Shown: positions 1 to 64,000 of the stretch, piece by piece
Layout of the letters: each line of letters starts with the position of its first letter
How positions within the stretch are numbered: position 1 is the first letter of the stretch
NCBI RefSeq assembly: GCF_029910235.1
Contig: NZ_CP112879.1
Coordinates: 62,001 to 126,000, forward strand
From: Pseudanabaena galeata CCNP1313
GTDB lineage: Bacteria; Cyanobacteriota; Cyanobacteriia; Pseudanabaenales; Pseudanabaenaceae
DNA: 64,000 nucleotides
Direction of reading: 5' to 3'
Position numbers and translations under genes: made by a program
The notes under the pieces: generated by a model
Database searches by the model: none
What the model was told of the DNA's origin: nothing
Seen by the model: only the letters and a program-made list of their open reading frames with translations

Positions 1-2
1 AC

Positions 3-89
3 TACCCACGCATTCTATCGTTTGATTTTTCGCCCCAAGTAATGGGATTATTTTTATTGATTGGTTCTGCAATGGGTTTCCTTCGCTGA
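3..89 (+). CDS. C-terminal tail of a membrane protein (partial)
   Basis: The third frame is open from the window edge to a TGA at 87-89 and encodes 28 residues ending in a hydrophobic stretch (VMGLFLLIGSAMGFLR). This looks like the last membrane helix of a transporter or permease whose body lies outside the window. It converges on the nrsD-like gene, whose stop lies 18 bp away. The family cannot be named from this tail, and a chance open frame is possible at this length. Confidence 0.35.
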   Translation, partial: YPRILSFDFSPQVMGLFLLIGSAMGFLR

Positions 90-107
90 AATGTATATAA
101 AATTCAT

Positions 108-1502
108 CTAATGGCTATGTAGGTGATGAATATCATGGTAGTGAGCATGAAGATGTTTGGTTGGCAGATGCTCATGGGTATGCGTATGTGGTTCGGTTAG
201 TAACATATGTTCAGGATGATCATGTTGATGATGTGGATCGTGAGTATGTTCGTGTTCATGCCAGAGATATTCATGCTGATGTTCATGAGTTTTAGGAGCT
301 AGCAAGATCTGGACTACTGCGAGAAGGGCAAACCCGATCAAGCTTCCGTAAAGAAACGAAGTATTACTTTGACTTCCCAACCAACCTGCAATGGGATAGG
401 AAACTGCCCACCATAGATGGCTCCAAGCAAAATGTGCGCCATAAACTCTCCCTTGAAGGTTAGAGGGAATCTGATCCGCGATGAGAGTTTGGGTGGGTAG
501 ATTCACGAAAACTTGTCCCATTCCTGCGATCGCCCAAAGTAATATCAATGGCACTAAACCGACATAATTCGCGGGTAAAATTGCCAAAGTAATCAAAACT
601 GCGCCAAACAGAACTACAATTGTGCGCTCCCACTTTTTACCGATCGCTCCTACAGTTACCGCCGCTATAGTTGCGCCAATGCCAAAAGCAGCCATTACCC
701 ATCCATATTCTAAACTGCTTAGTTTGAGCGTTCCTTTTATGTAGCCTACGGTATTTACTAAAATCTGCGCTCCTGCGATCGATGCGACAAGTTGCAGAAA
801 GAGGGCATAGCGAATAAAAGCATTAGCAAATAAGCGTGTGGTTCCTTCTTTAACATCACCAATAATTGTAGTGATCGCTCCCTTTTGAGATTCTTCTAAA
901 TTTTCATTTCGCTCTACTCTAAGTTGATTTGGAAGTGAGAAGATCAAAACTGCGGCAATTAAGAAAGAAATTGCATCCAGAAAAAATATCTGTCTTGCGC
1001 CAATCCATGCCGACATACTTCCAGCAATTCCAGGACCTAAAACGCCTAGCAGTTGATAAGTCGCAGCAGAAAGAGCGATCGCCTGAGCATATTCACTTTT
1101 ACCCGTGACTAAAGGGATTGTGGCTTGATATGTAGGCGTAAAGAAGGCATTGAATACATTTAGAGCAAAGACTAGAACATAAATCTGCCAAACTGCATTT
1201 ACAAATGGCATGGTTCCCACAATCACCATTCGCGCAATGTGAGTGATGACGAGAATTAGTTTGCGATCTAAGCGATCGGCGATCGCACCTGCGATTGGGG
1301 AGAGAATCACAAAAGCCGTAACTCTCAAGGTCAAAGCCACAGAAAGCACTACAGCACTATCTTTCCCTGCTAGTTCAAAAGCTAGTAGAGCTAATCCTAA
1401 CCATGTTAGAGCATCACCAAATAAGCTGATCGTCTGAGCAGTATAGAGTCTGGCAAAAGTTGAATTATTGAGGCATCGTAATGATGAGGGAACCTGTGGC
1501 AT
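108..1502 (-). CDS. nrsD: MFS metal exporter with His-rich tail, NrsD-like
   Basis: A 464-residue major facilitator superfamily permease with about twelve hydrophobic segments between residues 15 and 400 and the loop AGAIADRLDRK near residue 75, typical of the family. From about residue 405 the protein becomes an exposed His-rich tail (clusters such as HEHQHEYLWHEHEHTH and LHAHYHDIHHLHSH) likely to bind Ni or Co. An MFS permease with a His-rich C-terminus that follows an RND pump and a lambda-lysozyme-like protein is the layout of the Synechocystis nrsBACD nickel operon, so NrsD is the best match. It is the last gene of the minus-strand cluster and should export Ni2+ across the inner membrane. 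Assignment rests on architecture and synteny, and the substrate is inferred. Confidence 0.85.
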   Translation of the reverse strand: MPQVPSSLRCLNNSTFARLYTAQTISLFGDALTWLGLALLAFELAGKDSAVVLSVALTLRVTAFVILSPIAGAIADRLDRKLILVITHIARMVIVGTMPFVNAVWQIYVLVFALNVFNAFFTPTYQATIPLVTGKSEYAQAIALSAATYQLLGVLGPGIAGSMSAWIGARQIFFLDAISFLIAAVLIFSLPNQLRVERNENLEESQKGAITTIIGDVKEGTTRLFANAFIRYALFLQLVASIAGAQILVNTVGYIKGTLKLSSLEYGWVMAAFGIGATIAAVTVGAIGKKWERTIVVLFGAVLITLAILPANYVGLVPLILLWAIAGMGQVFVNLPTQTLIADQIPSNLQGRVYGAHFAWSHLWWAVSYPIAGWLGSQSNTSFLYGSLIGFALLAVVQILLAPKTHEHQHEYLWHEHEHTHDPHHQHDHPEHMLLTEPHTHTHEHLPTKHLHAHYHDIHHLHSH

Positions 1503-1540
1503 TTTGGTTGGGCTGAGATAGGTATCGATAGTTTTTAGGT

Positions 1541-2281
1541 TTAGAAAGACTCAATTTTGTTAATCATTTGAGATCCACTCATTTTACTTGTAGAGGCAAG
1601 TTCTTCAGCTAGAAATTTACGATAAAGCTTGGGTAAAAATGGTGTCATCAAATTATCTTCAAGCCCACTGCCTAGACTAGTCCAAACATCAGACAACTCA
1701 CCCAAAGCATCTTCAACCCGATCTTTTTTGAGCAAAGTTAAAATATCCACATTCCATTGATGATGATCTTTGAGCCATCGATAGACAACGATATCTTGGT
1801 ACTCAGGCTCAAAGCTATAGGTTATGCCATTTGGGGTTTCAGATGGATTGGGATGATATTTAGAAGCTTTTTCCATCCAAGTAGAGGTAAGAAATTGATA
1901 CCTCCCAGAGGCGGTGGAGCATTTTCCTTTATTTACGTCAGTTTTAATCGGAATGCATTGATTAGGATGTTGACTTAAATCGTGAACATGATCTCCACCA
2001 TATAAAAGCGCATAGGAGTTCTTACCACTGGACTCGCTTGCAGAAATAGTTCTCATCAAAGCTCGAATATAGGGATCGCCATTAGACATAGCTAGTGGTG
2101 GCACATCTTCAGCTACTTTCAGATAATTAATGTGTCTTATGACGTTCTGAGCATTTTGGAGAAACCAGAGTAAGGCAAATAGGCTCAGAATTGAAGCGAT
2201 ATCCCAAATCTTTTGCTTTCTACTGTATACCTTATCTTCGCCATCTTTGTTGTGTTTTTGTTTTGAACGATAAAAGAACAT
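1541..2281 (-). CDS. nrsC: Membrane-anchored lambda-lysozyme-like protein, NrsC-like
   Basis: The protein starts with a short basic cytoplasmic tail and one membrane segment (IASILSLFALLWFL), followed by a periplasmic domain related to the phage lambda endolysin R fold (GH104). Diagnostic stretches are RTISASESSGKNSYALLYGG, containing the likely catalytic Glu, then DLSQHPN, STASGRYQFLTSTW and DVWTSLGSGLEDN. The ATG at 2281 is preferred to a TTG 42 bp upstream. In Synechocystis the nickel operon carries such a gene between the RND pump and the MFS exporter, exactly as here. Its role in metal export is not established; opening peptidoglycan for assembly of the trans-envelope pump is a reasonable inference. 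Confidence 0.8.
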   Translation of the reverse strand: MFFYRSKQKHNKDGEDKVYSRKQKIWDIASILSLFALLWFLQNAQNVIRHINYLKVAEDVPPLAMSNGDPYIRALMRTISASESSGKNSYALLYGGDHVHDLSQHPNQCIPIKTDVNKGKCSTASGRYQFLTSTWMEKASKYHPNPSETPNGITYSFEPEYQDIVVYRWLKDHHQWNVDILTLLKKDRVEDALGELSDVWTSLGSGLEDNLMTPFLPKLYRKFLAEELASTSKMSGSQMINKIESF

Positions 2282-2392
2282 AGAGATAATTTTTAAACAG
2301 TCGCAATAGAATCTTAAAATCAAAAAATTTTGACTTTAAGAACTAAATTAAGGCGAATTTGTTCCTTAGTCTAGTTCTTAAAGTCTTTATAG

Positions 2393-5300
2393 CTATGATT
2401 TAACTAATACTTGTGGGTTCTCATTCACCTCGAATTGGTTGTCAATACTTAAAGATTTTTGTTTGGGAACTAGCCACTTACCAAACTTGGCGTAGATAGC
2501 AGGAATTACCAATAGGGTCAAAATCGTAGAGGTAATCAAGCCACCTAAAACCACGATCGCTAGAGGTTGTAAGATTTCATTCCCAGCGCTACTAGAAATT
2601 GCCAAGGGCAGCATTCCTAACGCAGAAGTGAGTGCAGTCATCAAAATGGCATTAACTCGTTCCATAGAACCTTTAAAAATTACATCTTTAAGAGGCATTC
2701 CTTGAGCAAATTTATTGTTGTAGTTATCAACTAGCAACAAGCCATTACGCACAGCAACTCCAAACAGAGTAATGAAACCAATGAGGGAGGCAATGGAAAT
2801 GACACCACCAGTAAGCGCAACGGAAATAATCCCACCGACTAAAGCTAGAGGTAAGTTGATCATGATGGCGATCGCTGCAGGGATGGATTTCACAGAGAAG
2901 AACATCAATACAGCGATCACGATCGCCGCGAGAATACTGAACACTAAAAGATTATTAGTGGCTCGTTCCTCTGACTCAAACTGTCCGCCATATTGGATAA
3001 AGTAGCCATTGGGCAGTTTCACTTTTTGCTGAATCTGAGCTTGAATGTCTTTGACAACGCTATTGAGATCCCGACCAGCAACGTTGGTAGAAACTACGAT
3101 TAGCCGTGAAACATCTTCACGATTGATCACATTTGCGCCCATACCGTAACTAATCTGAGCAACTTCACCGAGGGATATCTGTTGCCCTGTCGGGGCGATC
3201 AGAGGGATAGCGCGAATGTCATCGAGGCTATTACGAGATGATTCTTGTAATAGGACGACAGTATCAACTAGCTGCTGATTTTCTGATAGTTGCGAAACGA
3301 CACGACCATTCAGAGCAGTTTCGACAACATTGGATATCTGTTCCATACTCAATCCATAGGTTGCCGCCGCCGTGCGGTTGTATTGAATCTGGACTTGACG
3401 GATTGGTAATTGCGGTTCTAGTTGCAAATCTACAAGCCCAGCAACAGGCTCGATCGCATCGCGTACTTGTTCACCGATGGTTCGCAGTTGGGCGAGGTCA
3501 GAGCCATAGATTTTGACCGCGATCGCACTTCTGACACCCGATAGCACTTCATCCATACGGTGCGAAATAAATCCACCAATATTCGGAGCCACCCCTGGTA
3601 ATTTGTTGAAGGCTTCCCGCAATTGCTTGATGCTTTCTTCCCGATTTTTCAGAGCGGCATCGCTTAATTCCACATCCACATGAGCCATGCTTACGCCTGC
3701 ACCATCTGCGTCACCAGGGGCGCGTCCTGACCTCACTTGCACCCACTCATATAATGGATTGCCCTTGAGCGAGTTATATAGTGCCATCCCTGCGCGATTG
3801 GTCATATCTAAAGATACCCCAGGAAAAAGCACCATCGAGTTAACCATTGACTTTTCTCGAAATTCGGGCAGAAAAACTCGTCCGAGGGAGGGAACTATCA
3901 CACTCGTTGCAACCAGGGCGGCAAGTGCGAAACCGATAATAATCATCGGCGATCGCATCGACAAACTTAGGAATGGACGATACAAGCGTTCTGCCCACCG
4001 TGAAACAAAAGTACCTTCTTGTGGCAAGGTTTGGTCTGCCAATAGGATCGCACAAAGGGCAGGTGAAACCGTCATTGCAACTAGAGTCGAAGCCGCAATT
4101 GACAGTAGATAGGCTAATCCCATCGGCGCAAAAATGCGACCTTCCACACCCGTCAAACTAAAAATCGGGGCAAACACAACCACGATAATAACAGTGGAAA
4201 AAATCACCGCTAGACGAACTTCTACAGAAGTGTCATACACCACCTGAAAAGGATGTTTAGGATTACCCTGTGCTTGATTGGTTCTTAGTCCGCGATAACA
4301 GTTTTCCATGTCCACGATCGAGTCATCGACAACCGAACCGATCGCTACGACTAAACCACCTAAGGTCATTGTGTTAATGCCTAAGCCAAAGGCTTTCATC
4401 AGCATCAACCCGATCAAAAGTGATAAAGGAATCGCAGTTAGAGTAATTACAGCAGTGCGCCAGTTCATCAAAAATAGCAACATGATCACCGATACAATCA
4501 CGATGCCTTCGATCAACGAACCACTGACATTCTTAATTGCAGCATCGATAAAGTTAGCTTGACGGAAAGTGCGAGCAACTTGGACATCGGCGGGCAATGT
4601 CGTTTGCAAAGACTGCATTACGGCTTCTACACCCTTGGTGACAGTGGGCGTATCCACATCAGGCTGTTTGTTAATCATCAGCACCACCGCAGGTTTACCG
4701 TTAAAGCTACCATCGCCACGCTTTAACGCTGTTCCCGTTTTGACCTCAGCTACATCTCTCAACAGAATTGGTTTGCCATTATCAACCTTGACTACTGATT
4801 GCTGTAAGTCTTGAATTGATTTGACTTTGCCAATACCGCGTACAAGTAGTTCCTGACCACCGCCAATCTGGAAGCCAGCAGGTGCGTTAGAATTTGCGCC
4901 TCTAGCTGCATCAGTAACTTCAGTCAGAGAAACATTCAGCGATCGCAATTTGGCAGGATTGACTAGCACCTGATTCTGACGTTCATCACCACCATAAATG
5001 GTCACCTGAGTCACCCCTGGGACGGATAAAATCTGGTTTCTCAGATTCCCTTCAACCAACTGGCGCAGATCCATTAGCGAAGTTCTGCCCTGACCATTCA
5101 CCGTAAAGGCATATTGCAAAATAGTTCCCAGTGGCGAAACTAAAGGCGAAATTTCTGGCGGATGTACCCCTTCAGGAAGCTGATTTGTCACCTGCTGAAG
5201 TCGCTCTGTAACCGATTGTCTGGCTCGGTAAATATCAGCATTTTGATCAAATACCACATTCACCATCGACAGCCCCACCTTAGAGGACGATCGCACAATC

Positions 5301-5551
5301 GTTACCCCTGGCAAGCCATTAACCGCACTTTCAATCGGGATTGTAATTTGTGACTCCACTTCATCGGGCGCAAGTCCAGAAGCTTCAGTGTGAATATCGA
5401 CTTGAGGCGGTGCAAATTCAGGAAATACATCCAGAGGCATCTGCGTCACAGTAAAGACTCCCCACAAGGTGATTAAAATCGCACAAACGACAATCAGCCA
5501 TCGCTGCACGATTGAGCCTTTAAGAATCTGGTTCAAAATTGAGTTAGACAT
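2393..5551 (-). CDS. nrsA: Heavy-metal RND efflux pump, CzcA/NrsA family
   Basis: A 1052-residue HME-RND transporter of full family length. The N-terminal helix (WLIVVCAILITLWGVF) is followed by the porter-domain motifs PPQVDIHTEASGLAPDEVE and PIESAVNGLPGV. The transmembrane block near residue 400 contains the GSVVDDSIVDMENC stretch, which carries the acidic proton-relay residues of this family. A second porter half and a second membrane block end near residue 1030. It should pump divalent metal (Ni2+/Co2+ by context) out of the periplasm, driven by protons. It lies 5 bp downstream of the adaptor gene, so the two are cotranscribed. No TolC-like outer-membrane channel gene is present in the window. 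Confidence 0.93.
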   Translation of the reverse strand: MSNSILNQILKGSIVQRWLIVVCAILITLWGVFTVTQMPLDVFPEFAPPQVDIHTEASGLAPDEVESQITIPIESAVNGLPGVTIVRSSSKVGLSMVNVVFDQNADIYRARQSVTERLQQVTNQLPEGVHPPEISPLVSPLGTILQYAFTVNGQGRTSLMDLRQLVEGNLRNQILSVPGVTQVTIYGGDERQNQVLVNPAKLRSLNVSLTEVTDAARGANSNAPAGFQIGGGQELLVRGIGKVKSIQDLQQSVVKVDNGKPILLRDVAEVKTGTALKRGDGSFNGKPAVVLMINKQPDVDTPTVTKGVEAVMQSLQTTLPADVQVARTFRQANFIDAAIKNVSGSLIEGIVIVSVIMLLFLMNWRTAVITLTAIPLSLLIGLMLMKAFGLGINTMTLGGLVVAIGSVVDDSIVDMENCYRGLRTNQAQGNPKHPFQVVYDTSVEVRLAVIFSTVIIVVVFAPIFSLTGVEGRIFAPMGLAYLLSIAASTLVAMTVSPALCAILLADQTLPQEGTFVSRWAERLYRPFLSLSMRSPMIIIGFALAALVATSVIVPSLGRVFLPEFREKSMVNSMVLFPGVSLDMTNRAGMALYNSLKGNPLYEWVQVRSGRAPGDADGAGVSMAHVDVELSDAALKNREESIKQLREAFNKLPGVAPNIGGFISHRMDEVLSGVRSAIAVKIYGSDLAQLRTIGEQVRDAIEPVAGLVDLQLEPQLPIRQVQIQYNRTAAATYGLSMEQISNVVETALNGRVVSQLSENQQLVDTVVLLQESSRNSLDDIRAIPLIAPTGQQISLGEVAQISYGMGANVINREDVSRLIVVSTNVAGRDLNSVVKDIQAQIQQKVKLPNGYFIQYGGQFESEERATNNLLVFSILAAIVIAVLMFFSVKSIPAAIAIMINLPLALVGGIISVALTGGVISIASLIGFITLFGVAVRNGLLLVDNYNNKFAQGMPLKDVIFKGSMERVNAILMTALTSALGMLPLAISSSAGNEILQPLAIVVLGGLITSTILTLLVIPAIYAKFGKWLVPKQKSLSIDNQFEVNENPQVLVKS

Positions 5552-5556
5552 CGAGC

Positions 5557-6249
5557 TTAAACGTCTCCCTGATTTTTAGAACGAGAGTTAAGCTTTAGTT
5601 TTTTGCGACTGCTTTGACGATTTTTGAGTAGAAAAATTCCACCACCAATCAATGCCAACGCACTACCGCCAACAACTACACCACCAACTAGCAAGTTATT
5701 TTCTTGCGACAATACACCTTGATCGCTGTGAGCAATTCCTTTAACGTGGGCTTGATTATGTTCTGCTGTACTTTGGGGAGTGGCGATCGCGGTTGCAACT
5801 GCATTAGGACTAGCTACTGTACTGGGACTAGCTACTGGATCGGCTTTCTGAGTCTTGCGAGATTGGGCATAGAGAGACAAACTACCCTGAGTCACCAGTT
5901 TTTCGCCTACTGATAGACCATCAATAACTTCAATATTTTCTCCCTGCGTCTTACCAGTCTTGACTTCCACTGGCTCATAGAAGTTTTGGTACTGCACAAA
6001 TACAAGCTGTTTACCATCGGCTTCAACCAAAGATGTTACTGGAACCATCACCCCTGCGGCACTTTTTGCGGTTTGAGCGATCGGTGTAACAATAATCCCA
6101 AGCTGTTGATCGGTTTCAGAATTTATCTGCACGCGCTGAATCTTGCCTTTAGACTGAAATTCATCTCCATGTCCGACATGGGCAAATACAGGGCTGGCGA
6201 CGGCTAAAATTGCTGCTAGGGCAGCACTAACTAATGGCAATTTTTTCAT
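5557..6249 (-). CDS. nrsB: Short periplasmic adaptor of the RND pump, NrsB-like
   Basis: A signal peptide (KKLPLVSAALAAILAVASPVFA) precedes a CzcB-type start (HVGHGDEF, then a beta segment with INSETDQQLGI) and a C-terminal membrane-proximal domain (VPVTSLVEADGKQLVFVQ through VIDGLSVGEKLVTQGSLSL). The long alpha-hairpin and the lipoyl half-motifs of ordinary membrane-fusion proteins are missing, so the protein has 230 residues where relatives usually have 350-500. An additional hydrophobic helix near residue 190 (VVGGSALALIGGGIFLL) and a basic tail could re-anchor it. First gene of the nrsBACD-like unit, divergent from nrsRS. Function as adaptor is inferred from domain ends and position. Confidence 0.8.
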   Translation of the reverse strand: MKKLPLVSAALAAILAVASPVFAHVGHGDEFQSKGKIQRVQINSETDQQLGIIVTPIAQTAKSAAGVMVPVTSLVEADGKQLVFVQYQNFYEPVEVKTGKTQGENIEVIDGLSVGEKLVTQGSLSLYAQSRKTQKADPVASPSTVASPNAVATAIATPQSTAEHNQAHVKGIAHSDQGVLSQENNLLVGGVVVGGSALALIGGGIFLLKNRQSSRKKLKLNSRSKNQGDV

Positions 6250-6308
6250 AGGATATCCTCACAATGGCAAAAGGCTTAATAAATTCTTCAGTAGCTTGCC
6301 AGAGGTGC

Positions 6309-6328
6309 GATGAAATCGAGGTGAAATG
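6309..6328. promoter_or_regulatory. Candidate NrsR binding site (11-bp direct repeats)
   Basis: Between nrsB and nrsR the hexamer TGAAAT occurs at 6311-6316 and 6322-6327, in the longer context GATGAAATCGA then GGTGAAATGCT. A repeat period of 11 bp is the usual binding geometry of OmpR/PhoB-type regulators such as NrsR. The 105-bp divergent gap must hold the promoters of both units. Binding itself is inferred. Confidence 0.4.
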
Positions 6329-6375
6329 CTAATTGTTTCGCTACAATCAAGCTCGTGATTAATTTACTTAGATCC

Positions 6376-7071
6376 ATGCGAATTTTGCTTGTAGAAGATG
6401 AAATAGACTTAGGAACAGCGATTAAGCAGGTTTTAATTTGCGAAAAATATGTAGTGGATTGGGTAACTGATGGCGCTCAAGCTTGGTACTATCTCGAAAA
6501 TCAATGGACAGACTATTCTGTGGCAATTTTTGATTTGCTCCTGCCCAAACTATCAGGGCTAGAACTATGCCAAAAACTGCGATCGCACCAAAATCCATTG
6601 CCCGTACTCATGCTCACGGCTCTAGGACAGCCCGAAAATCGGATCGCAGGGCTAGATGCAGGAGCTGATGACTATTTAGTTAAACCCTTTGTGATGGAAG
6701 AACTTTTGGCAAGGTTACGCGCATTGCAAAGGCGATCGCCAAATTTGCAACCACAAATTCTCACCATCGGCAAATTTTCTCTGGATTATGCCAATAACGC
6801 ACTATTAGTGACGGAATCTGATCAAGTATCACAGGTTATTCCCTTAACAACAAAAGAGTTTCAGATTCTCACTTACCTCATGCAAAATGTCGATCGCATT
6901 ATTTCAGGCAGCAAAATTCGCAATCAACTTTGGGATCTCAATGAAGAGCCAATCAGCAATGTAGTCGCGGCACAAATGCGTTTATTACGTCGTAAATTAT
7001 CAAGCTATGGCTGTGAATGTCCGATTGAAACGATTCCCAGTCAAGGCTATCGGTTTAACACGCAGCCATGA
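6376..7071 (+). CDS. nrsR: OmpR-family response regulator, NrsR-like
   Basis: The receiver domain starts at the chosen ATG (MRILLVEDEIDLG). Phospho-acceptor Asp is near residue 53 (VAIFDLLLPKLSG), the conserved Lys lies in DDYLVKPF, and a winged-helix output domain covers roughly residues 130-230 (PLTTKEFQILTYL, VAAQMRLLRRKL). An in-frame GTG 21 bp upstream would add seven residues with no homology, so it is less likely. The stop overlaps the ATG of the kinase gene (ATGA), giving translational coupling. By synteny with the Synechocystis nickel system it should activate the divergent nrsBACD unit when nickel is present. Confidence 0.88.
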   Translation: MRILLVEDEIDLGTAIKQVLICEKYVVDWVTDGAQAWYYLENQWTDYSVAIFDLLLPKLSGLELCQKLRSHQNPLPVLMLTALGQPENRIAGLDAGADDYLVKPFVMEELLARLRALQRRSPNLQPQILTIGKFSLDYANNALLVTESDQVSQVIPLTTKEFQILTYLMQNVDRIISGSKIRNQLWDLNEEPISNVVAAQMRLLRRKLSSYGCECPIETIPSQGYRFNTQP

Positions 7072-8486
7072 ACACCCATCTATTATTTCGCCGTAGCCGT
7101 ACTCGTCTCGCACTTTGGTATGCGGGGGTGATGGCAGTAATTTTGAGTTTGTCGGGATTTGGTATGTATCGCTTTCTGATTCAATCCAATTGGGAAGCGA
7201 TGGAACGGGAAATGGAATCGATCGCAGGGACTTTGCACGATAGTTTAGAACCGATGTTACCTGCTTCTGAAGAACCAACCGCAATTTTACGGCGGATTTT
7301 GCCAGAACTCTGTTTAGTAGACCAGCCTTGTAATGTCAGTCCTACTCTAATTCAACGGCATACTACTGGCATTAGCGATCGCAGTACATATTACATCCGT
7401 CTCTTCAATTATCAAGGTAAACTAATCGCCTTTTCCCCCAGTCAGATACTTAGAGAATTACCTTCAAGTTTATCTGATCATCCTTGGCAAACTTTTCAAA
7501 GTGCTAATGGAGTCCGTTATCATCAGTTCACGATTATTCTCCATAGCGATGATGCCAAGAGTCATCAGAGCCAACAACATAAAGTCAAAACTTCTTGGGG
7601 CTATTTGCAAATTGGGCGCACCTTAGAACCCTTTGATGCAGAAGTAAAGCGAATCAAAATAATTTTGGCGATTGGGTTGCCGATCGCGCTGATTTTAATC
7701 GCTATTTCTAGTTGGTGGCTATCTAAACTAGCAATGCAACCGATTTACAAATCCTATCAACAACAGCAACAGTTCACCGCCAATGCTGCCCATGAATTGC
7801 GATCGCCCCTCGCCAGTCTCCTTGCTACTGTCGAAGCAATCTTACGAGTACCACAAGCTAATCTCGCAGATACGCAAACTATGCTCTACAAAGTAGAAAA
7901 GCAGGGAAGGCGCTTGAGTAATTTAATTGCTGACCTACTGCTGCTGTCTAGTCTTGAGCAAAATTCATCTCCAAAAAAATTTCAATCCTGCTGTTTGAAT
8001 GATTTAGTCAGCGACTTGACCGAAGAAATGTCAGAACTTGCTACTGCATCGGATATTCACTTAACTAGTCAAGTTCCTTCTATGGAAATCTATGTACTTG
8101 GCAATGAATCACAACTTTATCGACTGGTATCAAATCTGATTGCGAATGCAATTCAGTACAGTCCTGCTCAAGGATCAGTGCATATCAGTTTAGAAGTCCA
8201 AGACCACAATGCTGTTATCGCGGTGAAAGATACAGGGATTGGCATTCCTAAGGCTGAGCAAAATCGAATTTTTGATCGCTTCTATCGAGTTGATGGCGAT
8301 CGTTCTCGCAAAACGGGAGGGACGGGTTTAGGCTTGGCGATCGCTCAGGCGATCGTGCATCATCACCAAGGTCAAATTACTGTCAAAAGCGATCGCAGTC
8401 AGGGCAGTTTATTTATGATTCACTTACCATGCTTTAAGCACTCACCAACAGCGCTGTTCCATACATCACGGCTAGACCCAAACTAA
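7068..8486 (+). CDS. nrsS: Sensor histidine kinase, NrsS-like
   Basis: A membrane-bound kinase with helices at about residues 15-38 and 198-216 enclosing a 160-residue periplasmic sensor domain, which has a Cys pair near residues 82-88 (CLVDQPC) and several His residues. The dimerisation box FTANAAHELRSPLAS puts the phospho-accepting His at about residue 242. The ATPase domain shows an N box (LVSNLIANAIQYS), DTGIGIP and GGTGLGLAIA. It should sense periplasmic metal and phosphorylate NrsR. The last 53 bp overlap, tail to tail, with the ZIP transporter gene on the other strand. Confidence 0.88.
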   Translation: MNTHLLFRRSRTRLALWYAGVMAVILSLSGFGMYRFLIQSNWEAMEREMESIAGTLHDSLEPMLPASEEPTAILRRILPELCLVDQPCNVSPTLIQRHTTGISDRSTYYIRLFNYQGKLIAFSPSQILRELPSSLSDHPWQTFQSANGVRYHQFTIILHSDDAKSHQSQQHKVKTSWGYLQIGRTLEPFDAEVKRIKIILAIGLPIALILIAISSWWLSKLAMQPIYKSYQQQQQFTANAAHELRSPLASLLATVEAILRVPQANLADTQTMLYKVEKQGRRLSNLIADLLLLSSLEQNSSPKKFQSCCLNDLVSDLTEEMSELATASDIHLTSQVPSMEIYVLGNESQLYRLVSNLIANAIQYSPAQGSVHISLEVQDHNAVIAVKDTGIGIPKAEQNRIFDRFYRVDGDRSRKTGGTGLGLAIAQAIVHHHQGQITVKSDRSQGSLFMIHLPCFKHSPTALFHTSRLDPN

Positions 8487-9609
8487 ATCCAGCCAAACTT
8501 GATTTAGACAACCACGAACCACCCTGCTTTTGGGCAGTGCGAGTTAGATATGACCCAACCTCGACAATTACTTGTAACACGGCTCCTGCTCCAATACTCA
8601 AAAACAGCACGGCAAAAATCGGCATAAACGCGAATGCTCCGATCCAAGTGCCGATCACCGCAGGTAACCCCGCTAAAGCGACTAAACCAATCAGAGTTCT
8701 GAGTTTTGGGCGCAGGTCAATGAGCGGAGCTGCAATGCCAATTCCTTCAGTAATATTGTGGAGCGTAAAACCTATGACAAGCAGAGATCCTAGAGCCGCT
8801 TCCCCAACCGCAAAAGCAGCCCCGATCGCCAAGCCTTCTCCTAAATTGTGAATACCAATGCCTAAAGCCATGTATGTCGATAACTTAGTTCCTTCTGGAG
8901 CTTTACCAGCTCGTCTACCAATCATAAAGACTGTTAAGAAGCTAGCCGCAGTAATCAACCAAACCAGTGTACCGCCTGAAAAAGCTGTAGCGACTTTCGT
9001 TGCTTTCTCGATTGCTTCTAGAAGGGTATCAACAAACAAGAAACCCAACATACCGAGAGTCAGCGCCAATAGAAATTTCATGCCCTGACCACTCAGCGCT
9101 TTTAAAGCTGGGTAGAACATCATTCCCAAACCAACAGGGACAATACCGACATACAACCCTAATAAGGCAAAGCTCAACAAGCGATTGCCAGAAATCATGG
9201 GAGTTTGCACCGCGACTTCGATTTTATGCTCAAACGCTGCGCCCGTATTCGTCAACAAATTAATATGATGAGCTTCTCCTTCGACCCATTGATAAGGCAG
9301 CCGAATCCAAGCACTCGAAAGCCGAGGCAACTCACCTGCTGGATCTTGCGTAAATTGCCAATAGGCTCCATCGATTTGCACTTGAGCAATTTGCATCGGT
9401 TGTGAGCCATCAGCACGAACGGAAAGGGAAATGCCTGTCTCATCTAAAACTGTCTGTTCTACGGTGAGTTTTTCTACGGGTGGTGCAGAACTCTTCAACA
9501 GTGCTAGTGGATTTGTCGTTAGAAAAATACCAATTAATGCAGTAATCAAAACTAGGGGAAGAATCACCCAAAGCCAAGTATTTTGTTTTTGCAGTTTTTG
9601 CTCATTCAT
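8434..9609 (-). CDS. ZIP-family metal transporter with N-terminal extension
   Basis: The C-terminal two thirds are a ZIP permease. HNLGEG and HNITEG, with flanking small residues, are the two metal-binding helix motifs of transmembrane segments IV and V. The N-terminal 160 residues are unusual: one membrane anchor (WVILPLVLITALIGIFL) and then a soluble, probably periplasmic, beta-rich region (LSVRADGSQPMQIAQVQIDG, AYWQFTQDPAGE) before the first ZIP helix. The substrate may be Zn, Fe, Ni or Co; the sequence does not decide. Its ATG overlaps the stop of the multicopper oxidase gene (ATGA), so both are made together. Confidence 0.85.
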   Translation of the reverse strand: MNEQKLQKQNTWLWVILPLVLITALIGIFLTTNPLALLKSSAPPVEKLTVEQTVLDETGISLSVRADGSQPMQIAQVQIDGAYWQFTQDPAGELPRLSSAWIRLPYQWVEGEAHHINLLTNTGAAFEHKIEVAVQTPMISGNRLLSFALLGLYVGIVPVGLGMMFYPALKALSGQGMKFLLALTLGMLGFLFVDTLLEAIEKATKVATAFSGGTLVWLITAASFLTVFMIGRRAGKAPEGTKLSTYMALGIGIHNLGEGLAIGAAFAVGEAALGSLLVIGFTLHNITEGIGIAAPLIDLRPKLRTLIGLVALAGLPAVIGTWIGAFAFMPIFAVLFLSIGAGAVLQVIVEVGSYLTRTAQKQGGSWLSKSSLAGFSLGLAVMYGTALLVSA

Positions 9610-10703
9610 GCCATTACCTCAAAAGCAGACATCCAACCTAATTCGAGAAATTCAGACTGATGGGCATGGAACATATATTTTCCAGCCTCAAAGTCTTTAA
9701 AAGAAAACTCTAAAATGCCGCGCTGGGCTTGGATCATCGATACCGTATCGATTATGCGATGGGTCGGGGTAAGCGTTGTGCCGTGATCGTAGAAATCAAA
9801 GAAATTAGCGTGGAGATGAAAAGAATTGAGCGGGTCAAATTCAACCACATTGATCAGATAAATCCGAATTGGGCGATCGCGTTCAACCCGAATTGGACGC
9901 TTCATAAACTCGAAGGGAATCGTATTGATCGCATAGACTTCATTCTTCTCGTCAAAATTAGTGTCAAAAGCATTCATCACCATGACCAATTCCTGCCAAT
10001 TGGCATTTTCAGGCGTTCCTAGTTGCCGAGATTTCGCCACCGCTTCCTGTTCGAGATGCTTTTGAGGATCGGGGTCAACAATAAATGCTCCATACATTCC
10101 TTTATGCATATGGCGTTTAAATGGAACCGAGTGGCAGTGATATAAATGACAACCAAATGGTTTTGCCTCAAACTCATAGGTGACTTCCATCTCAGGAAAT
10201 GCTTCGAGTGTCCCCGCAATTCCATCTTGACGCGCTGAATGAATGCCGTGAAAGTGAATTGTGTGGGGATGAGATCCAGAATTCTTAAAATTGATCCGTA
10301 CGCGATCGCCCTCTGTGACTCGGATTGTTGGTCCAGGTACTCGCCCGTTATACGTCCAAGCTGGGTATTTTACCCCTGGGGCAATTTCAATTTCTTTTTC
10401 TTTTACAACAATGTCGTATTCTCGCAACGTTTGACCATTCGGCAACTGCGAGACTTTCCCCCCATCCCAATCGGTTAACATTTTGCGCGGGTCAAATCCA
10501 TTTTTAGTCGAATCAACCTCTCCGACCATCATGTTACCGCCATGCACCATGCCCGACTGGGACATATCCATCCCTTTCTGATTGCCCTTTGATAAGTCGG
10601 GGGATTGAGCAACCGCATTGGCAGGGAATAACTTACCGAAAAGAGTTCCAGCCCCTAGTAAGCCTGCTCCAAGGAGAGAGCGTCGAATTGGATTAGGTTC
10701 CAT
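9606..10703 (-). CDS. Two-domain multicopper oxidase, Tat-exported
   Basis: The N-terminus carries twin arginines (IRRSLLGAGLLGAG), suggesting Tat export of a folded copper enzyme, followed by a Met/His-rich linker (residues 40-60). Cupredoxin domain 1 shows HTIHFHGIHS (His150, His152) and HLYHCHSVPF followed by MHKGM, a His-Cys-His-Met type-1 copper set. Domain 2 shows SFHLHANFF and MFHAHQSEF, which should complete an inter-subunit copper cluster. The length of 365 residues fits two-domain laccase-like or nitrite-reductase-like enzymes. Metal oxidation coupled to the ZIP transporter encoded next is a reasonable inference. The physiological substrate is not shown by sequence. Confidence 0.83.
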   Translation of the reverse strand: MEPNPIRRSLLGAGLLGAGTLFGKLFPANAVAQSPDLSKGNQKGMDMSQSGMVHGGNMMVGEVDSTKNGFDPRKMLTDWDGGKVSQLPNGQTLREYDIVVKEKEIEIAPGVKYPAWTYNGRVPGPTIRVTEGDRVRINFKNSGSHPHTIHFHGIHSARQDGIAGTLEAFPEMEVTYEFEAKPFGCHLYHCHSVPFKRHMHKGMYGAFIVDPDPQKHLEQEAVAKSRQLGTPENANWQELVMVMNAFDTNFDEKNEVYAINTIPFEFMKRPIRVERDRPIRIYLINVVEFDPLNSFHLHANFFDFYDHGTTLTPTHRIIDTVSMIQAQRGILEFSFKDFEAGKYMFHAHQSEFLELGWMSAFEVMA

Positions 10704-10805
10704 AAAAAATATTACCGTTGAGCAGGGTTAAGCCATAAATAGCTTTCATAATCGTTTCATTATTTGATTTATCATAGTTGATAATCTGAGTAAAAGAAAA
10801 TATTT

Positions 10806-11129
10806 ATGATGCAGTCCCTACTTTTATTTGTCTTAGCCGGATTATGTGAAATCGGCGGCGGCTACTTGTTTTGGCTATGGTTACGAGAAGGCAAAAGCAT
10901 TTGGCTAGCAATTTTAGGATTGCTTGCATTGTGTTTATATGCTGTTCTTCCCACTCTACAAACTGCAAACTTTGGCAGAGTGTATGCAGCCTACGGGGGA
11001 GTCTTCATTGTGTTATCGATCGCTTGGGGATGGTTAGTTGATCGGGTTGTCCCTGATAAATTTGACCTAATCGGTGCTTGGATCGCTTTTTTAGGGGTAT
11101 TGGTCATCATGTATGCCCCAAGACATTAG
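10806..11129 (+). CDS. ynfA: YnfA/UPF0060 family small membrane protein
   Basis: A 107-residue protein with four membrane helices and the family signatures [16 protein letters not shown] near the N-terminus, [12 protein letters not shown] in the middle and [14 protein letters not shown] at the C-terminus. The full family length is present. UPF0060 members resemble small multidrug-resistance transporters and are often found in metal or drug islands, but the substrate is unknown. It is divergent from the multicopper oxidase gene with a 102-bp gap. Two adjacent ATG codons are possible starts. Confidence 0.9.
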
Positions 11130-11157
11130 AAACAGCAGTTATTAAACCCATTAAAAC

Positions 11158-11221
11158 GTAATGTGCAACTAAGAATTAGGATGAAGACTTGCTTTTTTCC
11201 TAATTCTTAGTTGCACATTAC
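11158..11221. repeat. Perfect 23-bp inverted repeat (MITE-like or terminator)
   Basis: Arms at 11158-11180 and 11199-11221 are perfectly complementary for 23 bp (beginning GTAATGTGCAACTAAG), around an 18-nt loop. A six-T run precedes the right arm but none follows it. The position just after the ynfA stop allows a terminator role, but such a long perfect arm without a U-tract is more like a palindromic mini-element. Confidence 0.7.
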
Positions 11222-11303
11222 ATAGTGAATAATTAGTGGGAAGGGAGCATAAGTTTTGCTTTCAATTCTCATCACCTTTCCAACAAATATGACACATTAC
11301 CCG

Positions 11304-11346
11304 CAAAAGGAGAATGACGACACTTCGCTCTGCCATTATCCTTTTG
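11304..11346. repeat. Imperfect hairpin in the ynfA / cbtB-operon gap
   Basis: CAAAAGGAGAATG at 11304-11316 pairs with CATTATCCTTTTG at 11334-11346 with one mismatch. It lies between two convergent transcription units and may act as a terminator for the minus-strand unit, although there is no T-tract. The rest of the 260-bp gap shows nothing else recognisable. Confidence 0.4.
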
Positions 11347-11390
11347 GGGTACATCATGATAGCCAATACTCAGTAGCTATACAATTTGAT

Positions 11391-11528
11391 TTAGATTGAT
11401 TCTAACTTCTGCTGTAACCATAATCCTCCAATCAACCCCAATCCTAAAATAGCAGTGAAGTAAAATAACCCGATAAATCGAACTAACATCGGTGGGGCAA
11501 TTCCTTCTACATCAATTTCTTGAATCAC
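11391..11528 (-). CDS. 45-residue single-helix membrane peptide
   Basis: A GTG codon overlapping the TGA of the preceding gene (GTGA) opens a 45-codon frame with one clear membrane helix (FIGLFYFTAILGLGLIGGLW), an acidic N-terminus (IQEIDVEGIAPP) and a basic end (QQKLES). The start-stop overlap, the good helix and its place as third gene behind the cobalamin riboswitch argue that it is real although very short. It might be a small subunit of a metal permease, comparable in size to other small transporter subunits. Family not recognised. Confidence 0.6.
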   Translation of the reverse strand: MIQEIDVEGIAPPMLVRFIGLFYFTAILGLGLIGGLWLQQKLESI

Positions 11529-12562
11529 TTGGAATGATTGGAATTGACGGTTGCTAGTTGGGCTAGGCGATACTTTAACGGCGCACCATCAAAGAATTGC
11601 TCTTGCCATGTCAGTAACCCCTTAGAATCGGCAACACCTTGATAGCCAAAAGCTACCCAGTTATTTTCTAATTGAGTGGACTTAATTGCAACAATGACAT
11701 CACTGACAGGCTGATTAGTTTTGCTGTCAGTGATTTTTGCTTGAAAAGCTGCCATCTGTCCAACCGTAGTGGATTTATCTCCAGTTAACTCCAGTCTTAG
11801 TCCTTGAGACTCGATTAAACCAGAATTATTAGCAGTAGATGTCTCTGACTCCATGCCTGATTGTGCTTTGACTAATTCGGCACTGATATTAAAGAACAAC
11901 AGGGCGGCGATCGCTAAAACAGTCACACCACTGAGAAGTAATCGAACTCGTTGCGGGGCAATTTCTCCAGCTTGAATCTTAGTCTTTTGCCCACCACCGA
12001 TAATCCAACCACCACCAAACCCGATCGCTAACAATACTGCAATAAGAATAGGAAAGTAGCGAAACTTCAAGGGATTTTCAGGAACTGTGAGATTTAAGGT
12101 TTGCTCAATTGGGGTAAACGCATCAGCTACAGTTGGATTGACATTGATCTTCAACTGATACTCACCACGAATTGGAAAAACCTGCTGGACTAAAAACTCA
12201 CCTGTAGGAGCATCTCCAACAATGTCCAAAAGTTTTGTCCCCTCCACAATTGGAAAGTCTGTGGTAAACCAAGGTGTTGGTGCAGGAGTGAGGATTTGTA
12301 GATGAAACTGTGCATTCTGTAATGACTTACCTGCGGCATCTCGCGCCTGTAACTTTAACTGGACAGGTGAATCGTACTGCCCAGAACCTAAATATTTTGT
12401 GGCTTCTGCTTCTAATGGAGTCACTTGCGCGATCGGCGGCGCGGTCACTAATTGCACAGAGGGTTGGGATGATTGAGAAACCCCAATGAATGCGGTACTT
12501 GCGATAATGATGAAGCAGGTGAAGCCCATCAAAAATGTTGATAATTTAAACTTTGATAACAC
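11525..12562 (-). CDS. Uncharacterised 345-residue membrane protein, riboswitch operon
   Basis: An N-terminal hydrophobic segment (FLMGFTCFIIIASTAFIGVS) works as a signal or anchor. It is followed by a beta-rich extracytoplasmic domain (residues 55-160), two membrane helices near 168-188 and 207-224, and a second beta-rich domain (residues 245-340) with Ig-like phrasing (GLRLELTGDKSTTVGQMAAF). Such paired domains suggest a periplasmic metal- or partner-binding role. It occupies the place where CbtA is often found beside CbtB, but it has no resemblance I can see to CbtA. Located 34 bp after cbtB, under the same cobalamin riboswitch. The function is unknown; cobalt uptake is inferred from position only. 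Confidence 0.7.
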   Translation of the reverse strand: MLSKFKLSTFLMGFTCFIIIASTAFIGVSQSSQPSVQLVTAPPIAQVTPLEAEATKYLGSGQYDSPVQLKLQARDAAGKSLQNAQFHLQILTPAPTPWFTTDFPIVEGTKLLDIVGDAPTGEFLVQQVFPIRGEYQLKINVNPTVADAFTPIEQTLNLTVPENPLKFRYFPILIAVLLAIGFGGGWIIGGGQKTKIQAGEIAPQRVRLLLSGVTVLAIAALLFFNISAELVKAQSGMESETSTANNSGLIESQGLRLELTGDKSTTVGQMAAFQAKITDSKTNQPVSDVIVAIKSTQLENNWVAFGYQGVADSKGLLTWQEQFFDGAPLKYRLAQLATVNSNHSK

Positions 12563-12596
12563 GATTAAAAACTCCTGTAAGTGCTGAACTCGAACA

Positions 12597-12785
12597 TTAA
12601 TGACAACTCACTCCAAGTGTGTGATGTCGAAGCGAATGAACGGAGTCATGCACCGCAGGATAAGTTGTAAAGTAAACCGACCAAATTATTAGCGCCCACA
12701 AGACAACATATAAAACTGCTTGTACTTGCACTGACATAACGAACTGCTCAGTCCGCCACCATATTGTTTGAACGGAATTTTTCAT
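12597..12785 (-). CDS. cbtB: Cobalt transporter subunit CbtB-like
   Basis: A 62-residue protein with one membrane helix (VLYVVLWALIIWSVYF) and the His-rich C-terminus HDSVHSLRHHTLGVSCH that characterises CbtB. The ribosome site GAGGT lies six bases before the ATG (GCGAGGTACAAAATG on the minus strand), about 12 nt after the closing stem of a cobalamin riboswitch. CbtB proteins are predicted components of cobalt uptake controlled by vitamin B12. The family, the riboswitch and the length all agree. The usual partner CbtA is not recognised in the window. Confidence 0.88.
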   Translation of the reverse strand: MKNSVQTIWWRTEQFVMSVQVQAVLYVVLWALIIWSVYFTTYPAVHDSVHSLRHHTLGVSCH

Positions 12786-12809
12786 TTTGTACCTCGCAAA
12801 TGAAATAAG

Positions 12810-12955
12810 AGTTTGAAATTGCTCATTAGCGGGTGTCCTGACTCAAAAAGCTGATTGCTTTTATTACAGTTGCGGGACAGTGTTGGATTTGCACCAAACT
12901 TTCCCCGTCTCCTCTAGTGACTGTTCTTCACTAGAACTGATAAGCATTTCAAACT
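12810..12955 (-). promoter_or_regulatory. Cobalamin riboswitch
   Basis: Read on the minus strand, the segment contains the conserved core GGTGCAAATCCAACACTG, then TCCCGCAACTGTAA, and the B12 box AGTCAGGACACCCGC. The outer stem P1 is formed by AGTTTGAAAT at the 5' end (12955-12946) and ATTTCAAACT at the 3' end (12819-12810). A GTGAAGAACAGTCAC hairpin precedes the core. P1 ends about 12 nt before the ribosome site of cbtB, so control at translation initiation is plausible. It should repress the cbtB unit when cobalamin is plentiful. Confidence 0.93.
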
Positions 12956-13029
12956 ATACCAGCATGAGTAATGACTATCTTGTGGAAGGAAAAAACTTAA
13001 TGCTGCGTCTAAGGTGTATCTAAAGTTGA

Positions 13030-13077
13030 GATCACTCTAAAAAATATCTGATAAGTCAAATGCTTTTTAGAGCGATC
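13030..13077 (-). terminator. Hairpin downstream of lgt
   Basis: GATCACTCTAAAAA at 13030-13043 pairs with TTTTTAGAGCGATC at 13064-13077 with one mismatch in 14 bp. It begins 23 bp after the lgt stop on the minus strand and probably ends the smtB-to-lgt unit. A downstream T-tract is not evident. Confidence 0.5.
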
Positions 13078-13099
13078 GCAATGCAAGAATCAGCATTTT

Positions 13100-13957
13100 T
13101 TATGTGTGACTGTTTTTCTGAGAAACTTTTGGGGAAACCGTGTCAGGAAAACGCCGCCGCAATCCGTATAGCCAAACTAAACCAAAAATACCTAATGCGA
13201 TCGCCACAAGACTGATGACTTGGGCAGTACGAAGCGATCCAACCATCAGGCTATCTGTACGCAACCCTTCAATCCAAAAGCGCCCTAGACTATAGGCGAT
13301 CGCATAAGTCATGGTTAATGTCCCAGTTCTGATTTTGGGAAATCTGAAGAATAGAAACATCAAGATTGCAAACACACCCACATTCCAAAGCGATTCGTAC
13401 AGAAATGTGGGATGAAAGTATGATTCGCTTGCAAATTCTGGTGGGCGGCGATCAACGGGAATAAATAATTTCCAAGGAAGATCGGTCGGTCTGCCAAAAG
13501 CCTCAGAGTTAAAGAAATTGCCCCAACGTCCAATTGCTTGACCTAAAATCAGCGCAGGCATAACAATATCTGTCATTAACCATGCTGAGATTTTTTGGCG
13601 TTGGCAAAAAATAATTGTGACTATTGCACCGCCAATGATTGCGCCATGAATCGCGATGCCGCCTTCCCAAATTGCAAAAGCCTTATACCAAGGTTGATTT
13701 TGGAAGCGCTGCCATTCAAATAAAACATAGTATAGACGGGCGCAGGGAATAGCACCAACCACCAACCAAATTACGAGATTGCCGACTATATCTGGATCGA
13801 TACCACGTTTTTTTGCAAGTTTTTGGGCTAATAGTGTGCCGATAACAACTGCGGAGGCAATCAGCATTCCGTACCAACGGATCGAAAATGATCCGATTCC
13901 AAAGGCGATCGGACCTGGAGATGTAAACTCAAATGCAAATGGTAAGAAGTTAAGCAT
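13100..13957 (-). CDS. lgt: Prolipoprotein diacylglyceryl transferase
   Basis: The Lgt signature HGAIIGG is present near residue 110, followed by [17 protein letters not shown], in which the Arg and Asn residues belong to the catalytic signature of Lgt. A further signature, [15 protein letters not shown], is near residue 240, and about seven membrane helices are predicted. It transfers diacylglycerol from phosphatidylglycerol to the lipobox Cys of lipoproteins in the inner membrane. The ATG at 13957 ([11 protein letters not shown]) matches the normal family start; an upstream ATG at 14005 adds 16 unrelated residues. Finding this normally chromosomal, essential gene in a metal operon suggests a second copy serving operon-linked lipoproteins. 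The enzyme assignment is secure and the reason for its location is inferred. Confidence 0.93.
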
Positions 13958-14032
13958 TAGAAATGATGTTGTGTGAAGTTGAAACAAGAATCTATTCAAA
14001 AACAAAAATGTTGGTAACAGCTTTTTTGAGGG

Positions 14033-15073
14033 TTAATGATCAGGCAGCATATAAAGAAAGTTACGATCGCCTTGATAGCCTGACAAATCAGCAAGCTTTT
14101 GAAGTGTTTGCTCACCTTGATAAAACTTGCCATTGATATCCCATGTAGGTACTGTCTGAATCTTAGCTGCTTCGCATAGTTGAGGCTGGGCATTTTTACC
14201 ATCAGGAAGGCACTCAATCCAGTTCAATTCGGCTAAAGCTTCTTTGCCAAAAAGTTGCTTTTGTTTGTAGCAATGCGGACAGGTATAGAGAACATACATC
14301 TTTGCCCCGATTTGTTTGAGATGCTTAGCTAGGGCAATTTCGGCATTGCCTGAAGTTGTCGTAACTTCCCATCCAATTCCCTTTTTAGGTCTTGCTGTTG
14401 GTGTTTGGACAATTTGTTTTCCTGTGGCAGCATCAACGGGTAGAGTTACACTAGCGATCGGTTTATTCACACTTCCATAAACAACAAATGTCCCGACAAT
14501 TGTGAGAGTGGCGATGAGCGCACCTGTGAAGAATAATTTTCCGATATCTTCCCATTTACGACCGATGATAGAAAATACAAATAAACTAGTAGATAGAAGT
14601 GCAGAAGCGATGCAATAAATACAAGCGGCTTGAATTACAGTAACTAGCAAATAAATCAAGTAACCACTAAATATCATCATGGCAGTACCACCCATAAAGA
14701 GTAGTAATCCTGTCCAGTTATCTAGCTTGGTACGAAGTTCTTTTTGTTCTTGCTTAACCAGTAGAGGCGCGATCGCAAAAGCAATCATACTGGCATAACC
14801 CAAGCAACCAAATAGAGATAGTGGCAAGCCAAAAATTTTGGCATAGGGAGAGGTAAGCACAACATCACAGGCATTAGTTGGACAAGCCACTGACGATTGG
14901 GAAAAACTAACAAAGGTTAGATAGGCAGTAATAACCACTCCTAACGTGGAAATACCAGCCATAATCGGGCGTTGATATCGCTGTAACCAACTATGCGATC
15001 GCTGTTGCTTGCGGAGTTCCTTGACTTTTTGAGCAGTGGATGAGATGGTCTCTTCAGGAATATTTTCGTTCAT
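14033..15073 (-). CDS. VKOR family protein fused to a thioredoxin-like domain
   Basis: The N-terminal half is a vitamin K epoxide reductase-type four-helix membrane domain. It has a Cys pair in ACPTNACDVVLTSPYA and the quinone-proximal CxxC motif in AACIYCIASALLS. The C-terminal half (residues about 240-346) is a thioredoxin-like domain with the active site YTCPHC. Such fusions are typical of cyanobacteria, where they oxidise protein thiols in the lumen or periplasm and pass electrons to quinone. It lies 32 bp after the TPR gene on the same strand. Disulfide formation in exported proteins is known for the family; a link to metal tolerance is inferred from the neighbours. Confidence 0.92.
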   Translation of the reverse strand: MNENIPEETISSTAQKVKELRKQQRSHSWLQRYQRPIMAGISTLGVVITAYLTFVSFSQSSVACPTNACDVVLTSPYAKIFGLPLSLFGCLGYASMIAFAIAPLLVKQEQKELRTKLDNWTGLLLFMGGTAMMIFSGYLIYLLVTVIQAACIYCIASALLSTSLFVFSIIGRKWEDIGKLFFTGALIATLTIVGTFVVYGSVNKPIASVTLPVDAATGKQIVQTPTARPKKGIGWEVTTTSGNAEIALAKHLKQIGAKMYVLYTCPHCYKQKQLFGKEALAELNWIECLPDGKNAQPQLCEAAKIQTVPTWDINGKFYQGEQTLQKLADLSGYQGDRNFLYMLPDH

Positions 15074-15105
15074 GATTTTTAATTCGGATTTGACTGATAA
15101 ATTGA

Positions 15106-16176
15106 CTATTTGAGATCTTTAATGGCTGCTTGGACTTCATTTATAGCTTTAAGATCACCTAGGCGGGTATATAGTTCTTCTGCTCGTTGAAATGACTGCA
15201 CAGCTTCTTGGTTACGCTTTTGTTGTGCCAAGATTTTACCCATATTAAAGTGGGCAAGGGCATCTTCAGGATTGTTTTTGATGATTTCACGGTAGGTAAT
15301 GATTGCCATAGAAAGTTTATTTTGCCCAATATATAAAGTGGCGATTACTTGTTGTATAAGTGGATTGGGTTTAAGTTTGGCAGCAGTTTTATAAAAACCA
15401 ATAGCTTCATCTAATTTGCCTTGTGTAGTTAGAGCTTGGGCGATCATTAGATTTGTTTCAAGATGACGAGGATTAATTTTAAGAATCTGCTGATACCTTG
15501 CGATCGCTTCTTCTGTTGTAATCTTTGCTCGGTCTAAACTTACGCTAGTAAATAAAACATCTGGATTGGTGGGAGCAAGGCGGACAGCTTTGGCATAGAT
15601 ATCTGAAGCGGCTTGGATGTTCTGCTGCTTTTCAAAAACATGACCTAGATCAAGATATGCTTTCACATTATTTGGAGCAATGGTAATCAGTTGTTGATAT
15701 GCTCTAACCGCATTTGCAAGATCATTTTGACTATCGAAAATATAGCCAATACTTTGATAAGCATCAATATTTTTAGGATCGATGGCTATCACGCGCTGAT
15801 AAAATCCCAATGCTTCTGTAAAGTTTTTCTGCTGAGTGTATGTGAAACCTAGACCAATTAGAGATTTTACATCTTTATTATCTAAACGAATGGCTTGTTG
15901 AAATGCAGCGATCGCCTCTGGGAACTTACTTTGTTGGATAAACAGGAAGCCAATACTTGCTTGAATTTTGGCGTTTTTAGATTCGATGGTGGCGGCTAGT
16001 TGATAGTCAGCTAATGCACTAGCTATATCCTTTTTATCCCATAACTCTTTACCATGTTTGACTAAATCTACAACACTAGGCTTAGTTTTATCTGATGTCG
16101 AGATTACGTGGGAAAATGCTGCTGTATTCCCAGAGATGAAAAACAATGAAAAAATAATGAATGTAAATTTGAACAT
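15106..16176 (-). CDS. Exported tetratricopeptide-repeat protein
   Basis: A signal peptide (MFKFTFIIFSLFFISGNTAAFS) is followed by about nine TPR units from residue 30 onward, with phrases such as IQASIGFLFIQQSKFPEAIAAFQQAIRLD and VKSLIGLGFTYTQQKNFTEAL in shorter repeated form. It probably acts as a scaffold in the periplasm or lumen. The ATG at 16176 is preferred because it begins the signal peptide and avoids overlap with the ATPase gene; an ATG at 16212 is also in frame. No enzymatic domain is visible and the partner is unknown. Confidence 0.8.
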   Translation of the reverse strand: MFKFTFIIFSLFFISGNTAAFSHVISTSDKTKPSVVDLVKHGKELWDKKDIASALADYQLAATIESKNAKIQASIGFLFIQQSKFPEAIAAFQQAIRLDNKDVKSLIGLGFTYTQQKNFTEALGFYQRVIAIDPKNIDAYQSIGYIFDSQNDLANAVRAYQQLITIAPNNVKAYLDLGHVFEKQQNIQAASDIYAKAVRLAPTNPDVLFTSVSLDRAKITTEEAIARYQQILKINPRHLETNLMIAQALTTQGKLDEAIGFYKTAAKLKPNPLIQQVIATLYIGQNKLSMAIITYREIIKNNPEDALAHFNMGKILAQQKRNQEAVQSFQRAEELYTRLGDLKAINEVQAAIKDLK

Positions 16177-16189
16177 AATTAGATGAAAT

Positions 16190-18154
16190 TTATTTGAGAA
16201 CTCTAGTTGCATTGGCGATCGCTAACAAAGCCATACCAACATCAGCGAAAATCGCTTCCCACATATTTGCTACACCAAAGGAACCAAGCACAATGAATAA
16301 TCCTTTGATACCCATAGCTAGGTAGATATTTTGGAGGACGATACGGTGCGTTTTTTGTCCGATGGCGATCGCTTCCGATACCTTAGAAGGAGCGTCAGTC
16401 ATCAGCACCACATCAGCAGTCTCAATCGCCGCATCAGAACCCAATCCACCCATCGCAATCCCCACATCAGATCTAGCGAGAACAGGTGCATCATTGATGC
16501 CATCCCCAACAAAAGCAACTTTCTCTCCCTTTTTGACATTTTTTAAGAGCTTATCGAGGACATCAACTTTTCCTTCAGGCAAGAGATCGGCGTAGTAGCT
16601 ATTTACGCCCAAACGTCCTGCAATAATCTTTGCCACACTGTCGCGATCACCTGTGAGCATTACCGTATGAATGCCCTGTTGTTTTAGAGATCGAATTGCT
16701 TGATCTGCATCATCTTTGAGTTCGTCAGCAATCTGAATATAGCCAGCATAAACTTGGTCAACTGCTAGATGGACAATTGTGCCTTGATTGGAAGGAATTG
16801 TGTAAGCAATTTTTTCGCGTTGTAAAAGACGTTCATTACCCGCAAAGACAGTTTGATTGCCAGTTTGATTGTTAATCTGCGATCGCACACCATGACCAGC
16901 AATCTCTTCAAACTCGCCCATGTCAGACAGATCAGGAGCTTTTCCATAAGCTTCCAGAATCGATTTGGCAACAGGATGATTCGATCTCGCTTCTACTTTT
17001 GCGGCAATCTCTAGTAGTTCTGATTCTGTAAATCCATTGCTAGGAGCAATCTTAGCTACCTTAAAGTTGCCTTGAGTTAAAGTTCCTGTTTTATCAAAAG
17101 CAACTACTTTCACCGCCGCTAAGGTATCGAGGAAAGTGGAACCTTTAACCAAGATACCGCGCTTTGCTGCACCGCCAACACCACCAAAGTATCCTAATGG
17201 AATACTAATCACCAAACCACAAGGACAGGAAATCACCAAAATAACTAAGGCGCGATAGAACCATTCGGCTTGAGTTGCTCCTTGAATTACTAATGGTGGA
17301 ATCGTTGCCACTGCTAAAGAGATGAATACCACAATCGGCGTATAGATGCGGGCAAACTGCGTAATAAATTTCTCGGTTTCCGCCTTCTGACTACTGGCAT
17401 TTTCGACTAAATCGAGAATCTTGGCGATTGAAGACTCACCATAAACCTTAGTCACGCGCACAGTTAGGTATCCAGTCTCATTGATCATGCCTGATAAAAC
17501 CATATCACCAATGCCAACAGCACGAGGAACGGATTCTCCAGTCAGTGCCGCCGTATTTAGTTGAGCATTACCTGCAATGACTTCACCATCAAGGGGGATT
17601 TTCTCTCCTGCTTTGACGATGATTACTTCACCGACAGATACAGATTCTGGAGAAATTTGTTCCACACCAGACTCGGTTTGACGAAAAGCGACATCGGGAC
17701 GGACTTCTAAAAGAGATTTGATTGATCGCCGTGAATTGCCGATCGCCATGTCTTGAAACAATTCACCGATTTTGTAAAACAGCATGACCGCAACTGCTTC
17801 AGGCAATTTGTGAATGGCAAATGCGCCTACTGTAGCGATCGTCATTAAGAAATTCTCATCAAAGAAGCGACCACGCAAAATATTCCTTCCCGCAACTTTA
17901 AGAACGCTCCATCCACTCAATAAGTAGGCAACTGTGAATATCGCATGATCTACTACCCAATAGTTCATCTCATGTAATCGCTCTTCAAAAATGAGACCAA
18001 TTGTAAATAGCACAATTGTCGCTGCAATTGTAATTACCTCACCCTTAAGCCCTGAAGAATCAGCACCATTACCATGATCATGACTATGATCATGGTCGTG
18101 ATCATGCTTCTTAGAATTTTTAGGCTCATCATCACCACAACAACTTTTTGCCAT
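16190..18154 (-). CDS. P1B-type heavy-metal ATPase, Zn/Co/Cd exporter type
   Basis: A 654-residue cation pump. Diagnostic sites are CPC at residues 310-312 in the membrane, TGES near 205, DKTGTLT at 354-360, the SNHPVAKSI HP locus and GDGINDAPVLARSDVGIAMG. There is no N-terminal HMA domain; instead there is CC followed by a run of His and Asp (HDHDHDHSHDHG), likely to gather Zn or Co. A CPC motif plus control by a SmtB-type repressor points to divalent ions and resembles Synechocystis ZiaA. It exports metal from the cytoplasm at the cost of ATP. The exact metal cannot be read from the sequence. Confidence 0.92.
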   Translation of the reverse strand: MAKSCCGDDEPKNSKKHDHDHDHSHDHGNGADSSGLKGEVITIAATIVLFTIGLIFEERLHEMNYWVVDHAIFTVAYLLSGWSVLKVAGRNILRGRFFDENFLMTIATVGAFAIHKLPEAVAVMLFYKIGELFQDMAIGNSRRSIKSLLEVRPDVAFRQTESGVEQISPESVSVGEVIIVKAGEKIPLDGEVIAGNAQLNTAALTGESVPRAVGIGDMVLSGMINETGYLTVRVTKVYGESSIAKILDLVENASSQKAETEKFITQFARIYTPIVVFISLAVATIPPLVIQGATQAEWFYRALVILVISCPCGLVISIPLGYFGGVGGAAKRGILVKGSTFLDTLAAVKVVAFDKTGTLTQGNFKVAKIAPSNGFTESELLEIAAKVEARSNHPVAKSILEAYGKAPDLSDMGEFEEIAGHGVRSQINNQTGNQTVFAGNERLLQREKIAYTIPSNQGTIVHLAVDQVYAGYIQIADELKDDADQAIRSLKQQGIHTVMLTGDRDSVAKIIAGRLGVNSYYADLLPEGKVDVLDKLLKNVKKGEKVAFVGDGINDAPVLARSDVGIAMGGLGSDAAIETADVVLMTDAPSKVSEAIAIGQKTHRIVLQNIYLAMGIKGLFIVLGSFGVANMWEAIFADVGMALLAIANATRVLK

Positions 18155-18170
18155 ACATACCTCTGAATAC

Positions 18171-18186
18171 TTGAATAACTATTCAA
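18171..18186. promoter_or_regulatory. Candidate SmtB-type operator before the ATPase gene
   Basis: TTGAATAACTATTCAA is a 16-bp palindrome (seven-base arms around AC) located 17 bp upstream of the ATPase start and downstream of the repressor stop. SmtB/ZiaR family operators are inverted repeats with TGAA/TTCA arms, which this matches. It implies that the ATPase and the genes behind it have a promoter of their own, repressed without metal. Binding is inferred. Confidence 0.5.
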
Positions 18187-18224
18187 TAGATTAGCAGTAA
18201 ATTTAATCAATAAATTTTTTAGGA

Positions 18225-18614
18225 TTAAACTTCTTGTAAATGCTCGGCAACTTCTCGATAGAGGTTGACAATATGCTCGTCTGCAAGGCTGTAATAAACA
18301 TTACGCCCTTCTTTACGGTACGTGACTAATCTCGCCGATCGCAAAATTCGCAGTTGATGAGACACCGCAGAATCACTCATTTTCATGGCTACAGCCAAAT
18401 CACAAACACATAGTTCTTGTCCTGCGAGAGCAGAGATGAGGCGCAATCGATGAGGGTCGGATAACACTGCAAAAAAATCTGCCATCTGTTGTGCTTGTTT
18501 GGGCGAGAATATCTCAGACTGACAAGCAACCACCTTATCTAGATGCACCAGATGAATCTCACAGGTTGGTGCATCATCAGTTTTTATAGGCTGTGTTTTT
18601 GACTTGGCTGGCAT
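18225..18614 (-). CDS. SmtB/ZiaR-type metal-sensing repressor (ArsR family)
   Basis: A 129-residue winged-helix repressor. The recognition region reads [25 protein letters not shown], with the alpha-3 Cys pair (C69, C71) used by ZiaR/CadC-like sensors. The alpha-5 zinc site is intact: D112, H114, H125, E128, the same spacing as D104, H106, H117, E120 of SmtB. Both sensor sites appear complete, so derepression by Zn, and perhaps Cd or Co, is expected. It lies 70 bp upstream of the P-type ATPase on the same strand, with palindromic operator candidates both before its own start and before the ATPase. Confidence 0.93.
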
Positions 18615-18625
18615 GGCAATAAAAA

Positions 18626-18642
18626 TTGATAATCATTTTCAA
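18626..18642. promoter_or_regulatory. Candidate operator upstream of the repressor gene
   Basis: TTGATAATCATTTTCAA is a 17-bp palindrome with one mismatched pair, 11 bp before the repressor ATG. It may be an autoregulatory SmtB-type site. It also resembles Zur/Fur boxes (the AT-rich TGATAAT half), so control by a Fur-family regulator is an alternative. Confidence 0.4.
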
Positions 18643-19153
18643 CTTCAATCTTACCAGAGCCTTATTTTTACTTTGAACCTTATTTAGTCCTTAAGCTATG
18701 CTTGCATATCCACTATCCCCATCATGCCAAGATCCTCATGGTCTAGTTATAGCTAATTAGAAAACTTTTCCTAATCTAGTTTATAGCTTTAACATCACTT
18801 TACATGGCTACCGCTATAGTACATCTGATGGGGAAGTGCATAGATTTTCCATTCGGGGACTAATCTGTAATCAACAAACAAGATTCTATCTCAAACAAAT
18901 CCAGTAAATTCTGAACTAATAGACAATGGAAATATTGCTGAAGATATCAGACTCGATTAAGTTTCTTTCAAATAGATAATTGATATGAATGAAAAAGAGA
19001 ATGTACAGTATCATATTAAACATTCTAGCCAAATAAATTAACCATTGATTGTCCGACAACTAAATGAATAGTGATCTAAACGACTAAAAAACTAACGAAA
19101 AATGTGCATTTGGCTCTACTTTACAAACAACTTAACAAAACGTCATATGCAAC
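18643..19153. other. 510-bp gap between metal island and transfer region
   Basis: An AT-rich stretch without a convincing reading frame. A weak inverted repeat (TAGCTAATTAG against CTAATCTAG) lies near 18747-18790. No RNA gene is recognised. Probably relic sequence beside the truncated transposase. Confidence 0.5.
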
Positions 19154-19420
19154 ATGGAAAGACTAAAACTAACACTCTCAAATGCTGATTATCAGCAATG
19201 CCTAAAGCTTTGTCGCAAGGGGACTAGTCACATCTCTATGCTCAATCGCGCTCAAGTGTTGCTAGCTATGCACAATGGAGCCGCTATCCCAGCAATAATC
19301 AAGGTTCTAGGGATCGAAAGGACAGGGTTATGGCGACTGAGATCGCAATATCTCCGATGTGGTTTAAATGACGCTTTAGCAGATCATCGTCGTAAGCGTG
19401 ATGTTGCAAATACAGCCTAA
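19154..19420 (+). pseudogene. Fragment of an IS630-like transposase (N-terminal HTH)
   Basis: An 88-codon frame encoding a helix-turn-helix region typical of IS630-family transposase N-termini (HISMLNRAQVLLAMHNGAAIPAI, here shortened by the truncation, then GIERTGLWRLRSQY). The DDE catalytic part that should follow is absent; the frame ends and the conjugation genes begin within 100 bp. No terminal repeats could be paired. It marks an old insertion at the border between the metal island and the transfer genes. Confidence 0.6.
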
Positions 19421-19516
19421 ATCATCACTGTGTCCAGCTTCGGTGATTGACCAAAACAGGACTATGGTGCAAGATGCAGTCAAGCAAAGAAGCCCAATTT
19501 CTCCTATATTGAAAAA

Positions 19517-20101
19517 ATGAAAACATCCTCAAACGATGGGATGAGAGTTACCTATACTCCTCATCGCAATGGTTCTAAATTCTTCAACAGAATTCAAGAC
19601 CCACAGGTAGCAGCCTTAACCGCCACGATTGTCGGAATCGTCATTGCCTTCTCCTGTTCTAGAAGCATGTACCTGACCGCATTACTTGCCTTTATTGGCT
19701 TGCTGTTGGCTTTTCCCAAGACATTATTGATGCTGTATGGCAAAGTTGAGCAGCATTTGCGAAATCACAAGTACAGCCCTGTTTTATTGCTAGGAACGGG
19801 AATTGGCTTCCTGATCGGATTACTGTTGATTTTTACAATCGAGCCAGCCCAAGCCCAGTTTTTCAACAAAACCCAGACATGGTTAGGTGGTGCGATTCCT
19901 GGAATAGATGCATCTTTAGTTGCCTTAATCTTTAACGTGCTGCGAGCATTATTTGTGATTTATCTAGGGATTGGATTAGTAAAAGTGATCCAATCGGCTA
20001 GAAATGACGATGATTGGCAGCAATTAGCGCGTACTCCTTTGATTCTGGTGGTGACAGTGACTATGGGAGACATCCTAGCCGCAGTTATTACTGGGGTTTA
20101 G
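19517..20101 (+). CDS. VirB2/TrbC-like pilin precursor
   Basis: A 194-residue protein with two N-terminal membrane helices, a third hydrophobic segment ending in a signal-peptidase-like site (TIEPAQAQFF), and two further hydrophobic helices in the mature part (ASLVALIFNVLRALFVIYLG and TPLILVVTVTMGDILAAVI). Two helices behind a cleavable leader are the hallmark of T4SS major pilins. It is the first gene of the transfer locus and lies just upstream of a VirB3-like gene, the usual order. The long N-terminal region before the leader is unusual. Assignment by topology and context, not by strong motif. Confidence 0.65.
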   Translation: MKTSSNDGMRVTYTPHRNGSKFFNRIQDPQVAALTATIVGIVIAFSCSRSMYLTALLAFIGLLLAFPKTLLMLYGKVEQHLRNHKYSPVLLLGTGIGFLIGLLLIFTIEPAQAQFFNKTQTWLGGAIPGIDASLVALIFNVLRALFVIYLGIGLVKVIQSARNDDDWQQLARTPLILVVTVTMGDILAAVITGV

Positions 20102-20106
20102 AAACC

Positions 20107-20427
20107 ATGTCAGATGAGTACAAATTCCGTAAGGTCAATGCAATTCTGGGCGCAAGTCCGAAGATTGGTCCCTTTCCCACCGAACTGATTATTCCTTGGG
20201 CAATCATCAGCTTCACGCTATTTATGATTTGCTACGTGTTTCTGAATATGTCATGGCTGTGGGTATCAATAATCGTGGCATGGGGGGATACGACATGGTG
20301 GATTTTAACGGGTTCTAAACCCTATCGGTTTCTATCAAAATTCATCCCCGTACCAAGATGGACGCGAGGTGCGTATCGGTACAGGGATATGAGCAAACAG
20401 GAGCTAAAAAGATATGTCCGTCGCTAA
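20107..20427 (+). CDS. VirB3-like T4SS membrane protein
   Basis: A 106-residue protein starting at the ATG at 20107, five bases after the pilin stop. The N-terminus FRKVNAILGASPKIGPFP is followed by one or two membrane segments (IIPWAIISFTLFMICYVFL and MSWLWVSIIVAWGDTTWWIL) and a basic tail. Size, topology and position between pilin and VirB4 ATPase match VirB3/TrbD. Its last 14 bp overlap the ATPase gene, implying coupled translation. Confidence 0.65.
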   Translation: MSDEYKFRKVNAILGASPKIGPFPTELIIPWAIISFTLFMICYVFLNMSWLWVSIIVAWGDTTWWILTGSKPYRFLSKFIPVPRWTRGAYRYRDMSKQELKRYVRR

Positions 20428-23173
20428 TCCAAAAGTTAATCGTAAAGGCTATAAGCACTTTGAAAAGGAGCTTGCCGTCGAATGCATCCTCAAATTCGAG
20501 CTGCGAGATCGGACAGTGAGTTGCTTTGTCCTTAAACAAGGTAACTCATCACTAGAATCATTGCAGTTTGTGTTTGGTTGGGAATCTAAAGGTATTCATA
20601 CCACTCTGTCTGCTGAACAAGAAACTTCAATGTTTGACGCGATCCAATCGGGTTTGAAAGATATCCCTGATGGTGAGAAGCTGACAGTGCATTTTGGTTC
20701 GGTTAGCTCAGATCGCGATCGCCAAAATCAACTCCAAGAACTTTACGAACAAGCTGATACGCCGCAGTTAAAGTTTCTGGTGATGGGTGAAAAGCAAAGG
20801 GTACAGGAGCTATCCAAAGCAGGTTTGAGAAAACCTAAATTCCTACGCCTCTATGCAACCTACACGATTCGCGGATCGACTGCCGAGGGCAATGATGCTC
20901 TAGAAAAAGTGCTGGCTTGGGTGCAGAAGCTTTATCAGCAATTGGTTGGACAAGAAAAAGAAGCAGAGCAGGAGCGCCATGAGATTGCTTTTGCCAAAGC
21001 CTTTACCGATGGGTTTCTAAACTGGGAACAGATTCTATCCAATCGCATGGGTTTGGATTTGCGACCCTTAACAGATCGCGAACTGTGGGAACATCTCTGG
21101 CAACAATTTAACAGCAGTGAAGCACCACCGATTCCGCAATTGCTGGTGATGTCAGATCGCGGTGTGCAGGAACAGGTGACGACGCAAGTGCATATGAAAA
21201 CATTATTGCTAGAGCGTCCTGACTCAATTCCCTTTGCTGATAATGGTTTCGTGCATCTAAAGGGTGAATATATTGGCGTACTCACCTTCATGGATAAGCC
21301 AGGCGGTTGGGTATCCAAGGGTAAACAGATGCGCTATCTCTGGGAAGCGATCGCCCGTGATGCGATATCAAACACCGAAGTTTTTTGTCAGTTCACAAGG
21401 GCAAATGAAACGATTGTCAAAGCGAATATGCAGCGTGTGACCAAGCAAAGCATTGTTTCGCAAGAGCAATCCGCTTCCTTGAATAACATCAATGTCAATG
21501 CTTCGTTAAAACAGCAAAGAGCAGTCAAAGCACAGGAAGCACTCTATGAGGGCGCAATTCCGATCAACGTGGCTGTAGCGATATTAATCCGCCGTCCTAG
21601 TCCCAATGCCCTTGATGATGCCTGTCGTTATTTTTGCAGTTGTTTTCAACGTCCTGCATGGGTAGAGCGGGAAACTGAATATGCGTGGTTGATGTGGAAA
21701 CAGACCTTACCAATTACGGTTGGCAATTTGTTAGCTCAACCCTTTCCCCGCCGTCATGTTTATCTATCTGATGAAGCGGTTGCTTTTACGGGTTGTGTTA
21801 TGCCCAGATCGGTCGATGAGACTGGCTTTGAATTGATTACCGAAGAAGGCGGTATGCCTCTGTATCTGGATGTGCGAAAGCATCGGAATATTGGTATTTT
21901 TGCGACCACTCGGGCGGGTAAGTCGGTATTGGTATCAGCTTTTATATCGCAAGCCTTATGCAACAACCAGCAAATTGTTGCGCTTGATTTCCCGAAACCT
22001 GATGGTACGAGTACGTTTACGGACTACACCCGTTTTATTGGCGATATAGGCGCATATTTCGATATCAGTAAAGAGTCATCAAACCTACTCGAACTGCCAG
22101 ATTTAAGAGCATTCGCCTCTGAGCAAGCGGAAGAGCGTCTGCGAGATTTCAAATCCTTTGTGGAATCAGCGCTGATGACGATGGTATTCGGAGCAAGTCA
22201 GCATGACCTATCCTCATCGGAAAGACAACTGCGGCAACTAATTCGGGCTTTGTTAGTGCCTGTGGTTAATGCCTTCTTTGATGACGAGCAGATTAAATCC
22301 CGATACGATCTGGCGATCGCCGATGGATTCGGTACTGAAGCATGGAGTCAGATGCCCACCCTGTCAGATTTCTTGGATTATTTTCTGCATCAAGGAAAAT
22401 CTGAGATTGAGGCGGATGTAGCAAGCAGCGAACAGATCGATCAAGCTACCAATCAAATCACGATTCAATTACGGTTTTGGCTAAACTCTCGCATTGGTCA
22501 AGCGATTTCACGTCCATCTACGTTTCGCAGTGATGCGCGACTGTTGGTATTTGCGCTGCGAAACTTATCGGAAGCGGAAGATGCTGCCATACTTGCCCTA
22601 TCTGCATACTCAGCAGCCCTCAGACGTGCTTTATCATCGCCAGCCAGTATCTTGTTTATTGATGAAGCCCCGATCCTGTTTGAATATCCGACGATCTCAG
22701 AAATGGTAGCGCGGCTCTGTGCCAATGGAGCTAAGGCTGGTATCAAGGTGATTATTTCCGCCCAAGACCCTGACACGATCGCCAGATCGCCATCGGCTTC
22801 CAAGATTCTCCAAAACCTATCAACGAGATTGATTGGCAGAATTCAACCCTCGGCAGTAGATAGTTTTGTCAGCATTCTCAAATATCCCAGAGCGGTGATT
22901 GCTCAGAATGCGGAGGAGCGCTTTTACCCCAAACGGGAATCGATTTATTCGCAATGGTTACTGGACGATGGCGGGATTTATACCTTCGTGCGCTTCTTTC
23001 CCAGCTATATCCAGCTTGGAGTTGTGGCAAATAACCCCGACGAGCAGGAAGCGCGTACTGCTTTCATGGATTCGCTAGCAGATCCATACAAAGGATTAGC
23101 TGCTTTTTCGCGAGAGATGGCTAGTGCTTTGCGAGATGGGCGCAAGCTCAAATTACCTGAAGCCGTCCTTTGA
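20414..23173 (+). CDS. virB4: VirB4/TraC-type conjugation ATPase
   Basis: A 919-residue ATPase of the inner-membrane T4SS motor. Walker A is in IFATTRAGKSVLV near residue 500 and Walker B in ILFIDEAPILFE near 750, followed by the motif-rich stretch KVIISAQDP. The N-terminal half carries the large divergent assembly domain of cyanobacterial VirB4 proteins. It powers pilus biogenesis and substrate transfer. The size and large N-terminal domain fit the MPF type C family found in cyanobacteria. The gene is intact, with no frameshift seen. Confidence 0.9.
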   Translation: MSVANPKVNRKGYKHFEKELAVECILKFELRDRTVSCFVLKQGNSSLESLQFVFGWESKGIHTTLSAEQETSMFDAIQSGLKDIPDGEKLTVHFGSVSSDRDRQNQLQELYEQADTPQLKFLVMGEKQRVQELSKAGLRKPKFLRLYATYTIRGSTAEGNDALEKVLAWVQKLYQQLVGQEKEAEQERHEIAFAKAFTDGFLNWEQILSNRMGLDLRPLTDRELWEHLWQQFNSSEAPPIPQLLVMSDRGVQEQVTTQVHMKTLLLERPDSIPFADNGFVHLKGEYIGVLTFMDKPGGWVSKGKQMRYLWEAIARDAISNTEVFCQFTRANETIVKANMQRVTKQSIVSQEQSASLNNINVNASLKQQRAVKAQEALYEGAIPINVAVAILIRRPSPNALDDACRYFCSCFQRPAWVERETEYAWLMWKQTLPITVGNLLAQPFPRRHVYLSDEAVAFTGCVMPRSVDETGFELITEEGGMPLYLDVRKHRNIGIFATTRAGKSVLVSAFISQALCNNQQIVALDFPKPDGTSTFTDYTRFIGDIGAYFDISKESSNLLELPDLRAFASEQAEERLRDFKSFVESALMTMVFGASQHDLSSSERQLRQLIRALLVPVVNAFFDDEQIKSRYDLAIADGFGTEAWSQMPTLSDFLDYFLHQGKSEIEADVASSEQIDQATNQITIQLRFWLNSRIGQAISRPSTFRSDARLLVFALRNLSEAEDAAILALSAYSAALRRALSSPASILFIDEAPILFEYPTISEMVARLCANGAKAGIKVIISAQDPDTIARSPSASKILQNLSTRLIGRIQPSAVDSFVSILKYPRAVIAQNAEERFYPKRESIYSQWLLDDGGIYTFVRFFPSYIQLGVVANNPDEQEARTAFMDSLADPYKGLAAFSREMASALRDGRKLKLPEAVL

Positions 23174-23205
23174 TTTCCAATTCTGAGCAACTTTCCTACA
23201 AAACT

Positions 23206-24177
23206 ATGAAAATCAATCGTCTAACCTACAAAGCGATCGCCATCAGTTTCGTTACTTGTTCGCTAATTCTGACGAGTCCCAGAGATGCAAGTGCGCTCCA
23301 ATTACCAGTTCCCACGGAACTTACAGGATTAATCGCGCAGGTCAATCAACTGATTACCTCGATTAACTCTGGTGACTTCCTGAAAGCGCAACTAGACAAG
23401 GCGCTGGGACAATACCTGCCCCAAGTTCAAGCCGCAATTACCCAATCAATTGGACAACTAGGCATCCCAGACCCTAGCAAAGCTGAAGCAGCCGTACTTG
23501 CCTCGATTAAAGGCGCATTTAACAGCGCTGGGTTAAATGGCACCTTTACAAATCAAGGGATGGTTACTGCTTCAGTTACCAATACTTCTATCCAAAATGT
23601 CTTGGGAGAAGAAGGGCAAGCAAGGCTGAAGAAAACCCTTGAAGAGATGATGCTCAACGCTCAGAATGTCGGACAGCTATCGCTAAATACAACTACAGGC
23701 GCTCAAACCAATGCCGCGATCGCTAGCACCGCCCAACAAATCGCGGCAAACTCAGTCAGCTTTGCTCAGAGTGCATTTTCTAGCGCTCAACAGGTAGATA
23801 TGCTATCGCAGCAAGCGCAAGGAGCCGTAGCCACACAGGATGTACTCAAAATTGTGGCGCAACAAAATTCGGGCAATTCGGCAATTCTCTCGAATATTGC
23901 TTCCCAGTTTGGCAACAATGCCAATCAGCTTGGTAATGTTGCCAATCAAATTAGCGTGCTATCCGACCAGAATGCTCAAGTCGCCGAACAAAATAGCCAA
24001 CGCACTCAGATCGAGGCGCAGCAACTTGCTTTGCAAGTACAACAAACTCAGCAAGGTGCAACCTCCCTGCTCAATCTTGACCAGATTAATACCGCCCTCA
24101 AAGGCGATCGCCAAGAGCGGGTGATGGAACGCAACTCTACGATTCAACAACGGATGCCCTATACCTTCCTACGCTAA
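23206..24177 (+). CDS. Exported coiled-coil protein of the T4SS locus, VirB5-like by position
   Basis: A signal peptide (AISFVTCSLILTSPRDASA) precedes a region of about 290 residues rich in Gln, Ala and Asn, with heptad-like helices (IASQFGNNANQLGNVANQI, AQVAEQNSQRTQIEAQQLAL). This resembles minor pilus or stabilising proteins of the VirB5/TrbJ type, which are helical periplasmic proteins encoded between VirB4 and VirB6, exactly the position here. The ATG at 23206 is preferred; a TTG at 23170 overlapping the upstream stop is possible. The family is not recognised with certainty. Confidence 0.6.
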   Translation: MKINRLTYKAIAISFVTCSLILTSPRDASALQLPVPTELTGLIAQVNQLITSINSGDFLKAQLDKALGQYLPQVQAAITQSIGQLGIPDPSKAEAAVLASIKGAFNSAGLNGTFTNQGMVTASVTNTSIQNVLGEEGQARLKKTLEEMMLNAQNVGQLSLNTTTGAQTNAAIASTAQQIAANSVSFAQSAFSSAQQVDMLSQQAQGAVATQDVLKIVAQQNSGNSAILSNIASQFGNNANQLGNVANQISVLSDQNAQVAEQNSQRTQIEAQQLALQVQQTQQGATSLLNLDQINTALKGDRQERVMERNSTIQQRMPYTFLR

Positions 24178-24188
24178 AGAGATTAACC

Positions 24189-25226
24189 ATGCTGATTGCT
24201 CAAGTTATTGTCAACAATTCAGAGGAGGTATCACTAGCCGTGCAGGGAGCATGGCAAGATACGTGGGAACTTGCCTTCAATGGCACTCTCTACAAAGCTC
24301 TTACCAATCTCGGACTCATTATTGCCGTAGCTTCTTTGCTGCTATGGACAATCCAATTTACCAAGAACCTGATTGATGACCAGAGTTATCGACAATTCGG
24401 TGAATTAATCTGGCCGATCATCGTGATTGTGCTGCTCACCAATGGCGGTCAAAACCTAATTGGGCTAACCAATGGGATGCGGACAGTAATCAACAATGCC
24501 AATAACTCGGTGCTAGGTGCGATTACCTCAACCGCCAAATTAGAGAAAACCCTATCCGCCCTAGCCGATTTCTCTGTTGCCCAAGAGCAAATAATTGCCT
24601 ATCGCCAGCAATGCAATAGCATCACTAAAAATACGGAAATGCAAGCTTGCTTGCAAGAAGTGAATACCAAAGCACAAGCATTGCTGAGTGGATATGAAAC
24701 AAACTACGGTGCAGTGGCGGCGGCTTTGATTGGCAAGTTAAAAAAACAAATCGATAAGGCAAGCGAAAACCCACTGGAAGCAGTTACGAATCTGTTCCCC
24801 GGCACAATCATTGCCCGCTCAATTATGTTGGCGGCGATCGAGACTTTTATGATCGCCATGCAGTCGGCTTTTCAGGCACTGATTGAAGTCGGGTTTCTGC
24901 TCACAGGTTTACTCGGTCCCCTTGCCGTCGGTGCTTCACTGCTACCTATCGGCGCAAAGCCACTCTATGCATGGATGACAGGATTCTGGTCATTGGGCAT
25001 GGCAAAGCTAAGTTTGAACATCATTACAGGACTTGCCGCCACCGCGATCGCTGCTTCCGCCCAATTAGATACGCTCTCGATCGCAATTACCCTTGGACTG
25101 CTTGCGCCAATTCTTGCCCTAGCCCTATCGGCTGGTGGCGGTATGGCTATCTTCAGTGCCATTCTTTCGGCAGCAAGTGCGGCGGCTTCGGCAGGTTTAA
25201 ATATCGGGCTACGAATTTCTAAGTAG
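24189..25226 (+). CDS. VirB6/TrbL-like polytopic membrane protein
   Basis: A 345-residue inner-membrane protein with helices at about residues 37-53, 75-92, 215-260 and a C-terminal block of small-residue-rich helices (LGLLAPILALALSAGGGMAIF). A central soluble loop (residues 100-200) has two Cys (QQCNSITKNTEMQACLQEV). Topology and location are those of VirB6/TrbL, which builds the inner-membrane channel of the T4SS. The gene begins 11 bp after its neighbour. Confidence 0.7.
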   Translation: MLIAQVIVNNSEEVSLAVQGAWQDTWELAFNGTLYKALTNLGLIIAVASLLLWTIQFTKNLIDDQSYRQFGELIWPIIVIVLLTNGGQNLIGLTNGMRTVINNANNSVLGAITSTAKLEKTLSALADFSVAQEQIIAYRQQCNSITKNTEMQACLQEVNTKAQALLSGYETNYGAVAAALIGKLKKQIDKASENPLEAVTNLFPGTIIARSIMLAAIETFMIAMQSAFQALIEVGFLLTGLLGPLAVGASLLPIGAKPLYAWMTGFWSLGMAKLSLNIITGLAATAIAASAQLDTLSIAITLGLLAPILALALSAGGGMAIFSAILSAASAAASAGLNIGLRISK

Positions 25227-25235
25227 GTAATCAAA

Positions 25236-26039
25236 ATGAATTCATATACAGAAAGCACAACAGATGAAACTACTGCTTTGCATAGTTTTATTCCTGCGCC
25301 ATCCTCTCCCAGTAAAGCCAAAACTCCTAAAGATGTACTGGTCGTCTCCATCCTGTTTGGCATATTGGGCTTATCGGCTCTCAATAGCTTGGGACTAATT
25401 GCCCTGACGGGGGCATATCTCTCCCTTGCTTCCCAGAAACCACCAACATTGGTGCAGCTAGTTGGCGGTAAAGCGATTACCGCGATCACGATGGAGAACA
25501 AAGCCAGATCGCCTGAAATTGTGAAGCAGTTTGTGACTCAGCAATTGCTTTCTCTGATGACATGGACAGGTGAATTGCCTTCAGATGCTCAGAATGGGAA
25601 ACCCGTTCTCGATCCTGGTGTGGAAGTTACCTCCGCTCAAGGACTGAAGAAGAAAATTACCACAATTGCTTGGCAAGCTAGCTTTGGCTTTTCGGAAGAC
25701 TTCCGCAAAGGTTTACTTTCGTCGATCGCGGAATTAACACCGACAGAAGTATTTTCAGGTGGGAGCAAAGTGATTTTAGTGCCTCAGAGCATTACTGCAC
25801 CTGAAGAGATTGAAAAGGGGAAATGGAAAGTCAACCTTGTGGCAAATCTAGTTACTTTTAGTCCCAGCAATCAAGTTGGTGAATCGGTTCCCTTTAACAA
25901 AGAAATCTTCATTCAGGCGATCGATGTCCCGAATCTCAAAGCTGATGCTTCGCCGTTGGAGCAAGCCATTTTCAAAGTTAGAGCCTCTGGTTTAGAAATC
26001 TATGCCATGCGTGACCTTGCCAGAACCGATCTGAAATAA
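25236..26039 (+). CDS. VirB8-like bitopic T4SS protein
   Basis: A 267-residue protein with a cytoplasmic N-terminus, a single membrane helix (VVSILFGILGLSALNSLGLIALTGAYL) and a periplasmic domain of about 190 residues with alternating strands (KWKVNLVANLVTFSPSN, FNKEIFIQAIDVPNL). This is the plan of VirB8/TraE assembly factors. It sits between the VirB6-like and VirB10-like genes, consistent with that role. Sequence motifs are weak, so the call relies on topology and order. Confidence 0.6.
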   Translation: MNSYTESTTDETTALHSFIPAPSSPSKAKTPKDVLVVSILFGILGLSALNSLGLIALTGAYLSLASQKPPTLVQLVGGKAITAITMENKARSPEIVKQFVTQQLLSLMTWTGELPSDAQNGKPVLDPGVEVTSAQGLKKKITTIAWQASFGFSEDFRKGLLSSIAELTPTEVFSGGSKVILVPQSITAPEEIEKGKWKVNLVANLVTFSPSNQVGESVPFNKEIFIQAIDVPNLKADASPLEQAIFKVRASGLEIYAMRDLARTDLK

Positions 26040-26088
26040 GGCTTTCTCATTTTCTCGATATTGGATTAAATATGTGACAGGAGTTGCC

Positions 26089-27615
26089 ATGATTACGGAA
26101 GTTGCCGAACAGCCATTAGCCACTGAAAAAGCTAATGTAAAAGCTGATGAAATTGACTTTGCCTATCTAACGGGTTTTCAGCCTGATCTACCGCCTGATA
26201 CTGGTGGTGAAACCAACGATGTTGATGAAGATGACGATCTCGATCCAGAGGAGCATCGCACCATACGGGGACTGATTAGTAGTCCTTTTTCTAAAATTGC
26301 TTTAGTCGGCGGCGCGGGCTTATTCGGCTTTTTGCTAGTCGGACTATTCATGAATAGTGTCATGTCATCCAGTGCTAAGCCCTTAGATGCGAAATCTGGT
26401 GGCAAAGATGCCAATACTGTTGTCGCTTCCACCCTCGATCCCAAAGATGCAGAAATCGCTAAGTTCAAGACCGATTTGGCTTTGGGTAGTCAGCTTTCCG
26501 CAGGTAAATCGAAAACATTGCGTCCAGCCGTTTTACCGAAATCAGATTCTAAACTTGATGCCAAAGATAAGGACAAGCCAGACCCAAATGCGACGAAATC
26601 TAGCGATCGCACTCTTGAGTCACCTGTAGTAGTCAGCAACCTCTCAGCGCCGCCATTGGCAAGTGCGCCCATCTATCCTGTACGACAAATCATGTCGCCA
26701 GTCGAACCGATGGTGATGCCTTCGCGTATTTTTGCCGCTAGTCCACCTGCGGAAGTCAAAAATCCTGCCGAAGAATGGCAGAGATTGGCAAGCATTGGTA
26801 GTTACGGAAATCTGGCGGCTCCCACCGAAATGCCGAAAGCGATCTTCCCTAATCCCGCGATCGCTAGTAATGCCAGCACCCAAAGCCTTGTGATTGAGAA
26901 ACCGCGCTCAGATTCCTTAACCAGTTATCTCGCCCAATCCGAAAAGTCACTTCAGGCTATCAATGCCAATACTTTGCTAGTGGGGACTACCGCAAGAGCA
27001 TCATTGAAAACAGCGTTGGTGTTCTCCACTGATGGTAGTCGGGTGATTGGCTCTGCCCCTGGACTAATCCCGAAATTTATCGTCACGCTCCAAGAAGCAA
27101 TTTCAACGGCGGATGGGAAAGTTGCCATTCCTGCGAATGCGTCTCTAATTGTGGTTGCGCGTCCCTTGGATGCTAAATCAGGATTATCGGAATTAGATGT
27201 GGTTGGAATCGTGATCAATGGTCGAGAGCTTACGCCTCCTGCCAATGCGATTACGATTCGTGGTGCGGATGGTGCGCCGTTGATTGCAGATAAATACTTC
27301 GATCGCGGTTCGGAAATTAGCGGCATGGACGTAGGCACTTTTCTGACCTCCGCCCTTGCTGAAGTTGGCAAACTCACCAACAGTCCGACTAGTACCAGCA
27401 GCATATCTACGCTTGGGGGTAGTTCTACGGTTAATACAGCACCACCACCGAATTATATTGGAGCGGCGCTCAGTGGTGGCTTTGGCATTCTCTCAGAAAC
27501 TTTGAATCGTCGCAGTCAACAGGCGCTCGAAGAAATCAAAACCCGTCCTAACGTCTTCTTTATCCCCGCAGGTAAAGAACTACAGGTATTTGTGAATCAG
27601 TCTGTGACTTTCTAA
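26089..27615 (+). CDS. virB10: VirB10/TrbI-like core-complex protein
   Basis: Cytoplasmic acidic N-terminus, one membrane helix (IALVGGAGLFGFLLVGLFM) near residue 75, a long Pro/Lys/Ser-rich periplasmic spacer, and a C-terminal beta domain of TrbI type (KFIVTLQEAISTADGKVAIPANASLIVVARPLD in part, ending in FFIPAGKELQVFVNQSV). VirB10 spans both membranes and transmits energy signals to the outer-membrane pore. The start ATG at 26089 has a good ribosome site (AGGAG, six bases away); a GTG at 26074 is the alternative. Confidence 0.85.
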   Translation: MITEVAEQPLATEKANVKADEIDFAYLTGFQPDLPPDTGGETNDVDEDDDLDPEEHRTIRGLISSPFSKIALVGGAGLFGFLLVGLFMNSVMSSSAKPLDAKSGGKDANTVVASTLDPKDAEIAKFKTDLALGSQLSAGKSKTLRPAVLPKSDSKLDAKDKDKPDPNATKSSDRTLESPVVVSNLSAPPLASAPIYPVRQIMSPVEPMVMPSRIFAASPPAEVKNPAEEWQRLASIGSYGNLAAPTEMPKAIFPNPAIASNASTQSLVIEKPRSDSLTSYLAQSEKSLQAINANTLLVGTTARASLKTALVFSTDGSRVIGSAPGLIPKFIVTLQEAISTADGKVAIPANASLIVVARPLDAKSGLSELDVVGIVINGRELTPPANAITIRGADGAPLIADKYFDRGSEISGMDVGTFLTSALAEVGKLTNSPTSTSSISTLGGSSTVNTAPPPNYIGAALSGGFGILSETLNRRSQQALEEIKTRPNVFFIPAGKELQVFVNQSVTF

Positions 27616-27641
27616 TTAACTTCTATCAGTTGTTGAGTTCT

Positions 27642-28223
27642 ATGGTTATGAGATTTTTACCATGTCAGAAATATTCCATCTCAGGACTAATCGCTTTTCT
27701 AGTCTTGTTCTTACCCGCGATCGCTCAGGCTAATCCCATATTTCCTGCTAAGCGTCAGGTTGGGGTCAGTCAAGCGATGGGTGTCAGTGGTGTGACCTCG
27801 GTGGTGAGACTATCGCCGATGCAGTCTTTGAATATCAGCTTCATCAAAACGGGCGAGATCATCAAAAAAGTATGGTTGGGCAATCCTTCTAAAGTGGTGA
27901 TGGATTATGACAGTCCCCTCTGTACAGACGGTGCAAAGGATAGCAATTGCGGCGCAACCGTAATTAATCTGCGGCAACTTGCCCAGCCAATTGATTTGGA
28001 AATGAACTTACCAAGTGCCGCAAGGGGAAATCTCACATCCCTAACTGTGATTACAACAGGCGCAGGTGGGGGAAGAAATCTATACCAATTTCAATTAGTG
28101 CTGAACGAACCAACACCCGCCTACAGCATTTTAGAAATTGTGCCTGATGCCCAAATTCCTCGCCTTACACCGCTTAAACCCGCACTTCTAAATCGATCTA
28201 GTAAAACCTCTTTGGATTTTTAA
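27642..28223 (+). CDS. VirB9/TrbG-like exported protein
   Basis: A signal peptide (ISGLIAFLVLFLPAIAQA) precedes a 160-residue beta-rich region whose phrases (IIKKVWLGNPSKVVMDYDS, INLRQLAQPIDLEM) resemble the N-terminal part of VirB9/TrbG core-complex proteins. Two Cys residues (CTDGAKDSNC) may form a disulfide. The protein is shorter than classical VirB9 and lacks the C-terminal domain that contacts VirB7. ATG codons at 27642 and 27648 are both possible starts. It follows virB10 by 26 bp. Confidence 0.55.
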   Translation: MVMRFLPCQKYSISGLIAFLVLFLPAIAQANPIFPAKRQVGVSQAMGVSGVTSVVRLSPMQSLNISFIKTGEIIKKVWLGNPSKVVMDYDSPLCTDGAKDSNCGATVINLRQLAQPIDLEMNLPSAARGNLTSLTVITTGAGGGRNLYQFQLVLNEPTPAYSILEIVPDAQIPRLTPLKPALLNRSSKTSLDF

Positions 28224-28224
28224 T

Positions 28225-29490
28225 ATGTTTCGACATATCTTGCCACTGACAGCTTTAGCAATTCCCCTTGTGGTGATCGCTGTTCTCAATCCCCATATCA
28301 CTTACGCGCAATCTTTGCCCAAGGTCGCTCAAAATACTGGAAATGTGCAATCATCGCAGATTCCCGATTTCACGAGAATTAGTTTAGAAAACTTGCCGCA
28401 GATTCAAGTCACCCCACAGCTACGTCAACAACTATCGCAGCTACTTTCACCATCGGCATTGAATAATCTCACAGTTGGGAGTCTGGTCAGTCCAGATCGA
28501 TATCTGACCGTGGGTTCGTTTCAGTCGATGGGTTTAGAGCAGATGAGTTTACAGGCGATCGCTGATAAATCGGGTGTGGCGATCGGTAATGTCAGTCTCG
28601 GACAACTCGGCGATCTTGCTTCACAACTGACAATTAGTAGTTTGTTGCGATCGCTGCCCGATCTTAGTAACCAACCCTTGAGCCAAGTCAAACCAATTCT
28701 CGATCTGGCTCTGCAACAGACTGGTGTTGCCAACCTTGCAAGTCTGGGCAGTGAACTTACGGTCGGGCAGTTACTAAATGCTTTTCCTGAATTTGGCAAT
28801 AGCTCCTTGAGCAGTCTTGGTTCTCAGCTTAATACCTACAGCCTTGATACAATTCCAGGCTTTGCCCAATTGCCCCTAGCAAATATTGAGGGTGCATCAA
28901 GTTTACTCCTGTCCAATTTGAATGCTGCGGGTTTGGGTAAACTCAGCCTTTCGCAATTTCCTAATGCACCGACGTTGTTACCTAATGTCCGTTTTGGCAT
29001 TGTCGATATTGCCCTTGGCACTAAAGAGAAAAATCGAGTCAATCCAATTAGTGGTGGGATGACTGCATCGGGGTTTCAAGCGGTAGCCTGTGATGATTCC
29101 TATGCAGAATGTCCGCATATTGAAGTGACCGACTTTTTCGGTGGCTACTATACGGGCAAACAATGGATGACAGCCGCGCAACAGGTTCCTGACGGTTATG
29201 GATTTTTAGGTGGTTTGTTTGGCAATCGCGGTCCGGCTGGCAATCATCCGTTTGGTGATGCATTTCGGGTAACGATTGAGTCTTTGGATGAAGCTTCAGG
29301 TACGGTCACGCTTGGGTTGCGGTTTCGTTGGTGTCAACGCGCGTGGTTTGTGGACTTAGGCTGTACTCCCTACATTTCGCCACCCTTGCCGTTTCTAGTC
29401 CTGCGCGAAAAGAATACGATTCCTTACGTCGTTCCCAGTAACGCCACCGCCAACCTGTCGCTCTCGACTACTAAAAACAAAAGTAAATAG
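28225..29490 (+). CDS. Secreted repeat protein of the T4SS locus, function unknown
   Basis: Signal peptide (IPLVVIAVLNPHITYAQS), then about 230 residues of leucine-rich, Ser/Gly-spaced pseudo-repeats (phrases such as LTVGSLVSPDRYLTVGSF, VSLGQLGDLASQLTISSL, LTVGQLLNAFPEFGNSSL). A compact C-terminal domain of about 130 residues contains Cys at CDDSYAEC, RWCQRAW and LGCTP, probably disulfide-bonded. The repeated L-x-x-L-x-S-L pattern suggests a solenoid. Only one base separates it from the VirB9-like gene and nine from the coupling protein, so it belongs to the apparatus. A surface adhesin, an outer-membrane part or a pilus-associated factor are all possible. Confidence 0.7.
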   Translation: MFRHILPLTALAIPLVVIAVLNPHITYAQSLPKVAQNTGNVQSSQIPDFTRISLENLPQIQVTPQLRQQLSQLLSPSALNNLTVGSLVSPDRYLTVGSFQSMGLEQMSLQAIADKSGVAIGNVSLGQLGDLASQLTISSLLRSLPDLSNQPLSQVKPILDLALQQTGVANLASLGSELTVGQLLNAFPEFGNSSLSSLGSQLNTYSLDTIPGFAQLPLANIEGASSLLLSNLNAAGLGKLSLSQFPNAPTLLPNVRFGIVDIALGTKEKNRVNPISGGMTASGFQAVACDDSYAECPHIEVTDFFGGYYTGKQWMTAAQQVPDGYGFLGGLFGNRGPAGNHPFGDAFRVTIESLDEASGTVTLGLRFRWCQRAWFVDLGCTPYISPPLPFLVLREKNTIPYVVPSNATANLSLSTTKNKSK

Positions 29491-29499
29491 GCAATAGTC

Positions 29500-31413
29500 A
29501 TGCATATTTTGAAATTATTAAATTGGCAAAAGCATCTGTTGTTATTGGCGATCGCTGTCTTGGCAACCTGTGTAAGTCCATCAGTTTCTGCTCAATCATT
29601 AACAGTTGACAGCGTTGCTCCTGTAGAGCAGAAAAAGTCTAATTCCATAGGATTACCACCCGAAATTGCTTTCATTACCAGTCAGCTATTTACGCCTACG
29701 GGTGGAATTATTGCGGCTTGTATTGTCGGCATGGTTTTACTGGGGCGGACAGGCGGTAGTAGCAAAAACAAATTAGCTCATGCCCATTGGGTCGGTGGAA
29801 CGGAGATTGCGGCGGCGCGAAAAAAAGCTAAGGAGCAAATTAATCGTCGCGAACGCAATAAGCTGACTTTGTTTGTGGTTAAGCCTAAATTAGTCTTTCC
29901 TGCTGAACTAATCTCCAGCCCAGGCGTGGCGACACCGAATCATGAAAAACCAGTCGAGGGCGAAAAGCCCAAAGTCATTCAGGTATCAAAAACAGATCGG
30001 ACAATTTGGCTACCCGATGCTAATCGCGGCATTGCTGTGCTGGGTGGCACTGGTTCGGGTAAAACCTATGGGGTGATCGATCCTGCCATTCGCAGTGCGA
30101 TCGATCAAGGATTTCCGATTATTCTCTACGACTACAAATATGCGGAGCAGTCCTCACGGATTGCAGGAATCGCGGCGGATGCAGGATACAAGGTCAGTAT
30201 CTTTGCCCCTAGCTTTCCTGAAAGCGGGATCTGTAATCCCCTTGACTTTATTCGCGATGCGACGGATGTGGATATGGCAAGACAAGTGGCGATCGTCCTG
30301 AATCGCAACTTTAAATCAGGAGGCAAAGGTAATGAAGATCCTTTCTTTACCAATAGCGGCGATCAACTGATTCAAGCCGTGCTGTTACTAGCCAAGACAA
30401 CGCCTTATCCCGATATTATTTTCTGTGCCAAAGCATTAGGCGCGAATAATCTTCCCGCCAGAGTCCAAAATGCGAATCTACCGACTTGGGTAGAAACCAG
30501 TTTTGGACAGTTGATTTCCATGGCTGACTCTGAGAAAACGGTTGCTTCCGTAATCTCGACGGCGAGTATTCTCTTCAGTCGTTTCATGTCTCCCGATATT
30601 CTCAGCGTATTTTGTGGCAAGACCACGATTCCGATGAACTTAAAAGGTAAGCATCTGCTAGTGATCGGTATGAAACGCGAAAAGCAAGATGTGGTTGCCC
30701 CGCTTTTAGCGACTGTCCTGCATATGATCGTCACCCGCAATGTCACCAGCAAACGTGAAGATCCTCTCCTTGTCGCGATCGATGAGTTGCCGACCCTCTA
30801 TTTACCGAGTCTTGTCCAATGGCTAAACGTTCACCGTGAAGACGGACTTTCTTGTATGTTGGGTTTCCAAAACCTCGTCCAGTTAGAAGAAACCTATGGC
30901 AAAGAGGTATCTAGGGCAATTTTCGGTGGTTGTGCCACTAAAGCGATTTTCAATCCCCTCGAACCTGAATCAGCAAAGATTTTTTCGGACTATCTCGGTG
31001 ACGAACATCTCAAATACAAGTCAAAATCGCGGAGTTCAGGCGGTGGTAAGACTAGCACCAGTACATCGGATCAGGAAAGAACTCGCAAACTATTTGCACC
31101 AGAGGATTTTCTCAAATTACCGCAAGGTAACTGTATTCTCATTTCCCCTGGTTATAGCTCCAAGAAAGAAGCGAATGTCCCCCGTCGCTGCAATATCAAA
31201 ATCCCTAAAGTTGATGCGGATCGGGCGGAAAACAGTAAATCTAGATGGGAGGCTCTAAAAGTCGAACTAGAACAGGAAGGGCATCAAATCCCCATTACCG
31301 ACGCGGCGATCTTGGCTCGTAAGGATTACTTTCTAGATAACTTTCCTTTACCTGCGAAGGATACTCCTGCAACACCTAAGTCCACTGTTCCTGCTTGGGC
31401 TGAAGGTTTATAG
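29500..31413 (+). CDS. virD4: VirD4/TraG-type coupling protein
   Basis: A 637-residue ATPase that brings the relaxase-DNA complex to the secretion channel. It has a signal-like N-terminal helix and a second membrane helix (TPTGGIIAACIVGMVLLG). Walker A is AVLGGTGSGKTYGV near residue 182 and Walker B LLVAIDELPTLYLP near 425. The ISTASILFSRF and IFNPLEPESAKIFSDYLG stretches are typical of VirD4. The N-terminal half has the reduced form seen in cyanobacterial coupling proteins. Its partner relaxase is probably the one encoded at 60246-61763. Confidence 0.9.
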   Translation: MHILKLLNWQKHLLLLAIAVLATCVSPSVSAQSLTVDSVAPVEQKKSNSIGLPPEIAFITSQLFTPTGGIIAACIVGMVLLGRTGGSSKNKLAHAHWVGGTEIAAARKKAKEQINRRERNKLTLFVVKPKLVFPAELISSPGVATPNHEKPVEGEKPKVIQVSKTDRTIWLPDANRGIAVLGGTGSGKTYGVIDPAIRSAIDQGFPIILYDYKYAEQSSRIAGIAADAGYKVSIFAPSFPESGICNPLDFIRDATDVDMARQVAIVLNRNFKSGGKGNEDPFFTNSGDQLIQAVLLLAKTTPYPDIIFCAKALGANNLPARVQNANLPTWVETSFGQLISMADSEKTVASVISTASILFSRFMSPDILSVFCGKTTIPMNLKGKHLLVIGMKREKQDVVAPLLATVLHMIVTRNVTSKREDPLLVAIDELPTLYLPSLVQWLNVHREDGLSCMLGFQNLVQLEETYGKEVSRAIFGGCATKAIFNPLEPESAKIFSDYLGDEHLKYKSKSRSSGGGKTSTSTSDQERTRKLFAPEDFLKLPQGNCILISPGYSSKKEANVPRRCNIKIPKVDADRAENSKSRWEALKVELEQEGHQIPITDAAILARKDYFLDNFPLPAKDTPATPKSTVPAWAEGL

Positions 31414-31422
31414 GAGTACACT

Positions 31423-32688
31423 ATGGTCTTTATTCAATCATCAGAAGCATCACAAGCAAATTCCCAACAACTAGCGATCGCTCAAACTACGATTGAGGCT
31501 TTAGCCGAATTACTAAAACTTTTACTAGCCAAGAAAGAGGATGAACAGCAAAAAGGCGATGCAGGTAAACAAGAAGCTGAGGCGCAACCATCTGGCTTTA
31601 GTGATGCGGCGTGGGACAAGGTTGCTAAGGAATGGGATCAGGACATCATGGATGATTGGTGGCGCAGATATCAGGCTGCACCCGATCTTTCCAATACTGC
31701 GGCTACTGCGACAGATACCAGTATTGTCATCGCCAATCCACGCAATCGCGATAAAGATGAACCTGATTTTGCGATGTTACCGAACTCGCCAATTAAGCCA
31801 TCGCCTTTATCTGGTAGCGATCGCCATCCACTTTCGCAATCATCACAGCCGCCGATGCCAATTTTGGCTAAGAAAAACTACATCGATGTTGAGTCACGAG
31901 AGATTACTACTAAACAGGAACAATCAGACTCGCTCAGTCGCGATACCGATGGCGACGGCATTAGGGATGTGGATGAGATCCGCATGGGGTTAAACCCTCG
32001 AAGTCGTGATACGGATGGTGATGGTGTAAGCGATCTCGATGAGTTGGGGCGTTCTAATCCTTTATTGTTTGATGATTTTCGGCAACAGGTGATGGCGGCT
32101 GTCTCAGTGGCTCTAGTTACCAAGTTGGGTGTTGATGGTAAATATGAAGCTGAAGCCTATAGGATTCAGGCTCAAGATAATGTCTATGCGATCTCTGAGC
32201 AAGGTGGTAGTGAAATCGCGAAGTTTGAGTTAGCCAACAATCGTGCTGTTTTCAGTGCCGATCGCACCACGCTCGACCAGCAAATCGACTTTACACAGAC
32301 TGCTGTGCAGACCACCAATATCGATCTGGCTGACCTGACCCAAAAGCAAGGTTATCCTGCTGCGATCGCCAAGATGGGAGATCTGGCTCCTGCTGGCTCT
32401 AGAGCGGTTGTCGTTGTCGATAATTTTCTCAGTCAGACAGGAAGAGAGACTTTTAAGGGTGAGAACTATACCTTGCAAAAGAATGAAAGTGGCGATATCG
32501 CGATCGCCAACGATAGGGGGGAAAACATTTTGCGAACTGATAAAGGACAAATCACTGCTCAGTCAATGACTCCAGAGGATTTGGCTAGTTTCAAGCAGAT
32601 TTTTCAGCGCATGGGTCAACCTGCCTCCGTTGCTGATAAATTGCCGCGCTTGAAAATAGAACCTATTCAACCCCAGCTAGAGCGCTAG
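31423..32688 (+). CDS. Transfer-locus protein with calcium-binding TSP3 repeats
   Basis: A 421-residue protein without a signal peptide. Residues 173-212 contain two thrombospondin-type-3 / dockerin-like calcium loops (DTDGDGIRDVDE and DTDGDGVSDLDE). Two later segments (about 245-290 and 349-397) have the same layout as the relaxase C-terminus and the next gene product: an aromatic YxxQ strand, a short loop, a xxIxxxGxxI strand pair and an acidic D-rich helix. The N-terminal part is helical and low complexity. It sits nine bases after virD4. Role unknown; a cytosolic accessory of the relaxosome is an inference. Confidence 0.7.
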   Translation: MVFIQSSEASQANSQQLAIAQTTIEALAELLKLLLAKKEDEQQKGDAGKQEAEAQPSGFSDAAWDKVAKEWDQDIMDDWWRRYQAAPDLSNTAATATDTSIVIANPRNRDKDEPDFAMLPNSPIKPSPLSGSDRHPLSQSSQPPMPILAKKNYIDVESREITTKQEQSDSLSRDTDGDGIRDVDEIRMGLNPRSRDTDGDGVSDLDELGRSNPLLFDDFRQQVMAAVSVALVTKLGVDGKYEAEAYRIQAQDNVYAISEQGGSEIAKFELANNRAVFSADRTTLDQQIDFTQTAVQTTNIDLADLTQKQGYPAAIAKMGDLAPAGSRAVVVVDNFLSQTGRETFKGENYTLQKNESGDIAIANDRGENILRTDKGQITAQSMTPEDLASFKQIFQRMGQPASVADKLPRLKIEPIQPQLER

Positions 32689-32697
32689 GAAAACACG

Positions 32698-33399
32698 ATG
32701 ATTACCGCTAATCCTGATGTTAATATCGCCCAGTTTGTGACGGCTTTTAATCAGCTTGTCGATATTCATATAGTCAACATTTTAGCGATCGCTGAACGAG
32801 AGAATTATCCAATTAATTTGACAGATTTTACTATGGAAGATAAAGACGATGTATTCGATGAAGAATGGGATTTGGCTTATGCACCAAGCCGTAATCCCGA
32901 TTCCGATAGTAATGAAGCTCAATTGGTGAGTATCGCTATTCAAGAGCAGAATCAGATTAATTATGCAGCCCAGATTCAAGCGATCGCTCTGTCGATGTTT
33001 GATGGCTTAGCTAAACTGGGTAAAGACAAAACCGAAAATAAACGCGATGGTGCTGAACAGGAAACTTCGCAAACTTCCACTGATAAGGCAACTAATGATG
33101 AACGTGACCTCAAGCTGGCGCGTGATTGTCGAGAATTGCTGCAAGTTCAGGGTCAAGAAGATGGCAATAATCTTATCTTTGAGCGTCCTGATGGTAAGGG
33201 GAATTACAAGTTCAGTCTCGAAAAAGCATCGGATATGATGACTTTAAAGGCAAAGGATCGCCCTGTTAATCCGATCCTTGTGGAGTCGCAAGGCAAAATC
33301 ATTGAATCAAATGTCACTGATCGAGATGCAGCCAATATCAGTAGGGCTGTCGCCATGTTGAATGCACAGCAAACCAAACCTCTTGAAAATCAGAAATAG
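32698..33399 (+). CDS. Transfer-locus accessory protein of unknown function
   Basis: A 233-residue soluble protein. The N-terminus is an acidic helical region (FTMEDKDDVFDEEWDLAY), the middle is charged linker, and residues 155-222 (NLIFERPDGKGNYKFSLE, then VESQGKIIESNVTDRD) appear to be a divergent copy of the small domain also seen in the preceding protein and in the relaxase tail. It starts nine bases after the preceding stop, in the same operon. No catalytic motif is visible. Confidence 0.65.
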   Translation: MITANPDVNIAQFVTAFNQLVDIHIVNILAIAERENYPINLTDFTMEDKDDVFDEEWDLAYAPSRNPDSDSNEAQLVSIAIQEQNQINYAAQIQAIALSMFDGLAKLGKDKTENKRDGAEQETSQTSTDKATNDERDLKLARDCRELLQVQGQEDGNNLIFERPDGKGNYKFSLEKASDMMTLKAKDRPVNPILVESQGKIIESNVTDRDAANISRAVAMLNAQQTKPLENQK

Positions 33400-33436
33400 T
33401 TCCATTTAACGATAAAGTTTACACAGGTACAAAAAT

Positions 33437-35704
33437 ATGAAAAAGCTGTTACTCGTTGAATCTCCATCTAAATGCAAAACCATCCAAGCCATCCTCGGTA
33501 ATGAATGGCAAGTGGAAGCTTCCTTTGGTCACTTTACGGAACTAGCCAAAGATGGTGAAGATAGCTTGGGCTTTACGATGCACAAAGATACCAACAAAAT
33601 TGAATGTCGCTATCAATTAACCGAAGGTAAAGGACAACAGGTCGTCGCTAAACTTCGGGCGGCTGTAAAAAATGCTTCAGAGGTGGTGCTTGCGACCGAT
33701 GGCGATCGCGAGGGTGAGGGGATCGCATGGCATTTACAACAGCAACTTCATCTCCGTAATCCTAAACGCGCTGTCTATAACCAGATTACGCCTACGGCGG
33801 TTAAGGCGGCGATCGCCAATGCACATCAGTTAGATTTGAATCTGATTTCAGCGCAACGGGCTAGGCAATGCTTAGATCGGTTGATTGGGTTTAAGGTTTC
33901 ACCTTTGGTAAGACGGACTAGTGGCGGTAGCTCGGCTGGTCGGGTGCAGTCAGTTGCTTTGCATATTGTCTGTCAGCGCGAACGGGAGATTAATACCTTT
34001 GTGCCGATTACTTACTGGTCGGTATGGACAGAATATACTGAAGGCTTCACGGCTTTCTATGCTGGTAGTAGTGAAATTGAGCCAGTGCTTGACGATCAGG
34101 ATGTCACCGATGATGCGGCGGAAGTGAATACAGAATCTACGGTGGAGTCAAAACGGATATTGTCGGAAGCGGAAGCAGCCCGAATTATTCAAGTAGCCCG
34201 TAATCATCCCCATATCGTTCGCGAAGCAACGGGTGTGACTGCTCAGAAATCACCATTACCACCTTTCATTACCAGTTCGCTCCAGCAAGCTGCTTCAGTG
34301 AGATTAGGGCTATCGCCTGAAGAGACAATGAAATTGGCTCAAGAGTTGTTTGAGGGTGTCGATTTGCCCCAAGGTCGGAAGGGTTTGATTACCTATCACC
34401 GCACGGATAGCACTAGTCTCGCGCCTGAGTTTTGTGCTGAGGTGAAGGAATGGCTATCGAAACACGATCCTGATAATGTCCCTAAGAAAACTACTCGTCA
34501 TCGTGAACAGGCGAATGCTCAATCCGCCCATGAAGCGATTCGTCCTACCTATTTGAGTATTACTCCGAAAACGGTTAGAGATCATCTCAGTGCCAAACAG
34601 CATCAACTCTATGAGTTAATCTGGCGTAGAGCCGTTGCCTCTCAATGTGCGAATGCTTTGATTCAGAAAAGTCGGGTGATTATTCAGGCAGGTTCGACGC
34701 TCTGGCAAACTAGAGGCAGTATTCTCACCTTTGCGGGTTATACGCGCTATTGGAATGATCTGAGTAAGGATAAACATATTCCTGCTTTAACGAGCGGTCA
34801 GACCTTGGCTTTGGCAAATGCAGGTTTTACGCAGAAACAAACTCAACCTCCTGCGCGGTATAGCGAGGCGAAGTTGGTACAGGTGCTAGAGCGTCAGGGT
34901 GTGGGTAGACCGAGTACTTTTGCCGCGATCGTGAAGACGCTGAAGGATAGAACCTATGTGTTACTTAAGGGTAAGGTTCTCGAACCTTCGGCTTTGGGAA
35001 TGTCTACGGATGATGTGTTGCATAAAACTTTTCCCGATCTGCTCAGAGCCGATTTTACCGCAGGGATGGAGACGACTTTGGATGAAATCTCGGTGGGTAA
35101 GTTGGAGTGGCAAAGCTATTTGATTGGTTGGCATCAGTCCTATTTTCAGCCGATGTTGGCGCGGGCTTATACAAATCTCGGTGCGGATTTACAGCCAAGC
35201 GATCGTAAAAATGAGCTTTCAGATGTGGCTTGTCCTAATTGCAGTCATCCTCTCAGTAAGATTCCTTCTAAGAAGGTGAGTGGTGGGCATTTTCTCAAGT
35301 GTGAGCATGGCTGTGAGAATCTGGTCATGTTTTGGAGTGATCGCCGCAATCAGTGGGAGATTCCTCAACCGAAGGGTGAGAATGCAGTGATGGCGGAGGT
35401 TACTAGTTTTGCTTGTCCTGTCTGTGGCAAGCCTTTGGCTAAGTTTCCCTACCATAAGGATGGTGTGGATAAGGTAATGTTGAAGTGTGCGGATGTTCAG
35501 GCGCGGCAACGCAAGGATCATGCGGATGTGGTCTTTTTCTGGTCTTCTCAGGAGAAGTGGTGGTCGAAGAAGTTTGGCGATTTGGATGAGGCGGCTAAGC
35601 CGAATTTGGGTAAGGTTGCTACTGCGAAGGAGAAGAAAGTTTCTCAGGGGAAGCCGAAACAGGCGGGTAAAGTGGCTAAGTCTCGTCCTAAAAAGTTGTC
35701 TTGA
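33437..35704 (+). CDS. topA: Type IA DNA topoisomerase (TopA)
   Basis: A 755-residue topoisomerase I. The TOPRIM domain has VESPSK at 7-12 and ATDGDREGEGIAWHL at 86-100, with the acidic metal ligands. The active-site Tyr is about residue 320 in GLITYHRTDS. The C-terminus carries zinc ribbons CPNCSHPL...CEHGC and CPVCGKPL...LKC plus a Lys-rich tail. It relaxes negative supercoils and probably helps process single-stranded transfer DNA, like the plasmid TraE topoisomerases. It closes the transfer operon, 37 bp after its neighbour. The gene is complete, and a chromosomal housekeeping copy presumably exists elsewhere. Confidence 0.95.
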   Translation: MKKLLLVESPSKCKTIQAILGNEWQVEASFGHFTELAKDGEDSLGFTMHKDTNKIECRYQLTEGKGQQVVAKLRAAVKNASEVVLATDGDREGEGIAWHLQQQLHLRNPKRAVYNQITPTAVKAAIANAHQLDLNLISAQRARQCLDRLIGFKVSPLVRRTSGGSSAGRVQSVALHIVCQREREINTFVPITYWSVWTEYTEGFTAFYAGSSEIEPVLDDQDVTDDAAEVNTESTVESKRILSEAEAARIIQVARNHPHIVREATGVTAQKSPLPPFITSSLQQAASVRLGLSPEETMKLAQELFEGVDLPQGRKGLITYHRTDSTSLAPEFCAEVKEWLSKHDPDNVPKKTTRHREQANAQSAHEAIRPTYLSITPKTVRDHLSAKQHQLYELIWRRAVASQCANALIQKSRVIIQAGSTLWQTRGSILTFAGYTRYWNDLSKDKHIPALTSGQTLALANAGFTQKQTQPPARYSEAKLVQVLERQGVGRPSTFAAIVKTLKDRTYVLLKGKVLEPSALGMSTDDVLHKTFPDLLRADFTAGMETTLDEISVGKLEWQSYLIGWHQSYFQPMLARAYTNLGADLQPSDRKNELSDVACPNCSHPLSKIPSKKVSGGHFLKCEHGCENLVMFWSDRRNQWEIPQPKGENAVMAEVTSFACPVCGKPLAKFPYHKDGVDKVMLKCADVQARQRKDHADVVFFWSSQEKWWSKKFGDLDEAAKPNLGKVATAKEKKVSQGKPKQAGKVAKSRPKKLS

Positions 35705-35778
35705 TAAGCAAGCTTATTTGCAAGTTTCTGATCGATCATTTCCCATAGTGAGTGAGATCTCTATTAACCTTCAAGTTC

Positions 35779-36216
35779 TCATAGATCATCAAATATTTCA
35801 CAAACTATCTCGCCATCTAGTGAATAGGAGACAAGATAACCCAAACTTGTAGGTATAACCTTATATAAACGAGAAGTCGTAGGTGAATCTAAAGCTGTCA
35901 AGCAGATAGGTTCATAATTAGCATACTGATATTTCACGATATATTCATCATCACTTGTAAGATAGAAAAGAAATGTTGATACTTCTCCGATCGCTCCTGT
36001 ATAAGGTTCGTACTTACCTTGAGCTACCATAGATGCTGTTGAGGATAGATTACAGTACCTATCAGGATCTTCTCTGTATTTTGCAGCCTGTTCTTCAGCT
36101 AGTTTTATTTTTAAAGGTGCTTCATAGGTGGCAATGAGAGCAAGTTGTTCTTGTGTGAAACTGTACTGTACTTTATGCTCCTCATGCTGCCAATCGATGT
36201 TATAAGAGAATGTCAT
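35779..36216 (-). CDS. Hypothetical protein, 145 residues
   Basis: An acidic soluble protein with no signal peptide or membrane segment, beginning MTFSYNIDWQHEEHKVQYSF and ending in a strand-rich half (IGEVSTFLFYLTSDDEYIVKYQY, here quoted in part). No family is recognised. It lies 30 bp after the 36247-36522 gene on the same strand and probably shares its transcript. It could be an immunity or accessory factor of the neighbouring module, but nothing in the sequence shows this. Confidence 0.5.
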   Translation of the reverse strand: MTFSYNIDWQHEEHKVQYSFTQEQLALIATYEAPLKIKLAEEQAAKYREDPDRYCNLSSTASMVAQGKYEPYTGAIGEVSTFLFYLTSDDEYIVKYQYANYEPICLTALDSPTTSRLYKVIPTSLGYLVSYSLDGEIVCEIFDDL

Positions 36217-36246
36217 TTTTATACTTGTAGTTTAATAAAGATTGTT

Positions 36247-36522
36247 TCATTGCTTGATTTGAGTAAAGGCTACTTCTAATTCTGGATTAGCTATCGCTAA
36301 GGCGCTCTCATACCATTCATGGATAATTGCTTCTAATTCATTCCATGCTTTTTCGTGATTTTTTGGTTCTTGTAAGGCAACTGAGCGATAGGCTGACATC
36401 ACTTCATTAATAAATTCATTCAATTCGTCTACGTCAAATGCTCCAAGCCAATCATAGGGATGCTCGGCTCCAATTTTTGGGTTTATTGCAAAAACGTCCG
36501 ATAACTTTTTTGTTATAGCCAT
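36247..36522 (-). CDS. Small acidic helical protein, 91 residues
   Basis: The ATG at 36522 begins MAITKKLSDVFAINPKIGAE; an upstream in-frame start at 36579 adds a hydrophobic peptide of doubtful meaning. The product is helical and acidic (AFDVDELNEFINEVMSAY, AWNELEAIIHEWYESALA), a size and style common among antitoxin-like proteins. It is divergent from the HTH-dynamin gene with a 154-bp AT-rich gap. Family not recognised. Confidence 0.55.
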   Translation of the reverse strand: MAITKKLSDVFAINPKIGAEHPYDWLGAFDVDELNEFINEVMSAYRSVALQEPKNHEKAWNELEAIIHEWYESALAIANPELEVAFTQIKQ

Positions 36523-36676
36523 ATATTCTCTAACGAATAAAAAGTGAAACAAAAAATATTTTGCAAGGGGTATTGACAAATATAGATTAGTCGATATAAC
36601 ATTTCTGTTATCAAGTTGAAATGTAGTTTAGTCAATCTATACAGTAATCTTACAACTTGTATGAGGTTGACTCACC

Positions 36677-37237
36677 ATGACATTTGAAAATCTTAACTTT
36701 GAAGTTGATGCAACTGGCATAGTCGCTAAGTTGAGGGCTGCTAGTGGGCTTACGCAAAGAGAATTTGCGGAGCGCATTGGTATGAATCAATCACAACTTG
36801 CGCGAATAGAATCAGGTAAACAATTTCCAAAAATTGAGACGTTAGCAAAAATTGCATCGGGTGCAGGTTATGCACTTCAGATCCACTTTCTGACTAGTAC
36901 AAACGAACAAATTTCACCTATCTCTATCATTTTTGGAGATACTCCTATGGCTGATTCGTCTGAATATTCTGTCTATTTCGCCAGTATTCAACAAGGGCTA
37001 CTGTCAGAGCGGGAAAACTTTCTATGGGTTTTGGACGATATCAGAAGTAGTTTGAGATCGCGTAATATCCATCCTGAAGTAATACCTAACTACTTAGGTT
37101 TAGCAAAAGCTTGTCATGATCAATGTCTTGGTAAAAGCTGGACTCTGATTGATATTATCGAAGAATCATCTAAGAACGGGATTGCTGTAGATAGCCCAAA
37201 TGTATTTACATCACTTTTTGACATCTTAAAGGGGTAG
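36677..37237 (+). pseudogene. 5' half of a transposon-interrupted XRE-HTH / dynamin-like gene
   Basis: Residues 10-60 form an XRE-type helix-turn-helix (GLTQREFAERIGMNQSQLAR, ESGKQFPKIETLAKIASGAG). A mixed helical region follows, up to residue 185. The frame then enters the transposon and stops at a TAG inside its left inverted repeat, so the last residue and the stop come from the transposon. Joining base 37230 directly to 41929 restores an open frame that runs without a stop into the GTPase at 42083-44719. The product as it stands would be an isolated DNA-binding domain, possibly still a repressor of its own promoter. Confidence 0.85.
37226..37230. repeat. Target-site duplication, left copy (TTAAA)
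   Basis: TTAAA directly precedes the GGGG terminus of the transposon and is repeated directly after its other end at 41924-41928. A 5-bp duplication is the rule for Tn3-family transposition. Confidence 0.95.
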
Positions 37238-37269
37238 CTACAGGATACGTGTAAAAACCTGCAAGATAG
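37231..37269 (+). repeat. Transposon left inverted repeat (IRL, 39 bp)
   Basis: Identical over 39 bp to the reverse complement of 41885-41923; similarity stops at base 40. It supplies the premature TAG that ends the interrupted HTH frame. Confidence 0.95.
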
Positions 37270-37280
37270 GCTTAAAAGCG

Positions 37281-37760
37281 TTACCCAGACGAGCTTTGAG
37301 AAATCAGTTTAGACTTATAGGGAGAACCACAAAAAGGACAGAAGTGATGCTTGAGCGAAGAAATAGTTTGCTGGCAATGAGTACAGCGATCGCCAAGTTT
37401 CCCCCCACAGAGAAAGCAAAACTTAGCCCTGACATCCATCCACATAGGATCAGCAGGATTGCCAGGAGTCCAGCAAGATGGACAGAACTTAAGCATAGAA
37501 ACAGGCTCAATGGAAGTACCACGAGAAACAGCCTCTAAATATTCCACGGGAACTTGCAAAGCCGAAGCCAAACCAGTTTTACTATGAGAACTCAGCTTAG
37601 CCGTCAGTCCCCGTTCAATCTTGCCCAAACTCTGCAAATGAATCGACGAAATCGCCGCCAACTCCCTCTGATTCAAACCGAGGGAAATTCGGATACGTTT
37701 GACATAGGCAGCCAAGGTTTCACCAGAGTTAGGCGATTTATCACCCTGTAAAATATTCAC
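37281..37760 (-). CDS. XRE regulator with zinc-ribbon tail, transposon-borne
   Basis: Residues 15-75 form an XRE helix-turn-helix (YVKRIRISLGLNQRELAAIS, LGKIERGLTAKLSSHSKTGL). The C-terminal half has four Cys pairs (FCPSCWTPG, KFCFLCGGKLG, RCTHCQQT, HFCPFCGSPYK), enough for two zinc ribbons. It is divergent from the recombinase gene and starts just beside a TGTTTAAAAG motif that is repeated upstream of the transposase. It probably represses recombinase and transposase expression. Regulators of this architecture are not standard Tn3 genes. Confidence 0.75.
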   Translation of the reverse strand: MNILQGDKSPNSGETLAAYVKRIRISLGLNQRELAAISSIHLQSLGKIERGLTAKLSSHSKTGLASALQVPVEYLEAVSRGTSIEPVSMLKFCPSCWTPGNPADPMWMDVRAKFCFLCGGKLGDRCTHCQQTISSLKHHFCPFCGSPYKSKLISQSSSG

Positions 37761-37767
37761 AAAATAG

Positions 37768-37786
37768 TGTTTAAAAGTATGTTTAT
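37768..37786. promoter_or_regulatory. TGTTTA tandem motif, copy 1 (operator or recombination site)
   Basis: TGTTTAAAAG, two bases, TGTTTAT: two TGTTTA half-sites 12 bp apart, next to the start of the XRE-zinc-ribbon gene and upstream of the recombinase. The same arrangement recurs at 38777-38795. It may be the regulator's operator or part of the internal resolution site of the tyrosine recombinase. Confidence 0.5.
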
Positions 37787-37841
37787 AGAAAACTATACTA
37801 TCAACAGATTATATAACTCACCGCATTAACTAGCTGATAAA

Positions 37842-38750
37842 TTGACTATCACACTAGCTACAGTTACCACTGAATTCCTAGAGCGTACAGGACTAGCCCA
37901 AAGCACCGTGCAATCCTACGAACTAAGCCTAATGCCACTACTCAAAGAATATGGCAGTTATCCCATTGAATTATTGAGTCGAGCAACCCTAACAAAATAC
38001 CTAGAAGGCTTAACAGATCTCGCCTATACGACCCATCACCGTCACCAAGCCATCCTCCAAGCCCTATTCAACTTTGCCGTAGAGCGCGGTTATCTAAAAG
38101 CCAACCCCATCGTCCGACTGCATCGGCGCAAACCAAACCCAGAGAAAGGAGAACATCATGCCGATGGAGTAATTCGATACCTATCGCCCGAACAGATCGT
38201 CAGTCTCTACCAAGTCGTAGAACGCGACGGTCGCATGAAAGCATTGGTCTGCTTGCTGCATCGCACAGGAGCGAGGATCGCGGAAATCCTGAGCTTGCAA
38301 TTAGCAGAAATCAACCTCAAAGAACGTAAATTTCAAGTGATCGGCAAAGGCAATAAAACCCGATGGTGTTTCTACAGCGAAGATGCGGCAACCGGATTAG
38401 AAAAATATCTAAAATACTATCGACACAAGGAATCACCAGCCTTATTCACCACCCAACAGCCTGTGACGGAGAAAGTTACCCCCTTGAGTTATCAGACAGC
38501 CCATCGTGACTGGACAAAATTAACTAAGAATGACCCAAAACTCCAAGGTATCAGAATGCACGACCTCCGTCACACCTTTGCCACCGAGAGAGTTGGCTTA
38601 ATGGGTATCGAAGAATTACGCGCCTTAATGGGACATACAAATATCAACACCACCTTACGCTATCAAAAAGTTACTTCTGAACGAGCAGAGATAACTGCTC
38701 ACAAAGCTTTAAATCAACTGCTCCAAAACTCAGAAAACAGCCAAACTTAA
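37842..38750 (+). CDS. Tyrosine recombinase of the transposon (TnpI-like)
   Basis: A 302-residue phage-integrase-family recombinase with an N-terminal SAM-like DNA-binding domain (residues 5-85) and a catalytic domain. Visible active-site residues are Arg in HRTGARIAEILSLQ, Lys in KGNKTRW, His-x-x-Arg in MHDLRHTFA, His in LMGHTNINTT and Tyr in LRYQKV. It should resolve transposition cointegrates, as TnpI does in Tn4430. No ATG is available near the N-terminus; a TTG at 37842 is the likely start. It is divergent from the regulator and precedes the transposase. Confidence 0.9.
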   Translation: MTITLATVTTEFLERTGLAQSTVQSYELSLMPLLKEYGSYPIELLSRATLTKYLEGLTDLAYTTHHRHQAILQALFNFAVERGYLKANPIVRLHRRKPNPEKGEHHADGVIRYLSPEQIVSLYQVVERDGRMKALVCLLHRTGARIAEILSLQLAEINLKERKFQVIGKGNKTRWCFYSEDAATGLEKYLKYYRHKESPALFTTQQPVTEKVTPLSYQTAHRDWTKLTKNDPKLQGIRMHDLRHTFATERVGLMGIEELRALMGHTNINTTLRYQKVTSERAEITAHKALNQLLQNSENSQT

Positions 38751-38776
38751 ATATTGATTAAATCCCATTCATAGAT

Positions 38777-38795
38777 TGTTTAAAAGGGTGTTTAT
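38777..38795. promoter_or_regulatory. TGTTTA tandem motif, copy 2, before the transposase
   Basis: TGTTTAAAAG, GG, TGTTTAT matches 37768-37786 except for the two spacer bases. It lies about 90 bp before tnpA, in the only other non-coding gap of the element. Confidence 0.5.
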
Positions 38796-38886
38796 TCAAA
38801 ATTGATAGAGTATTGGTTATACTCTGTCTACGCAAACTGAGTGTTCCTACAGCCAGCACTAGCTTACTTGTCCTCTAAACGTCTCT

Positions 38887-41853
38887 ATGACTGCTATTGA
38901 ACGCACGGCTTATCCTCGATTCAAATCTCAAGCAACCGTGAAAGAACTTGCTGAACTATATACTCCGTCAGCATCTGAGATAAATCTAGCGAAGGGTCAT
39001 GTCAAAAGTAAGCGGGGGTTACTGCGATTTTTAGTCATGCTCAAGTCATTTCAACGATTGGGATATTTCCCACTGTCATCCGATGTACCGCCCACAGTGA
39101 TCAGTCATATTCGGGCTTGCTTAAACCTCAGTGCTAATATCTGTGCTATCCCGCCCGAACGTTCTCGTTACTACTATGCTGAGGCGATTCGGGCTTATTT
39201 GAGAGTTAGTCCTTTCGACCGCAAGGCGCAAACGGCGATCGCTACTGTCATTGCTACATCGGCGGAGATCATGGAATATCCTGCTGATTTAATCAATGTT
39301 GCGGTTGAAGAGTTGGTGAAAGCGCGTTATGAATTACCTGCTTTTAGTACGATTGATCGTTTGGTCGGTCATATCCGTGCTGTTGTGAATAACCGCTTGT
39401 TTCAGCGTATTGCTAAGGCGATGAGTCCAAATCAACAAGCCTTTGTGGATGAATTGGTCTCTAATTCAACGCCAGAATCGGAATTAACTTTCAGCTTATT
39501 GAGAGCAGCACCGAAAAGTGATCGCCTCTCTCATATTCAGGCTTTACAAACTAAGTTTGACCAAATACTTACTTTTGGTGATGCAAGGCAGTTGCTGCTG
39601 AAAATTGCCCCTGCCAAGGTCAAATCTTTTGCAGCACAAGCAAAAGCCTTGGCAATGACAGATCTCCGAGAGATGAATCTAGCGAAACGTCGCGCTCTGT
39701 TGGTATGCCTGCTCTATCGTGTGCAAGTTAAAACCCGTGACCATTTAGTAGAGATGTTTCTCAAGCGCGTGCAGAAAATGCATCAATGTGCCAAAGATAA
39801 ATTGGTGGAGTTACGAGAACAGAATTTGACCAAAACTGAATCGATGTTGGCAGTGCTAACCGAGATTTTACAGACATCAACTGGGGAGACTGATACGGCG
39901 AGTTTGGGTGGACGGGTGCAATCTGTTTTGGAAACCCATGGGGGAGCTGCCGCTTTATTAGCACAGTGCGAGGAGATTACGGCTTACAATACCGATAATT
40001 ATTTGCCTTTAATATGGCGGTTTTATAGTCGCTATCGTTCGGTTTTGTTTCCCTTGGTGCGTGGGTTAGAAATCCAGTCTGCTAGCCAAGATCTTTCCTT
40101 GACGGCAGCTTTGACTCTGGTTTTGGCTCATGAAAACCGTCGCTCTAAATGGTTGTCTGCGGAAGATCTCGATTTAAGCTTTATGAGCGATCGCTGGCGA
40201 CGATTAGTGGTGGTTGAATCTGATGGTATTTCACAGTTAGTCCGTCAGCAATTCGAGGTCTGTGTCTTTACCTATTTGGCAGCCGAGTTGAAAAGTGGTG
40301 ATGCTTGTGTGGTGGGTTCGGAAAACTATGCTGACTTCCGCGAACAGTTATTGTCTTGGGATGAGTGTCAGCCAAAATTGGCTGATTACTGCCAACAAAC
40401 AGGTATGGCGCTTACGGCGGCTAAATTTGTTGAACAGCTTCAATCTTGTTTGACTCAAACTGCGATTGCTGTAGACCAAATCTGTAAGGATGGTACACAA
40501 GTGACGATTAGTGCTGATGCTGTACCTGTACTCAAAAGGATTACGGCGGAGCCGCCTCCATCGGGTGCGATAGAGTTGGAGTCGGCAATTTTACAACGGC
40601 TCCCTGAACGTAGTGTTTTGGATATTCTCTGTAATGTGGAACATTGGCTCAATTGGGTGCGCCACTTTGGTCATGTTTCTGGTTCTGAGTCAAAGATTGA
40701 GAATCCGTCTGAACGTTATATCTTAACGGTGTTTGGCTATGGTTGTAATCTTGGTCCTAATCAAACTGCTCGTCATACTCGCGGACAGGTCAGTTCAAGG
40801 ATGCTGGCTTATGTGAATCGTCAACATATTTCGATTCCTCAACTTGAGGCGGCGATGCGAGATTTGATTAATGCTTATAATCGCTTGGAGTTACCGAAGT
40901 GTTGGGGAACTGGCAAACGGGCGGCGGCTGATGGTAGTAAGTTTCAGCTTTATGAGAATAATTTAATGTCTGAGTATCACATTCGTTATGGTGGCTATGG
41001 GGGGATTGCTTACCATCATGTATCTGATACTTATATTGCTCTGTTTACCCATTTCATCAATTGTGGTGTTTGGGAAGCAGTTTATATTCTTGATGGTTTA
41101 CTCAAGAATACTTCCGATATCCAACCTGATACTTTGCACGCTGATACCCAAGGACAGTCTACTACTGTGTTTGGCTTGTCTTATCTGTTGGGAATTAAAC
41201 TCATGCCTCGGATTCGTAACTGGCAGGACTGTAAGTTCTTTCGTCCCAGTCTGGACTCTGTTTATGAGTATATTGACCCATTGTTTAAAGATGTGGTTGA
41301 TTGGTCGTTAATTCGTACTCACTGGCAGGATTTGATGCGGGTTGTTTTATCAATTCAATCAGGTAAGTTGTTGCCTTCGACGCTGTTACGAAAGCTTGGT
41401 AGTTACAGTCGCAAAAATCGTCTCTATCAGGCTTTCAGGGAATTAGGACGGGTTGTTCGTACAGTATTTCTACTGGAATATATTTCTGACCGTGGTTTGC
41501 GCCGCGAGATTACGGCTTGTACAAATGTGGTGGAGGGCTACAATCATTTCCTTGATTGGATATTTTTTGGTAAGGAGGGTGTTATTACGGAAAATGATCC
41601 TGAAGAGCAGGAGAAGCGTCTCAAGTATCTCGATCTGGTTGCTAATGCGGTCATTCTTCATAATGCTGTTGACCTTTCTCTCGTGATTCAGCAACTCAAG
41701 GCGGAGGGTTTCAAGTTTGATCGTTCGATGTTGGTGACTCTCAGCCCTTACTTGACGAGGCATTTGAAGCGCTATGGCGATTTTGTGATTGATTTGCAAT
41801 CTATTCCATTTCCCTTGGAAGGTGCTATTTTAATCCCTCTTGATTCGGTATAG
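38887..41853 (+). CDS. tnpA: Tn3-family transposase TnpA
   Basis: A 988-residue transposase of full family length. The N-terminal DNA-binding region begins with AYPRFKSQATVKELAELYTP. The C-terminal DDE catalytic core shows Asp in RAAADGSKF, Asp in LHADTQGQSTTVFG and Glu in TNVVEGYNHFLDW. The conserved YGGYGGIAYHHVSD stretch lies between the first two acids. It performs replicative transposition using the 39-bp ends. The gene is uninterrupted and the transposon appears competent. Confidence 0.97.
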   Translation: MTAIERTAYPRFKSQATVKELAELYTPSASEINLAKGHVKSKRGLLRFLVMLKSFQRLGYFPLSSDVPPTVISHIRACLNLSANICAIPPERSRYYYAEAIRAYLRVSPFDRKAQTAIATVIATSAEIMEYPADLINVAVEELVKARYELPAFSTIDRLVGHIRAVVNNRLFQRIAKAMSPNQQAFVDELVSNSTPESELTFSLLRAAPKSDRLSHIQALQTKFDQILTFGDARQLLLKIAPAKVKSFAAQAKALAMTDLREMNLAKRRALLVCLLYRVQVKTRDHLVEMFLKRVQKMHQCAKDKLVELREQNLTKTESMLAVLTEILQTSTGETDTASLGGRVQSVLETHGGAAALLAQCEEITAYNTDNYLPLIWRFYSRYRSVLFPLVRGLEIQSASQDLSLTAALTLVLAHENRRSKWLSAEDLDLSFMSDRWRRLVVVESDGISQLVRQQFEVCVFTYLAAELKSGDACVVGSENYADFREQLLSWDECQPKLADYCQQTGMALTAAKFVEQLQSCLTQTAIAVDQICKDGTQVTISADAVPVLKRITAEPPPSGAIELESAILQRLPERSVLDILCNVEHWLNWVRHFGHVSGSESKIENPSERYILTVFGYGCNLGPNQTARHTRGQVSSRMLAYVNRQHISIPQLEAAMRDLINAYNRLELPKCWGTGKRAAADGSKFQLYENNLMSEYHIRYGGYGGIAYHHVSDTYIALFTHFINCGVWEAVYILDGLLKNTSDIQPDTLHADTQGQSTTVFGLSYLLGIKLMPRIRNWQDCKFFRPSLDSVYEYIDPLFKDVVDWSLIRTHWQDLMRVVLSIQSGKLLPSTLLRKLGSYSRKNRLYQAFRELGRVVRTVFLLEYISDRGLRREITACTNVVEGYNHFLDWIFFGKEGVITENDPEEQEKRLKYLDLVANAVILHNAVDLSLVIQQLKAEGFKFDRSMLVTLSPYLTRHLKRYGDFVIDLQSIPFPLEGAILIPLDSV

Positions 41854-41884
41854 CTCAAATGTATGACTGGTCTATATTTGAAGG

Positions 41885-41923
41885 CTATCTTGCAGGTTTT
41901 TACACGTATCCTGTAGCTACCCC
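41885..41923 (-). repeat. Transposon right inverted repeat (IRR, 39 bp)
   Basis: Perfect inverted copy of 37231-37269, 31 bp after the transposase stop. Confidence 0.95.
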
Positions 41924-41928
41924 TTAAA
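41924..41928. repeat. Target-site duplication, right copy (TTAAA)
   Basis: Direct repeat of 37226-37230 on the other side of the element. Confidence 0.95.
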
Positions 41929-44719
41929 GGATGAGCGTAGAAAATACAGATCCTTTTTTACTGATACTCAAGGACTTGCTTCAGTTCTTCAGGAACAGCA
42001 AGATATTGGTAATGCTGAGTCTAAGACTGTACGAGTAATCAGCAATCATCTAGAAGTTTTTGAGAAAGAGACTGAAGATGAATTGCTGGAATATGTAGAA
42101 AATCATCCTAGCATTCGATTTGCAGCAATTAAGCTTGTAATTCCAGAGCATTCTATTCGAGAGCTAAATGACTATGACGACAAGCAACTCAAAATCTATC
42201 GTAAAGCTTTAGATGATGCGCGGCGCAAGCGCAAAAAGGTTTTAGATAAGTTGGAGCAGTTTGATCGACTTCTAGCTTATCGAAAGAGTGAAATCAGGAT
42301 GAGCAATCATCTTGTAGCTAGCTATGCAGATCGCTTGATGCGTCAACAACAGAGCGAGTTTATTGGTAAATCAATCATGGAACCTAAGATGAATACAGCG
42401 ACTAATTTGGATGAAGTCAGACAACAGGCGATCGCTCAATTGGAAGCATTGCAGAAATATTTGAATGAGAAAGGAAGAACTAAAGAGGCTGAAGATATTT
42501 CTAAGGAAGTCACTAAGCTTAGAGATAACACTTACCAAATTGCTTTCGTGGCTACTTTTAGTGCTGGCAAGTCAACGCTGATTAACGCAATGTTGGGTAA
42601 TGACATCTTACCTTCAATGGCAAAGCCAACAACAGGTAGACTGACTTTCATCAATGATCGTGAAGGCGATGTCAATGCACAGGTTGAAGTTTCCAAAAAG
42701 GGCAATCAACGAATGATTGTTCTTTCTTATAGAGATCCTCAAGATTTACAAAAATATCTCAATAAGTATTTGAGAAATGGATGGATAGGAAAAGCTGAGG
42801 TGTATTCCGAGGATAGGTCACTACAATTTGACAGTCCAGTTGATTTTGTTGAATCTGCCTTTTACCCTGTGAGTGAGACGAATGACATTCACTCTAACCA
42901 AGCAAGACTGACTTTAAATAAGGGCTATTCCTCATTTAGCCTTACCGATCTCAGTCAAATTGAATTGGGTAGTTTTATTAACAATGATGCTGTCAAAAAA
43001 TTAAATATTCATGCTCCTGTTAAGCATCTAACTAAACAAGTACGTTTAGAGGGTATTCAGTTTGTTGATACTCCTGGAACAAATTCTGCTCGTCATACTG
43101 ATCACAAACGCATCACCTTTGACTTTATCGACAAAGCAAATGCTGTAGTTTATGTAATTAACTTTACTACCGCTTTTACTGAAAGTGATGCTCTATTGCT
43201 AGAAGAAATTCGCCGACAAAGGCAGTATAACTCTCGTTTCTGTGACAAACTTTTTTTTGCTGTGAATAAAATTGATCAAGACAATGGCAATGGTCAAACT
43301 TTACAAGATTCGATCTCGTCAATTCATAGCACATTAAATAATGACTATGGTTTTGATTTGCCCCGTGAAAGAGTCATTGGCGTTGCTGCACTACCAGCCT
43401 TACTTTATCGTATGAGTCAGAATGATTTACTGACAAAAAAGGAACTGAGACAGACTTTTAATGGCTATGTAGGTCGATTTCTAGATGATGATTTTCTGAA
43501 CATCTCTCGTGAGGATGCTAACGCTGCAAAGGAGCAAGTTCTAAATTGGTCAAATATTGAATCACTTGAAACTGAGCTTGTGAAATATCTAAGTCATAAC
43601 AACAAAACTCAAGAACTTGTTCTAGATGCAATTAGAAAGGGGTTAACCTTTTTACAAACCTATGAACAAGACGTACAGCAAAAGCTTGCTATTTTTAGAA
43701 CTGACTTAGAGAAGTTGAAAAAACTAACTGAAAAATTCACTGAATCCCTTCAGGAGGCTGGAGATAGAAAAAAGTTGATTTCTGAGTCCTTATCAAGCGA
43801 TCAGGATGCTCTAACAGACAAGATAAATTCCCGTTATACGCGGTTTAAAGAAGAGTTCAAGACTATTATCTCTGATATGTTTGATGGTAAATATGATGGG
43901 AGTGGCTTTAAAAACACTATTTCTCAAGCTATTGCTCGTAACTTTTCTGGGGCTAGTACAAGAGCATTAACTTCACAACAATGGGAACTGCTAAAGCAAG
44001 CTGTTGATTCAGTGCGTTTCTTTACAGAAACATCCAGCGAATCTAGAGCAAAAACAACACTCAATAACTACACAGTAACTATTAATGATGTAGTTCGTAG
44101 TATGTATAGTGTTTTTGAGTCAGAGCTAAAAAGTTTCTGTAATAAGGAACAGTCTCTGATTTATAAGCGTAGTAATGGACAAGCAGAATCAATCCTGCTT
44201 CGTTTAAATCAAGATCTAAACCAAGATTTGGGCATTCCTAAGATTGAAAATCCTATAATTTTTGACCAGATTACTTTCGCAGAACTAACTTCTATTCGAG
44301 ATATGGTCAACGCACAAGTGTATGACCAAAGATCTGAAGAACAACGAACATATGGGGCTAGTGGTAGTTATGACAGCAATTATATAACTGTTATCTCTAT
44401 CAATCCTAAACTTGTGAAGAATCAAACAGTCAGAACTGTTGAGACCATTGTGATTAATGGCAAGGCTAAAGCTAGTGAGATAGTGCATTCTGGCATTAAA
44501 TCACTAGCTCACCAAATTGAACAGGAAATTGACAGACGCATTACTATCATCAAAACGAATCTGGACAAGTCAGTTCAAGAAAGAAAGTCTTTAGGTGATA
44601 ATGTGTTGCCTGAAATTGAGAAGCTTGAGACAAATCTAGATTCAACAAGACAGGCGATCACCTCATTGAACGAAATTTACAAGTTCACAGAAAATCTTCA
44701 AACCAATTCTATTAGCTAA
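41929..44719 (+). pseudogene. 3' part of the interrupted gene: dynamin-like GTPase
   Basis: Open from the transposon edge to the stop at 44719. A helical stretch (KALDDARRKRKKVLDKLEQF) leads into a dynamin-superfamily GTPase. The P-loop is FVATFSAGKSTLINAML, G3 is FVDTPGTNS and G4 is FAVNKIDQ. A long helical stalk region follows, reaching the C-terminus. With the transposon removed, it continues the frame of 36677-37230 and makes one protein of 1114 residues. After insertion, translation could begin only at internal starts such as the ATGs at 42299 or 42389, which would still give an apparently complete GTPase. Dynamin-like proteins remodel membranes; the target here is unknown. Confidence 0.88.
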
Positions 44720-44730
44720 GGAGAAATATC

Positions 44731-45369
44731 ATGGCTTTACCAATTCCAGTTGTCGGTCAAATAATTGATTCTGTTGGCAACGTTGTCAATTCAGGTTTTG
44801 GATTGTTGGGCGACTTGATACGCGGTCACATGGCTCGTCAAGAAAGGAAACTAGCTCTTGAAGAATTACAAATCAAAGCTGACGAAGCAAGGAAAACTCT
44901 AGAACTTGAAGTCAATCTTGACATCAAGACAAGAGAGGCAAACTTGAGAATTCTTCAAGGCATGATGAATATTGTCCAAGACGTTGTGCGAACTGATGTT
45001 GAGCTAAAGCTTCTGGCACAAGCTACTAATGCCAAATTGAGCTTACTGATCATGGACTGGCAAAAATCTACTGCACAAGAATTTGTACGCCTAAAGGATG
45101 AAGTTCTGACTAATTTGAGCAGACACCTGATGACCTCACAATCATTACCTGAGTTTGAGCGTGGCAGATTTATATCTTTAGCTTACGAGAATTATGATAG
45201 AAGCACTGAAATTATCTTTGAAACTGATGCAACTGCCAGAAAACAAGCTGAGACTCTTGCATCTTCAGTAAAACCAATTGATACAAAATTGCAAGAAACT
45301 CTAGCAAGACTCGCAGGAATGGATACACTCAAACTGCTTAATGAATATCCTGAAGATGACGACCAGTAA
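44731..45369 (+). CDS. Coiled-coil partner of the dynamin-like GTPase
   Basis: A 212-residue protein 11 bp after the GTPase gene, with a strong ribosome site (AAGGAG). The N-terminus is hydrophobic and Gly-rich (LPIPVVGQIIDSVGNVVNSG) and could touch a membrane. The middle is a long charged coiled coil (EELQIKADEARKTLELEV), and the C-terminus is helical and acidic. It is not a recognised family. Tight coupling to the GTPase suggests a shared role, perhaps as a membrane recruiter or regulator. Confidence 0.65.
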   Translation: MALPIPVVGQIIDSVGNVVNSGFGLLGDLIRGHMARQERKLALEELQIKADEARKTLELEVNLDIKTREANLRILQGMMNIVQDVVRTDVELKLLAQATNAKLSLLIMDWQKSTAQEFVRLKDEVLTNLSRHLMTSQSLPEFERGRFISLAYENYDRSTEIIFETDATARKQAETLASSVKPIDTKLQETLARLAGMDTLKLLNEYPEDDDQ

Positions 45370-45484
45370 AATGTTTGCAACAGTCAGCTAATCAAAGGCA
45401 AGGAAATCATCACATCCAGTGTAATTTTTCTTGCCTTTCTCTTTTTGTGGAATTTGTCCACTAGATTCAATCAGTATAACCAAT

Positions 45485-45832
45485 ATGAAAAAATTTGCTT
45501 TTGTTAACGATGCCGCCGAAAGAGAATACAAAGACTTCCCAAAAGAGATTCAACAACAATTTGGAACTAGCCTAAGAGCAGTCCAAGACGACAAAAAGCC
45601 ATTCTTACCAATCCAAACTCTTGAAAGTATTGGTGCTGGTGTAATCGAACTTAAAATCAATGGTAGCCCAGCCTTTAGGTGTGTCTACATAGCAAAATTT
45701 CTAGATACCGTAGTCGTCTTACATTCATTTGAGAAGACAACAAACGGCGTAGATCGACAAGCCATGAAAACTATCGAAAAAAGATACAAGGAACTAAAAG
45801 CTGAAATCGAAAAAATGAAAAGGCAAAAATAA
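45485..45832 (+). CDS. RelE/HigB-type toxin (phage Gp49-like)
   Basis: A 115-residue basic protein, beginning at the ATG MKKFAFVNDAAEREYKDFPK. It has the RelE/HigB plan: a helical pair, then strands with IELKINGSPAFRCVYIAKF and VVVLHSFEKTTNG, and a Lys-rich C-terminal helix. Members cleave mRNA on ribosomes or are inactive relatives. The HTH antitoxin-like gene ends on the opposite strand at the very next base, so the two are convergent instead of cotranscribed. An in-frame TTG 54 bp upstream is unlikely. Confidence 0.78.
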   Translation: MKKFAFVNDAAEREYKDFPKEIQQQFGTSLRAVQDDKKPFLPIQTLESIGAGVIELKINGSPAFRCVYIAKFLDTVVVLHSFEKTTNGVDRQAMKTIEKRYKELKAEIEKMKRQK

Positions 45833-46156
45833 CTAAGCGACTTTAGCTAAATCCCTTGTTTGGATTTTAATAGAAGCACTTTCTAAACTGCTAAAAGTAA
45901 ACTCAGTCCTAAATCCGAGCTTATCTAACATTGAAAACAGCATATCCAAAGTAAATTTATCAATTTTTCCATTCACAATGTCCGACACACGCGGCTGAGT
46001 AACCGCCAACCTTTCAGCCGCTTCCTTTTGTGTCCAACCTTTATCTTCAATTATGTCTCTAATCATGATCGTCAAGTCAGCCTTCAAAACCGACTTACTA
46101 GCGACTTCAGGCTCCTCGATCGCATGAAACGGACTTTCGTAAAACTTGATTGACAT
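45833..46156 (-). CDS. HigA-like XRE antitoxin
   Basis: A 107-residue protein with an XRE helix-turn-helix at about residues 30-85 (DKGWTQKEAAERLAVTQPRV, then GKIDKFTLDMLFSMLDKLGF). This type regularly accompanies phage Gp49/HigB-like toxins. Its stop codon abuts the stop of the toxin gene on the other strand, without overlap. It probably binds its own promoter in the AT-rich 160-bp gap upstream. Whether it neutralises the neighbour is inferred. Confidence 0.78.
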   Translation of the reverse strand: MSIKFYESPFHAIEEPEVASKSVLKADLTIMIRDIIEDKGWTQKEAAERLAVTQPRVSDIVNGKIDKFTLDMLFSMLDKLGFRTEFTFSSLESASIKIQTRDLAKVA

Positions 46157-46320
46157 AGTTTTTTACATATATCTAAAATACTACTAAATTATACAAAATT
46201 TTATATAATAAGTCAAGTATAGATTTAGCGATCGCCTATAACAACCTTGCTACAATAAGCACAACCCACAATCTCCAAATCATAGCCAATGAAATTAGCC
46301 TATTGATTAGAAAAACAACT

Positions 46321-46563
46321 ATGAACGAAATCCAAGAATATGACCTTGTTGCTTTAACAGAAGATGCGATCGCTACGCATAAAGTCACTCATCAGCAAAT
46401 CCTACTGCGAAGAGGACAAATGGGAACAGTTTTAATGTCCTTTGATAACAAAGCGTTCCTAATCGACTTTACCGATAAAAAAGGCAATACATTTGCTATG
46501 GAAACAATCGAACCTGTCAAGCTATTACGCCTTATCAATGAACCTGAATTAGTCTATTCATGA
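46321..46563 (+). CDS. DUF4926-like small protein
   Basis: An 80-residue protein from the ATG at 46321 (MNEIQEYDLVALTEDAIATH). Its strand-rich build with GQMGTVLMSFDNKAFLIDF, where a Gly precedes the barrel-like segment, matches DUF4926, a small family often found near toxin-antitoxin genes. The stop overlaps the ATG of the mfd gene (ATGA), so both are translated together. Molecular role unknown. Confidence 0.65.
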   Translation: MNEIQEYDLVALTEDAIATHKVTHQQILLRRGQMGTVLMSFDNKAFLIDFTDKKGNTFAMETIEPVKLLRLINEPELVYS

Positions 46564-49500
46564 CTATACCCATGACCTTCACAGCAGTCCTAGAGAATAT
46601 AGCCCAGTCAACCATCGCCACAAAAATAGGCGAGAAACTCAAAACAGCCAAAAGCATATCCCTATCAGGACTATCACGCTTAGGCAAAGGACTAGTTAGC
46701 ACTCACCTCTGTCAACAACAAACCAAACCATTACTCATCGTCACCGCCACCGTCGAAGAAGCAACCCGATGGGCTTTGCAACTTCAGTCAATGTCATGGC
46801 GCGTCTATCTATACCCTCCCCTTGATACATTTCCCTACGAATCTAGCCAAATCGATTTAGAAACTGCTTGGACAAAGATTGAGATATTAGCGGAACTACT
46901 TGCCAAACCACAGCATAACTTAGCGATCGCTACTACCATTAAAGCACTACAGCTCCATCTACCATCCACTCAAGTCTTCCAAAAACATAATCTCTATCTC
47001 AATATCGGCGATTCGCAATCGGTTAAATTACTTGCCGAGGCTCTGGCAAGATTGGGATATGCAGAAGTCAAAGAAGTAAAGGAATCAAAACAATGGAGCC
47101 ACAAAGGATTTAGTTTTGAAGTATTTCCTGTTAATCGAAATCTACCCGTGCGCCTAAGCTGCAATCGTGGTACTGTCGAGAAAATCAGAGAGTTTGACCC
47201 CACTAATCCAAAAAGCTTCACTGACCTATCCAGCATCGCGATCGCCCCTGTCGATTTACATGAGTTTAACTCATCTCATAGAGCCACACTACTGAATTAC
47301 TTACCCAAAAACTTTATTGTTGCCATTGATGAACCCGAACAATGTCAGAGCTATGGCGATCGCTGGTACGAAGCAGCCGATGAACTTTATCAAAATCAAT
47401 CGCAAGCCGATACACCGAAACTGCATTGGGACTTTGCTAAGTGCATGACTGAGGCGAAGAAATTTCAGATGCTTCAACTTACCGAGCAACCACTTAAACC
47501 TAAAGCCAATATTTTTAACTTTGCCAGTACTTCTATTCCCATAGTTCCCCATCAGTTTGACCAGATTGCGTCTCTCATTCGTGAATATCTCAAATCGGAA
47601 TATCAAGTCACCCTGATTTCGGCTCAACCTTTGCGCGTGGCAACTTTGCTCAAGGAATATGACTGCATTGCTAACTTTGTCAGTGATTCTGATGATTTAC
47701 AGTCCATTACGCGGATTCAGAAAGCTGGTAAACCAGTGATTTTGAAATATTCGGGACTGATGGAAATGCAAGGCTTTGTTTTGCCTAGTTGTAAGCTTGC
47801 CCTCTTGACCGATCGCGAGTTATTTGGACAGCAATTATTAGCCTCACCCACCTTTGTGCATCCTTCACGAATGAATACGGCTAAGTCAGTTAATCCTGAC
47901 GAACTAAATGTTGGTGATTATGTCGTGCATCGTAAGTATGGGATTGGCAAATTTACGCGCTTTGAAACCATTGAAGTGAAAGGGGAAAAGCAACCGCATT
48001 ACATCGTTGAGTTTGCTGATGGTAAGACTGCGGTGGCGATCGTGCAGGAAAATGAGAAAATCCTCTCCCGCTATCGCAGTGCTTCTAATAAGCCGCCTAA
48101 GTTAAACAGCATCGCCAATACAAAGGGCTGGGATAACGCTCTGAGCAAATGCCAAAAGGAGATTTACAAGTTAGCGAGGGATTTACTACAACTCTATGTC
48201 CGTCGCGCCAATTTAGTTGGCTATGCTTTCCCACCTGATACCGATTGGCAACAGGAGATGGAGGATTCTTTTCCCTATCAACTCACACCCGATCAGGTCA
48301 AAGCTGTTCAAGATGTGAAGCAAGATATGGAAAGCGATCGCCCAATGGATCGGCTGATTTGTGGTGATGTCGGCTTTGGTAAAACGGAGGTGGCGGTAAG
48401 GGCTATTTTTAAAGCGGTTTGTGCGGGTAAGCAAGTGGCTCTGTTAGCTCCCACGACGATTCTGGCACAACAGCATTTTCATACGCTCCAAACTCGGTTT
48501 GCGGCTTATCCTTTCACTGTGGAGATCGTGAATCGGTTTCGCCCTGCGAAGGAGCGCAAGCAGGTTTTAGAAAGGGTTGCGGATGGTGAGGTACAAGTCA
48601 TTGTCGGTACGCATCAACTGTTGTCTAAGGATGTTGAGTTTCACGATTTGGGTTTGCTGGTGATTGATGAGGAACAACGCTTTGGCACGGTGCAGAAGGA
48701 AAAAATCAAGACTATGAAGGGGGATGTGGATTCATTGACTTTGAGTGCTACGCCGATTCCGCGTACTCTCTATGCGGCTCTTTCTGGGGTGCGGGAAATG
48801 AGTGTGATTGCGACTCCTCCTCCCTCAAGGCGATCGATTCAAACGCATTTGTCTGCTTATGATGCGTCACTGGTGAAAACGGCGATTCGTCATGAGTTAG
48901 ACCGTGGTGGTCAGGTGTTTTATGTTGTGCCGCGTATTGAGGGGATTGATGCGATCGCTGTTTCTTTGCAGGCAATGTTACCAAATGTGAGATTGGCGAT
49001 CGCGCATGGACAGATGCAGGAGTCGGAGTTAGAGGCGGCGATGGTCGCTTTTAATAACAATGAGGCGGATATTCTCCTCTGTACGACGATTATTGAGTCG
49101 GGTTTGGACATTCCGCGTGTGAATACGATTGTGATTGAGGATGCTCATAAGTTAGGTTTGGCGCAACTGTATCAATTGCGTGGTCGGGTTGGTCGGGCGG
49201 GGATTCAGGCTCATTCTTATTTGCTGTATCCGCCTAACCTTGAGTTGACAGATTCAGCGAAGAGGAGATTGGATGCGATTCAGGAGTTTAGTCAGCTTGG
49301 TTCGGGTTATCAACTAGCGATGCGCGATATGGAAATTCGTGGATTGGGCGATCTCTTGGGTGAGGAGCAGTCGGGTCAGGCGGATGTGATTGGCTTTGCG
49401 CTCTATATGGATTTGCTTCAGGAATATATTAATGAGTTGCGGGGGAAGATTTTGCCTGAAGTTGCTGATACTGAGCTTCAGTTGCCGCGTTTGGTGGCTT

Positions 49501-49910
49501 TTATTCCTGACAGTTATATAGAGAACAATGAGAAGAAGATTAATGCTTATTTGACTTTGGCAAAGGTGAAGTCGAAGGAGGAAATTCTCAAGTTGGCGGC
49601 GGTTTGGGAGGGTCTGTATGGGACTTTGCCTGAAGAAACGCAGGTATTACTTAGGGTGATGGAATTGAAGTTGGTGGCGCGGAAGGTTGGGGTGTTTCGC
49701 ATTTATGCGTCGGAGGATGGGCGCGATCTGTTTCTGGACTCGAAGCTGACGGATTCGCTTTGGGAGTTGCTTCATGCGAAGATTCCGATTGAGTTCTATT
49801 ATCGTTTCTCTTTCGAGAGGGGGAGAATTAAAATCACGAGTCTGGCTCTCCTGCCTGGGGATAAGCAGGTGCATTTCTTGATTGAGTGGTTGGGCTGTTT
49901 TTTGAAGTGA
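46560..49910 (+). CDS. mfd: Transcription-repair coupling factor Mfd
   Basis: A 1116-residue Mfd. The UvrB-like N-terminal module begins near residue 30 and includes [16 protein letters not shown]. The RNA-polymerase interaction domain starts near 445 ([20 protein letters not shown]). The RecG-like motor has [19 protein letters not shown] and VIDEEQRFG, with motif VI in [19 protein letters not shown]. The C-terminal TRCF domain follows near residue 950. It pushes stalled RNA polymerase off DNA and recruits UvrA. Coupling to a DUF4926-like gene inside a toxin-rich region suggests a plasmid paralogue. The motifs appear intact. Confidence 0.95.
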
Positions 49911-49931
49911 ATCTATGTTTGTTTCTGTAAC

Positions 49932-50384
49932 TTAGGCGATCGCTTGCCAGTATTTGGCGTTTACAAATCTTTCCAAATGTCCTACGTTTGTTGTGGCGAC
50001 TACGACAATGCGATCGCCCTGTGATTCGGCAATTAATGATGCTTGTGCAGCAAGGATGACATCGCCATCTAGTGCATCTGGACTGGCTGTTGGTTTACCT
50101 GTCTGTCTCGCTTCTGCCCAAAGTTCAGCAGCTTTCAGCATCGTTGCTGTGGTCAGGGGTAAATATTCCAATCTATTTTTTAGCTGATCTAAACGCCTGA
50201 TACCTGCTAGTTTGTTGGCTCTTAGCAATTCTCGCCTAACTTCGTAGTCGGTAATTTCAGGAACAATTAACCTATAACCCTTGGCAACTAATCTCTCTGA
50301 CCAATAGCGGCATTCTAGGGTGGCGGGGGTGGAGTTGGGGTTTGATAGGATGCCGAGTGGGGCTGAGTCAAGTAAAACAATCAT
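49932..50384 (-). CDS. VapC-like PIN-domain toxin
   Basis: A 150-residue PIN protein. The first acid is in MIVLLDSAPLG, the second in EITDYEVRREL, the third in ALDGDVILAAQA and the last in VVVATTNVGHLERF. Together these give the acidic cluster that binds Mg or Mn in this nuclease family. The ATG overlaps the stop of the upstream small gene (ATGA), the normal antitoxin-toxin order. It likely cleaves an RNA; the target is unknown. Confidence 0.85.
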   Translation of the reverse strand: MIVLLDSAPLGILSNPNSTPATLECRYWSERLVAKGYRLIVPEITDYEVRRELLRANKLAGIRRLDQLKNRLEYLPLTTATMLKAAELWAEARQTGKPTASPDALDGDVILAAQASLIAESQGDRIVVVATTNVGHLERFVNAKYWQAIA

Positions 50385-50734
50385 GCGGTGAGTGAGAGTG
50401 GACGTTCAGTTATCGATTCTTCGCCTAGAGCCTGTTGCAAGTATTCCCATGTCTCTCGCTGTTCATCAGCATCATCTCGGAGATCCCATTCACTAAAAAG
50501 ATCGCTCAATGCTTTTGCCCTTGCTGCAATTTCTTCGGGTGTCCTTGTTGGTAATATGTAAACGCCTTCAGCATTAACGTAGGGCTGATTGGTAGGGACG
50601 GTTGGCTCTGGTTTGACTGTGGTAATTGATGAGTTTGGTTTGCCAAACCATTGCTGTAGTTGCGTAACTACTACTTCAGTAATCACGGCTTTGAGATCTT
50701 CTATGGTTAAATCTGTAATTCGTTTTTGTTTCAT
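50381..50734 (-). CDS. Probable antitoxin of the PIN toxin
   Basis: A 117-residue acidic protein starting MKQKRITDLTIEDLKAVITE, with an N-terminal helix pair, a Pro/Thr-rich linker and an acidic C-terminus (SEWDLRDDADEQRETWEYL). It overlaps the PIN gene by four bases and precedes it, as antitoxins do. No standard DNA-binding fold is obvious; the N-terminal part may be the DNA-contacting region. Upstream in-frame codons at 50758 are less likely starts. Confidence 0.7.
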   Translation of the reverse strand: MKQKRITDLTIEDLKAVITEVVVTQLQQWFGKPNSSITTVKPEPTVPTNQPYVNAEGVYILPTRTPEEIAARAKALSDLFSEWDLRDDADEQRETWEYLQQALGEESITERPLSLTA

Positions 50735-50945
50735 TTTATACCTCCATAGGAATCTCAAGCGTTTACTAGCTATATATTACCCTATATAAATCGCTGTTTT
50801 GATTTTCAGCAAATTAAGGGCGATCGCCTCAATTCTTAGTACCTAATAGCATAGGGGCAGAAGGTGAGGTAAAATAAACAATAAAAAATTTGCCAAAATT
50901 TCTATTACATACTTATACTTGATGCTCGAAAGTCAATTGCTTTAG

Positions 50946-51986
50946 ATGACAACTCCTGATAGTAAACCCATCATATTTATTGATACCAGCTTCCTTAAAG
51001 GAGTAAGTTGGAAAGATCCTGATTGGCAATTATTACTAGAAGAATCAAAACAAGCAAATATACAGATCGTTATTCCAGAATTAGTTCTAAAAGAGAGGTG
51101 TTCACAGTGGAGAGATGAGATTATTCAAAAAGCCAGACGAGTAAAAGAATCTATAGACACTCTAATCGATACTTGGGATAAAAGCCCAACAACAGGTTAT
51201 TCTAGGCTTTATGAAAACCCTCATTTTATTGCCAATATTTCTATTGAATCATTTGAGAAAGACATAGACTCCAAAGTAAGTGCTTATTCTAGTAAGCTAG
51301 TCAGTGATAATAGGTTATACGTTCTAAGTAAACAGCCTCATCATACGGAAGGTGCATTTACAAGATACTTTGATTGGAAGCCACCCTTCAATAATCCATT
51401 AAATAGCGAAAAAGGAGTAGAAAACAGAGAAGATGCAAAGACACGGACGGCAAGAAAAGAACATTTTCCTGACGCTTGGATTTTAGAGGCTGCACTTGAT
51501 TTTTCGGAAACCACGGCAAACTTTTATGTTCTTTGTAGAGATAAGCGCTTAAACAATTCATTTAAAAATGAGTTGGGTATTCAAACATATGACAACGCAA
51601 GGGAAGTACTAGATGCCATAGAGCAAAAAGACAAAGAACAAACTCCTTCTCTGCAAGATATACCAGAATTCAAAGATTCTCACGAAAATAATTCTGATGG
51701 AAGCTTAATTCAACTCTTTAATCTAGAATTATTTCAAAGGGTACTAGGCTATATATACTGGTTAGAAGGAGAAAATGCAGTTTCTAAAGACACTTTAATT
51801 GAAAGACTCAAGCAGAAGTATGGCTACACATCTGAGCAGATAAGAAGTACTGCTGATTATCTAAGCCACGTTTCAAAGGTTATTGAAGATACAGGAAACT
51901 ACTATATAGCTGTCGATATCAAGATATGTAAAGATGCAGCCGATGAAGTGTTATCTGATGTTTTATCGTTATTAGATGAGGATTGA
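50946..51986 (+). CDS. PIN-domain protein (DUF4935-like) with C-terminal helical domain
   Basis: A 346-residue protein with PIN-type acids: PIIFIDTSFLKG (first Asp near 13), ELVLKERCSQW, HFPDAWILEAAL and VLCRDKRLNNSF. The long insert between the second and third acids is typical of DUF4935 proteins. The C-terminal 100 residues look like a small winged-helix (AVSKDTLIERLKQKYGYTSE). It is the first of three genes with AT-rich composition and almost no HIP1 sites, and its stop overlaps the next ATG. RNA or tRNA cleavage is the family expectation. It may be the effector of the block. Confidence 0.72.
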   Translation: MTTPDSKPIIFIDTSFLKGVSWKDPDWQLLLEESKQANIQIVIPELVLKERCSQWRDEIIQKARRVKESIDTLIDTWDKSPTTGYSRLYENPHFIANISIESFEKDIDSKVSAYSSKLVSDNRLYVLSKQPHHTEGAFTRYFDWKPPFNNPLNSEKGVENREDAKTRTARKEHFPDAWILEAALDFSETTANFYVLCRDKRLNNSFKNELGIQTYDNAREVLDAIEQKDKEQTPSLQDIPEFKDSHENNSDGSLIQLFNLELFQRVLGYIYWLEGENAVSKDTLIERLKQKYGYTSEQIRSTADYLSHVSKVIEDTGNYYIAVDIKICKDAADEVLSDVLSLLDED

Positions 51987-54397
51987 AAATGATTGATATC
52001 AAGACTAGAAAGAATATACTGATTCAACTCGCCAAAAATGATGGAGATGTTATTCTGACTTCTCTAGAAAAAGAAGCTGGAAAGATAGAAAAGATTCTAA
52101 ATGAAGTAACTGATTTCAAGACCATTGAAGACTATATTAATTTGCTTGATGCTTTCGCTTATCGCATCCCAGAAAAAGCATTTTCAATTCTTGATTGTCT
52201 ATTACAAAGATTGGAGACTCTGCAAGTTACTCATGAACCATTTTTTATGATCTCTGAAGATATGGTCTCTCTCTTATATAGCAAAAGTAAACTTATTAAT
52301 GCATGTCTCAATTGCTATCGACATATTTGTTACTTCTACTTCGACATCAAGAAAATATTAATGATTTTTCTGAAGTACAGTAGTAATGAAGATAGTAATA
52401 TTAGAAGACAAGCTATTGAAGGCATAAATGATATTGCTGGGTATAACTTAGAAGTTTGTAAAGTGAGAGGCTTAGATGATCATCAAGAAATAATTGATAG
52501 AATAGAATCTCTCCTAAATGAAGAGAAAATAAAGTATTTTAACGGACTAATTGCCGTTTGCACTAATCTCCTTTCTCCTGAATTAAAATCTACAACTTCC
52601 AGCTATTCAAATATTACATATACTACTGCTAGTCATATAGCCAATAATATCCTTGTAGATATACGACAAAGAAGCATCATTTTCTTGGAGAACCTCTATA
52701 AACTTGTAATAAATGTAGAGGACAAAAAAGTTGTTTTGGTTACTTTACGAAATGCTTGTAGAACTCCTCACAGAGTAAAATACGATAACGAATTTTATCA
52801 AATCATTCAGAAGAACACGGAGTATATTCTTGGAGTCTCAGAAAAGATTGCGGATACTGAAGAAGATTTACAACTTGTCCAAGTAATAGAAGAAGATGCA
52901 TACTGGCTCAACCGCCATTTTACTGACCAGACAGTCAGGAATGCGGCATGCAAGGTAAAGGCAATCCTAGACACTAAATACGAATATCAGGTTTTTAAAG
53001 TACTTATCGGTTTTCGAGGAGTTTTCAATTCTTGGTGTAATGAGGGGAATGACCCTAAGATAGGAGATATAGATGTAGAAAATGAATTCCAAAGAGAAAA
53101 TCAGCATAGAGAAAAACGGTTGCAAGAATTAATTAATGATGTTCGTCCAGAAAATTATGAGCAATGGGAAAAACGTATCATAGCTTGGTCGCAAATCCAG
53201 TCTAATGACATGGCTACTTTCCCTTATTTTAGTAGATTTCTTGAAAATATAGGTAAAAATTTGCCAGACTTTACTTTAAGCCTAATCAGAGAACATGATG
53301 AGCATTTAGATAGGTTTATGGTTCCAATAATAATAGGTATTTTACAATCAAATAAAAAAGACGAATTTCAAACATTTACAAAATCATGGCTTGCACAAGA
53401 AAAACACTTACAGGTGATGGCAAAAGTATGTGAATATGCAGATTACTTTGACCAAAATCTATTAATAGAAGTTGCGGAGATTGCAATAAATTTACAAGAT
53501 CGAAGAACACTTTACGAATGCTTATCGGCATTATTTTGCAAGTTAGAACAATATGCAAATACAGTTTTCAATACCCTGTTACAGAGAATTTTAGAGGTAT
53601 TGACAGAGTACCAAGATAGTTATTGGATTCAAAACTTCTGGTATCGCGATAATCTAAAAACTATAATTCAGACTATGGAAGATAAGACAATTGATGATGT
53701 ATTAAGTAATCTAACCTACTTAGATCGAATAGATTATATGGGTGAATATATCTTAGCTGCAATTGCTGAATGTAATCCTACAAAAATTCTTGATTTCTTT
53801 GGCAATCGGATCAAATCTATAAGCCAAGAAGAATACAAAAGAGATTATGAACCCGTACCCTTCGGTTTTGATCAATTACGCGCTCCCCTATCCAAAATTC
53901 ATGAGCAAACAATTAGAATAATAAGACAATGGTGCATCAATGATAGATCAAGATTATTTTGTCATTTATGTGGAAAATTAATCAGCAATATTTTCCCTGA
54001 GTTTGAAGAGAATCTCAAAAATGAGATCCTTAATCTGATACAAGAAGGAGGTGAGGAAGATTATCAGTTTATCCTAGAGATTCTCAAAAACTATCATGAA
54101 AACCATAACATATATGATGTTATCACCGAACTTATAAAAAGATTACCGGAAGGCAGAAGAGAACTTAATGAAATCATGATGATTTTACAGAGTACTGGTG
54201 TTGTGACTGGTGAGTATGGATTTGTTGAAGCCTATAAAAGGAAAAAAACAGAGATAGAATTTTGGCTTGAAAATGATGATTCTAAAATTAGAGGTTTTGC
54301 AGAAGACTACACAGCAATGTTAGATCGTATGATTGACAGTGAAGAAATAAGGGCAAAAGAAAGAATTATTTTAATGAAACATCAGTATAGGGAATAA
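51983..54397 (+). CDS. 804-residue helical-repeat protein, unknown function
   Basis: An almost entirely helical soluble protein. Phrases such as YSSNEDSNIRRQAIEGINDI, and the regular spacing of hydrophobic helices along the length, suggest HEAT- or ARM-like repeats, probably a scaffold or sensor. No Walker, nuclease or zinc motif is visible. Its ATG overlaps the end of the PIN gene, so both are made together. The AT-rich codon use differs sharply from the T4SS and metal genes. Family not recognised. Confidence 0.65.
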   Translation: MKMIDIKTRKNILIQLAKNDGDVILTSLEKEAGKIEKILNEVTDFKTIEDYINLLDAFAYRIPEKAFSILDCLLQRLETLQVTHEPFFMISEDMVSLLYSKSKLINACLNCYRHICYFYFDIKKILMIFLKYSSNEDSNIRRQAIEGINDIAGYNLEVCKVRGLDDHQEIIDRIESLLNEEKIKYFNGLIAVCTNLLSPELKSTTSSYSNITYTTASHIANNILVDIRQRSIIFLENLYKLVINVEDKKVVLVTLRNACRTPHRVKYDNEFYQIIQKNTEYILGVSEKIADTEEDLQLVQVIEEDAYWLNRHFTDQTVRNAACKVKAILDTKYEYQVFKVLIGFRGVFNSWCNEGNDPKIGDIDVENEFQRENQHREKRLQELINDVRPENYEQWEKRIIAWSQIQSNDMATFPYFSRFLENIGKNLPDFTLSLIREHDEHLDRFMVPIIIGILQSNKKDEFQTFTKSWLAQEKHLQVMAKVCEYADYFDQNLLIEVAEIAINLQDRRTLYECLSALFCKLEQYANTVFNTLLQRILEVLTEYQDSYWIQNFWYRDNLKTIIQTMEDKTIDDVLSNLTYLDRIDYMGEYILAAIAECNPTKILDFFGNRIKSISQEEYKRDYEPVPFGFDQLRAPLSKIHEQTIRIIRQWCINDRSRLFCHLCGKLISNIFPEFEENLKNEILNLIQEGGEEDYQFILEILKNYHENHNIYDVITELIKRLPEGRRELNEIMMILQSTGVVTGEYGFVEAYKRKKTEIEFWLENDDSKIRGFAEDYTAMLDRMIDSEEIRAKERIILMKHQYRE

Positions 54398-54718
54398 TAG
54401 CTTTTGTTCTTTTTTAGATCAAATTTTGTTTTTTTAGATTGCTATTATTAATATTATCCATTACCTTATGCCAAATACTTATAGTTAAAGCTTATAGTAA
54501 TGTCTCAAAATGTGGATTAGTAACATACATACATTCTTCAAGTACTAAGTAAAATGTGGGATTTAGTAAATGTTTTATCAATACTCTTGAAGCAATCAAA
54601 GCCTGTATATCTTCGACGGCTTCACGATAGTAGTTTCGGTAATTAGACTGCGACACGGTACGGATGATGTGGATAATCTTGCACTTGCTTGTTCTCAATG
54701 CATCCTGACAGCTAAAAT
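54398..54718. other. 320-bp AT-rich gap inside the three-gene block
   Basis: No gene is confidently supported. A minus-strand frame at 54492-54698 could be read but has no recognised family and lacks a clear ribosome site. The gap probably contains the promoter of the 1021-residue gene. Confidence 0.4.
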
Positions 54719-57700
54719 ATGAGCGAACTATATTGGTGGATTTTAGAAATGTATAGTCTTATCAAAAAAAGTATTGTTTGGTTTGTTTTAGGTTTAGCAC
54801 TCGCTGTATGTGGAACTTGGTTTTTCTGGAATAACATATCAACATGGTTTAAAAGTATCACACCTCAAATAGGGTTTGTATCTGATGTGGTCGCATATCA
54901 AGCTGCAATCATAGCGATCGCAATTCCTCTCAGTTTTCAAATCATTTCTCAAATTTCTGAACGATACCAATCAAGGATAATTATAAGAAAGATTGAAAGT
55001 CAGTGGCACTTTATCATTCTTATGGGGTTACTTTTTATTAATAGTTTGTTAGCAGTATTTCTTAAATTTGCCATAAAAGATTTAGATAAAGATTGGCATT
55101 TTTATCTTGCTTGGACTGTCTTAACTCTTTTTGTTACAGCTATTGTTACCTTGGGTTACTTTTTTTATGATTTTTTGCGATACGTGACTAACACCAAATT
55201 CTTAATAGATAAGTTGTTCGTTGATTTAGAAAGACCCTTAAATATTGTTATAGGAAAAGAACTAACTGACAAGAGATTTCAAAAAGAACAGAAAAAATTT
55301 GTCAAATCTCTAGAGGGGATTGGAGACATATGTGTATTTGAAATTAAAAAACGTAATAGTAATGAATATATAATTGATTCATTACATAAAATCAAAAATT
55401 ACATCGAAATAATTTTTCGACTAGATAATATAGATGATTCTCAGTTGCTATCCATCTCAGATGCTAATTCTAAAAAGTATTCTATTTTTATTAAAGCTAT
55501 AATAAGTCAGCTTATTCGGCTACGTGAAGTATCCATCGAAGTCCAAAATGTCGAAACAATAAAGTTTACAACCTCTAATCTAACTTGGCTATTGAGACTA
55601 TTATCTCAAGGGAAAAATTATTACGATTTGGTAGACACTTTATTAAGGGCAATAACAAAATCTCAATACACTAATCAATCAAACTATCAAGAATTAGACT
55701 ACACTTCGTCTTTTATGTGGTACATCAATATAGTATTTAAAAACAAATTCAATATCGAATATTTATCTCTATATGATGAAAATTTTATTCGATCCACACG
55801 AGAAATTATTTCTTCTACTAAAACTCAATTATTTAGTGGATTGATTTCAATGCTACATGATGGAATCAATTATAACTCTAATATTGGAAATATGCCATCC
55901 AATTTATTAAATAGATTTTACGAAATATACAAAATAAACCGTAAAATCAATAAAAATATAAGAGAGTTAATTCTGATGGGAGAACAAATACAAACACTAG
56001 AGGAATTACAAGAATGTAGAAGTTTATATAGTGATACAAAAAACACTACTAAATTAATAGCTAATGATATATCTCAAGTAAGATTGCAACAAGATTGGCG
56101 AATATTTATACAGAACAATTTATATATATTAATAATACTGTTCAAAGATAGGACTGCCACAAAAGACATAATCAGTAAGATGTTTGTCAAACTATTACGA
56201 ATAAAAATTCTTATTTATTCTACTTTAAGCATTATAAGTATATACAATACATCCCATAAGCAATTAGAACAGGAATATGATAAATATGATCAGCTATTAG
56301 ATAAAACTTTATCCAGTATTGAATCAAGGTTCAAATTTAATCATTTAATTGATTTGATCTTCGATTTAGGGTCTTGGTGTATTTTTAAGGAGCGTTTTGA
56401 TTATTTGGATAAGCTATGGAATTATCGACAACCGAAATATGCAAGTGCAAATTGGATTGGCTCAGTGATTATTCCAGAATCTTTAACAACACTCTTTAAT
56501 ATGTATTTTCACACTTCTTTTGCAGAAAGAGGTTTACCTATATATTGGGAAGATCATCATGGTAGTGAAAGATATTACGATATCTACTTTCTTGTATTAC
56601 TATTGCGAGAATTTTTTAATCAGAGTCGGCAACCAGTAAAAAACAGTTTAAATAACCAAGAACTAATTAACAGATTTAAGGTTCTAGATTCTTATCATCT
56701 AGATAGAATTGAATATGTTGTAAATCGTCTTATCTCTCTATCAAGAGATCTAAGTTCTATACCAAATTTATTCAATGAATTATATTTCGATATAAAGCAA
56801 ACAAATGACATTATTGAAGGAAGTCTAATTCCTTTTCTAGAAAGCCTAAAATTAGAGGCTGACAAACAAATTCAAGAGTTAGTATGCTATCAAAAAATTA
56901 GTAATACAAAAGTTGAAGAATTCCAAGAAGATTTCTTAAAAGGATATTATGAGTTAGTATCTGTACGAAATTTATTTGAAGTTTTAAAACTCTGTGATAT
57001 TAGATTGGATGAATATGTTATATCAAGCCCAGATCTTGAAAAGATTAGCTCTACTCCGAATATTTGGGACAAAGAAATGTTCTTTGAGCAGTGGTATGTA
57101 AGTTACGGAAATTCAGGAATTAATTTTGGACAAAGTTTAGCTAGAAAAGAAGATTCTCAATTACTACTAAAAATCATTAAGGCTTCCGTCAGAAAAGAAA
57201 TGACCTTAGATGAAGTTATTGATTCTTATAATGGTAAATGTGATAATCTGATAATTATAAATATTAATTCCATCCCTGAACAATTGTATAACAATCGAAA
57301 ATTTCAAGTTAAGTCAAGTTTGAACGAAATAGATGAAGCTTTAGAACTAGTTAACCTGTCTGGTTTTATTGGATTATATGCTTATTCTCAAGATCATAAG
57401 ATTCCTATTTTTAATTATTATCCTCCAATAAACCCTGAACCAGATATTCCAAAAAGCGCACTTCTTGTTATTGACAAGAATCGTTTAGGTAAACTCGTTC
57501 AATACTCTCCAGTTGAAGAAACTACTAAATATCATCAGATTAAAAAACACATAGCATTTAACATTCAAGCATTTGCAGAAAATGACACACTAATGAATGA
57601 ATTCCTTAACATTAGCCCAAGTATCGATTGGCTTACAGAGAAAGGGGATAAGACACAGCAAGAAAATTACTTGCGAAGTCGAGTTTTAATAGAAATTTAT

Positions 57701-57784
57701 GAGAGATTTAGCTTGGAGCTTGATCCAAACTTTGTTGGGTTTCTCATCCCTAACAATGATAGCAATAACCTCTCTTATCCCTAA
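54719..57784 (+). CDS. 1021-residue membrane-anchored protein, unknown function
   Basis: Four membrane helices occupy the first 160 residues (among them VWFVLGLALAVCGTWFF, AYQAAIIAIAIPLSFQIIS and FIILMGLLFINSLLAVFL). An 850-residue, mostly helical cytoplasmic region rich in Asn, Ile and Lys follows. No catalytic motif is recognised. The N-terminal layout suggests a membrane sensor or pore-forming effector. Composition matches the two preceding AT-rich genes, so it may be part of the same system despite the 320-bp gap. The ATG at 54719 is preferred; MYSLIKKS eleven codons later is also possible. Confidence 0.6.
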   Translation: MSELYWWILEMYSLIKKSIVWFVLGLALAVCGTWFFWNNISTWFKSITPQIGFVSDVVAYQAAIIAIAIPLSFQIISQISERYQSRIIIRKIESQWHFIILMGLLFINSLLAVFLKFAIKDLDKDWHFYLAWTVLTLFVTAIVTLGYFFYDFLRYVTNTKFLIDKLFVDLERPLNIVIGKELTDKRFQKEQKKFVKSLEGIGDICVFEIKKRNSNEYIIDSLHKIKNYIEIIFRLDNIDDSQLLSISDANSKKYSIFIKAIISQLIRLREVSIEVQNVETIKFTTSNLTWLLRLLSQGKNYYDLVDTLLRAITKSQYTNQSNYQELDYTSSFMWYINIVFKNKFNIEYLSLYDENFIRSTREIISSTKTQLFSGLISMLHDGINYNSNIGNMPSNLLNRFYEIYKINRKINKNIRELILMGEQIQTLEELQECRSLYSDTKNTTKLIANDISQVRLQQDWRIFIQNNLYILIILFKDRTATKDIISKMFVKLLRIKILIYSTLSIISIYNTSHKQLEQEYDKYDQLLDKTLSSIESRFKFNHLIDLIFDLGSWCIFKERFDYLDKLWNYRQPKYASANWIGSVIIPESLTTLFNMYFHTSFAERGLPIYWEDHHGSERYYDIYFLVLLLREFFNQSRQPVKNSLNNQELINRFKVLDSYHLDRIEYVVNRLISLSRDLSSIPNLFNELYFDIKQTNDIIEGSLIPFLESLKLEADKQIQELVCYQKISNTKVEEFQEDFLKGYYELVSVRNLFEVLKLCDIRLDEYVISSPDLEKISSTPNIWDKEMFFEQWYVSYGNSGINFGQSLARKEDSQLLLKIIKASVRKEMTLDEVIDSYNGKCDNLIIININSIPEQLYNNRKFQVKSSLNEIDEALELVNLSGFIGLYAYSQDHKIPIFNYYPPINPEPDIPKSALLVIDKNRLGKLVQYSPVEETTKYHQIKKHIAFNIQAFAENDTLMNEFLNISPSIDWLTEKGDKTQQENYLRSRVLIEIYERFSLELDPNFVGFLIPNNDSNNLSYP

Positions 57785-58016
57785 TTCAAGCTTGACAGAA
57801 ATAGACTGAGTGCGATCGCTATCATTTGACATAATTTACTACTTACTACTCTCGATTACTAAAGCGCTAGATTTAACTCTACAAAGATTAGACCATATTT
57901 ATACAAATGTAAGTAGCTAAACTACGCGCAAATCTCGAACATTCCGAACTGCGATCACCTTCGTCATTGAAATGCTGGTGAAAAGATTTTATTTCTACCT
58001 GATTGTTAATCGGTGA

Positions 58017-58148
58017 CTAACCCGTTATGGTCAAGGCAACGTTTTGGTAGTCATGGAGGATGGCACAGCGAAGTTTGGTCATGTCTATAGCTTCATTCTA
58101 AATCCTACGGATTCCTTAATCCGCAATGTGCAGGACGGCTTTACCTGA
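58017..58148 (+). pseudogene. Possible remnant of an NTF2/SnoaL-like gene
   Basis: A 43-codon frame without a start of its own reads GQGNVLVVMEDGTAKFGHVY and then SFILNPTDSLIRNVQDGF. This resembles the terminal strand pair of small NTF2-like proteins. A stop lies immediately upstream and the frame overlaps the end of the oxidoreductase gene on the other strand. It is probably debris of a lost gene, but chance cannot be excluded. The rest of the 330-bp gap (57785-58115) holds nothing recognisable. Confidence 0.25.
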
Positions 58149-59063
58149 ATACTGGCGATCGAGTAGCTGCTGAGCGACTTCGGCAACCTTTGTCCACGAA
58201 GCTTCTATGCTAATAGGCGTGCGAATTTGACCCGTGGCAACGAGATTTCCTAACCGATTCAGCCCGATCGCTGCGGATTCCACTGCCTTTAGTTCTCGGA
58301 ATAAAATCAATCCGTACAGCTTCGCACCGCCGATACCATAAAACCGCGACGCATTGAAGGTCACTTCACCGCCACCAGAGGTTCCAAACGACACAAGTAC
58401 TCCATCGGGCGCGATCAAACCGAGGGCATCGCCAAGTACTTTACCGCCCACTGATTCCGCAATCAGATGATAGGGACCAAATTTGTCATTGCTAAGGTCT
58501 TCTCCCAGCACCACTGCATCGGCTCCAGCCGCTTTGACCAAGGCTTCATCCTCTGGTTTGCGAATATGGGCAACCACTCGCGCTCCCGATAGTTTGGCTA
58601 ACTGGATCGCAAAATTGCCCACACCCCCTGTCGCCGCCGTGATTAGTACGGGCTTCTCTAACAGTGAACCGCCTTGCAAAAGCGCATGATAGGCAGTTAA
58701 CCCCGCCACAGGTAATGTTGCGGCTTGGGCAAAGGAGACTGAATCAGGTAATTCTGCCAAGGTTTCGGTGGGAACTGCTACCAATTCTCCCCAAGCCCCA
58801 AAGCGCAACAAGCCCACAACCCTTGCTCCTTGATTTGGACCCGAACCATCGGCAGCAGCAGTTTCGACTACGCCAGCTAAATCCCATCCTGGTCGCCAAC
58901 CTGCGTCGGCTGTGGTCGATCGCCTGACTTCTCCACGATTCAGCGAAATGGATGCCACTCGCACCAATGCTTCATGGGGGGCAGGATTAGGTGCATCGAA
59001 TTCACGGAGAACCAATCTTCCTGTAACAGTGGGATCGACGACAACGGCTCGAATTTTACTCAT
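58116..59063 (-). CDS. Zinc-type MDR oxidoreductase (quinone reductase-like)
   Basis: A 315-residue medium-chain dehydrogenase/reductase. The N-terminal GroES-like domain has ISLNRGEVRR and GWDLAGVV. The Rossmann domain shows ITAATGGVGNFAIQLAKLSG for NADPH binding, and the C-terminus has GKAVLHI. Catalytic zinc ligands are absent, as in zeta-crystallin / Qor-type quinone reductases. It forms a unit with the dehydrogenase gene 17 bp upstream. The substrate is unknown; detoxification of reactive carbonyls or quinones is likely. Confidence 0.9.
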   Translation of the reverse strand: MSKIRAVVVDPTVTGRLVLREFDAPNPAPHEALVRVASISLNRGEVRRSTTADAGWRPGWDLAGVVETAAADGSGPNQGARVVGLLRFGAWGELVAVPTETLAELPDSVSFAQAATLPVAGLTAYHALLQGGSLLEKPVLITAATGGVGNFAIQLAKLSGARVVAHIRKPEDEALVKAAGADAVVLGEDLSNDKFGPYHLIAESVGGKVLGDALGLIAPDGVLVSFGTSGGGEVTFNASRFYGIGGAKLYGLILFRELKAVESAAIGLNRLGNLVATGQIRTPISIEASWTKVAEVAQQLLDRQYSGKAVLHIAD

Positions 59064-59080
59064 GATGGAATTCCTCTATT

Positions 59081-59962
59081 TTATTTCTTGATTTCGTTTG
59101 CTAAGGTCGTGATGACTTGAGAGAGGGAGCGATCGCGATCGCGTTCCTCTGGAGTTTCTTTGCCGAGGGAGGTATCTTTGACTAAGCGATAGATATCTGC
59201 CGCACCTTGGAAGATATATTCCGTTAAACCCAGTGATTTAAACGTATCGGCAATCTCTTCCATTTCCCCAATCCAGCGATGCGCCTTTGGTGTCATCCCT
59301 GGAATCGTTCGGCTTAAATGGTTCAACAATCCTGATTGACTATTGGTTAGTTCCGCTTCTAAGGGAGCATCTAAGCCCAGTTCATGCGCCGCAATCAGCA
59401 GTTCAGTGCCGATCGCGGTTAATCCTTTGGTTAGGGCGGCGTAACACATCTTTAGTCCCGAAGCCTGTCCAATTTCATCGCCAATGACGCGAATATCCAG
59501 TCCATAGTCTCGCAGGGGAAGCAGTTGATTTGCGTGAGTGCCAGAGGCATAAATGCGGGTCTGGTCGGGAACCCGTGGTGGTGGACCAATAATCGATGCA
59601 TCCACAAACTGCCCACCTGCTTCCGTGATAATCTGCCCAATTCGTTTAACGCGGTCGGGGGCGATCGCATTTGCATCGACATAGAGCAATGGTTTACCGA
59701 CTGCCCGAATTATTGGCGCAATTTGCTCTGCGGCTTCTGTGGCAGCAGATGGAACCAGCACCGACAGGATCAGATCGGCTTCGATTACCAGATTTTTGAG
59801 CGAGCCAACATCCTCAATCTTTGCCTCAGCCGCTAACTGGCGCGTGCGATCGCTGCGACCGTCTAGAGCTGCCAAGGTATGCAATCCATGTTGGGAAAGC
59901 ACGATGGCGATCGCCTGTCCCATGTCACCTGGACTCAAAATGCCAACCTTTTGCAGTGTCAT
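59081..59962 (-). CDS. NAD(P)-dependent dehydrogenase with DUF1932 C-terminus
   Basis: A 293-residue protein of the beta-hydroxyacid / 6-phosphogluconate dehydrogenase superfamily. The Rossmann start is VGILSPGDMGQAIAIVLSQHG, with the dinucleotide loop GDMGQA. The middle has LYVDANAIAPDRV and VDASIIGPPP. The C-terminal helical part (GLKMCYAALTKGLTAIGTEL, with a conserved Lys) is DUF1932-like. Substrate not determinable. Adjacent divergent DNA contains a palindrome that may be its operator. Confidence 0.88.
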   Translation of the reverse strand: MTLQKVGILSPGDMGQAIAIVLSQHGLHTLAALDGRSDRTRQLAAEAKIEDVGSLKNLVIEADLILSVLVPSAATEAAEQIAPIIRAVGKPLLYVDANAIAPDRVKRIGQIITEAGGQFVDASIIGPPPRVPDQTRIYASGTHANQLLPLRDYGLDIRVIGDEIGQASGLKMCYAALTKGLTAIGTELLIAAHELGLDAPLEAELTNSQSGLLNHLSRTIPGMTPKAHRWIGEMEEIADTFKSLGLTEYIFQGAADIYRLVKDTSLGKETPEERDRDRSLSQVITTLANEIKK

Positions 59963-60002
59963 ATAGTAATCCGCAGAAGCGAGTTTAAGTTATTTGTATC
60001 AA

Positions 60003-60038
60003 TAATCTACGGTAAATACTTGGAGTTATCGTAGATTA
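60003..60038. promoter_or_regulatory. Palindrome upstream of the oxidoreductase pair
   Basis: TAATCTACG at 60003-60011 is inverted at 60030-60038 (CGTAGATTA), with 18 bases between. It is about 40 bp before the dehydrogenase start, a reasonable operator position for a HxlR-, MarR- or LysR-type regulator, none of which is encoded here. Confidence 0.35.
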
Positions 60039-60245
60039 CTTTGCTATGAGCCTAACACTAGATCCCGTCATGAAGCAAGCCCTAAATGGCGATCCCATTC
60101 TGCTGATGGGTACAAATCTATTGATATGGTAGCGATCGCCATTTATGGTCATCCACATGAAAAATTATGGCTTTACCGATGATTAGGTTATAGGCTCCTA
60201 ATGGCTAACGTGCATTGGCAAAATGCAAAACTGTCTCATGGTAGC

Positions 60246-61763
60246 TCATACAATTTTGGCTTGTGAGTCAATACTTTGTTGCAGTGCTTGAGATCGATGC
60301 TCCCAAGCCTGCTCAAATTGTTGGATATCAAATTCGCTCAAATTGGCAAACTCAATTTCCTGCCCCTTAACCTGCAAGATAATTTGGCGATCGCCTCGTA
60401 AATTCTCAACTGTCAGAGCATCTCCACTTCGTTGAATACGGTAAGAATTCTTGCCCGTTTCTCCAAAATTATCAGCCCCTAGCTCATTGAGGAGTTGATG
60501 GCAGAGCGCGGCGACAAGATGAGCCTTATCCATGCCTTCATGTTCTGGGGTGATTGAGATCTTATTTTCAAGCACATTCTCAGGCTGAATTGGGTTGGGT
60601 AATTGTAGAGATCGCAGTCTTTCTAGTTCCAGCGCAAGCTCGGCAAATAAACTATCTGGTAGTCCTTCGGATGCTTGAGGAGAAGATTCTTGACTTGTCG
60701 CTTTAGAATTAGCGCCCTGCATCTTTAGAATAATTGGCATATCCCGCACTGGATCGTAACTTACCTGCAAATACTTCTGGAGTCCGCCCCAGCTAAACTC
60801 TTTTCCTAATTCATTACCTTGAATGCTGTTATCTCCAAAACTATAGGAAATACCCTTAACCTTCTTATTGCGGGTGTATTTGACATGAGCATCCACTCCT
60901 GATTGTCGAAGCTGCTCAATAAACTGGGGCATAGCCATTCCTGCTTTTATCTGCTCCATGATTACCTGCGATATATGAGGCTTCAGGTTATAGATATTAG
61001 GTTTTACAATTTCGCTAGCCGAAATTTCCAATTGTTTCAAAATACGCGGCAACGAGTATGCTTTGCCTATGCTTGAGCCAGACAGCCTAACTCCCTCGTA
61101 TTTGTAAGCAATGCCTCTAGGCTTGCCCTCGTGATCGCGTTCAACTTTTACGCGAATTTGATCGCGATTTAGCTGCTCTATAAAGTCTGGTAGTGACTTG
61201 GTATAAGCCAAAGCAGCACTAATCTTGTTAGCAAGTTGCTTCTTGACCGTAGGTTTGCCTGATATTCTCTCCTTTTCAATGTGGCGATAGGTTTCCTCTT
61301 GGCGATCGCTTGTCCGACTTGACGGAACTGATGCTAATCCAAAATCCATTTCCAGTTTTCGGATCGATTTTTGGCTGCGCGTCCAATCCCAGCTATCTGA
61401 GACAACGGAGCCATCCATCTTCACTCGACTGGTAACTAAATGAACATGCTCATGATTTGCTGTATCGGTGTGCTTCACAGCGACATACTGATTATTGCTA
61501 AAATCCATGTCTTTGAGATATTGGGCGATCACCTGCTGCCAAGAAGCATTGTTAAGATGTTCATCAGGACTAAGGCTGAGAGAAACATGACAAACTACTT
61601 GATTGAGCATTGGTCGTAACTGTCGAGATAGGGAAAACTCAGTCGCAAGACTACGAGGGCTATCACCATCCATATTTGTGTCAATAATTTCTGCACCAGT
61701 TTTTTCCAGCACATAGGACAGGCATCCCCGAAAGCCTCTACCCTTAATGATTTTACCGATCAT
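60246..61763 (-). CDS. Relaxase / mobilisation nuclease (MOBP-like)
   Basis: A 505-residue relaxase. Motif I is GCLSYVLEK with the likely nicking Tyr at 17; motif III is VKHTDTANHEHVHLVTSRV, with His98, His104, His106 and His108 forming the metal site. After the nuclease domain come two tandem modules at about 191-246 and 278-333 (both beginning FIEQL and containing GIAYKY or GISYSF). The C-terminal domain at 425-490 (YRIQRSGDALTVENLRGD) resembles segments in two T4SS-locus proteins. It nicks oriT and leads the strand into the recipient. MobC-like gene seven bases upstream. Confidence 0.92.
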   Translation of the reverse strand: MIGKIIKGRGFRGCLSYVLEKTGAEIIDTNMDGDSPRSLATEFSLSRQLRPMLNQVVCHVSLSLSPDEHLNNASWQQVIAQYLKDMDFSNNQYVAVKHTDTANHEHVHLVTSRVKMDGSVVSDSWDWTRSQKSIRKLEMDFGLASVPSSRTSDRQEETYRHIEKERISGKPTVKKQLANKISAALAYTKSLPDFIEQLNRDQIRVKVERDHEGKPRGIAYKYEGVRLSGSSIGKAYSLPRILKQLEISASEIVKPNIYNLKPHISQVIMEQIKAGMAMPQFIEQLRQSGVDAHVKYTRNKKVKGISYSFGDNSIQGNELGKEFSWGGLQKYLQVSYDPVRDMPIILKMQGANSKATSQESSPQASEGLPDSLFAELALELERLRSLQLPNPIQPENVLENKISITPEHEGMDKAHLVAALCHQLLNELGADNFGETGKNSYRIQRSGDALTVENLRGDRQIILQVKGQEIEFANLSEFDIQQFEQAWEHRSQALQQSIDSQAKIV

Positions 61764-61769
61764 TCTTTC

Positions 61770-62165
61770 CTACTCCGCCTGTGGAGTTAAACCTGCGGTC
61801 GAAGTAATTTGAGAGCGAACATCGGACATTAATGAAACAAGTTGATTGAGACAACCAGATAACTTTTGAAATTCATCAAGTTGCGACTGCATAGGGCTAC
61901 CCATCATCACACTTAAATTAGCATCGTGTGTCAACTGGTTAATGTTGGTACCAATTTTATTCAACTCAAATTTCATTTGTCCTAGCAGGTGATATGTGTC
62001 CCAATCAACGCTAGTCATTGGAGCTAGTGGTGATAGTGGCTGAAACTTAAAAACTGCATAGCGGACAAATTTACTCGATTTAACATTCAGTTTCTTGGCT
62101 TTTGCCTCCAATACAACTTTCTCATTTTCAGTCATGCGTACCGTGAATCTAACGGATAAAGTCAT
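61770..62165 (-). CDS. mobC: MobC-like relaxosome accessory protein
   Basis: A 131-residue protein with an N-terminal ribbon-helix-helix (LSVRFTVRMTENEKVVLEAK, then KSSKFVRYAVF) and the helical MobC signature LLGQMKFELNKIGTNINQLT. MobC proteins help the relaxase melt the nick region. It lies just upstream of the relaxase gene on the same strand and next to the putative oriT. Confidence 0.88.
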   Translation of the reverse strand: MTLSVRFTVRMTENEKVVLEAKAKKLNVKSSKFVRYAVFKFQPLSPLAPMTSVDWDTYHLLGQMKFELNKIGTNINQLTHDANLSVMMGSPMQSQLDEFQKLSGCLNQLVSLMSDVRSQITSTAGLTPQAE

Positions 62166-62374
62166 TACTGCTATTCCTAAAGTTTGTTCTGCATAAGTGC
62201 TGTTGAAAAAATATTCAAAAACAAGAAATTCGGCGAGATGGACTCGCTAATTACAATCATAGTCTACATTTTTTTGTACAGAACAGAATTTTAAAATATT
62301 CTATTTCTACAAAAATTTAATTCTTGCAAAATTAATTGCAAGTCAGTTTTTTTATTTGGAGTTTTGAATTTATT

Positions 62375-62405
62375 AAGGGGGAATCCAAAGGGGGGATTCC
62401 CCCTT
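62375..62405. repeat. Strong GC-rich hairpin near the mob operon
   Basis: AAGGGGGAATCC at 62375-62386 pairs perfectly with GGATTCCCCCTT at 62394-62405 around a 7-nt loop. It stands out in an otherwise AT-rich gap and may be part of oriT or a terminator-like boundary. Confidence 0.7.
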
Positions 62406-62530
62406 GGCAAGCGGTCATGTTGCTGTCGAACAAAAATCAAACGTTAGTGCGATTTCTTGTCCGACAAGCAACATAGCTTGCTCCAAACCCCGCACACCCC
62501 TCAAACGGCGCAAACTCGTTCGCAAAAAGT
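62400..62530. other. Candidate origin of transfer (oriT)
   Basis: An imperfect long inverted repeat spans 62417-62438 and 62451-62474 (ATGTTGCTGTCGAACAA against TTGTCCGACAAGCAACAT), with a 12-nt loop. It is followed by a GC-rich, asymmetric stretch (CCCCGCACACCCCTC, then GGCGCAAACTCG) unlike the surrounding AT-rich DNA. An inverted repeat followed by a unique nick region, beside mobC and the relaxase, is the usual oriT layout. The nick site itself cannot be named. Confidence 0.5.
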
Positions 62531-62539
62531 TACAACTAA

Positions 62540-63100
62540 TATACAGAGCGTCTACAGGAGAGTATACAGATAGTCTAACCAATCTCTATCAGAAGTCTAC
62601 AAATAGTCTACTTAACAGTCTACACAGAGACTACAAATAATCTACAGATGGTCAACCAACAGTTATCACCGAAACTAACTGTAACCTACAGCAATCTACA
62701 GGTAGTCTACTTAACAGTCTACACAGAGACTACAATTAATCCACAGATGGTCAACCAACAGTTATCACTAAAACTAACTGTAAACAACAGGCATTCTACA
62801 CAAAGTCTACAGCAATCTACAGGTAGTCTACTTAACAATCTACATAGAGACTATTCAAAGCCTATAGATAATTAATAAAGAGGCTACTAACAGCCTACAA
62901 ATAGTTATCATAAAGTCTACTAACAGACTACATATTTTTACACAAAGTCTACAGCAATCTACAGAGAATCTACGCAGAGTCTATATGTAAATCACAAGTA
63001 TTTTATGTGTGATTTTACAGGAAATTTAACTATGTTCTAAAAAGGATAAGAGCCTACAGAAAATCTATTCACAGTCTACAAACTGTCTACTCAAAGCCTA
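62540..63100. repeat. Iteron cluster: candidate replication origin or centromere
   Basis: The heptamer GTCTAC and close variants (ATCTAC, GACTAC, CCTACA) recur dozens of times. They are embedded in larger units: AGTCTACTTAACA begins at 62605, 62704 and 62825 (spacings 99 and 121 bp), followed in the first two by almost identical blocks containing GATGGTCAACCAACAGTTAT. Such iterons bind plasmid replication or partition proteins. No rep gene is seen in the window; a ParA/TraL-like gene starts 0.9 kb to the right. Confidence 0.65.
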
Positions 63101-63348
63101 AAAAAAAAGACTTAATCAAAAATTCTTAAGATGCAATCTGAGTAAAGGTTTCAGCAATTGCAATCAATATTCTTAAGCAAGATTACTATAAAAAAGACTT
63201 TTTATTATTGCGTTTATGGCTATGATAAACCCATCAACAAATCCAAATATTTATGGAGTCCCCAAATCAATAAATTCTCTAAATGATTTTCATCACAGCA
63301 TTTGTTGTCTGAGATACCAGCCTTGTAGACAAATAATCAGCTAAAATA
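63101..63348. other. AT-rich leader region upstream of the TraK-like gene
   Basis: No gene is visible. The motif ATTCTTAAG occurs twice (near 63122 and 63170). The segment likely contains the promoter of the TraK-like / ATPase genes. Confidence 0.4.
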
Positions 63349-63942
63349 ATGCCTGAAATCATTGCGTGTTCATCGGTTGTAGAGGTAGCCACAGAGCAGT
63401 TAACAGAGTTGTCTGATCGGTGGTTTGCATCTATTAAAAACAAAGATAAACTGACAAGAAAAGTAGACATCATCTCATACCTTGAGGAAGCTGTCAGAGC
63501 ATTGCTTGCTTCAGGAAGTACATATAATGAAATTAGCCAAAACCTAAAAGATGAACTTCACGTCGATATCTCTGCTAAAACTATAAAGCAGTATATATGG
63601 CGAATTAACGAAAAACAAAAAAAGGGTGGGACAAAAGCTAAAACCCATACCGCTAGGGCAGAAAAGGCTTTACCGCAACACAAACCATCAGGATCTGAGC
63701 TAGCTCAACAACCAATTACAAGTTTGTCGGATAGTATGGCTAATATCCCCTCTGCAACGGAAACTCTTACCAATGTAGAAAATAGCGATCGCTCTGAACC
63801 AATCTCAGTGGTAAAGCCAAACAGCAGTAAGGCAACCACCAAACCACAAAGTATTGTCCCGAAATCTCTCCCCGTGGAAGATGATGACGACGATGATGAT
63901 TTGGCGCAACAAAAAATCTTGAAGCACTTCAATAGATACTAG
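63349..63942 (+). CDS. TraK-like DNA-binding protein of the oriT region
   Basis: A 197-residue protein with a helical DNA-binding-like region at about residues 35-90 (IISYLEEAVRALLASGSTYN, then ISAKTIKQYIWRINEKQ), similar in layout to TraK of IncP plasmids. A Lys/Thr/Ser-rich linker and a run of seven Asp precede the end (LAQQKILKHFNRY). It lies between the iteron region and a ParA/TraL-type ATPase, matching the oriT-traK-traL order. It may bind oriT or the iterons. Family assignment is tentative. Confidence 0.6.
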   Translation: MPEIIACSSVVEVATEQLTELSDRWFASIKNKDKLTRKVDIISYLEEAVRALLASGSTYNEISQNLKDELHVDISAKTIKQYIWRINEKQKKGGTKAKTHTARAEKALPQHKPSGSELAQQPITSLSDSMANIPSATETLTNVENSDRSEPISVVKPNSSKATTKPQSIVPKSLPVEDDDDDDDLAQQKILKHFNRY

Positions 63943-63953
63943 GAGACGACATT

Positions 63954-64000
63954 ATGGCAATTATCAACCTGATCGACGGTGAAAAAGGTGGTGTGGGTAA
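63954..64000 (+). CDS. ParA/TraL-type ATPase (N-terminal fragment, cut by window)
   Basis: The first 15 codons read MAIINLIDGEKGGVGK, the last incomplete beyond the Lys. They contain the deviant Walker A motif KGGxGK of the ParA/MinD/TraL superfamily. AGGAG lies eight bases before the ATG. It may be a partition ATPase or the TraL conjugation factor; the remainder lies outside the window. Confidence 0.8.
   Translation, partial: MAIINLIDGEKGGVG

Follow-up and report, generated by a model that had tools for sequence, protein, structure and literature searches.

Gene Content of the Locus

The window, i.e., the whole stretch of 64,000 nucleotides analyzed here, covers bases 62001 to 126000 of the 145,310-base contig NZ_CP112879.1, probably a plasmid, in the 5.84-Mb genome of the freshwater cyanobacterium Pseudanabaena galeata CCNP1313. 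Its minus strand carries the five genes listed in the initial annotation, at the same coordinates and with similarly short gaps (70 nt between smtB and the ATPase gene and then, in gene order, 13, 32, and 75 nt). The features, in window positions, are as follows.

18627..18641, minus strand: Zur-type box TGAAAATGATTATCA, just ahead of the smtB ATG, unchanged in 8 of 8 Pseudanabaena loci
18225..18614, minus strand: smtB, zinc sensor of the ArsR/SmtB family (PF01022, NF033788, alignment with 1r1t)
18172..18186, minus strand: operator of the SmtB type, TTGAATAGTTATTCA, between smtB and the ATPase gene, within a 24-mer kept with at most two changes in 8 of 8 loci
16190..18154, minus strand: Zn/Cd/Pb ATPase of the P1B-2 type (TIGR01512, alignment with ZntA 4umv)
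15106..16176, minus strand: exported tetratricopeptide-repeat (TPR) protein, 356 aa, ATG at 16176 (TPR families)
14033..15073, minus strand: VKOR-thioredoxin fusion, a disulfide-forming enzyme (PF07884, alignment with 3kp9/4nv2)
13100..13957, minus strand: second copy of lgt, prolipoprotein diacylglyceryl transferase, ATG at 13957 (TIGR00544, alignment with 5azb)
12811..12956, minus strand: cobalamin riboswitch (RF00174, 66 bits), which opens the next unit (CbtB, p345) and marks the operon boundary

In the other loci, a multicopper oxidase (MCO) gene is found upstream of smtB; in the window it is cut off.

The SmtB protein matches PF01022 and scores above the cut-off of NF033788. Its closest solved relative is SmtB itself (1r1t, E 1e-34), and the C-terminal D-x-H...H-x-x-E pattern is aligned, with retention of the Asp, His, His, and Glu residues of helix alpha-5 that we take to be the metal ligands of the SmtB/ZiaR family. 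The ATPase scores above the cut-off of TIGR01512 (cadmium family) and, compared with ZntA (4umv), has kept the CPC motif together with two membrane residues, Lys and Asp, which presumably determine metal selectivity in P1B-2 ATPases; its N terminus is His-rich, and a domain search found no match to the HMA domain. The TPR protein has a hydrophobic N terminus and not a single cysteine. The VKOR-thioredoxin oxidase could be aligned over both domains with the Synechococcus VKOR and keeps its two CxxC pairs, one in the VKOR domain and one in the thioredoxin domain, as well as further cysteines, including those of the VKOR loop. The Lgt protein scores 263 bits against TIGR00544 (cut-off, 119) and, when aligned to Lgt from E. 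coli, contains the conserved His and Arg residues, presumably those required for its function. ATG 13957 is preferred as the lgt start codon over TTG 14005, which is unlikely because one related locus, L006, has an in-frame stop between the two.

Regulatory Sites

The initial annotation described an SmtB-headed operon. This description needs one correction, as smtB itself is probably transcribed from a separate promoter that bears a predicted Zur-type box. Box TGAAAATGATTATCA is one mismatch away from the 7-1-7 box TGATAATNATTATCA, perfect copies of which occur at four sites in the same genome, beside znuA, a COG0523 (cobW) gene, an OprB porin gene, and a gene for an FAD protein; the promoter box common to znuA and the COG0523 gene, which serves as the sequence signature of the Zur regulon, is matched ahead of smtB with one mismatch. 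By itself, a one-mismatch Zur box is weak evidence and is not rare (five such sites in the genome, whereas the reversed control gave a total of three sites). Among 15 non-Pseudanabaena loci scanned ahead of smtB, the Zur-like match did not exceed 12 of 15 positions in 9. The genome encodes three Fur-family proteins, which are the candidates for Zur.

The operator consensus of SmtB and ZiaR is TGAA-N6-TTCA. The SmtB-type pattern searched matches the genome exactly at one site, TTGAATAGTTATTCA, and the 24-mer that spans this site has at most two changes in any of the eight Pseudanabaena loci. The consensus can also be read in the smtB-ATPase gap of L162, L204, L205, L207, L208, and L209. Elsewhere in the genome, matches with up to two mismatches are no commoner than in the reversed control; one-mismatch sites were found on C1 and C3. 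The earlier proposal that these enzymes are under a metal sensor holds, to the extent that the operator sequence indicates, for the ATPase run, but smtB bears a Zur-type box of its own; control of this locus therefore probably involves two zinc sensors.

A terminator-like hairpin in the smtB-ATPase gap was seen only in L005. Several loci have an AT-rich hairpin with a T-run between the VKOR gene and lgt, which may serve as a transcription stop before lgt. A promoter and terminator scan of the window was uninformative, as it returned fewer sites than the shuffled sequences.

Recurrence of the Module

Seven further Pseudanabaena loci have the arrangement smtB-ATPase-VKOR-lgt, with a TPR gene, a methyltransferase gene, or nothing named after the ATPase gene, so that the order is kept in 8 loci from 6 strains (in L010, VKOR is interrupted). 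Judging from the dN/dS values (0.04 to 0.07 for VKOR and 0.11 to 0.18 for Lgt, L010 left out), both enzymes are under strong purifying selection.

Full-length relatives of this VKOR were found in 13 plasmid records, all of them cyanobacterial. A P1B ATPase is encoded upstream on the same strand in 10 of the 11 contexts read, either directly before VKOR (8 contexts, −4 to 75 nt) or with one gene between them (2 contexts); in the 11th, an RND-type adaptor takes its place. The two remaining records, H139 and H142, lie outside this count, and the listed positions of the ATPase and VKOR in H139 adjoin. In Chroococcidiopsis, the P1B ATPase is a different one that contains HMA domains, and its gene shares 4 nt with VKOR. 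On a 59-row VKOR tree, the 24 ATPase-adjacent VKORs require 2 changes, compared with 19 in shuffles, a contrast inflated by near-copies; the label “not adjacent” for L053 to L081 is based on ∼1.5 kb of flank. The ATPase-VKOR pairing is beyond chance. The pump does not require VKOR, since no VKOR was found in 14 of 19 opened regions around ZiaA-like ATPases (one of the 14, L169, ends at a contig edge) and one further region has it on the opposite strand. Among the matches listed in a literature search whose scope excluded most subscription journals, no paper placed VKOR in a cyanobacterial metal operon; one paper lists a VKOR for a plasmid-like region with metal resistance in Sulfobacillus (PMC6803676).

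These data bear on the possibility that VKOR and lgt are hitchhikers, spare housekeeping genes that plasmid recombination put behind a strong zinc-inducible promoter with no gain in tolerance. The variable gene after the ATPase, the exchange of the ATPase itself (63% identity) between otherwise similar loci, and the cut-off MCO gene all fit such a history, as does the joining of lgt, seen only in Pseudanabaena among these loci and apparently a single event. However, VKOR is retained as its neighbors change, is paired with two types of P1B ATPases, groups by context on the tree, and is strongly constrained, while lgt is found in metal islands on plasmids of other phyla. We regard hitchhiking as unlikely.

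The Additional lgt Copy

The chromosome also encodes both enzymes, as a search proposed in the initial annotation revealed: its Lgt is 76% identical to the one in the window and its VKOR 37% identical, and no match to P1B, SmtB, or MCO lies within ∼9 kb of either gene. In the lgt tree, the operon copies cluster as a clade adjacent to the chromosomal lgts of Pseudanabaena. Its 12 operon rows represent 9 distinct loci (L005/L023, L018/L024, and L009/L025 are each the same record twice), one of which, L016, has lgt and a partial VKOR with no smtB in the stretch and is not one of the eight loci above. A metal-hardened form of Lgt was considered and set aside: Cys, His, and Met counts did not differ tellingly between the 12 operon and 20 chromosomal rows, and the same comparison showed no loss of Cys in operon Lgt.

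In a hand-picked sample of 20 plasmid records from different genera, lgt lies within 10 kb of an MCO gene in 12 (expected, 3.8; P = 5e-6) and within 10 kb of a P-type ATPase gene in 9, a difference that is not significant (expected, 5.8; P = 0.06; Fisher P = 0.10); in these counts, second oxidase matches within one gene were excluded and the two pieces of a broken E. faecalis ATPase were taken as one. In six other cyanobacterial genomes with an extra lgt, no P1B ATPase was found within ∼9 kb of it (12 regions, of which one is truncated where its contig ends). In one of the six, G034, one extra lgt has an MCO match ∼5 kb away, and an ATPase-VKOR module, scored among the best four candidates per genome, is ∼24 kb from that lgt. 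Two more of the six have an ArsR-type gene within ∼7 kb of the extra lgt.

Potential Clients and Envelope Capacity

Nearly full-length relatives of the TPR protein (26 to 29% identity) are encoded close to VKOR in six other opened loci, L162, L163, L203, L204, L205, and L209 (L162 and L205 are near-copies with identical VKORs); this recurrence therefore points to a set of periplasmic partners. It could also indicate that the two enzymes mature a dedicated disulfide-bonded or lipid-anchored resistance protein of the plasmid, e.g., an RND adaptor. Yet the TPR protein has no cysteine to offer, and a simple in-house lipobox rule with two positive controls, applied to 116 open reading frames (ORFs) from all but 2 kb of the contig, yielded one doubtful match, a membrane protein at 19517 to 20101. 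A stricter scan of the contig, with a length limit that would miss the ZnuA of this genome, gave zero matches. In the absence of a convincing lipobox ORF on the contig, a plasmid lipoprotein was dropped as a candidate client, and the dedicated-client explanation as a whole appears quite unlikely.

In Leptolyngbya, versions of the module include genes for penicillin-binding protein 2 and a CAAX protease within the same run, as would be expected if metal led to a thicker or remodeled envelope and the contribution of the island were general envelope capacity rather than thiol protection. This reading is very unlikely: VKOR, the most constant partner, acts on thiols, and in Phaeobacter, the genes located near lgt and a Cu ATPase include those for DsbB and two L,D-transpeptidases. 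According to a commentary (PMC6593411), copper inhibits L,D-transpeptidases via their Cys thiols.

Comparison with Known Systems

Synechocystis ziaR and ziaA are arranged divergently. The locus described here resembles that system in having an SmtB-family repressor and a ZiaA-like P1B ATPase, and its plasmid relatives in Chondrocystis and Leptolyngbya are annotated ziaR-ziaA, but here the genes are arranged in tandem, a Zur-type box precedes smtB, and the TPR, VKOR, and lgt genes follow. The pbrABCD locus of Cupriavidus metallidurans likewise combines, under metal control, a P1B ATPase with an enzyme of the lipoprotein pathway, namely PbrC, a predicted prelipoprotein signal peptidase; it differs in having a MerR-type activator and a PbrB/PbrC fusion instead of an ArsR-type regulator and Lgt, and no VKOR is named in the passages covered (PMC3431237). 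The tcr copper islands of Enterococcus are mobile and carry lgt, which is reported as undetected in the copper-sensitive strains (PMC4511184), and lgt was seen there with DUF2933 and MCO genes; these islands respond to copper through CopY in a Gram-positive host, their Lgt is ∼40% identical, and the stretches read contain no VKOR. In Anabaena, the SmtB-family zinc-excess sensor AztR is listed in the Zur regulon, with no envelope enzymes mentioned beside aztR in the excerpt available (PMC6103462).

Copper impairs lipoprotein acylation, producing the same intermediates as Lgt inhibition (partial texts of PMC6538781 and PMC6593411); the commentary blames the thiol of the +1 Cys, and the published defect concerns copper, not zinc. 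In E. coli, mutation of dsbA confers sensitivity to Cd and Zn, which is explained by the binding of both metals to free thiols (PMC7598926). Already on record, then, are the impairment of acylation by copper, the presence of lgt in copper islands, and a homolog of the prelipoprotein peptidase in the pbr operon. The first explanation in the initial annotation, that metal stress harms disulfides and lipoprotein maturation, fits the copper and dsbA results and also agrees with the repeated occurrence of VKOR and lgt next to genes for metal handling; the second, the metal-induced lipoprotein, found no support in the contig.

Proposed Function

With its closely spaced ATPase-TPR-VKOR-lgt run and the catalytic residues in place, the locus is somewhat better explained than not as a mobile zinc/cadmium resistance unit that joins export to protection of the periplasm. 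At low zinc, Zur would let go of its box, and the SmtB then made would shut the exporter run; at high zinc, Zur would repress smtB and metal-loaded SmtB would leave the operator, allowing expression. The ATPase would move Zn or Cd into the periplasm, where the metal could seize free thiols of newly exported proteins. VKOR-thioredoxin would convert paired thiols to disulfides and Lgt the single lipobox thiol to a thioether, so that exposed thiols would be capped ahead of metal binding and the plasmid copies could compensate for any capacity that the housekeeping enzymes lose. The TPR protein may act as a partner in periplasmic assembly. This arrangement is suggestive of a pump supplied with a repair kit for the very compartment that it loads with metal.

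A broader generalization is tentative and, at present, rather less than an even bet: metal islands across bacteria could carry a “thiol-capping kit” (Lgt and VKOR/DsbB) and spares of other envelope enzymes that metal may poison (L,D-transpeptidases and PBP2), co-regulated with the exporter, making efflux and periplasm repair a single trait, with a specialized VKOR lineage in cyanobacteria.

Accounts of metal resistance usually center on pumping and binding. If a genetic link exists between the pump and thiol-capping enzymes, the targets that Zn and Cd have in the periplasm can be tested individually, and this link could explain why the “housekeeping” lgt recurs in metal islands. The locus also supplies a plasmid-borne VKOR group as a starting point for a search for clients, as well as a possible circuit of two sensors, Zur over SmtB, for an exporter.

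Gene Order and Protein Identities

The window covers bases 62001-126000 of contig C6 (145,310 bases), one of six contigs of the 5.84-Mb genome, and the nearest relatives of this contig are plasmids and contigs of Pseudanabaena. The five-gene set of the initial annotation was confirmed in content, coordinates, and strand:

18225-18614, minus strand, smtB
16190-18154, minus strand, P1B ATPase
15106-16176, minus strand, exported TPR protein
14033-15073, minus strand, VKOR-thioredoxin fusion
13100-13957, minus strand, lgt
12811-12956, minus strand, cobalamin riboswitch directly downstream of lgt, start of the following unit, which includes a CbtB-like gene

The successive gaps from smtB to lgt are 70, 13, 32, and 75 nt, taking the ATG at 13957 as the lgt start. 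SmtB matches the Synechococcus SmtB (1r1t; E 1e-34) and keeps the alpha-5 ligand residues, which we take to be metal ligands. TIGR01512 places the ATPase in the cadmium subfamily, and alignment with ZntA shows that the CPC motif is kept together with the membrane Lys and Asp, presumably the metal-selectivity residues; subfamily membership and these ZntA-type residues make Zn, Cd, or Pb, rather than Co or Cu, its likely cargo. VKOR aligns with the solved Synechococcus VKOR across both domains, and Lgt scores far above the curated family cut-off.

After the riboswitch come the CbtB-like gene (12597-12785, minus strand) and a gene for a 345-aa protein (p345), an order repeated in related loci L005 and L007; CbtB and p345 are also close to the module in L202, L206, and L211. 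A multicopper oxidase (MCO) gene (9606-10703, minus strand) is followed by a ZIP/ZupT-like gene (8434-9609, minus strand), a pair also found in L005, L007, L018, L174, and L208. In the other Pseudanabaena loci an MCO gene lies upstream of smtB; the window keeps only its 3' end (about 18720-18614), broken off about 110 bases before smtB.

Conservation and Second Copies in Pseudanabaena

Eight loci, drawn from six strains, have smtB, ATPase, VKOR, and lgt in this order: the window, the FACHB-1050 loci L005 and L007 (record title Phormidium tenue, though genome comparison puts them in Pseudanabaena), L006, L008 and L010 (P. biceps O153), L009, and L018 (ABRG5-3). The ATPase-VKOR interval holds TPR in the window, L005, and L007 and a methyltransferase in L018; in L006 and L008 the two genes stand about 26-30 nt apart. 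A different ATPase version, 62-64% identical, is present in L006, L008, L009, L010, and L018. VKOR of L010 is broken into two parts separated by about 1.1 kb (L010:6561-8726), probably by an insertion. On the O153 scaffold that carries L008, a partial VKOR precedes an operon-type lgt (like the module copy), with no smtB in the stretch (L016:8001-9271). Beside the L018 module, a MerR-CbiC fusion (12955-14073), presumably CoaR-like, is divergent from another P1B ATPase (14156-16090).

A search for chromosomal counterparts, proposed in the initial annotation, found both in the same genome: an lgt 76% identical and a VKOR 37% identical to the module copies. Neither has a match to the module P1B, SmtB, or MCO within about 9 kb; their other neighbors were read from ORFs only. 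Operon-type lgt occurs in 4 of 23 Pseudanabaena genomes (this one, G004, G012 twice, and G022), and in G004, a draft of 770 contigs, no chromosomal lgt was found. The operon Lgts group in a single clade (98/96) next to the chromosomal Pseudanabaena clade (96/96), which suggests that operon lgt was captured once.

Two Predicted Zinc-Sensor Sites

Among the eight loci, the 32 nt preceding the smtB ATG show no more than one difference from the window; synonymous divergence of smtB reaches 0.96. These 32 nt include a predicted Zur-type box, TGAAAATGATTATCA, with one mismatch to a perfect 7-1-7 box. Four perfect sites in the genome lie beside genes for ZnuA, a COG0523 (cobW) protein, an OprB porin, and an FAD protein, neighbors that look like a Zur regulon. 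One-mismatch sites number five, versus three sites in all for a reversed control, which alone is weak evidence, and the case for the putative box at smtB rests on position and invariance. In a scan of 15 loci outside Pseudanabaena, some closely related, the Zur-like match before smtB is 13/15 in L162, L163, L172, L204, L205, and L209, 12/15 in L173 and L175, 11/15 in L170 and L203, and 10/15 or less in L202, L206, L207, L208, and L211.

A candidate operator of the TGAA-N6-TTCA type, TTGAATAGTTATTCA, lies in the smtB-ATPase gap and is kept in 8/8 loci; this type also occurs in the same gap of L162, L204, L205, L207, L208, and L209. In the window, no autoregulatory TGAA-N6-TTCA site was found up to 150 nt from smtB. 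The Zur-type box at smtB, the SmtB-type site in the gap, and a long hairpin followed by T's there in L005 only among the eight (L005:4673-4831) indicate that smtB and the exporter run are probably under separate promoters. The proposed smtB-headed operon held for its genes and their order, and probably not for a shared promoter. Excerpts of PMC6103462 already list Zur control for another SmtB-type sensor, Anabaena aztR; the link is listed there and predicted here.

The hairpin in the VKOR-lgt gap, with a fold energy over the first 55 nt of -4 kcal/mol in the window, -2 in L018, and between about -7 and -14 in L005-L009, could lower lgt expression. Elsewhere in the genome, a one-mismatch SmtB-type site (G000:C3:101728-101742) lies just before a histidine-kinase-like gene, with an ArsR-like gene in the region (read from ORFs).

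VKOR and lgt beside Metal Genes Elsewhere

Among 72,556 plasmid records, 24 match the window VKOR, and in 13 of them the match spans at least 80% of it. Eleven of these 13 contexts were read, and in 10 a P1B ATPase lies upstream on the same strand, directly in eight (-4 to 75 nt) and with one intervening gene in two; in Calothrix NIES-4105 an HlyD/RND-type adaptor takes this place. Chondrocystis and Stanieria carry smtB-ATPase-VKOR-TPR (two of three with a small opposite-strand gene before TPR), and Gloeocapsa carries ATPase-VKOR-TPR with smtB divergent. In Leptolyngbya the run goes on with a cation exporter, a CAAX protease, and PBP2. The Chroococcidiopsis ATPase has HMA domains, is 34% identical to the window ATPase, and shares a four-base overlap with VKOR. 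The link is looser in the genome sample: of 19 opened regions at ZiaA-like ATPases, 4 have a same-strand VKOR within about 2 kb, 1 has VKOR on the other strand, and 14 have none (one ending at a contig edge).

In a 59-VKOR tree, the 24 ATPase-adjacent rows need 2 changes versus 19 with shuffled labels, a contrast inflated by near-copies, and these rows are not one supported clade; a 49-row tree groups 15 ATPase-adjacent rows with one other at 93/88. Among the opened loci, near full-length TPR relatives (26-29%, E 1e-41 to 1e-48) lie close to VKOR in L162, L163, L203, L204, L205, and L209 (L162 and L205 being near-copies); the remaining TPR proteins score far lower. A protein of ~215 aa with no Pfam match is encoded between ATPase and VKOR in L160:10301-10948, L163:12692-13354, and L202:8013-8660.

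Lgt matches 492 plasmid records, of which 20 were opened, hand-picked for different genera before their context was seen; they are not independent, as the clusters of Lactococcus, Enterococcus, and Listeria appear to be related. By their annotations, 14 carry a gene for metal resistance or metal response in the stretch; the others, from Leptolyngbya BL0902, Cytobacillus, Latilactobacillus curvatus, Cohnella, L. plantarum, and Deinococcus, lack one. An MCO lies within 10 kb of lgt in 12 of 20 versus the 3.8 expected from where MCO genes sit in those records (P 5e-6; 11/19, P 2e-5, without Pseudanabaena). For P-type ATPases the excess is not significant (9/20 versus 5.8 expected, P 0.06; combined rank test, 0.10). 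A single Phaeobacter stretch holds two L,D-transpeptidases, DsbB, MCO, lgt, and a Cu ATPase. In six other cyanobacteria, no P1B was seen up to about 9 kb from the second lgt copies, which counts against generality. The reading of VKOR and lgt as plasmid hitchhikers behind a zinc-inducible promoter may hold for lgt and is weaker for VKOR. In G034, one of the two lgt copies found (region C2:661473-690263) has an MCO match at about 5 kb and an ATPase-VKOR-TPR module at about 24 kb.

Possible Role of the Module

Metal units with a lipoprotein-pathway gene, like that of the window, are already known from the pbr operon (pbrC; excerpts of PMC3431237) and from tcr islands (lgt; excerpts of PMC4511184). 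Among the literature matches listed, the SmtB-ATPase-VKOR(-TPR) module that recurs on cyanobacterial plasmids looks new, as does its lgt-bearing version under two putative zinc-sensor sites.

In the available excerpts, copper impairs lipoprotein acylation, giving the same intermediates as Lgt inhibition (PMC6538781), a defect that a commentary blames on modification of the +1 cysteine (PMC6593411), and E. coli lacking DsbA is sensitive to Cd and Zn via free thiols (PMC7598926). The earlier proposal that metal stress damages disulfides and lipoprotein maturation fits these excerpts; its alternative, a metal-induced lipoprotein client, found no support in a lipobox scan of 116 ORFs of the contig, which gave one doubtful hit. 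A metal-hardened operon Lgt was also considered, and no Cys loss marks such a form, so that extra Lgt dosage is the simpler idea. The exporter would raise periplasmic Zn/Cd, and VKOR and Lgt, made together with it, would keep free thiols on exported proteins away from these metals.
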